Part shown: piece by piece, positions 1 through 43,276 of the stretch | Position numbering within the stretch: position 1 is the stretch's first letter | Layout of the letters: the number at the start of each line of letters is the position of its first letter | From: Saccoglossus kowalevskii | Lineage: Eukaryota > Hemichordata > Enteropneusta > Harrimaniidae | Assembly: GCF_000003605.2 (NCBI RefSeq) | Contig: NW_003155237.1 | Coordinates: forward strand, 467,338-510,613 | Length of the DNA: 43,276 nt | Direction of reading: 5' to 3' | Translations under genes and position numbers: made by a program | The notes under the pieces: model-generated | Told to the model about the DNA's origin: nothing | What the model saw: the letters and a program-made list of their open reading frames with translations, nothing else | Databases searched by the model: none

Positions 1-96
1 CTATTACAACACAATCCTAATCTTTTCAGTCACATGTGCTTTAAATTGACCAGATCATCAGATAAGGGTTAAAGTCATTTTATTTCAACCACTCAC
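1..96 (-). other. Intron, start of the one leading to EGF3
   Basis: The sequence just 3' (in gene sense) of the LNS5 exon starts with a strong donor, gtgagtgg. No coding similarity or repeat is visible in the remaining bases to the window edge. Confidence 0.85.
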
Positions 97-858
97 CTTC
101 ACATCCTTGTACAACAGAGTCAGTCATCCCATTCAAAGCATCATTGATCAAGTCCGGCACTTTTCCATTCAGATCCAGTGATGCCATACAACCTAAGAAA
201 CCATTTTTTGATTCGACCATCTCAGGCAGTATGTCATACATCTCTCTCTCCACTCCACCCACTCGCATATTTTCCGTCAGGTCTATATGCCTGGGACCAC
301 TAGACGACTGTGCTTTTGTTGTAGCATCATCTACTTTCAAGACGAGGCGATCCCTATTGTCTCGTGTAACGCTGACTTCATGCCAGGCATTGTTGTTAAG
401 TCTGGTGACAGTGTTAGCAATCATAACACTGGTTTTATCACCTGTATTGTACACATAGTGTATATATCCATCAACTAATTCTACACCCATAAAGTCATTG
501 CCATCGCCATCATTAAAGAGAATAAGTCCATCTGCTTCTACGGTTTTGAACTGAAAGAACAGATTAAGATCTGGGTACGTCTTCGGAGGAGACAGAACTA
601 CGTAAGCATCTCTGGTCTTAAATGTCACTGGCTCACTGATGATCTGTTTATCCATATCATCAAAGTCGGCTGTATACTCAATATTTCCAACACCTTCATT
701 AGCCATCTCAAAGAAGTGTTGATTGTTGAGAACGAACTGCTCCATGTGGCCGAGGAAGTTAGAAGGTGTAACAAGCATGTTAGCCTTTGCAGAATCTGAA
801 AGTGCTCCAATCTCAATGGAATAGAACTCCAAGACGTCATTAGTGCCATCCGTGTTGC
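97..858 (-). CDS. NRXN: Alpha-neurexin exon: end of LNS4 and complete LNS5
   Basis: This 762-bp exon, the largest seen here, begins after acceptor atctacag with GC AAC ACG (phase 1) and ends GGATGTGAAG before gtgagtgg (phase 1). It encodes the rest of LNS4 (DVLEFYSIEIG..., PSNFLGHMEQFVLN). LNS5 then follows: EPVTFKTRDAYVVL, LNLFFQFKTVEADGLILFND, GDGNDFMGVELVDGYIHYVY, NNNAWHEVSVTRD, GFLGCMASLDLNGKVPDLIN and VVQGCEG. It matches the vertebrate run from VPSNFIGHL to RGCEG closely. The two LNS5 cysteines (GCMAS and QGCEG) are present. The next exon, outside the window, should start EGF3. The Met that opens the long frame at 832 is internal; the true exon start is 26 bases upstream. Confidence 0.97.
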
Positions 859-2579
859 CTGTAGATTCGGGAAAAGTATTAGATACTGAGCAACTGAACT
901 TTGTGCAATAGAAAAACTAAAGTGAACCTTCTAAAAGCATTTACTCATGGTGAAAAGAAACAGAATGGTGGATTTCTTTCATAGATGAAAACTAGGATTT
1001 TCACCCATTATAGAAAGAAAAATCCCAATTGTCATTGATGCAATGAAACCACTGAACAAAGGATGGGATCCATTGTTTTATTTCGTGCTTTAGCCAATCT
1101 ATTAATTTTTTTTTTTACATATCATGATATAGCATAATTTATGAGGATAGTTGAATGAAATTACCATGTGCAAACAGAATGAGAGGAAGGAGATCTCTAA
1201 AGATCATGATACGTAGGACTAACGGTGACTTAGAAATGTGTGAAATATTCACTAAAATAAGTAAATTAAATTCCCATCTACAATGCCTCTATTAAGCAAC
1301 CACACCCTGCACTTAATATACCCCTTATCCTGCCAGCCCCATGTACTTCTACATTGAATTGACTTGATAAGAGATACAGTTGGTTATACAAACTTGACTG
1401 TAGAGGAGGCTATACCATCACTATGGCTTTAAGATCTCATCGTGGGAAAACCCATGGCCAGACATACAGTACATAGAGAACTAAAAGCCAAACCAAAGCC
1501 TTGGGTTTTCCTGAACGAGTTTAGAAAATTAAGCCCCTCTCTCCAATTGTTGATTTTGTTTAAGCAGTGTTACAAGAATACAAAGTGATGCAGTTTAATA
1601 ATATGCAAAAGACGACAAAATGCAAGTTGTTAGAAAGACATCACTTCACCCTAGCATAGTAATTAATTGTGTCCAGCCTGCGGCATGCTAGACTTGTTTA
1701 TAAAATCTGCTATAAACAAGCAACAATCAACATCCTGAACTTTTCTTCAGGTGAAAAGGTATCAGATACTAAAAAACAACTGGAGAATGTGATGTATATA
1801 ACATGTGAAAAACAGGTATTAACTATCCCCAAGATGCGTTAGAATAGCGTTGCAGCAAAAAAAGCGTAGCAGGCACAGTAAAATGGGCTGCAGAATCAGC
1901 AATTAACAAATTCGACAAACCTACCTCCGGGAGGTGTACTAGAACCTAGTCATGAACCGTTGAAATATTGAAAAGATGAGAAACAGATATATGGACAGAA
2001 GAGAGTATGAAAGATATGTGGTGAAAGACAGAGAGAATGGGAGAAAAAAAAAACACAAAGAAAACACAAGAGTTAGACATATAACAACATGCATCTGTGC
2101 CTATACATGGATTTCAAATACGCTTATCAATTGCAAAAAAATCGTGGCTGATTTTTTTTTTAAACATATGATTTTGTCATCTGGTAATTTAATCTAGATG
2201 TGGTGGCGACATTACATGAATATGTCATCAAGCATTTGAGTGTACTAAAATTGATAAAATGCATGAATTAGTACTACCTAGTAACTACTCAAATTCAGGA
2301 TATCTGAAAAACACACTATAATGATAATAGTAAAGGCCACAAAAGGTCAAAATATATTTCAGCCACTGTAAGATTTCAGAAAAAAATGATATAACTACAC
2401 ACATACAAAGCAAAATCACTAATGGAAAGATTAAACAAAAAAAAAAAATTATTAGGGAGGGAGAACAAATTTCACAATGGAAATAGCAATGCAACTTGAT
2501 ATAACAATAAAACAAATAATGTCAAGGAACGAAAATGAGAAAGTAGAACAAATTATTGACGATAAATTAATGTTTTTAC
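859..2579 (-). other. Intron within LNS4 (1721 bp)
   Basis: The intron is bounded by donor gtaaaaac at the right and acceptor atctacag at the left and is phase 1. It contains A-rich stretches (about 2043-2060 and 2438-2450) and purine-rich sequence around 1975-2060. I see no gene, clear repeat or RNA structure in it. Confidence 0.85.
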
Positions 2580-2906
2580 CTTCAATGACTTCCTCTTCAT
2601 CTATCCACATTTTAACATGCTGTAACGTTCTTTCTATTTTAACAGTATGCCATTGCATGTCATTTAGACCAATACCCGAAAATAATTCTATGGAACCAGC
2701 ACCCAGATTTAAGGTCAGCTTGACTCTTCCAGAATCCAACTCTAACATCAAAGTATCAATTCCATTTGTCGCCACGGTGGACATCAGTATTCCATATGCT
2801 CGTTTTGTCTTGAATCGCAAGCGGACATCTTCACGATCAGATAACTCCTCATTTTCGAACCCCACACGTAGATACTGTGTGCCATCAAAACTTAACGTAA
2901 CAGCAT
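2580..2906 (-). CDS. NRXN: Alpha-neurexin exon: first part of LNS4
   Basis: This 327-bp exon follows the acceptor cgctttcag and starts and ends in phase 1. With the last G of the EGF2 exon it reads E-DAVTLSFDGTQYLRVGF, then SDREDVRLRFKTKRAYGILM, DTLMLELDSGRVKLTLNLG, LNDMQWHTVKIER and WIDEEEVIEG. SQRAYGILMATT, LELDAGRVKL and LNDNEWHTV are the vertebrate LNS4 equivalents. There is no intron and no insert at the position of vertebrate splice site 3: the chain runs NLGAGSIELFSG straight through. The open frame continues about 130 bp into the intron without similarity, so the donor at 2578-2579 (gtaaaaac) is taken as the end. Confidence 0.96.
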
Positions 2907-5663
2907 CTGAAAGCGAGAAGAACACAGAGCACAGGCACTGAGTGAGTGATCGGATGAGGCAACTGTTGAAATATGTCCTGAAAGAACAATATCGTTAGCA
3001 AATACATTAACACAACATACCATACAGAATGACAGCTTAAAGCGACAGTATTAGAAATGAACAAGTTATCGATGATAAAATGCAGACGCTTCAATATACA
3101 GCACTAAATAGACTAGAAAACACTAATTAATTTAATTTAATGAATCTAATTTAATGTACTGACACAAACATGCATGGACGAGATATATGGGTCTCATATA
3201 AACAAAGATGGCAACTTTGACTGTTGTGCAGATCAATGAGTACAAACTAAGTTACCAAGTTTTAATTTTTTTTTAGATTATTTGAAGGTATTGAAGAATT
3301 CACCAGCGCCCAGGTCAAATCTCATACTTGTGATTTCCATTAGAAGAGCACATTGGATTGTGGGAAAATCAAAGTTTATCAACACATATGTCGCACATGC
3401 GCAGCACAACGACTGCCGTTCTTTAAGTATGACAGAAACCTCTGCATTCTTATACCAATATGTATAACATTTATAGGCCTTTGGTGTAGACAAGCAGGAA
3501 GAGTTTGAATACATACAAGGTGGATAGCAGTGCAGATATAATATATAAATCTTAATTCTATAACTACAGATTTGATGATAATACAGACATTTTCATAAGC
3601 TTTACATACCATTGCTTTATACAAACAATAGTTACAGCGCCATCTAGTGACATAAAAGGAAACATTCAACAATGGCTACTAGAGGGCACTATTACAACAT
3701 TCATGCACACAGTGTATTTGATGATGAATCCCTTGCCACAAAATAGATATATTGCGTTCTTGAAAAAAATATTAAATATGTGAAATATATGGATTTGTAC
3801 TGTAAAAAATATTCAGTTGTAGCAGGTTAAAAATAAAGGTTATATTTCCCACTGAATTAATTGAATGCTGCTGACAGACACCTATTGTACACCTTTTGTG
3901 CAAATTGCTTGCATGCACTCCCTCAGTTTGTTCTTACTTCATTTCTCACATGGCAAAGAAAAAATAAAACTTTGGTGCACATTTCATTTATGCTTACAGT
4001 GGTACTTGGTCTCAGTAGGGCATGACTGGAATGTTAACTGTCACCACTTTGCATTAAATGCAACTGTTGCAAAGAATGTCAAGTAGTAAAACAAAATTAA
4101 ACAAATGCAATTTTTTGTGTGCTTAAAATGGAAATGCACATCCGATAGAGCAAATTGGACATTTTTATTCTTATTCTTAGCCATTTTGATAATTTTTGTT
4201 TGCTGGCAAATTTGAAACCCTTCATAATTGTTTTTAACTATCAATGAACATATCAAAAACTACATCTCTATTTACAGTTGCAACTTGTTTTAAGAGAAGC
4301 ACATTCTTTGGTGTCCAGCTTGCCAGTTGGGTATAGATGAGAACTTAATGGCCGGTTTCAAACATCAACAAACGAGTCATCACTGAAGTATGTCTATATC
4401 AAAGGCCACATAGGCAATCAGGCCCACTTGCAGACACGCAGCTAGAGAGGTTGTTTTCAATTTGTGAATGCAATTTACAGCAATACCAGGCATGGCATTC
4501 TGAACAGACAACTTGGCAGGAGCTGATGATACCAACGCGTGTCTGTCTAGGCAGAAACTAATTGCAGCAGATGAACACACACAGCTTGTCTGGAGAACAA
4601 GAAATTAGTTTAAACAGAGTGGTCTAACGTGAAACTAGCCAACTGAGAATTACATCCTATGAAGTGCCATTGAATAATTGACACAACAAGCTCATGAGGC
4701 ATATTTTTTCCCCTCAGAGTAGCATCATTTATACAGAGATAAGAATACCAGGAAACAAAGTCATTTTATCATTAGAATTTAAAGAATTAGAGTTAATGAA
4801 AAGCTTGAAAGATTGTACCTGATTGGCTATCCAACCCTAACACCTGATGGTTAAACCAATCACAGAGCAGCTTATTTGTTGATAGTTATTTTTAACATAT
4901 CAAATCCAGCCATGCTTCACCTTTGATTATGTGTTCCCCCTTCACACGACTCATGCTGCTACGCAAAGAAACTAAACAGATATTTAACGTCTACAGCTAG
5001 TTTAAACCAGTAAATCCAGTGTTAAATCTGCAAACCTCATCTACACTGTGAAATGCAGAATAAGAATAACTGTCTAAGAATATCAATTATTCTTAGAAAT
5101 GTAACTGCCCTTGTCCTCAAATGGTAAGCAATCTCAACAATATACACCAGCCACCAGCTGTGTTGCCACATAACTCGGCCTAGTTCAGTACAATGAATAA
5201 AACCACATGTACAGTATATATCATCCACATTGCTAATTAAATGTATATACTGCAAGTAATGACCGTGTACCCACAGCAGGTAGTGTCAGTGTAGTCAATC
5301 GACATGATGCCAATTAATATAATAATAAGTTGAGCCAGTATATACAAGATAGCCTAATGCCAGATTTATTTTATGAAACCAACTATTAAATATTGGTCTG
5401 CTATCTGAGATGTACAAAATGATCCACAGTATTAAAGTTAATATTACTCACAGAAAATAAATAGATGTCAGTCTGATTTATTCCACCTGTTACACAGGTT
5501 CAAATCTGTTTTTTTTTTTGAAATATCAGAAACTGGCTAATAAAAATTAGGTTCTTGCTAATCAATGTGCATGGTTTTCGACATGAAACTAATCACATTC
5601 TTGGATTATCGCAGAGCATCTATGTACCAAATTTCAGTGAAATGCGATAATTAGTATTTAAGA

Positions 5664-6713
5664 TTCTATGAAATACTTTATTTTAGCTTGAATTAATTTT
5701 CACTGAGAAAACTTTATGAGTGTTTTGTATGGAATTTATTTTCACTGATTTTTAATGAGTTGAATGTGAGACATAGGAAAATTAGCAGCCTTTCGGCTGA
5801 GATAGCTCTGCTGTTATTAATGCACATTTCAATTAAAGAACTGAAGATATCATCAGAAAATGAACAATATGTATAGTATTAAAGCAATCAGACTTGCTGT
5901 TTTCAACAAAAATTTGAAAATATAACTTTTTGATCAAAAATATTCATTAAAATTGATAATTGAAGAACAAAATCATCATGAACAAATCTGAGAGAGGTCC
6001 ACATGTAGTACCTATGTGGTATATATATTATCAAAGCAATTAGACTTGCAGTTTTTAACAAGAAGTCGAAAATATCACTTTTTACCAAAAACAACAAAAA
6101 TATTCATGAAAATTAGAGAATTGAAGATATCATCACGAAATGAACAAACATGAGAGAGGACCACATGTAGTACCTAGATATCTAATATCAAAGCAATTGA
6201 ACCTGCGGTTTTTAACAAGAAGTTGAAAATATCACTTTTTACCAAAAATGACAAAAAATATTCATGAAAATTAGAGAATTAAAGATATCATCACAAAATG
6301 AACAAATCTGAAAGGGGTCCACCCAAGGTACCTACATACCAAGTATCAAAGCATTTATGCTAGCGGTTTTCAAGAAGAAGTTGAAAATAGCATTTTTGAC
6401 CGAAAATGATAAAAATATTCGCTATAAATAAGACAATTGAACATGTCCACACGAAATGAACAAATCTGAGAGAGAACCACCCAAGGTACCTTCCTAGAAA
6501 GTTTCACAGCTATACAGTTTGTGGTTTTTAAGAAGAAGTTGAAAATGTAAAGTTGACGACAGCGACAAACAATCAGTAATATTATAAGCTCCGCTTGACT
6601 TCGTCGACAGCAGAGCTAAAAAGTATATTTGCTGAATTTTATTTTCACTGAAGCATCCATTCAGCGAAAATATTGAAAATAAATTCCAAGCGGAAATAAA
6701 GTATTCTACAGTA
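5664..6713. mobile_element. Inverted-repeat (MITE-like) element split by a later insertion
   Basis: The outer parts, 5664-5782 and 6621-6713, together match the reverse complement of the intact element at 17939-18152 from end to end. Shared segments include ATGAAATACTTTATTTTAGC, GTGTTTTGTATGGAATTTAT, GATTTTATTTTCACTG-like and AAATAAAGTATTCTACAGTA. The two halves are interrupted in the A-rich middle by an 838-bp HINE-like element. No coding capacity is visible. Confidence 0.85.
5783..6620. mobile_element. HINE-like element, family 1, copy a
   Basis: It starts with agcagcctttcggctgagat and ends with gcagagctaaaa. Subterminal inverted repeats are TAGCTCTGCTGT (5803-5814) and ACAGCAGAGCTA (6607-6618), perfect over 12 bp. 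Between them are about five tandem units (starts near 5861, 5979, 6141, 6299 and 6457; mostly 158-162 bp) carrying tgaacaaatctgagagaggt and the acctgcggtttttaacaaga-type block. A hairpin GAC-TTC-GTC precedes the terminal CTAA. The plan fits non-autonomous Helentron-derived elements (HINEs, including the oyster 'pearl' type with cores of about 160 bp). The family name is inferred; the structure is seen directly. Confidence 0.75.
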
Positions 6714-6732
6714 TCTGCGGAAAAGTTGAAAA

Positions 6733-6900
6733 TTTACTAATTATTATGCAAATTAGGTAATTAACATGCCCAGATTTTATCCAAAACTAATCAGGTCTGT
6801 ATATTGTTGTTGAAGAATCAATGTACCCGGTTTCATTAAAATATGACCAGCAGTTCTTCAGATATCCATGGAACAGACAGACATATAGCCATACTCAGAC
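6733..6900. repeat. Dispersed repeat related to 27040-27780
   Basis: It contains atgcaaattaggtaattaac, ccaaaactaatcaggtctg, then a gtttcattaaaatatgac block and a cttcagatat block. It lies directly to the right of the split element at 5664-6713. No coding content is visible. Confidence 0.5.
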
Positions 6901-8632
6901 AGTGTAACTGCAAAGTCTCCGATTGTGTGCATCACACACTGCAGTCCAAAAAAAAGTTATTTAACAGTATACACACGCAACGTTTTTTTTAATATGTGTT
7001 GAGACTGTATCAAATCTCCCTCTACGCACACATATTTTATTTCCTCATAATTATAGAGATTGTAACTCAAGACACTCTGTCAAATTGATATCAAAGTCAG
7101 AAATTCCAGTCAGTAGCAGAATCATGGCAATTTACCAAATCTAGGTGATCATTACACTGATTATTAAAGTGTGCATTAACACAGCTGTGTTATCAACATA
7201 CAGTTTTGACAAGTGTTAATGGGCACACCTAGAAATTCACAAGTATGCATGTTTGTCTTAATTCACCAGTTTATTTTTTTTTGAAAATCATAGTGTAAAT
7301 TATTGTTGAAATTTTTATTAATCTGCGAGTTCATCAAAATCAGTCTTTTACCACTCCATCCCCTTTGTTACTAGGTACACTATAAAGATATTATCCAAAT
7401 ACAATAATAGTAAATCAATAACTTACATTGACATTAGCGTCTTTCCACTTGAAAATAATTAACTTTTAATTGACATTCTTTAAAAACACAATTTTATTGA
7501 ATGTTGTCACTGATAATAGAACGATAGAACGATAATAGAATAGTTGATGTGTGTTGAGATTTACAACCAAACAACTCTAAAAACCTATCTATAATTCATT
7601 TGAGGAATTTCAGTAAAGCTAAGTTTGTAAAAAATTTATGAGGCGAGTGTTATCAATGTTAGATCATTTAATGAAATAATGATAGGGAATCAGGGAGGTA
7701 GATTAGGCAGTGTATCATTCATGGAACTCCTAACATATTGACTTATTATGGGCACACAGTTAATTAGTTGAGCCAAACAATATTCCATACGTATAGCATG
7801 TTACGAGTGAATCAAAAAGTTACAAAAAGCACTATTTAATTGTAATTAAAAACAGCCTTGGATTTTTTTTGTGAAATTTATAATAATATTTTTATAGCCT
7901 TATATGACCTCATCAAATGACAAAACTGAGGCAATATGTTCATTAGCATGATTAATCAGCTGACATCATAAGGAATAATATAGATTTTATCCAAGTTTTC
8001 AGGTATCGTTGAAATAAATCCCAACTCTTGGTTAAATTTCAGCTCAATGTTAGTAATCTTGGTGCTTTTTATTGCAATTCAACCATTAACAATGCAAAAC
8101 ATAGAAGTCAAACACAGTGGCCCAAGGTTAATCAACACACAATCGACTTTTAACGAAATTCTCCTTTTCAATTCCAAGTTCATGACTTACAATACTGATT
8201 ACTTTTCCTTACAATTATCGCCAGGTTTATCAGAGTGTAATTAGATGTTTATCATCAAGTGTTATTGATTAATTTCACATTATCTGACCATTTGTCTGGT
8301 AATGTCAACCACCCAACACAATAATAGAATTATATCACTGTATTGAAACTGACACGCCAGTGAAAGAAGTACTTCCATTGACATATATACACTATGGCAT
8401 GTCGGATGATTGTCAGTGTATATATTCCAGGCTACTTGAAACATAAATTAGTATCGTATTTCAAATCTAACAAAATGAAAGAATGTTTTATTGACATTCT
8501 GAAGAAAAATCATTTCATTTTATCACCGTGAATGACGACCATGCAGAGACAAGAATCTTGCCTAGTTAAGTTATTTTATATCTCAAATGTTGTAGAGGTT
8601 TAAATAATGCAGCTGAAGGACGGAGCTGATTT

Positions 8633-8663
8633 ATATGCAAATTATATGCAAATTATATGCAAT
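8633..8663 (+). promoter_or_regulatory. Array of octamer (POU) motifs at 11-bp spacing
   Basis: ATATGCAAATT occurs twice in direct tandem and is followed by a third, slightly changed copy (atatgcaat). This gives ATGCAAAT at 8635 and 8646 and ATGCAATA at 8657. ATGCAAAT is the classic POU-domain octamer. The spacing is close to one helical turn. Regulatory function is inferred only. Confidence 0.4.
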
Positions 8664-11630
8664 AGTGAAGGCCGTTAGCATTGTATGTAAATTAAACCCA
8701 GCAATTAGTTCAGCTGCCATATTTCATCCATTTTCACATGGTATTGACATGTACACAGTGAACTCCACCATTTATACAGCTACAGCTTCAGTCAGTTTGG
8801 AATGCAGATTCCACGCTTAAAATGTTCCAGGATTAGCAAAAAACATAGTTAAACCATTAAAGCCTTGCCCTTTACATTTATCCAATTACTAGATGACTTG
8901 AACACTGAATGAATTTAAAAATAATAATCTCCTTAGTTCAAAAATGTAACAGAAAAAATGCTTTTAAAAGTATGTTCCTCATTATCCATACAATCAATTT
9001 TTTAACTAAACCCTATTTAAATAGATGTCAGAGGAGGAATGCAGACAGAAAATTAAATTGCAGATTATAGAATACACAGATCTTAAAGATGTGACTACTT
9101 TAATAAATGAAATGAAACTAGATGTGCAATGTGTACTATTTTTACCACATATTCAGATACACTGGAAAATATAGACATGCAGGGGTAAATTACTTAGGGC
9201 AGCAGCTGACTTGCTTCCGGTTTATAGAAAATCTTGTTCAGGTTAACAAAAATTGCCAATGTGCATATTATTTTGCATTTCGGGAAGAATTTTAATAATT
9301 GTATCTCTTGTACAGAGTATTTTTCATAAGTATGAGTAAACTAATTTTTTTTTAGAACAAAATGTGTGATTTGGCCAATGTTCACAAATTATTGACCCTG
9401 AAAATCACTATGCTTTGACAATAACACTAGTAATAAAGTGTTGAGACAGAAAACAGACAATCGTTGTTTTCCAAACTACATGCATTTCAAAAACAGTGCA
9501 CAGATTGTACATTTACGACCCATATGTCGACAATGCACATGATGACTTTTAAGCTATTTATAAATTACAGCTACCAAAGCTTGTACAGAAAATATTCTGC
9601 TTTCCTTTGTTATTTGCCCCAATTTCCTATCCTTTTCTAGGGTTTTTGCAATGTCTCACTTGTGAACAGTGAAGAAAGGCAGAGAACAGCACGATTATTT
9701 AACAGTCCACTTATGATAACATTCTCTTTGTATTTCACAACAGGTAGTACGCTGGATGCACCATGGGAGTTCATTCACCACATTCTGTGCATCATTGGAA
9801 AGTTACGAGAGTAGGAAAATCTAGAAACGGCAACAATGTCTCTTTCTATTAAATTTTCAGGGACAGCAGCGTTGACTTTCCCTGTATTGTGTACAAAAGT
9901 AATACCGGTAACTGTCGTCTCGAGAAAATAATTTTTTTTTCTCCAATACCAATAAAGCATGTGTTATTGCTCACGCTTTGTTTCAATTTTACTTTTAATG
10001 CAATAGTTCTAATAATAATTATATATACTCCATCGATGCAAGTTGCTTGTGAGTGGTGTGTAAAGAAGTGTAGGAACGTGAATAAATTGGTTCTAAGTGA
10101 CTAGAAAAAGGGCATAGAAAGCGAACATCATGCACAAAAATGCAGACACATAACTGGAAAACTACAGGGTGAGAACAGGGCAGCCATCTTGTTCGATGTG
10201 AAACAGCCCGCCGAATTATTTGATGTGAATCGGGCAGGCAACTTGTTCGTTGTCTACAGATCAGCCAAATTATTTTGTATAAAGTATTCAGAGAATGTGA
10301 CGTACATGTACATGTTTAGTTTGTGGATTGTAAGGAACTACTACTTACTAGGGTTGATTGCTGCACCTTCAATTGGAAATAGAGAATATTTAATTTGATT
10401 TTCCCCCACTGGGGATTTTTGTGCCACGCATGCTCATTAAAAAAAGGTGCTACCATAAATGACTACCGTAATGTCAACGTCAACTGTCTCAATTTTATTC
10501 TGCCAAATTGTGACAAAAAATAACAAAATATTTGAGTAGTGTATTAGTAAATACTTATATTTTTTGGTGATTAGTAATGTGACAAAATTCCTGACAGAAT
10601 CTTAACTATCAGTAGGTTGACGTTGGCATGGAAACAGTTATGTCTGTCTATATGTGCAGTGAATGTAATAATAGGATCTAGACTAAGAATACTTCTACAT
10701 ACATATATACCTATCTCTAGCCAACAGTCTAATTCTAAAGCAGTTAATAAAAAAAACCTAACCCATGCAAAGATTGAGGTGAAAATAAAGTGACTTATTC
10801 AAATTACCAGACTGTGTGAATATACGGCAAAGATGTGTTTTCAATTAAACGTGCTCATTTCAAAGAAACTGACAATCAATTTACTTCGTGAGGGAAAAAA
10901 ATTCAAAGAAATACAAGATGTAATTTTTCTAATCTTGTTACATGAAGCAGAGCGAGGAGATTTATGACAACGAGGGAAAAAAATAATATGATCAAATGGG
11001 CTTCTTCAAAGTCGTTCAATATAATTAACAAAATAACACGAGTATGTCATTGAGTCAACAGTATGATGTAAAATAAATCCACGGTAATTTCCCCAAGTTA
11101 TAGAGTACTGACTGATAAGTGATAATGACTGGTACGATACAACACTGATACAACACAATTAATCCTATTGTTCTACATATAATACAATACTCATTCTATA
11201 GACAATATCACAAGGGTTGCTTAGTAACAAGTTTATAGCCGAGGAGATGATGAAACTTGCATTCATAGTACAACATTCACATAAAACAAACTGCAACATT
11301 TTTTAGAATTTTTTTTTGTATATAGCTTATATGACAAAAATAATTTCATGTTAGATTTGGATCTTGCCATCACCTTACCTGGGTCTCCCTTGACGGCTTA
11401 TTTTATCAAAGAAATTGTAATGTGTGAGAATTGCACAAATGCAGACAGCATGGAGTAAAGTAGTAACAGACAAACAGATATATCCCAAAACAAAAATGGC
11501 AGCGGATGGAGAGAGAAGAGAAAGAAAGATACAGAGATAGAATTGTGTTTTGGGATTAATGGAGACATACACGTTGGAAACACAGAAAATTGCAATTGTA
11601 GCATGGGTGTTTTTCTCCCACGGATCTATG

Positions 11631-11647
11631 CCGATAACAGTTATCGG
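11631..11647. repeat. 17-bp odd palindrome
   Basis: CCGATAAC-A-GTTATCGG has perfect 8-bp arms around one central base. No function can be assigned. Confidence 0.6.
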
Positions 11648-12361
11648 TTAAATATAGATAAGAATGAAAAACAAATCAAATTGGCAAATATCAAATGCTT
11701 AGTACATACATTCAACCAAGTTTTCTTGTACGAATTAATATGTATTAGATTATAGGCTTGGGCTAGAGTTAGCTAAACACAAATTAACACAAATGAAGAA
11801 TGGCCATAACATACAAAATATCTTGGCCGGAAATAGATCAATGAAGGTACCTTTGCGTTTGGTGTTACATGGATGTACCCAAAATACAAACATATTGCAA
11901 TAGTTTTTAATTTGTTTTCACCTTCTTAGAAGATTTACTCGCAATTCATGATTTTATATTTATGTAGTAGTAAATCATTGCAATCCAGCAAACAAATTGA
12001 TGGCATTGGTATCTGTGTTTTCAACTTGTATGTTGCAACAAGTAATAATACCACAGCGTGTTACATCTCATGAGTAGGGATGATTACAATATTGTTAATA
12101 TGAGAGGTTGGAGGGTGGGGGGCAGGACTATATTTGTTAATACTAATGAGGAACAAAACATTCTTAATTTTATAGCGAATAGAGAGCAGCAAATGCAATA
12201 CAAATATTTAAAATGCAGAAAATTGTCTGGCACATCCACGCATCCTTGTCAACTGTCAACACTCGATGAAAGTAACAATATATACATCTATTGATTATTC
12301 ACAGTAGTACACAGTAATAGACGAAATTTTACACAGAAATTGACAAAGATTTACACCCTAC

Positions 12362-12731
12362 CTTCGCTGCAAGTGGTACCAACAAAACCTGTTGCGGAAC
12401 AGTCGCAGATAAAGCGATTCCATCCCTCACTACAGACACCCATGTTCAGACAAGGATCACTATTGCACTTAGCAGGTTGTGCACTGCAGTAAACTCCTAC
12501 ATCCAGTGCTGCTGTGGTACGAGCAATTTCCGCAAGATCCACAGGGACTCCATTCATTACTAAATCACGCATGCAGCCCACAAATCCAAATCCTAGCATA
12601 CCAGACCATATTTCACGTGGAAGCAACATAGAATTGGACCCAGAATCAATACCACCAATAAATAAACTGCCTTCTAAATCCAGCTGCTTATTCTGTCCAC
12701 CGAGAACAAATGGCATGGTGTCTTCATCAAC
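12362..12731 (-). CDS. NRXN: Alpha-neurexin exon: end of LNS3 and second EGF module
   Basis: This 370-bp exon starts after the acceptor atactag in phase 0 and ends with one base of a codon (phase 1) before gtaggg. It encodes VDEDTMPFVLGGQNKQ, the strand FIGGID, LPREIWSGMLGFGFVGCMRD with the LNS3 C-terminal Cys pair (GCMRD...VGVYC), and then a full EGF module. The EGF part shows all six cysteines in the order C-NSDP-C-LNMGV-C-SEGWNRFI-C-D-C-SATGFVGTT-C. GWNRFICDC closely parallels GWNRYVCDC of vertebrate neurexin EGF2. This module links the LNS1-3 and LNS4-6 halves of the ectodomain. The phase 1 end between EGF2 and LNS4 is typical of module borders. Confidence 0.97.
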
Positions 12732-13029
12732 CTAGTATACAAACAACATGTCAGGAGATACTTCTGAACAATATCATTACTAACAAGAAAATCTTGTACA
12801 TCGTAATTATCTTGACACTAAATGTAGTGTATAAAATAATGACTGGGTAGTGTTGCTTCCATGAGCTTGTACACATACACAACATTTTCATGAATATTAA
12901 TCTCTCTGATTTTAGTAGAAATCATAGAAAAATGAATATATTTATTATTGTGGAACATCTCTTTGCATCATGTTCAAATACTGCAGGCACATGAATTATT
13001 GTTAGATACAGCAGTTTTATGTGATTTAC
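12732..13029 (-). other. Short intron within LNS3 (298 bp)
   Basis: A phase 0 intron with donor gtaaatc and acceptor atactag. It is plain AT-rich sequence. Confidence 0.9.
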
Positions 13030-13269
13030 CTCTACTGTGCCTCGCTTCTTGTTCTTATTAACTTTCACAAAATGCCATTCCCCATCATCCATTCTGTTGG
13101 GATGGCATTTGACGTTGATTGCACCTGATCCTAAATCCAACACCATTGTCAGGTATCCATCACGCAATTCCATGGCAAAGAAATCAGACATGGCTTGGGC
13201 TCCATTATTGTACATCAAGACGCCATTGGGTTCATTTGTACGAAATCGGTACGATAAAGAACCAGAAAT
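13030..13269 (-). CDS. NRXN: Alpha-neurexin exon: LNS3 core
   Basis: This 240-bp exon (80 codons, phase 0 at both ends) runs from acceptor aattacag to donor gtaaatc after GAG. It encodes ISGSLSYRFRTNEPNGVLMY, SDFFAMELRDGYLTMVLDLG, then DDGEWHFVKV and KKRGTVE. These are the central beta strands of an LNS sandwich, with the FFA(M/I)E.(L/R)DG and LDLGSG signatures of neurexin LNS3. The loop between MYNNG and SDFFA is about ten residues shorter than the vertebrate loop I recall (GKPRHQKDA...). An open frame continues about 100 bp past the donor but loses all similarity there, so the exon end at 13030 is preferred. Confidence 0.96.
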
Positions 13270-13440
13270 CTGTAATTTGACACAAAACCAATAATAACAT
13301 AATTATATTGTTCTATTTCAACATATCTGATGGTGAAGTATCAAGCCAGTCAACATTATAATATTTAAATTTTATTCTGCAACAACTTTTCTGTTTTAGC
13401 ATTTATTTGGCTTGACAAACAACCAAATTTTGTTGCATAC
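13270..13440 (-). other. Short intron within LNS3 (171 bp)
   Basis: A phase 0 intron with donor gtatgc and acceptor aattacag. It is the shortest intron in the window and nothing else is visible in it. Confidence 0.9.
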
Positions 13441-13617
13441 CTTCGCTTCCCACTTGTTAACTTCCAAATATGCCTTCTCTGTGGTGAACGTGATTGGCTC
13501 CAGTTGATCTGGGTCCTTACAGGTGAATGGAATGTTTCCAACAAGTGAAATATATGGATCGCTCCTCTTGGCCAATGATGAAAGTTCCAGTGTTAGTGTA
13601 CTGCTCGAGTAGGAAAT
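13441..13617 (-). CDS. NRXN: Alpha-neurexin exon: end of LNS2, start of LNS3
   Basis: This 177-bp exon (59 codons, phase 0 at both ends) lies between the acceptor ttacttttaag and the donor gtatgc. It begins ISYSSSTLTLELSSLAKRSD and continues through FTCKDPDQLEPITFTTEKAY to VNKWEAK. The first half closes LNS2: the ELSSLAK helix, then the Cys that partners the one in the previous exon. EPITF...W opens LNS3, as in the vertebrate segment TLDPITFETPES. Joining to the previous block as ...GCLRE-ISYSS... is in frame. Only 171 bp separate it from the next exon, although its upstream intron is 9.4 kb. Confidence 0.95.
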
Positions 13618-16600
13618 CTTAAAAGTAAAATATGTGGGCACATTTAATTCTAAGAATCAGGCATCTGACATTTTAACCTGATGAGTTCATGAATGACAAT
13701 CAGTATAGTAGCCAATTAGGGAAACAGCATCAATCAAATGAAATGATTGATGCACTTATTCAGACATTCTAAATAGCAGGGAAATCAGCAGATGTTTGTG
13801 CAATGGCTGTCGTAACAAGCCAATTTCTAGTTAAATATCCTCCAGGTCAGAAAATTCAGGGCAGTAATTACATAACTGTACTAATCTATATAATCAGTTC
13901 ATGTGTTTGGTGCAATACTCCCAAACAATTGCAGATATATCCCACTTCAGACTTACAGCCTTCAAACAAGGGAGACATTTGATTCCATGAGGAAGATACA
14001 TTTCAGAATAGTAGTTACAAAAAATGTACTCTTTGAACCGACACTACCCCATGTGAAGACAGATTGATACAATTTGAAAACCATGGCTTCCTCATCTTTG
14101 ACCAAGCCAGCAGGATGGAGTGAACTCTTGATAAGCTTGCTACTAATACAGAAAAACCAATTCAAGTGATTGATTCATATACCATTGTTATTGCTGCTAG
14201 CACACGCATACCCTAAAAAACAGTCATTGTCTATACCCTGTCAAAGAATAAACATTGAATTATGTACAAGATAGTATCGGTAAGATATGTACATAAATAC
14301 ATATTGACTGAATATAAATTCAATTTTTATACAGACCTAAGTACGAAACATGTTTACTTAAAGGGCGACTCATAACGACGTATACAACGCGTGTAAAATT
14401 CATTGTTTATTTACACGAAATTCAAATACGCGCTGTGCGACGACCACCGCGCTTTAATAGCAACAAGTTTTTTTTTTAAATTTAATTCCATGGTAATGTA
14501 CAAGCTTAGAAGAATACATAAATACATGTACCTGTCTCATCCCCCTCTCCGTAGAAATCATTTATATGTTAACCAGGAGTTAGATTCTCCAGGACTGCAT
14601 ATTTCTTTATTTTTATTCACAAAACGGGTTACAAAAGGACGTGCATGTCAGAAAGGTGCCAATCACTCAAAACAAATCTGCCAGTTTGCCAGATCACACA
14701 TCAGCATGAGAGTATCTATCGTACCAATAATTTGATTAACCGAGCATTTTACGTTTTTGTATATTGCCACTGAAAAATTAGTTATCGATCGATGACAGCA
14801 CAGCAATGGTGTTTATCCATTGCATCGCAATGCTATCAGCACGGTGATTGTTACAGTGAAACGAAAAATGTATAATTAGTCAGTTTTATAATGCCTTGGG
14901 AGAAAAAAAAATTTAACAGTACAGTACACCACTGGAAGCTGCCAGGCTAGAAGTTGTCGACATGTTGCGAGATAAGGGTGAAAAAGTTTACTTATCATTT
15001 GCAACTGTATGTTTTCTGTATTTCGCTTGCATGCTGGAAGCGTCTACGGTTTTTTGTAGTTTGCGAGACTAGTTGATAGCACTTGAAGTAAGTTAAACAG
15101 GGTCGCGGACAGGAAGTTACACATCGCCGCACCATAACTGAGGCCAGAAACTCATTTGCATCAACAGTGACTTGTCAATCAAAGAGCAACGTAAACAAAC
15201 TGAGTGCCCAAGAACCTGCATCTACACCTTAAGACAACATTCTCCAAGCCTTAAAACCACACGTTTAGTAAATTGCGCAGAACATACTCTGTTGGGAGAT
15301 CAGTCAGCTGATATCCCTTTTACACAATTTTAGTTTTTGCATGTATCCGTCCATTTCTGTCTTGCATATAGCATAAACAAGGATCTTTTGAGAAACGATA
15401 TTTGAGTCATGTTCAAAACATAATAAAAAAAAATCAAGCTAAACTTGCCTTCAGGATGCACATTTTGCACAACAGACTCTGATCAATAATTTACATTTAT
15501 TCAATGCCTTCAGTAACAATGATGTTCATTAAAAAAAAACGAGAATGTCAATCCAGCGGCCATGCAAAAATACGTTTTTGCTTCAGGTCACTAGTATCAA
15601 ATGATGCAGAAAATTTCTTTTTGACTTGACATAATATGTCCATGTCCATTTCTATCTCATTTAAATTCCATCTGTTTTTTTTCATTTCAACATGTTTTTA
15701 ACATAAAAAATAAATTTGAATTTCTTATAGGCAGCAATGACATGTTAATACCGCTTGCAATACTGCAACTCAGACAGCAACACACACTTTAATTGTCATA
15801 TTTTTGTTTTTTAACTGCATTATGTGTATTTTTATTTTTTTTAATTGTAAACATTTTCATTTCTTCCAAGGGTTGTTATGTGTTGATAAAATAACCTACC
15901 CAATTTTAATTTCCATATCTCCAAAACCATTCAATCTCAAGGTTTTATTCAACACACAATCTTATAACCTCATACATAACCATCTATCAAATCAATTTGC
16001 TTCCATCATATCCATCTATTCATGTAGCTAAAGGGTACTTGCTGTAAACCTTCAATTATCATAATTTTTAGATTTACTATCATTCTGGCAAGTCACACTT
16101 TTCTAATACTAGTAGTTGTTTGATGGCAATGTCTTTAAGAAAAATAATTTTCAATGATATACAAAATTCACAAAATTTGTCCCTTGGGAAATAAAAAAGG
16201 AATTTACAGTAGTTTCGTACAGTATAACAGAAGTCGTCAATAGAGAGTTACAAGCGAATGCCGAATCCCTCTAGTAATGCATGACTGCGCATGTCTGTAT
16301 CCAATGATCAGTTCACAGTATGTATGAACGAAAGCTAGGGTAAGATCAATCACAAAGCAATCATGAGAACACTTTCGTCTGCAATGACTGAATTTCAAGT
16401 AATTAAACCCATACCTAAGTAACTAGATTTCCGTGTAAATCTTCTGGGACTATACCTCTCCCATATGGTGCAGAGTCTCATATTGCAATTACTCAAAAAC
16501 CTGTTCTAATATTTCAATTTCACTTCGGGGTACATTTGGGGAGCTGGTTCGATGTGTATGTGCTACACACCTATTGTGCTCATGTTTGGCCATTTCAAAG

Positions 16601-17938
16601 CGGTGGAACATTATCAAATTGTATCAGGAGACAAAACAACAAGACTGAGCATGTTCTACCGCGTTTAAGGCACGATGCTACTACACTGATCATACGTTTC
16701 AATTGGGTTGTTTCGAGAGACTGGTGATTCATCATTGCTGATTAATGAACTGATAAATTCAGTCAATGTTACAACAACACACCAGACATGCTAACATCAT
16801 AAACTCATCATATTTCAATCTTGAGGAGAGACGCGTGTTTAATACGGAAAGAAGGGAATTTAAATTTTTCTACAGAAAAATCACAATGGCTGAATTCGAA
16901 TCTCTGAACTGGTAAATCACCATGCAATGTTGGTGGTCAATATAGTACAGATTTTTTTTAGAAATAAAATTAAAACTAATAATAAATGGGTTGTAAAGCA
17001 GTTCATGTCAACACTTGACTCCACAATCTTGTTTTAACAAACAAGTCAACAGTATGCACTCCAACATCATGACATGGTACCATTAGAAATTACTAAGTTG
17101 CTAGCTACAGTCAAGATGCATGAAGACTTGGATGGTATATAATCTAAATTAGTAACACTTTTATTATTCTATATGACCATAATCGTTTCTTGATGTTATT
17201 AGATACGTGCACACTCTGCATCAACTTTATTCCTTCCTGTTAATGCTAATTTTGATTCTAATTTGAGTCTTTTTTGGACGTTTATATCTTGTGGCAGCAG
17301 TAACAGGAAGTACCACCATCTTTATTGCTGGTACGTGTGATAAATTCCTGCAGGTATGCCAGATATTTATTGCTAGTTCCGCCCACACAGACTGTCTGGC
17401 ACAATGTAGAAGTGACATGTCTCTTCCAAAGAGGGAATTACCATCTAGATAAATCAAGCATGCAGTTGAATTTATTTAAAGACTGTCATACTGACAGACA
17501 ACCTTAAAGAACTTTGTACACAGGTAGTGACTAGGACATGTGAAATTGTACTTCACCACTACTAGAACCAGAGCATTGCCCAAGGTGTTAGAAACTCTTC
17601 ACGGCACCTGAAACACTGAGCCAATAAGAACTAATGTTTACACGTCTAAGTCTGGGCTGTATAAACAGAAATTTGTGAACCTTGCCACAACGAATGTATA
17701 AGCCCCACTTGATTTACAGTGTTATTGGTATGTAACAATTGGGCGGAGGTTGACTATTTAAAACTACAAATACAGAGTTCTCTCCATGGGGTTACAAAAG
17801 TGTATTTTTTAATAAGTCCAATCTGAGGGTACTGTATGGTAAAGACAAAACATAAAATACATTGCAGACAGAAACAAATAATACATAATTTGAAATTATT
17901 TATTACAAAAATGATACCCTTGTTATCAAAATTTTGTA

Positions 17939-18152
17939 TACTGTAAAATACTTTATTTTCACTTGAAATTTTCGCTATTTTCGCTGAAGGAATGATTCAG
18001 TGAAAATAAAATCCAGCGAATATACTTTTTTTTCGTATATTTTACATTCAACTCATCAAAAAAAAAATCAGTGAAAATAAATTCCATACAAAACACCCAA
18101 AAAGTCTTTTCAGCGAAAATTCATTCCAGCTAAAATAAAGTATTTCAAAGTA
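17939..18152. mobile_element. Intact inverted-repeat (MITE-like) element, 214 bp
   Basis: The left end TACTGTAAAATACTTTATTT pairs with the right end, whose reverse complement is TACTTTGAAATACTTTATTT. Inner segments (ttttcgctgaa, cagtgaaaataaa) are also mirrored, so the whole element is an imperfect palindrome. The T-run at 18026-18033 marks the site where the related copy at 5664-6713 is interrupted. It is non-coding. Confidence 0.8.
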
Positions 18153-18600
18153 TTGTATTTTTTAAATATTTGGCCAATGCAACACTACAATTGTATATTG
18201 TTTTAAAGTTATTCAGTCTTTCCTCTTTCTGGTTTGTTTTGATATCACAGGCTCAGTACTGTATTATCATAGATACAAGTCTGTCTATTGACCAGCTACT
18301 TATTCTGTAATTACAAATATGCTTATACAACAACTAAAACTACTGACCAATATTTCCATATTGCATGACACACAAATCACAGTGCATGAAGAGTTATAGG
18401 CAAAAAAATGCAGACACAATTTCCATTCAAATTACGGCTCACTTTTGTGCTAATCCAGACAAGGGATAGTGTTACCCTAATAGTCGTTTTGTAGATTATT
18501 CATGTATGTAAACTAGCATTGAGTTGAGGAAATGATGAAACTCATTGAAAGTTTTGTAAACAGGTGCTCCACGACACGAAATGAAATTGCATAATCCTTC

Positions 18601-18640
18601 TTTAGACCACAGTCCCTCTATAGAGGGACTGTGTTTAGAC
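18601..18640. repeat. Perfect 26-bp palindrome flanked by 7-bp direct repeats
   Basis: The half-site CACAGTCCCTCTA (18608-18620) is followed immediately by its exact reverse complement (18621-18633). TTTAGAC flanks it on both sides (18601-18607 and 18634-18640) as a direct repeat. This could be a minimal palindromic insertion with a target duplication, or a hairpin-forming site. Confidence 0.9.
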
Positions 18641-18680
18641 CTTACTTTTTAGTTTTTGTTACCCATATACTTATTGCTAA

Positions 18681-18963
18681 CAATAGACCATTTTTCATTC
18701 ACTGCGAGATTCACGCGTTATGCGTGAAATCAAACGTAAAAACAGAACAAAGGTAAAAATATTTTGGGGGGCATTTTCATGCTTAATAATGTGCTGTACA
18801 CATTTGATGATAGACAATTTCGATTAAGTCAGATTATTCGAAAGCCATATTCCTCTGTCGAAGATCGATGTGAGCTACGAAATAAAGAAATTAGAGTTGA
18901 AAATCAAATCGTATTTCATGCATCTCTCGAGATCTCGCAAGTTGAACGAAAAATCACCTATTG
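18681..18963. mobile_element. Inverted-repeat (MITE-like) element, 283 bp
   Basis: The left end CAATAGACCATTTTTCATTC, followed by a-ctgcgagat, pairs with the right end, whose reverse complement is CAATAGGTGATTTTTCGTTC followed by aacttgcgagat. An inner hairpin TTCACGC-gttat-GCGTGAA lies at 18710-18728. A 66-residue open frame inside (18764-18964) has no recognisable domain and is probably incidental. Confidence 0.65.
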
Positions 18964-19758
18964 AATAGAAATGTTCTCTTTTCTACAGATGCAATAAAAT
19001 ATTACCATTACTAATAAGATGAGAGAAATGTTGAATGGGGAACTCGTGCAGCGATGAATAATACAGCCCACTATTCATACGAGAATTATGTGCTGGCAAA
19101 AGTGTTGTATTGCACGCAACCAACAATTAGAGTATATTTAGTGTCAGTGCGTATATGTGATCTTTGCTGAAGCTCGCAAAAAAACATTTCAAGATGTTAT
19201 TGAATAATAATTGATCCATGAGATTGTCAACATAGACTTCTTGATTGCCAGCATAGTTGTGAAAAACTTTGCTACGTGGCATCTGCACACAAAATACATA
19301 TACTAGCATTTTACAATAAATGTGACATTTATCTGACTTTACTCTCATCACTGTCGAGATATGCATCATATAATTAGAGAAATAGCATTTATCCCATGGT
19401 CTTTGTTACCATGGATTAATGAATATTCAGAAATATTATTGATCCAAGCCCAATCTACTTTAAACGCATATACCACATTATTAAATACAAATTCTGGAGT
19501 ATTACGTTTTAGATCAGAACGAAGAGAACATGTTGAAGAGACAATCTTTGTATTCTCTGAATTGACATAAACTTATACATTTATAAGGCTCGCATTGTTT
19601 TCAGCAGTTGTGTATAACTGTCACATCCTGATGTCAGAACAAGAATTCACAACAAAAAAAGTTTGCTATCAAATTTAAATCCTCCTGCAAGGAATGGTCT
19701 TATATTTTGTCTTGTCACTGACATACTTAGCAGTTTTCATTTTTCCTTTCAGCTGACT

Positions 19759-19760
<2 letters not shown>

Positions 19761-19789
<29 letters not shown>
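19761..19789. repeat. AT dinucleotide microsatellite
   Basis: About 14 AT units in an uninterrupted run. Confidence 0.97.
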
Positions 19790-19790
<1 letters not shown>

Positions 19791-21164
19791 CAATGTGAAA
19801 ACTTGAGTGTCTGCCAGATATCCTTATTTACTCAGTTAATTTTCACTACCGGTATTTTTGCATGCAGTCTGCGTTAAGCTAACCCGCAGAAAACAAGTCA
19901 ATCACGAGGAGTTGTGTTCGTGCATGATTTTTCACATCTTTTTATTATTACATTTCGTGTTACGAAGTTTCCAATTCAGCCTATGATTATTGCATGCTAT
20001 TGCTATTCTGGAGGGTGAATAAAAGCCATCAGAGAGCTAAGATTCAATTATGTTGCAATTTCAGCAGGGTGAATGAAAACATCGTCTCGATGTATTAATC
20101 CAAACCAGGCTTTGAATGAAGGTCCAATCAAAGTCTTTTCTATTGTAAATTATATTGTAGATTTCTTATCATTCTTAGAATTAGTAACGCAGGAAATAAA
20201 ACGATTACAGACTACAATACTCCAATACTAGTAAAAATCTCTCTTTCAGATTGCAATAATGCAGGAACTCTGTCTGAAGCTTTGAAATTTGAACGAAAAA
20301 CATCTAAAATGTTGACTATCAAATTCCTGTTTGATTTTTAAATTATGATAACTTCAGGGGTCATAATAATAAGAGCATACGATACCACAATTTTAATAGT
20401 TAATCTCAAAGTTAAAGTCTTTAACAGTGGCAGTACTGGGTACAGCATGCTCTCCGCAACTCTCAAAGGTAGACTACACGCTGCTATTTTTAATGATTAT
20501 CGCATACACGCTCAAAAAAATATTCATATTGTTCCTTGCAATGCCAACAATCTATCTAAATATCCCACAAGCTTGCCACAACTTGTCCATACTCATACCA
20601 GCTAACTCACCCAAAAGACACACAAAAATCTGTTTTCTTTCAACATATATATAATGATATACATTAACCAGACAAACAAATAAAATTAATTATAATACCC
20701 CCATACACATACATACATATCTGTATATAACAAGTCAATAAAAAACATGTTATCAAATTTCTTAATCAGGTAGATGTTTATCCATTCCTTGCATACTTCT
20801 ATAATAGCAGGTGCATGTGACTTGGTATCTCAAGAGACTTTTTAGTTTATTACAAAAACAGATTTTTGTGTCATATATCTACCTAATTCTTTGTAGGATT
20901 TGCTTTAACCCAGCACCAGCATATTTGTAATATCATAACTTTCATTATTACATATCCAATTAGGAAATGAAGATAGGATGAATAATTTAAAACAGCATCA
21001 TACTAAACAAACAGGAAATTAATATTGAAAAATAACCAAAATCAGGATGACTGAGGAGACAATACTTCCTTCTTGTATGATATCCATATGCCTAAATTGG
21101 GTTTGTTTTTGGGTGTGATATTCATGCAAGGGTAGACCATATTGTGTTCTCTGTCATGAATATG

Positions 21165-21265
21165 ATGTCTGTTTTTGGTGCAATGATGGTCAATGAGTGA
21201 ATCAAAGCAAGTTGCTCTGACCCATAATTACTATGTCTGATATTGGTGCTATGGTGGTTAATGGA
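21165..21265. repeat. Imperfect 68-bp direct duplication
   Basis: ATGTCTGTTTTTGGTGCAAT followed by gatggtcaatg (from 21165) recurs as ATGTCTGATATTGGTGCTAT followed by ggtggttaatg (from 21233). Only the 31-bp core is well conserved. Confidence 0.6.
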
Positions 21266-21369
21266 CTATTTCAACAACAATCAGGTGACTTTCAAACTTT
21301 TGGGATTGACATATTTGGTTTATCACAATAGAAAATAAATCTTAGAAAAGGGGCTTTGAAAAAATATAG

Positions 21370-21615
21370 TACCGTAAAATTAGTAGCCGCCCCACCGTAA
21401 AATCTGTATTGGAAGCCGCATCCCTAATAGAAGTTGAACCCATTCTTTTTGAATAATTGAGAACCAAAAATTCATCAATTCTCATATGTGTAGATGCTCT
21501 ATTAGAAGCCGCATCCCCTCTATTGCACTGTACCATTTTAATAGAAGCCGCATCCCTTCCGTTTCATTGTACCATTTTAATAGAAGCCGCGGTTTCTAAT
21601 ACAGATTTTACAGTA
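21370..21615. mobile_element. Inverted-repeat (MITE-like) element with internal AGAAGCCGCATCCC repeats
   Basis: It starts TACCGTAAAATTAG. A second inner repeat, ACCGTAAAATCTGTATTGGA (about 21394-21413), mirrors the right end, whose reverse complement is TACTGTAAAATCTGTATTAG. The motif tagaagccgcatccc or a close variant recurs near 21412, 21505 and 21544, with a last diverged copy (tagaagccgcggtttc) near 21581. It is non-coding, and the overlapping long open frame at 21457 is considered spurious. Confidence 0.7.
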
Positions 21616-22309
21616 GCATGTCATACAAGTAGCTGTTTTTTTAAAATCAAATTTGAAAACCATTTATGTAAGTATACATTTATTATGTTATTATATGAGT
21701 ATGATCTGTTCTTCTCTGTTGCCCTTTTTTCCGTGCTGCAATACGTTACAAAAGTCACACACTTTTGTATCCAAGCAACTGAGATTTTACAAGTTACTGT
21801 ACCTAATGGTTTTCCCCAGTTTTTTGAGTGGAAATCTAAATTAAATGACAAAAAGATTGTCAAGTTTGGATTTGGGCATGTCAAGAAGAAATGAACAAGA
21901 TGATTTCATACAGGAATATTATACAGCATAATATGATGAAATACATACCGGTACCATATGCCGATATGATGCGCCACTGACACAAAGATTTGCTGTGGCA
22001 CAATTAGCTTGCTAATTCCCTGGCATGTCATTGAAAGCAGAAAATCGTACATTGATATAGTGATCTTGAAAAATATCTTATATAGTTTTTGAATTTGTAA
22101 TTTGGTAAACGAAAAATTGTAAAAACAAGTTATCGAATTTAAGATATATAGTTTTGTTTGTCGCAATATAGTTGAAATATAACCATGTCAGGAATATGAT
22201 TATGATGGTTGTTTAACATTAAAATGATTGACATTTGTATCTGATCGTCAAACAAGTACTCGTCCATATTGCTCAGGAACGGCATTAATTAAAACAAAAT
22301 CACCCATAC

Positions 22310-22835
22310 ATGTATATATCTATAACATGATGTATAACAAATATATAAAATTTGAACATAATCAGTCAAAACAAGTCAGAGATATGGGTCTAGAAGCCCA
22401 TTCATAAAAATAAAATGGCGCCAGTCAGCCATTTTGAATCCGATCTGAAAAATAAAATGTGCATCAGGAACCCGTAATGTCTAATGTAACGTACCAAGTT
22501 TGAACGAAATCCATCTATAAATGCCAGAAATGCTTGATATTTGATGATTTTTTAGCACAAAAATGTCACCATTCGGCCATTTTGAATACGATTGTCAAAC
22601 CAATATATCTGTCTATCTATGACATGATGTATAATGAATATTTTAAATTTGAACATAATCAGTAAAAGCAAGTCAGAGATATGGCACAAGAACCACATTC
22701 ATTAAAACAAAATGGCCACCAGTCGGCCATTTTGAATCTTATCTGAAAAACAAAATTATTTGCATCAAGGTCCCATAATGTCTAATGTATATACCAAGCT
22801 TGAACAAAATCCATCTGTAAACAAAAATCTGTAAC
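22310..22835. repeat. Tandem repeat with period about 297 bp, two units
   Basis: ACATGATGTATAA occurs at 22325 and 22622. Both units continue through tttgaacataatcagt, aagtcagagatatgg, aaaatggc-cagtcggccatt-like sequence and cttgaacaaaatccatct-like sequence. The CGGCCATTTTGAAT core also occurs near 34187 and 35679, so this belongs to a dispersed family. No protein is supported. Confidence 0.6.
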
Positions 22836-23003
22836 AAAGAAACTTGGGATAACGACATTTTAGTCACATACAAGTTCATTTTTTTCTTGAAGACTGACCT
22901 CACAAGCTGGCTCACCTTGATTTTTGGAGACTCCATTTTGACTCCATTTATAATGAACGCAAAGTGAATGGCTGAAAAAAACAAACAATAAATTCCTGCC
23001 TAC

Positions 23004-23107
23004 CTCTCTTAAACAGCCAATGAAATTACTGTTGATGCTAGATCCAGGCAGGTTTTTGGGTGTTGGTGCACCGCCAACATAGAATAGATTTTTGGAGGTA
23101 AATGAGC
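23004..23107 (-). CDS. NRXN: Alpha-neurexin exon: late LNS2 (5' end lost in gap)
   Basis: Reading from the gap in the frame that continues LNS2 gives SFTSKNLFYVGGAPTPKN, then LPGSSINSNFIGCLRE, followed by the donor gtaggc after GAG (phase 0). This matches the LNS2 segment FYVGG...LPGS...NNFMGCLKE of vertebrate neurexins. The Cys of GCLRE is expected to pair with the Cys of FTCKD in the next exon, the usual C-terminal disulfide of an LNS domain. The long open frame running through the N block is a different register and does not give the real protein here. The acceptor is not visible, so the 5' border is simply the gap edge. Confidence 0.93.
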
Positions 23108-23489
23108 NNNNNNNNNNNNNNNNNNNNNNNNNNNNNNNNNNNNNNNNNNNNNNNNNNNNNNNNNNNNNNNNNNNNNNNNNNNNNNNNNNNNNNNNNNNNN
23201 NNNNNNNNNNNNNNNNNNNNNNNNNNNNNNNNNNNNNNNNNNNNNNNNNNNNNNNNNNNNNNNNNNNNNNNNNNNNNNNNNNNNNNNNNNNNNNNNNNNN
23301 NNNNNNNNNNNNNNNNNNNNNNNNNNNNNNNNNNNNNNNNNNNNNNNNNNNNNNNNNNNNNNNNNNNNNNNNNNNNNNNNNNNNNNNNNNNNNNNNNNNN
23401 NNNNNNNNNNNNNNNNNNNNNNNNNNNNNNNNNNNNNNNNNNNNNNNNNNNNNNNNNNNNNNNNNNNNNNNNNNNNNNNNNNNNNNNNN
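23108..23489. other. Assembly gap (382 N) inside LNS2
   Basis: An unbroken run of 382 N interrupts the LNS2 coding region. About 30 residues of LNS2 are missing between RKRQQ and the visible SFTSKNLFYVGG. About 90 bp of coding sequence plus at least one intron should therefore lie here, and possibly the small alternative exons of splice site 2. The true length is unknown, since N counts in assemblies can be estimates. Confidence 0.99.
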
Positions 23490-23496
23490 AAGTTAC

Positions 23497-23792
23497 CTGC
23501 TGTCTCTTTCTGGTCATTACTACTTTATGCCACTTATTGTCATTGAAGTTCTTGCTCGTAATAACCTCAGCATAAGGACCAGATCCCAAGTTAATAGCAA
23601 AGGCGATCATCCCATCTTCCAAACCAAAAAACACATAGTCGTTAATATTTCCAGTTTGGAGGATAAGACCATTCGGATTTTGTGTACGGAATTCAAACTG
23701 AATCACATCTTCCTGAGTCTGTATTCCTTTCTTCGAGAGGTCATAGGTGAAATAGGAGCTACCATCAAATGACGCAAGGCTGCTGCTAGAAA
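23497..23792 (-). CDS. NRXN: Alpha-neurexin exon: first half of LNS2
   Basis: This 296-bp exon opens after the acceptor tttacag with two bases completing a codon (phase 1) and ends in CAG before gtaact (phase 0), 98 whole codons. It encodes the start of a laminin-G/LNS domain: SLASFDGSSYFTYDLSKKG, then FEFRTQNPNGLILQTG, the NDYVF segment, AINLGSGPY and NDNKWHKVVMTRKRQQ. In the family this is LNS2, which with LNS1 takes part in extracellular ligand binding. The Asp of NDYVF lies where the LNS2 calcium ligand is placed in vertebrate neurexin-1 (from memory). The 3' border falls exactly where vertebrate alternative splice site 2 lies (after the VTRNLRQ-like segment). The continuation is in the assembly gap. 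Confidence 0.95.
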
Positions 23793-26700
23793 CTGTAAAC
23801 AACAATAATATATAATTTAAGTGAAATTTGCAATAAACGATTATGATGATACATGTCTGAGATCAAAATAATTGATTAAATCTGAATGTGTGTTTGAATA
23901 TACATGCTGATCTACAAGGCATGGTTATCTGGCAAGGTGACCTTTAACCTTACAGTGTGAGTACTGCTCATTTTACCAATATGTCACCATTTGCTATGCA
24001 GAAAGCTGGTCTTGCCTTTTGAAAAAAGTGGTTAAGTTAAAAATGGCTCTCCTGAACACAGTAACATGAATGATATTAAAATCTTTTGAAAATGGTTTGG
24101 ATTGGGAGATTGATACATGTACCCGGTAATTACCCCTTCTGGGTCTTGACTGGATAGTGATCACTCGCATTAGAATGTGCGGTCTTTGGAAGTTGTACTC
24201 GGGAAATCATGAGTTGTAGGAAAACATGGAGAGATTTAATTGAAACGGAATACTCCAAATTTAAGACATGCACAAGAATTTCTAGGTTATGGCTTTCATT
24301 ACGTCAAAGTTATTCTGAAAACTGATTTGATTACAAAGAGAACCATAACAGCATATCATATCAATGTTGCTATTTAAAGGTAAAGTAGCAAATCTGAAGG
24401 TGGAACTATAAACCTTGAAAAAAGGTATACATGTATGGTTGCAAAAACCTACAGAAGATTTACAGTATATCAACTTAACTGGCCTTGGAATTTTTTTTTG
24501 GGAATGAAGTATGTTGAAGGTAAACATTTTCATTGCTAGGTTGTTACAATAAATCAAAAAGTAGAAGTACTTCAAGTTTTTCTTTTTAAAAAATTATTAT
24601 ATTGAAAACTTAAATATCAAATTCAGTGATCAGGAACATATGTGATGCAACTATGCCAATTCACTGAAGCTTATCTAGAACACTGCCACAGACATTTAAA
24701 TTTCAGCTGACAATGCAGCGGTAAATGACACCAAAGCTGATTTTCTACTTGACTAGGGCACCACAAATCTTCTCAGACATTCCAACACTTTTCCTTGATT
24801 AAAATTAGCATACATGATGATGAAATAAAATATTGGGTATTAGATCACATTTGCAGACATGGAATTAGAGTTAGTAATCTCTCAATAAAGCGTAATCGGC
24901 TTCTACTAGTTTTCATTTCTTGGGCTTTTCAGAAAATCGTGATTACCAGCTTTTCGATGAATTGAATTGCCATTGTGGGACCAGCCATTTCAATTGCTGG
25001 AATTCCATCTATACCTGAGAACCACAGTGCTCAAACTACAAATCTACCCAAGGGAATGTAGAGAATGCTCTATATTTCAAATTGTAGCCGGGAAGCAGGG
25101 TAAAGATTCTTTGATTACCTGGGGAGTCTGTCTACGATTGATTTTAACACTACCATGATGGATCTGGCATTTGATAGTTATTGCTTTAGTAGCATTGTCC
25201 ACAAGTAGGCAGCCATTGGGGAGCCAGCACCTAGATTCAATATGGAGTACCGGTACATCCAATCGGTAAACAATAACAAGAAGAAAGGCTTCAAATCTCA
25301 GTTGACCTAATTTCTAATATGTGTTACCTCTAATAGTTTTTATATCTGCTTAGTTTGCTTAATCCTATAATCTCACACTTCAAATAAATCCACTAGGATC
25401 CAAATTGTTTCTGACAGTTAACACACTGATTTTTTTTTTATATTAAATCAACAAATTAAGTCATGGTAACATACAACATATGATGGCATTACACGAGTAC
25501 AATCTAAAGCAATGGGAAAGTGTCCAGTTGATTCTGAATATCTTTATCACAAACCAGAACCCTACTTGTAGTGGCATACCTGACTTGTTGCCATGGAAAC
25601 ATGTTCCGTAATTCAATCATGACAAAAAACTTGCAGAAATTCAAATCTTGTGGTTTTAATTCAGTTATAGAGATATTTTAGAGATTTGCATATTTCATAA
25701 AATGTTACAGTAATAATTGATCAGAGAAATTATTAGGTGCCTGTAATTAGGAGCAATTCAGACAAATATTTTCAAAATGAAATGAAAAACAATCCCAGTA
25801 CAATTTACAGTACAATTAGAATGAAAATAATCTACACTTATATGTCTAATCAAATATTAAATATTTTGAAACCCCAGGTTTATAACCATGATTGCTTTCT
25901 CAGGCTTAGGTTCATTCAGCTCACTCACAAACTATACAAGGCACATTATCTCGTTGAATATTACCATTTGAATGCCAGCATTTTTGATACAGCATGCACA
26001 CTTTATGCTTTTTTTTGAATTTGTTAATTTTGAACAAAATTAACATAATTTCTCATTGGTTATAGGTTGAATGAACATTGAATTTTTTAAAATTATGCTT
26101 GAATTTGTGAAATAGTTGATTTTTATGTTAAAAGTTTAATAATGAATTATACACTTGAAATTCACATTACAGGACACAGAGGGCATATGTTGGTGCATAG
26201 GAAATCAAAACTACTCTTATGCTAAACTACAGTCATCGCCATTCTGTTTCCAGTTGACTGTACCCAATAAATAGTCAAATGTCTACATGCTTATGTGTGC
26301 CTGCTATTTCAATGAACCCATAACTCAGAGACCTCTCAGCAGACAGAGGTCTAAGTCATGCGCGATTCAAGAGGAAGGAACACTTCCACAGCTAATGGAT
26401 GACCAATGTTTACGCTCAATTTGAGAAACTCATCAACTAACCTACGGTAGTACTTCCCATTCTGACAAACAAACATTTAATTGGTCATTATTTTAGAAGG
26501 TAAATTAAACATTAACATTTCTGCTTGGGAAGACATTCAAGGATTTGCTTTATAGCACACTGATCAAAATAAACCAAAAACATAGCCTAACTATTACAAC
26601 CTTGTTCATTGACAGATATGGATGGGTGAATACAAACTAACGATGCACAAACTTTTCTCTGCATAGCTACAATTTCGATCAACAAAAAAAAAGGAAAACA

Positions 26701-27039
26701 AGAAAAAAAAATATTCAAATTTCTCAAGCAATTTTTTTAACAAATTACATAAAATTCCTAAAAAATAATAGTACAGCAATATAAGCAAAATTCTAGCAGT
26801 ATTCTTCAATTAATACTACATGTACTGTATTAACCTCAATGTTCTTTATAGAATAATAGGACATAAATTGTATAAAAGAATAAAAGCAAAACACTAGCTA
26901 AAAATGTTCTTGAATTCAAGATGGTGAAATATTAAGATGATCAAATCAAAATTGTAACCACAAGAAGAAATGAAATTAAACCAATATCTTGAAATATATA
27001 CACAGAATACATACCAAATTCAACTTGGATTAATATTGC

Positions 27040-27780
27040 ATCTGACAAATAATATGCAAACATAGGCAGGAAATTTCCACCAAAAACTAATCAGGTAAGC
27101 AAATTATCTCACATCATTTATGTACAAGGTTTCATTGAATACCAGTTAAGGATAACTTAGTGTAACATAGCTGCTAAAACTGCCCACACACGCTAAAAAG
27201 GGAATATGCAAATTAGCTACTTAATATGCACAGACATGGGCCCATAATTAATCATGTCTGCGCCTTTTCCAAACTTTTTATGTCCTGAATTTGATCAATA
27301 TCTGCTCAGAAATTGAGGTTTTGCTTACACAAACGCACACACAAAACTCATTACCTCCCCCTTGGGAGCTTAAAACGTGCGAAATGAGTTTATTAGTACA
27401 CAAAAATAGGATTAGATATTCAAATACACAAACAGTAAGCAAGCACCAGGTTTCGACCAACTGTTGAAATATCAACAAAACAAAGTAGTTAACTGGTTCG
27501 CAAATTAGGTAATTTACATATGCAAATTAATATAGTAAGGTATTAAACATTAAACTACACAAGCTCGCATGAACCAAGTGTCAACCCATTTGACAAAAAG
27601 TTGTTAAACTTAAATAATGCTAAAAGTTGTTAATTAGTATGCAAACTAATATACATGGATTTGTAAAATCTAATAATAGTTCATAACTAAGTATATGTGT
27701 ACCAAATTTCATTCCAATCCATCAAGTGGATCTTGAGATATTGATGCAACAAATTATTGGACATTCATCAGAAAAAATTA
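27040..27780. repeat. Degenerate ATGCAAATTAG / CTAATCAGG repeat region
   Basis: Variants of atatgcaaattag-(ctac)ttaatatgc, ccaaaactaatcaggt and taccaaatttcatt-ccaatcc recur several times. The same order of motifs appears at about 6740-6880 (atgcaaattaggtaattaac, ccaaaactaatcaggtctg, cccggtttcattaaaatatg) and more weakly at 5535-5650. This looks like an old dispersed repeat family. Boundaries are approximate. Confidence 0.5.
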
Positions 27781-29161
27781 TTTTTAATTTCACAATAAAT
27801 CAGTTCTGAGCTGGATTTTGGAAAAACAGAGAAACATCAAAACAATGAACATGTTAAATATTTCATTGTCAGAAATGTTTACGATATTACAGTTTGCAGG
27901 CAATAACAGGGGTTTGGACGAGAGAAAGTGCACGCGACTTAAACTAAAATCTACTGATCAGGCACCATACTTGTCATGTGGTCAGAGATGTGTCAAAGCT
28001 TTATTAAGTTAATTTTCAATATTTCAGCATTTCCCTCGACTTACTTGTGACATGTTATTTCCTTAATTAAATATGGATATTCTTATTTGGAATTCAATGA
28101 AAAACAAAGAGGCCAACAAGGAAAATAGAGATCTTATGACCTGGCAGCAAGTAATTCAAGTAAATACTTCTTTGATTCATCTAAACACCGAAGACAGGTC
28201 TAATTATTAGCTGTATAATTTCCTATTGTCAAATCTGCCTATCAATGAGGGCAAGTAGAAAAAGAAAAGAAAATATCAGAAATTATTAATCCTCCACCGA
28301 GAGGAGGGGGGTAGCAGACATCTATCATCATAACATATCGTATATATGAGCTTTCACCTGCAAACACAATTAGTATCACAGGAAACGTTATGAAGAATTC
28401 CGTTCACAATTCCATGTTCTGCCCTGTGGCCATGCAAATCATTTATAGCAGAATGAAACCCTGGCACGTTTGATGGCAGTGAAAATTGATGGTCTTATAA
28501 CTGCTTGTGAATATTTAATAGGTATCAATGAAGCACATGATTTGGATGCACATGCTACGTGCAAAAAAAATCACTCTAAGCAAAAATAATTGTTAACAGT
28601 GGAACAGTTAATAACAAATGCATTTTAATTTAGACATAATTTTTTGACAAGTTACCGATGTTAAGATATATACCAGCATCTCGTAAAATATTACAATACT
28701 GTAATTCATGTGAAAAAAAAAATATTTTATCTTCTTGACCTTTGACTGCATTACAAATGACGACATAAATCTATATGGTTTCTGTTATTTAACGAGTAAC
28801 AGTTTATTATTAAAATTAGTGCTTTCCAAATATTTGGACAATGGGGCGGAGTGATAAAAAATTGAAGATAATATATTACTAATATATCATATATAACGTG
28901 ACACACCACACAAATATATGGACATGACCCAGGGCTACCTGTAATACCACAAATCTGATTTTGCTTTTACTTCTATTCATTTTATGCTTTTATTTGTCAG
29001 ATACAGATATATAGCCAACAGGATTATACATTAATAATACTATCAGCAAATACTGATTTTGTTCCAAGAGTTCACTTTCAAAAAATTGAATTGCTCAGTG
29101 ACTGTGCAGTCATGATAGCAATGTCCACTTGTAGGCTCTTTCAATATACACACAAGCATAT

Positions 29162-29589
29162 TACTGTAATTGCTCGAGTATAAACCCCTGCTCGAGTATA
29201 AGCACCCCCCCCAAATTTACAGCATTTTACAATAAGTCATTTATCCGATTATATATATATATTATATGCTGCTACGCAATGCAGTTGTGTTAGTTTTTAT
29301 TTGAAACTTCCATTAGAATATACTTTCGTTACCCCAAAACATACAGACCAATATTTAAGTGAAACGCAGGGTCGAATGCTGTTCCACTTAGTAAACGCAC
29401 CCAAGAGCGATTAGTGGACGATGCTAGTCGATGAAGATACTAGTGTACACAGGACGATTTGTTTATGAATAAATTAGCATAAATTATCACTCAGAAGTTT
29501 TAACTTTTATCCATTTATAAGCCCCCCCCCAATTTTTCGTTAATTTCCCGTTTTCGGGGGGGGGGGGGTATACTCTGACAAGTACGGTA
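29162..29589. mobile_element. Inverted-repeat (MITE-like) element with C/G homopolymer arms, 428 bp
   Basis: The left end TACTGTAATTGCTCGAGTAT, followed by aaacccc, pairs with the right end, whose reverse complement is TACCGTACTTGTCAGAGTAT followed by a C run. A second ctcgagtataagcaccccc copy lies just inside the left end, and cca-tttataagccccccccc near the right end. A run of about 13 G lies at 29556-29568. It is non-coding. Confidence 0.7.
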
Positions 29590-30010
29590 GCATATTCTGC
29601 ATGCTGACATGTTATGAAGACAGTCGGATTAGGGTATACCATTGATGATTGTGAAGAAGTTCACATACATACATATCTAGACTGTTTATATATTTATATT
29701 CTATTATCGTAATACAAGAAACAAACACTGAATTCAATCATGAATTCTTTGAATGAAAATACAACTACTCAACCCCAATGGACTTGTACACTGATGTACT
29801 ATATTAATTAATTGTAATGAGAAAGCCAAGCTTTATGAATTATTCAAAATAGTATATATATTGATGAGCATTGTGTTGTCAAAGTTAACTGCGGTACCTA
29901 ATTATTTTCTCACCCAAAACCATCGACAAATTATAGTATGCAAATTTATGTATTAATTTTAAATTATGCTATGGAAAAAGAGGATATTTGTGTTTGTGCA
30001 ACACCAAGAA

Positions 30011-30575
30011 ATTTCAGTTACATCTTGGTACTGAAATTTCAGTTACATCTTGGTACCGAAATTTCAGTTACATCTTGGTACCTCGATTTCAGTTACATCT
30101 TGGTACCTCAATTTCAGTTACATCTTGGTACCTCGATTTCAGTTACATCTTGGTACCTCGATTTCAGTTACATCTTGGTACCTCGATTTCAGTTACATCT
30201 TGGTACCTCGATTTCAGTTACATCTTGGTACCTCAATTTCAGTTACATCTTGGTACCTCGATTTCAGTTACATCTTGGTACCTCAATTTCAGTTACATCT
30301 TGGTACCTCAATTTCAGTTACACCTTGGTACCTCAATTTCAGTTACATCTTGGTACCTCAATTTCAGTTACATCTTGGTACCTCAATTTCAGTTACATCT
30401 TGGTACCTCGATTTCAGTTACATCTTGGTACCTCGATTTCAGTTACATCTTGGTACCTCAATTTCAGTTACATCTTGGTACCTCAATTTCAGTTACATCT
30501 TGGTACCTCGATTTCAGTTACACCTTGGTACCTCGATTTCAGTTACATCTTGGTACCTTGATTTCTGAGCATCGT
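30011..30575. repeat. 25-bp tandem array, 22 full units
   Basis: The unit starts ATTTCAGTTACATCTTGGTA and ends CCTCG or CCTCA. It repeats without a register slip from 30011 to 30560, with a partial copy after it. The first two units have diverged ends (CTGAA, CCGAA), and two units carry cacctt instead of catctt. Because 25 is not a multiple of three and the plus-strand unit lacks stops, all three forward frames stay open and encode the same 25-residue cycle in rotation. That explains the roughly 170-207-residue open frames here, so no gene is called. Confidence 0.97.
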
Positions 30576-32215
30576 ATCAGTGTAACAGCGATATGAATAA
30601 GCTAGCATACAGATGAGATTTATAATTATACACTGAATATTTTATAGAAACAACATGATAGATCGTATCACTGGGAAGTGTAGTGATAAAATAAACAGTA
30701 AGACATTCTGAATAGGTACCGTATAAGCCAGAGAACGCCTAGGAGTCAAATCAATCTGCTAGCTCGAAGCTAAAGAGATCATTTCCACAGACCGATTTAT
30801 CAGGATTATACACAGAAAATCATGAATATGAATGTCATGTTTAACATTACTCCTTTCAGTTGTTATGATTAATAAACAAGAATATTCATCTTGACAGATT
30901 CAACTGTTTAAGATGTATTAATTGCAAGTCTTGTTTGGCTAGCTGACCTAATTTGTGTGCAGTGCACGTCGTAGATATCCATCATGTTAGTGAGATGTGC
31001 ATTATTAGTATGATCGGGAAATATTGAATAGTGAGGAATAACTAAGCAGTGTAAACCACTTCAATTCTGCAACTGAACAATTTTGAGGGAATTTCTCATC
31101 AGGACGAATCTTAGGATATGTAAAGTAGCGTTTTAAATTTTTTTATTTAGGTAATTAGAGTCTTAGAAGAATTTAGTCATCATACATGCCAAATCACTCA
31201 GCTCTCTACATTTCTGGTATCAAATGTTCAACAGTTATCTTGGAAATAAACAGTTGTTGCAGTCTCTTCATCTGCAGTCGTCATTAGCAACCAAGCATAA
31301 ATAACAAATCACCTGCTGAAAGCCTTCACAAAGCGACCAAAATCAATGGAAGAAAAAAAAAAATCAGCAGAAAATGTTACATGCCATTTTAGCGAATTTG
31401 ACTAAATGCACAAATTAACAGAATTTTAATTTAGCTAAAATTTTAACAATTTCATTGCGAGAATATACATGTACAATTAGCTACTAGTATATCTTAAATT
31501 AACAAAATCACAGATGTTAAAAAGACATGTTTTGCAGCAGTTTTTCATAAATATGGAAAAGTCATAAAATTATGAGACCTAAATAATGTTAAAATGACAC
31601 AATAGCAGTTAGCCTGTACTTGTAATAATGGACACAGGTTCAAATAATTTAGGCGAGTGATGTGAAAAAGCCGGAAATGCAATAAAGACTAGTGCATTCG
31701 AACCACTCATCAGTTTTATGGAACATTTCCTCTACAGTTTTAAACCTGCCATAGCATAATACGCACTATGAATGGCATGAAAATAAACATAATAAATACT
31801 TCGCGGCGGCAAACTGTTTTTACAGCTGCCCAATGTTGAAAACTTGTTAAGGTGTTTTATTTTTTCCAGTACAGAACTGCTGACAGTAATCTCATCATTT
31901 GGCTGGCAAGTTCACTTGACGTTCCAAACAAACCTCTTGAAATTCACCCTTGGATGACACATAATAAGGTTATAATACTTCAATTTAATGAATAAACAGC
32001 TCTGTCAATCATTTTTTTTTCAATTTTAAATCGCATTGCTATGTGGAAAACATCAGTAATTGACCAGTTCAATGGTTAGATACAATGTCCACATGCATAA
32101 TTTTGTTTGGAATCAGTGGAAATAATAAGAATCAGGATCACAGTCAGTGGCATACAACTGATAGTAAAATAAATGACACTAATGGGGTATCCATGTTGAA
32201 TCTTACTCAGATATT

Positions 32216-32346
32216 AGAAGCCTCTCGGTTGAGATACCTGCACATTTCAGTAAATATCACAAAATGAACAATTCTGAGATTGGTCCATATGTATATTTAC
32301 AAAGCAATCAGATTTGCTTTTACCAAAAATGTTTAAAATGTTCACA
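32216..32346. mobile_element. Degraded fragment of HINE-like family 1
   Basis: The sequence gaagcctctcggttgagata is followed by cacatttcag, aaaatgaacaattctgag, ggtccatatgta, aaagcaatcagatttgc and accaaaaatg. It matches the left end and one tandem unit of family 1 with many changes and deletions. No right end is recognisable. Confidence 0.6.
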
Positions 32347-32650
32347 CCTAAACAATGCAATGTGGTAATATTAGGCCATCCACTAATGAAATTTAACCAC
32401 ATTTGTTGTATTGGTATGGAAGCTCTTGCATATGAACACATAATCAGGCACAGAACCTGAAACAATTATCCGTCAACTACAAGGCCATCGCTGACAGGAT
32501 GATGATTTTCATTTTCAAATACATCGGAAGTGTTCTAGGTTCTGTGTCAAATGGATTTCTCATTGTAAAAACTCTGAATGGTATTAAAATGAGTAAATAT
32601 GATCTGTACTTGCATTTATTTTATTTTCATTTGTATGGCAGCAGACTGTA

Positions 32651-32688
32651 TGTGTGTGTGTGTGTGTGTGTGTGTGGGGGGGGGGGGG
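32651..32688. repeat. TG microsatellite running into a poly-G tract
   Basis: About 12 TG units are followed by 13 G. Alternating purine-pyrimidine sequence next to a G tract is prone to non-B structure and length change. The open frames through it (CVCVCVC / HTHTHTH) are artefacts of the repeat. Confidence 0.95.
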
Positions 32689-33397
32689 TTGAACACCAGA
32701 AGACAGAGTGGACAGGAGGGGAATCCACCAGTAGATCAAAAGGGAACCATCCAGTGACATTATTATCAAGTGAGGGTCCTTAACTATATACTTCAACTGG
32801 AGGTGAATACAATGATAATCGACCACATTTTACAATATGTAAATACTTGCACACTGATGGCGATAAGGACTTCATTAATAATCTTTTTCGTACTTGTAAT
32901 CTTAATTTAAACCTGGACGACCCTCATTACCGACAGGAATGACCAATTACTAAAAATATCTAAACTGACATTTCAATTTAAAGTAATTTGGAGAAGAAAG
33001 TACACAATGCAAGGAATTCAACACTGATAACAGGGAAGCGTCATCATCCTCTAAACAACTACTTTATATAAAATGTAATACAGTGTACATCTATAGCAGC
33101 CACCAATTATGGTTGCTGTAAGATTCTAATCAGCGGCTAACAGGGTAGTAGGGAAATCAGTTCTTTTTTTACTTCTACTTCAAACCCTTGTGTTTCACTG
33201 CACCCCACATCAAGATTCTGTCGAGTAAGTTCAGACCATTTTAAATCAGGGAAGAAAGCATGGAGTGATTACCCTCAGGCAAGGTATGTAAATATGTACA
33301 ATTGCATTATTTTAACGTGTCAAATTTCATCATTTCAGTATTAGACCAACATGATTGGTAATCGTATCATGAATAAACAAGTCATTGAAAATGACAC

Positions 33398-34330
33398 AGT
33401 CCCCGTTAAGTTCTCTTTGTGCTCGTCATATTAAAGCGGAAGGGTTGTCGCGAGCGTGTCCTTGAAACTTGAGTTCCAAGTGGCATATATAACAGATTGT
33501 TTGTTTACATCAAAACACGTGTTTCGTTTCATAGTAATATGGCCAAAATAAAAACAGCCGTTATTCAGCCATCTTTGATCTCATTATGAAACACACTGAT
33601 ATGTATGATGTATGTGCCAAATACGAATGAAAATGGTACATAAATTGTGGAAATATAGTAGTAAGGCCAAAAAGTCAGATGGCTGTCAATCGGCCATCCT
33701 TGACCAGATTTTGAAACAAATTGTCATGGACATGCATCCTAACATGTATAAAGTACATGTATATGCCAAATTTGAATGAAAATGCATGTGCACATGTCCC
33801 ACATAAGGTACTAGGCACATGCAAAGAATGAACGAAATCGGTCCACAGGATTCTGAAATATGACGTTGGATAGACTGACGCACGAACAGACGGACACACA
33901 GATGGTCGGACGGACGGACAGACTCAGGAATGAACGGACGGTCGGGGACATGTATCCTAACATGTATGATCTATGTACTAAATTTGAATGAAAACTGACA
34001 TAGCATGTCCAAAATACAACATTTTCAACAAAACAAGATGGCTGCCAGTCGGCAATCTTTGATCCAATTGTGAAATAAATCATGGACATGTATCCTAACA
34101 TGTATAATCTGTGTACCAAGTTTGAATGAAAACTGACAAAGCATGTCCAAAATACAAACATTTTCAAAAAACAAGATGGCTGCCAGTCGGCCATTTTGAA
34201 TCAAATCGCTAAACCACTGCATGTGCATATGACCCACATAAAGTACTAGGCACATGTAAAGAATGAACGGAGTCGGTCCAAGGGATTCTAAGATATGACT
34301 CCGGACGGACTTCGTCCGAACGGGGACTAA
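33398..34330. mobile_element. HINE-like element, family 2
   Basis: Subterminal inverted repeats are AGTCCCCGTT (33398-33407) and AACGGGGACT (34319-34328), perfect over 10 bp. The right end carries the hairpin CGGAC-TTC-GTCCG (34306-34318) and a terminal CTAA (34327-34330). The interior has repeated units: gacatgtatcctaacatgta occurs at 33947 and 34085 with a diverged copy at 33729, each followed by ctgtgtaccaagtttgaatg-like sequence and a gctgccagtcggcc-type block. A GGAC-rich microsatellite lies at about 33889-33945. The sequence is unrelated to family 1 but the terminal plan is the same. The open frames inside are composition-driven. Confidence 0.65.
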
Positions 34331-35665
34331 TTACACCAATAATTCAAAATGGAAATGTATTCCCCGATTCAGTTTTCAACAATTACCGGTATCCTGGATT
34401 TGGCATTTATAAAAGCACTATAACGTCTGCATTTCAATTTTGCATAAATAAATATATACATTCAGTGTATGTTGCATGAGACTACATCAAACATGATGCC
34501 GAGTGATTAATAAATAACATTATTTTTGAGACGAAGACAAATTCTGTGAAAATTCACTAAGACTGTTTATGGACGCGGTGCAACATCTCATTTTAATTAG
34601 TGTAAAATTAACTACCTGGTATTTATGAAAATTATCAAAATAATTAATTCAAGCAGGGTGTATTTGCTTCATTTTAATTCAAGAAAGCACATATTTATTT
34701 TCTCACGACAAAAATAAATGGCTTTTATTCACAGTAATGCTTGCAGCTTCTCAGAGGGTGATTTCCACATTGTGTGAAAAGGAGAAATGAATGTCTGTCT
34801 GGGAAATAAAAAATACAATCAAACCAAGAAAGATTGTGACTGCCCGCAGATTGTTCAAGCCTAATCTGTGTAATTTATCAGACTGGATAAAAAGAACTTA
34901 ATAGCGTCAAAGAAAAGCATGCAGGTTATCCAGAACCACTTCCTTCCTTCCTAAGTACTTGGCTTTATTAGAAATCATGCCATAACAAGCACATTTGCGA
35001 TTCCTTTGACACAACATGGTAAAATCAAGCGTACTTATTTTGCTTTCTGTCGTTTCAAGTGAACCTCTAAAAAACATTCACAAGCAGCAAAAAGTAAGCA
35101 CTGTTTTATTCAATAAGCTGTAGGACAAAAAGAGAAATAACCCCGAAAAATCATGAGCTGCTTAGAAATATATATCCAATGACTAATGCAGTGATTTTTT
35201 TTCTGTACTCAAAGATCGAATGATACAGGAGTACGATGTATATGTTTAAACCATACAAATTAATGTTCAATGACAGAACAAGCATTATCTGAGTATAAAT
35301 ATACAAGTCATACAATATTGGAAACATTCCAGTAACATTTAAAATATTGTGTTAATTTTATTCGACAAGTTGTTAGTTATCATTTACTAAACTATGAATA
35401 AAAAGTCATTGTCAATGACATGGTTCCAGTTTGTATTTGGTGCATTTTTATTTGAAGTCACAAAAGGATGGAAGACTATGTTTGAGAAAAATACCAAACA
35501 AACTGATGGGCATTAGTGACCCATCACATTTGAAAAATGATTGATGATGTGTTAACATTTGGTGGAGTGATTTTTTGGGGGGATGAAAATGGTTGCTAGT
35601 TGGTCAAAGGTCAAAAAAGTGGCAAAAAAATGATATGTATAACATTATGTGTAGTTTTTTATCAA

Positions 35666-35765
35666 CTTGCATCTGCATATCGGCCATTTTGAATTAATTT
35701 GCGAAACAAAATGTTTTGCATTAATAACCCAAGGTTATGGATAGGCATGCCTGAGTAAATCTTAC
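35666..35765. repeat. Fragment of the CGGCCATTTTGAAT dispersed repeat
   Basis: The sequence atcggccattttgaatt, then gcgaaacaaaatgttttgca and taacccaaggttatg, parallels 22424-22490 and 22714-22790. It is diverged, with no ends visible. Confidence 0.5.
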
Positions 35766-36440
35766 TGTATTTTAAGGTACTGTATGTTTATTTGGGCTGT
35801 AACATACATTCACATGCACTATGGCAGATATCACCACATATTCATGAATTAATTGACTGTCCTCGCAAGCAATTGTGTAATTTCACTAAAACGTGTTATC
35901 CAATCAGATGCCGCATTACAAACTACACTGACTTTATGCAGGAAGAAAATGATGGTGGCTTTCACAAACTTCAGCGGAAGAGATCGAGCACCTAAAATAC
36001 ACCTAATATATTGTACGGAAAAGATAAGTGGTGAACCCCTATGCTAATTGTAGCCAAATCTGAGAAAGTGAAATTTCAATCCCTTGCTTTCGATAATGCA
36101 GGAACAGGTCAGTTTTATGACAACCGTCTATCTCTGCGACCTACATAAGAAATGACCACTGCAAATAGAAACTCATCAAGTCTCAAGAGTATCAAATTAT
36201 GTATTGAATAGTGAGAAATGATAGGTTATTTTATAAACACAATTTTAATTTTAGAAACACAATCACTACTTAGCCACAGAGGTGGTTTAAATAAGATCTC
36301 TCTTCCTATGCTATCAATCATGGTTTAGTGGGATGGCGTGGGTTTAAATGGCATGTACTGGTCACTCCAATTCAGACAGTGGCTTAAGAAACAGTTGACA
36401 TATACAATGTTGATTTTGAATGGGTTTTTTTTGACCAATA

Positions 36441-37358
36441 TATGCTATGTTCACACGGCATGCATCGTACTGGAGCCGAACTGCTGCTCCTCACACTGAT
36501 TAACAGGAGATTATCTCCAATGTGTTCATACGGTCGGGAGCGAAACTAGAGCCAAGATCTGCCGGAGTTCGATTCAGTTCGTTCAGAGCCGAACGAAACA
36601 GTGCCCTAAAATAATTAATATGAAAAAAACATGGCTGAAAACAATGTTGGTGTCACGCTTGTGTTGGTTCTTTACATGGCACGATGCTGTTGAGCTGGGA
36701 GAAAAAAAACACAGTAACGATCGAGTCTGAGCATGGAGGTAGAAAAGACAATGAACTGGTGTTATGATTTAGGTATTAGTATCTTGAATAAACAAGAAAC
36801 ACTGCAGCTAAAATGTGTTACAGCCCATTCGCTTAAGTTATTGTTATTGTTCAACTGTTGTGATATGTGTTACAGTTGTCAATCTAAACCTACTACGTCA
36901 CCTTACCGTGACCGCTTCTACGATTTTCATCTCTGTTGTCTTTAAATAGTATCTTCAATTTTCATTGGATCTGTTCAGTCCTTCTTTCAAGTTTTTGCCG
37001 CATAATTTCGTACGCCATTTTTCTGTTTCCCGTTGACCTGTCAATCTATCGCAGTATTTCTTTACTCTGCCAAATAGATTTTAGGGGGCGTAACTAAAAA
37101 TTGCGTAAGTAATTGCGGAAGTTACGAACGATGTTTGTGAGAGGTTACTCGAAGACGATTGAGGGCGTGATTTGCGCTCTGATAGTTGGGCCCTGCATAT
37201 ACACAGGCGGGGCCATGTCTGGGCTCAACCCTATCGGAGTTCAACCCCGAGGGTTTATTGGAGCCAAAGTTGGCTCAAGCCGAACGGGTATACATGGTAA
37301 TTTTTACTGGGTTGAGCCGCAGGGCTCCGATAAAATGCTGTCGTGTGAATGTAGCATA
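36441..37358. mobile_element. DNA-transposon-like element with long terminal inverted repeats, 918 bp
   Basis: The left end TATGCTATGTTCACACGGCA pairs with the right end, whose reverse complement is TATGCTACATTCACACGACA. Similarity continues inward for about 45 bp (a ggagcc...ctgc block on both sides). The interior is less AT-rich than its surroundings and contains repeated gagccgaac-type motifs. Small open frames (for example 36733-36945 and 37113-37367) show no transposase I recognise. The target duplication is unclear in the ATATG-rich flanks. It is probably non-autonomous. Confidence 0.65.
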
Positions 37359-39070
37359 TGTATGTAAAAACAGAAAAGCTGCTGCTATCCCATTCCATTA
37401 TAGTGAGGGTATCTACAGATACTGAATAGTTCAGTTTCAAAGAATCAAATGCAAGAATACCTGCAAATACAAAGCTATCAAAAAATCTAATTACTAGATA
37501 ATAAACCAACAAAAAACAAACCATTTCCATGAGATCAACCTTCAATCAAAATACTTGTTCACACTTGTCTTTGTTGTTAAAAAAAAATTTTTCCACGGCT
37601 CATTAAACCTCTGGCTAATATCAGTTGCGTATATATTTAAAATCAAATTAATTAACATAATGGAAAACCTGTGTTCTAATGTTCAAAGTTTATCATTGAC
37701 GTGTTCTGAGAATCTTAAAATAGCTTTTACACTAATTATCCAATATTTTTTCACTTCCCGAACCTTCCTGTCTATCCAGGTGAAGATTAGTGCTGTCATC
37801 ATTCAGCTAAGTCATCAGCTGTTTCTGTTGTTCACAAATTAAGTAAAGTAGTTATTTTCATTTTAGTAAAAATTAAACACATTCCAGTGAATCATATTTG
37901 ACATCCCAGACATAACTACATCTACATTACTTTACATGTTTATTACTACTGCAGTAACAGTTTATTACAAGCAATATACGCAAGTTAGTTGAGAATATCA
38001 CAACCTGAATATCTACATTTATTGATTTGTTATTTGACTATGTATTTTGTGTTTTAACAGATATGCCAGAAATGAAAGAGATTTGTGGTACTCGCAAATT
38101 TTTTTAACATTAGTGACAACAAGCACAACATAAAAGTGTTTTCCTGATGTTTAAGTAGAACCTTTTTGCATTGATTTTAGTGGAGAAAAAAATTAATTAT
38201 TTTCAATTTATTTAATTTAATTTATTTTTAAACCAGGTATTTGTAATTTTTAAAACGATGAACTGAATGTTGACAAATGTCATTGTCAAAACACAGTTCA
38301 CCCATTTAGGTTAGCCACAATAAACAAATTCCTGAAAATGTTCATTATTGACAACAAAAATTCATAAACATTCCATAAAAAATTTTTTTTTTATAATACT
38401 TAGCACTATGCTAAATACTCTCAATATACATAATTATTCATGTATGCATGGAATTGAGTTAAAACTAAATTCTGGACCCTCCAATATTAGAGAGAGATCT
38501 CTATATTAGTGTAAGAAGGGTACCATTTGTAAGTAAGATGCACAGAATATACTACTCTTTTTTATTGGCTAAATCAAATCACATGACCATGTAAAATAAC
38601 CACACAATTGTTTCCCTGAAAAATTTATGAACTTAAAAAACCATTATTGTTGAACATTTTAATTATGCATTCACACTGAACCTCACACGTTCATATTCAT
38701 GGCTATATTTCATTAATTAACATGCACATGAAGAATTAGCTTGAAGAATTTTTTGGAATTTTATAGTGAAAAAAAGTTCAAAACGGAAATACAGACAAAA
38801 TACATGTCTTTTTTACAGTAGGCAATACAAGCTGTAGCTCCAAATAACAGCTATAAATAAGGATTCTTTCATACCATAAAAAAATCAATATTTGACCTTT
38901 TAGGTCGTACTGTGATCTATATTTGCAGGTTTATATTTTTAATTTACAAATAGAACTAGACATTAGTTTTATCAATTATCATGATTAGTAATTTGATAAT
39001 GATGTATATTAATACACACATCACTTCATTTACATTACACAGCAGTTTTAAAGAGATGATTGAAAGTAGT

Positions 39071-39272
39071 TACTGTAAAACCATTTATTTTCACTGACAT
39101 TTAATTTCAGTATTTTGATGTTTCGAGCATATTCAGTGTTTAAATGACACAAATTTGACAAGGGAACAATGAATTTCATTTTCTTGTTAGCGTAGATTTA
39201 ATTTAGCGGATTTAACTTATCAGTGAAAATAGCGAAATTAAAGCCCAGTGAACAATTAATGTATTCGCAGTA
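39071..39272. mobile_element. Inverted-repeat (MITE-like) element, 202 bp
   Basis: The left end TACTGTAAAACCATTTATTT, followed by tcactgacatttaatttc, pairs with the right end, whose reverse complement begins TACTGCGAATACATTAATTG and continues ttcactgggctttaatttcgc. The ends resemble those of the 17939-18152 element, so it may be a distant relative. It is non-coding. Confidence 0.65.
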
Positions 39273-40899
39273 TCAAAATGGAATGCTACTGTTTTCAATT
39301 TCCCGTCACATATCAATATACCATGCCGTATCAGTGTATAGCTATATCTGCAACATGGGCCATTGTCTGCAATGAGGCAGAAAACAAACTAACAAGTAGT
39401 TCCCTGACCACAATCAGTACCCTGTCTGTCTGTGCACTACTACAGAGACTCAAAGTATACATCACACAGATGCATAAAAACTCATACATGTTTGCATCTG
39501 AGGAAAATATCCTGTCATTTTTTGCCAATTAAAACGAAGACCAGCGGCAAGGTTGACACCACCATCTGCTGGATGACAACCAAATTAATTACTGAATCCA
39601 AATACTGTGATCAATTTGCTTCAAATACTCCCTTCGAAGCATTATTATTGATATTTTTGCATCAGATCTATATAATTACAGACAACCGGATAACACTGAT
39701 CAATGTAAATCTGTGCAGCATAAACACAGATGGAAATTACACCTCTCTTCTAACATGGTTATACCTAGACAGTGTATGCTTTTAATCGTTTAGTTGTCAA
39801 GCACACTCAGGAAAAATGTTGACAATCTACTTTCAATAAAAATACTATTTCAATTGAGAAAACCAGCTTATATTTCTCATTAGTGTACTGCCGATTAAAC
39901 TACCGTAGTTTGCAATCTGATGATTTATTCAATGGTAATTTTTTGCTCAAGCTGATTTACAGAATAAATTGTTTGAAAGAGTTCAGCTTGTCCAACATTG
40001 CTCTACAACTTGTGCATAATGTACTCAACCACAACAACTGAAATCTCCATTGAATACATTCAATAACTTAAATAATTTTCTGTGTAGCCCAAGTTATGTT
40101 CTCTTTTTTATGATTTACACATTTAAAACATTTTATGTATTATATGAATTTAAAAAAAAATTAAATTTCTATAATTGCACCAGCAGATAATGTAAAGATA
40201 AAGATAGTTAATTAATTATACAGTTCTAATTCTTCTACCAGTAATTACTGAGAGCTACATTGTTCTAATAAACACTTCAACTGCGAATGATATCTTTACA
40301 AAATTTCGTCCTTGGAACGGTCTTAAAATTATCAAATCATAAAAAGCTTACAGTATATTTAGAGTATGTCTAGCGAAAATACATCAATACAGTCTACTCC
40401 TACAAATTATGATTCATGTTAATATAAGGGATGCAGCTCTAGCAGGGTTTTCTCTTAAAAGCGACAGACAGCTGCACTAGATGTTTCAAATGGTCTAACA
40501 TTTTTCAGAACACAATTTCTCTGCCCATTTTAATCAGTTGAGCTTTGGCTTAATTTTTTTAGAAAAACATTTAGTTAATACTAAAAAAAAAAGAGAAAAA
40601 AACAGACATTCACGCTTTAATTTCAAAGCATAGCGACAATTTATATCTAGTCACAATTTATATCTATGAACATTAATGTATTTGCATGTAATATTATGAG
40701 CATCAGTTTTCAACCAGGGGTCTAATCCCTAAATCATAGTTTTAGATATAGATTAAAAAGCTTATATATCAAACCAGTAACAAAGCAATCTTCAAACATA
40801 GTATTTTGAACTTTACATTGCCACATCTTATTTATAGACCCATGTCATTTTCAAACTTTGTCTCTGAACGCTTTGATGTCATCTCAGCCATAACAGTAA

Positions 40900-40915
40900 A
40901 GGTCACATAAGGTCA
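40900..40915 (+). promoter_or_regulatory. Perfect DR4 nuclear-receptor half-site pair
   Basis: AGGTCA-CATA-AGGTCA: two perfect consensus half sites separated by four bases, the arrangement used by TR/RXR- and LXR/RXR-type receptors. It lies deep in an intron, so function is an inference. Confidence 0.4.
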
Positions 40916-41971
40916 TGCCTACAACCAGCTAGAAATAAACAAAGAGATTACTAGTGTCTAAACAAGAATAACCAAATAATCTTCAAGGGTATTTATAGCG
41001 TACATTCATTAAACTGAATAAGTCCAGGACGAGATAACAGCTCTACGTTTTATTATCACCTGTACATCCTGGGTAACACAGCTGCATATAAACACTTAGA
41101 AACTGTTCAATTCTTAGTAACTATACGATTACCATAATAGAATGGCATACGTGCTAGTAGTCAGGATTCAAGTCATACATACTCGCATGTTTCCATCTTT
41201 AGTGAGAAAACAAATCTTTTTTTGTTAGGTTTGCCAAATCAAATTTTCCAAATCTGATCGTTATTTCAAGTTGCACTGTCTTTTTTTTTTTAAGTACCTA
41301 TTTATTGTTCTCTTCAGTCTTTTAAAGAATTGATAAAGTGGTATTAAAATTAAAAATAATGAATCATACTGTATTAAGCGCAATTGTGGATAATATACAA
41401 ATATTAGCGCAATTGAATTGATGGCCACACAGCAATTTTTTTAAGCCTGTCCAAGTCAGACTAGTGACTTTTTCTTTGTGGTGTTTGTGGCATAAATAAA
41501 TCAGAATTGAGAGAGATAATTTTGAAAACATCATAAACTGGAAAAAAGGCCAAATATTTTTAAACAGACTATAAGTAGCTTTATTCACATAATTTTGTAG
41601 CACGCCATGATGGTAAACATACATACTGCAGAATACACTAACAAAATATATTTATACGACATCAGTTTTCTCAAGTCTAAAACTACATATTGCAAACACA
41701 ATGCATTAGACTGAATTGTCGGCCATTTTTCACAAAAGCTGCCTTTTTTTTAGATTATATCATTCAATGAACACTAAAATTGACACAATGAATGAATACT
41801 TCATATGTGAATTGATTGAATCACTTTGATTTGCACAAGAGACAAAATTCTGTTAAGTTTGAATAAAAAGTTATTTAACAGCGAACATTTACATTTGCCA
41901 CTAAAATTCCAAAATTGTTTCAATAGAATGCGTATATTACCTAATAACTAATACTATGATGTTTTTGAACA

Positions 41972-42808
41972 AGCAGCCTATCGGCTGAGATAGCTCCGCT
42001 GTTAGCAATGCACATTTCAATTAAAGAACTGAAGACATCATTAGAAAATGAACAATATGAATAGTATCAAAGCAATCGGACTTACAGTTTTTAACAAGAA
42101 GTCGAAAATATCACTTTTTACCAAAAATTACAAAAATATTCACCAAAAATATATTAATTAGAGAATTGAAGATATCATCACGAAATGAACAAATCTGAGA
42201 GAGGTCCACATGTAGTACCTATATATGTAATATCAAAGCAATTGCACTTGCGGTTTTTAACAAGAAGTCGAAAATATCAGTTTTTACCAAAAATGACAAA
42301 AATATTCACCAAAATTAGAGAATTGAAGATATCATTACAAAATGAACAAATCTGAGAGAGGTCCACATGTAGTACCTATATATGTAATATCAAAGCAATT
42401 GCACTTGCGGTTTTTAACAAGAAGTCGAAAATATCAGTTTTTACCAAAAATGACAAAAATATTCACCAAAATTAGAGAATTGAAGATATCATCACGAAAT
42501 GAACAAATCTGAGAGAGGTCCACATGTAGTACCTATATATGTAATATCAAAGCAATTGCACTTGCGGTTTTTAACAAGAAGTCGAAAATATCAGTTTTTA
42601 CCAAAAATGACAAAAATATTCACCAAAATTAGAGAATTAAAGATATCAACATGAAATGAACAAACCTAAGAGAGGTCTACCCAAGGTACATATACACCAA
42701 GTATCAAAGCATTTAGGCTTGTAGTTTTCAAGAAGAAGTCGGACGACGACGACGGACAATCACTCATATGATAAGCTCCGCTCGACAAAGTCGACAGCGG
42801 AGCTAAAA
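41972..42808. mobile_element. HINE-like element, family 1, copy b
   Basis: It has the same left end (agcagcctatcggctgagat) and right end (gcggagctaaaa) as copy a. Subterminal inverted repeats are TAGCTCCGCTGT (41991-42002) and ACAGCGGAGCTA (42794-42805). Tandem units begin at 42049, 42186, 42343, 42500 and 42657; the last three periods are exactly 157 bp and those units are nearly identical. A GACGACGACGACGG run (about 42742-42755) and a hairpin TCGAC-AAA-GTCGA precede the terminal CTAA. No protein is encoded. Confidence 0.8.
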
Positions 42809-42827
42809 AAGATGTGAAGCTTTAATT

Positions 42828-42848
42828 GGGTGGGGTGGGGGGGTGGGG
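42828..42848 (+). other. G-quadruplex-type motif between two HINE-like copies
   Basis: Four G tracts of three or more (GGG-T-GGGG-T-GGGGGGG-T-GGGG) are separated by single T bases. The motif sits in the short spacer between copies b and c of family 1, on the template strand of the neurexin transcript. Confidence 0.65.
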
Positions 42849-42885
42849 CTGGTGACATAGCAATTTTCGTTGTTTAATTAAAACA

Positions 42886-43276
42886 AGCAGCCTGTCGGCT
42901 GAGATAGCTCCGCTGTTAGCAATGCACATGGCAATTAAAGAACAGAAGATATCATTAGAAAATGAACAAATCTGAGAGAGGTCCACATGTAGTACCTATA
43001 TGTATAATATATCAAAGCAATTGGACTTGCGGTTTTCAACAAGAAGTCGAAAATATCACTTTTTACCAAAAATTACAAAAATATTCATCAAAATTAGAGA
43101 ATTAAAGATATCATTATGAAATGAACAAATCTGAAAGAGGTCCACATGTAGTACCTATATATGTAATATCAAAGCAATTGGACTTGCGGTTTTCAACAAG
43201 AAGTCGAAAATATCACTTTTTACCAAAAATTACAAAAATATTCACCAAAATTAGAGAATTAAAGATATCATTACAA
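42886..43276. mobile_element. HINE-like element, family 1, copy c (runs off the window)
   Basis: The left end agcagcctgtcggctgagat and the subterminal repeat TAGCTCCGCTGT (42905-42916) match copy b. Tandem units start at 42963 and 43122 (159 bp apart). It has the same orientation as copy b and begins about 78 bp after it. The right end lies outside the window. Confidence 0.8.

Follow-up and report, generated by a model that had tools for sequence, protein, structure and literature searches.

HINEs, or non-autonomous Helentrons, offer the closest described systems for the locus analysed here. In the accessible part of PMC7492417, a HINE is laid out as a left subterminal inverted repeat (subTIR) with a complementary internal repeat and a microsatellite, then central satellite-like repeats, and then a right subTIR with a palindrome, and Pacific oyster HINEs of this layout, together with their T-rich targets and their insertions into DNA transposons, have been in print since 2020. 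For Cg_HINE of Crassostrea gigas, the same part gives a T-rich target with no target duplication found, and mentions that some copies sit in other transposable elements, for the most part DNA transposons (data not shown there), and some in non-coding parts of genes. The sections of PMC4067079 at hand likewise describe Helentron and HINE targets as T-rich, with no target modification found.

We compared with these systems a nested pair of elements in a window of 43,276 nucleotides from Saccoglossus kowalevskii, meaning the whole stretch of DNA that was analysed (33.6% GC). Our reading, to which we give a probability of about 95%, is that an older MITE-like element lying between the exons of an alpha-neurexin-like gene later received a HINE in its central A/T homopolymer. 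The interrupted outer element consists, on the plus strand, of a left half at 5664–5781 which ends in an A-run (5778–5781), and of a right half at 6618–6713 which extends from an A-run (6618–6622) to a terminal TA. An uninterrupted copy, which has TA at each end, is found at 17939–18152 (minus strand), and its T-run at 18026–18033, counted as eight T, is the empty site that the sequence-only reading had pointed out. Each half is 88% identical to this intact copy: 104 of 118 aligned positions are identical between 5664–5781 and the reverse complement of 18030–18152 (five gap columns), and 77 of 87 between 6623–6713 and the reverse complement of 17939–18025 (four gap columns), and the halves taken singly gave BLAST E-values of 1.0e-35 and 1.9e-24. 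When the halves were joined at the limits first proposed (5664–5782 plus 6621–6713), they matched the reverse complement of 17939–18152 collinearly across the junction, as that reading had claimed, with 182/208 positions identical, 10 gap columns and a local score of 260, compared with a maximum of 35 among 500 dinucleotide shuffles; the window lends no support to a non-collinear arrangement. MAFFT L-INS-i run on the whole interrupted copy against the empty copy misplaced the right half (6621–6713), which was placed by BLAST and by the joined alignment. Moreover, a motif from the left end of the outer element has two sites in the window, with 0.00 expected from 100 shuffles. Because the 200-bp flanks beyond both outer copies share short local matches only (12/15, and 14/15 with one gap column), the outer element is an interspersed repeat; these flanks, which do not align past 15–16 columns, rule out that the similarity stems from a segmental duplication. 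The nesting, which was read from a single pair of outer copies, one interrupted and the other not, and against which nothing was found, orders the two events as the sequence-only reading had stated: the outer element came first and the HINE second. The search of the window for further outer copies gave just short matches at 38763–38794 and 39071–39105, too short for a junction test; at the latter, TACTGTAAAAC is followed by TTTATTTTCACTGA, a short stretch like the end and the inner motif of the outer element.

At the occupied site, GGAAAA is followed by TT, by the insert running from AGCAGCC to GCAGAGCT, and by AAAAAGTATAT, and the empty copy reads ACGAAAAAAAAGTATAT. The left host half stops at 5781 and the right host half begins within the A-run 6618–6622, so that of the earlier limits of 5782 and 6621 the precision of a few bases was retained and the exact positions were moved. 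The dinucleotide TT at 5782–5783 is absent both from the empty site and from the core that the insert shares with its relatives, and CA stands in its place in both further HINE copies of the window; hence the 3′ terminus of the insert is uncertain by 2 nt. There are nine host A's flanking the insert (4 + 5) compared with eight in the empty copy. Between the two copies of the outer element, a different T-run varies by five bases, and thus homopolymer length at the insertion site is not informative; a target duplication of A's may be hidden inside the homopolymer, and is resolvable only to within it. The earlier description of an insertion into an A-run holds for the plus strand; the insert itself, being on the minus strand, has a T-run as its target. 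Because of this orientation the T-run seen by the insert fits the published Helentron preference, and the A/T-run of eight in the empty copy is a T-rich target of the HINE kind.

The DNA between the halves had been called a complete HINE-like element of 838 bp, and this description was borne out with a length of ∼836 bp (5782–6617, minus strand). The core shared with other copies is 834 bp long (5784–6617), has its 5′ end at 6617 and its 3′ end at 5784, and opens on the plus strand with AGCAGCC at 5784. Read on the minus strand, the insert starts with AGCTCTGCTGTCGAC and continues with a complementary repeat, AGCGGAGCT; the 5′ subTIR AGCTCTGCTGT and this internal repeat together occupy 6587–6617, and AGCTCTGCT faces AGCGGAGCT with one G–T wobble; Cg_HINE and DINE-1 likewise have an internal repeat complementary to the 5′ subTIR. 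A short GTCG-type microsatellite (GTCGCTGTCGTC) follows behind the 5′ end on the same strand (6555–6566), and then satellite-like tandem repeats of ∼158 bp (5935–6546, minus strand), which Tandem Repeats Finder reported as two overlapping rows, 5935–6480 with 3.4 copies and 6029–6546 with 3.3 copies. The 3′ subTIR (5803–5814, minus strand) is an exact inverted match of 6607–6618, the 12 nt being 100% complementary, and its length agrees with the ∼11–15 bp of HINE subTIRs; 11 of the 12 bases of 6607–6618 are inside the core of the insert, and position 6618 belongs to the A-run. The terminal palindrome CAGCC-GAAA-GGCTG (5786–5799, minus strand) is two bases away from the shared 3′ border. The 17-nt palindrome at 5784–5800 folded alone gave a z of −3.43 (2/200 shuffles as stable) and the 32-nt 3′ end at 5784–5815 a z of −1.63 (12/200); the predicted 5′ hairpin (z −1.85; 10/200) is not clearly beyond shuffled sequence, and predicted folding by itself would lend the HINE ends weak support. 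No stop-to-stop ORF of at least 90 codons overlaps 5664–6713, and Rfam returned 0 families at the gathering score. One HINE-terminus pattern had 0 matches in a search of viral contigs that may leave out records of the window's own genome, and a literature text search with HINE terminus strings gave nothing related by title, which is not proof of an unpublished family since sequences rarely stand in running text. Judged from its sequence, the insert is supported as a HINE by its layout of subTIRs, complementary internal repeat, microsatellite, ∼158-bp array, 3′ hairpin and T-run target.

This layout agrees with that of Cg_HINE in the accessible part of PMC7492417, in the 5′ subTIR (11–12 bp in Cg_HINE), complementary internal repeat, 3′ subTIR, palindrome and T-rich target, the likeness being one of layout by description and not of sequence identity to a named Cg_HINE. 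The microsatellite is GTCY, GTCC or GTCK in several Cg_HINEs, and GTCG here fits GTCK; the central repeats are mostly 140–180 bp there and ∼158 bp here. By the account in the same source, Pearl of Crassostrea virginica and Anadara trapezia also contains short arrays of ∼160-bp repeats. In the sections of PMC4067079 at hand, HINE-Mo of Metaseiulus occidentalis and DINE-1 of Drosophila are described with subTIRs, a 3′ palindrome and T-rich targets, as here, and with no target modification found, and their boundaries, compared by description, were also drawn from paralogous empty sites. However, the subTIRs of HINE-Mo are described there as lying 38–60 bp from the 3′ terminus, whereas the subTIR here lies 19 bp from the shared border.

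The inner element is present a second time in full at 41972–42804 (minus strand), not within an outer element; this copy matches the insert core (5784–6617) at 701 of 805 aligned positions with 57 gap columns. A third copy in the same orientation starts 81 bp from the second and is cut by the window end (42886–43276, minus strand). BLAST found no outer-element sequence beside either of these copies. The spacer between these two cores is partly G-rich and the pair could be a tandem insertion; at 32239–32339 there is also a decayed fragment, ∼72% similar to a HINE part near the 3′ end. Between the nested and second copies similarity is uneven, with 69/75 positions identical at the 3′ end and 59/73 at the 5′ end, and the 3′ palindrome is retained in the third copy and, apart from one change in its loop, in the second. 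Moreover, the subTIRs are AGCTCTGCTGT/ACAGCAGAGCT in the nested copy and AGCTCCGCTGT/ACAGCGGAGCT in the second, with one matched change at both ends (C-to-T/G-to-A); the 3′ subTIR of the third copy agrees with the second, and the base in the internal repeat is unchanged between the nested and second copies despite the change in the subTIRs. A need for the 5′ and 3′ subTIRs to match for transposition, and hence to co-evolve, is a rather unlikely account of this pattern. The changed base sits in a CpG at each end, so that two independent CpG decays, a simple alternative, would give the same picture. K2P distances are 0.14 between the two complete HINE copies and 0.13 for either half of the outer element; no ages were derived from them because the copies stem from different source elements.

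The outer element is ∼210 bp long and without an ORF of 90 codons. In the interrupted copy, inverted-repeat arms of 30 nt (5661–5690 and 6687–6716) are 80% complementary. Alignment of end against end gave identities of 33/40 (1 gap column) in the interrupted copy and 33/38 (3 gap columns) in the intact one, so that both copies end in terminal inverted repeats, the alignments extending three bases beyond the borders used in the interrupted copy and one base in the other. The ends of the intact copy read TACT(T/G)T(G/A)AAATACTTTATTTT and are imperfect inverted repeats. The terminal dinucleotides are TA...TA at 17939–18152 and TT...TA at 5664–6713, and a TA target duplication, seen in one of the two outer copies, is therefore possible. 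We take the element to resemble the TA-flanked MITEs of Tc1/mariner type in its imperfect inverted termini of ∼20 bp, the lack of a long ORF and, in the intact copy, the TA ends; it differs from them in that TA stands at both ends in only one of the two copies. It fits a TA-duplicating MITE, and its superfamily assignment is putative. An 18-base motif of the outer element matched two viral contigs, again in a search that may leave out records of the window's own genome, and these matches, just 18 bases with weak scattered similarity, were taken as chance. A literature text search with four outer-element strings found no paper containing at least two of them, which does not prove an unpublished family, given how rarely sequences are printed in running text.

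Scattered laminin-G and EGF ORFs of an alpha-neurexin-like gene occupy the minus strand of 80–23862, where a run of N lies at 23108–23489. All five minus-strand ORFs scanned have laminin-G domain matches, one of them also an EGF domain. For three of them the best match among solved structures is neurexin-1-alpha (3qcw), in residue order: 12351–12731 to residues 538–655, 2452–2994 to residues 657–767 and 80–916 to residues 765–1015 (all minus strand). Because the ORFs at 12351–12731 and 2452–2994 match successive stretches of 3qcw, the nested elements are flanked by two consecutive exon-like ORFs. In the simplest view, these ORFs would be putative exons and the nested elements would lie in an intron of the alpha-neurexin-like gene, the HINE having the same strand as the gene. 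Further along the window, a minisatellite at 30010–30565 has 22 copies of a 25-bp unit with 96% matches.

Because the window offers just two outer copies, it might be argued that 17939–18152 arose by deletion from a longer composite element, in which the inner segment is ancestral and no insertion took place. This is very improbable, since the inner segment has termini of its own and occurs at 41972–42804 and from 42886 without outer flanks, and since a deletion would have to excise exactly one element and leave the A-run; moreover, the break falls in a T-run, the type of target that the accessible text of PMC4067079 reports for HINEs. The claim that the inner segment is not a normal part of the outer element is thus upheld in the window by two copies of the insert without the outer element and one outer element without the insert. 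The 12-bp inverted repeats near both ends might instead suggest that a transposase moved the inner element, which would then be an inverted-repeat MITE, the class in which Pearl was formerly placed. We give this just as little credence, because the repeat is set in from the 3′ border by 19 bp and has the hairpin on its outer side, the complementary repeat adjoins the subTIR at the other end, and no target duplication is resolvable; Pearl itself, according to the accessible part of PMC7492417, was re-categorised as a non-autonomous Helentron.

For the preferred reading, of a HINE nested in a MITE-like element, the order of events would be as follows. The ∼210-bp MITE-like DNA element would have arrived first, between two exons of the alpha-neurexin-like gene, and the HINE would later have inserted into the A/T homopolymer mid-way in it. 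The Helentron family is accepted to move by rolling-circle replication. By analogy with this family, the HINE, which is without a long ORF, most likely owed its mobility to the Rep/helicase of an autonomous Helentron; replication would have started from the HINE 5′ end and terminated at the 3′ hairpin, and the HINE would have been joined into the T-run without target duplication.

HINE insertions in DNA transposons (oyster) and empty-site comparisons (oyster and mite) are published in the accessible parts of PMC7492417 and PMC4067079, and thus there is nothing new in kind at this locus. The nested HINE is a clear example of ordinary, previously described biology; as a single case, it gives the borders of one HINE copy to within a few bases together with its target, and dates the HINE after the outer element.
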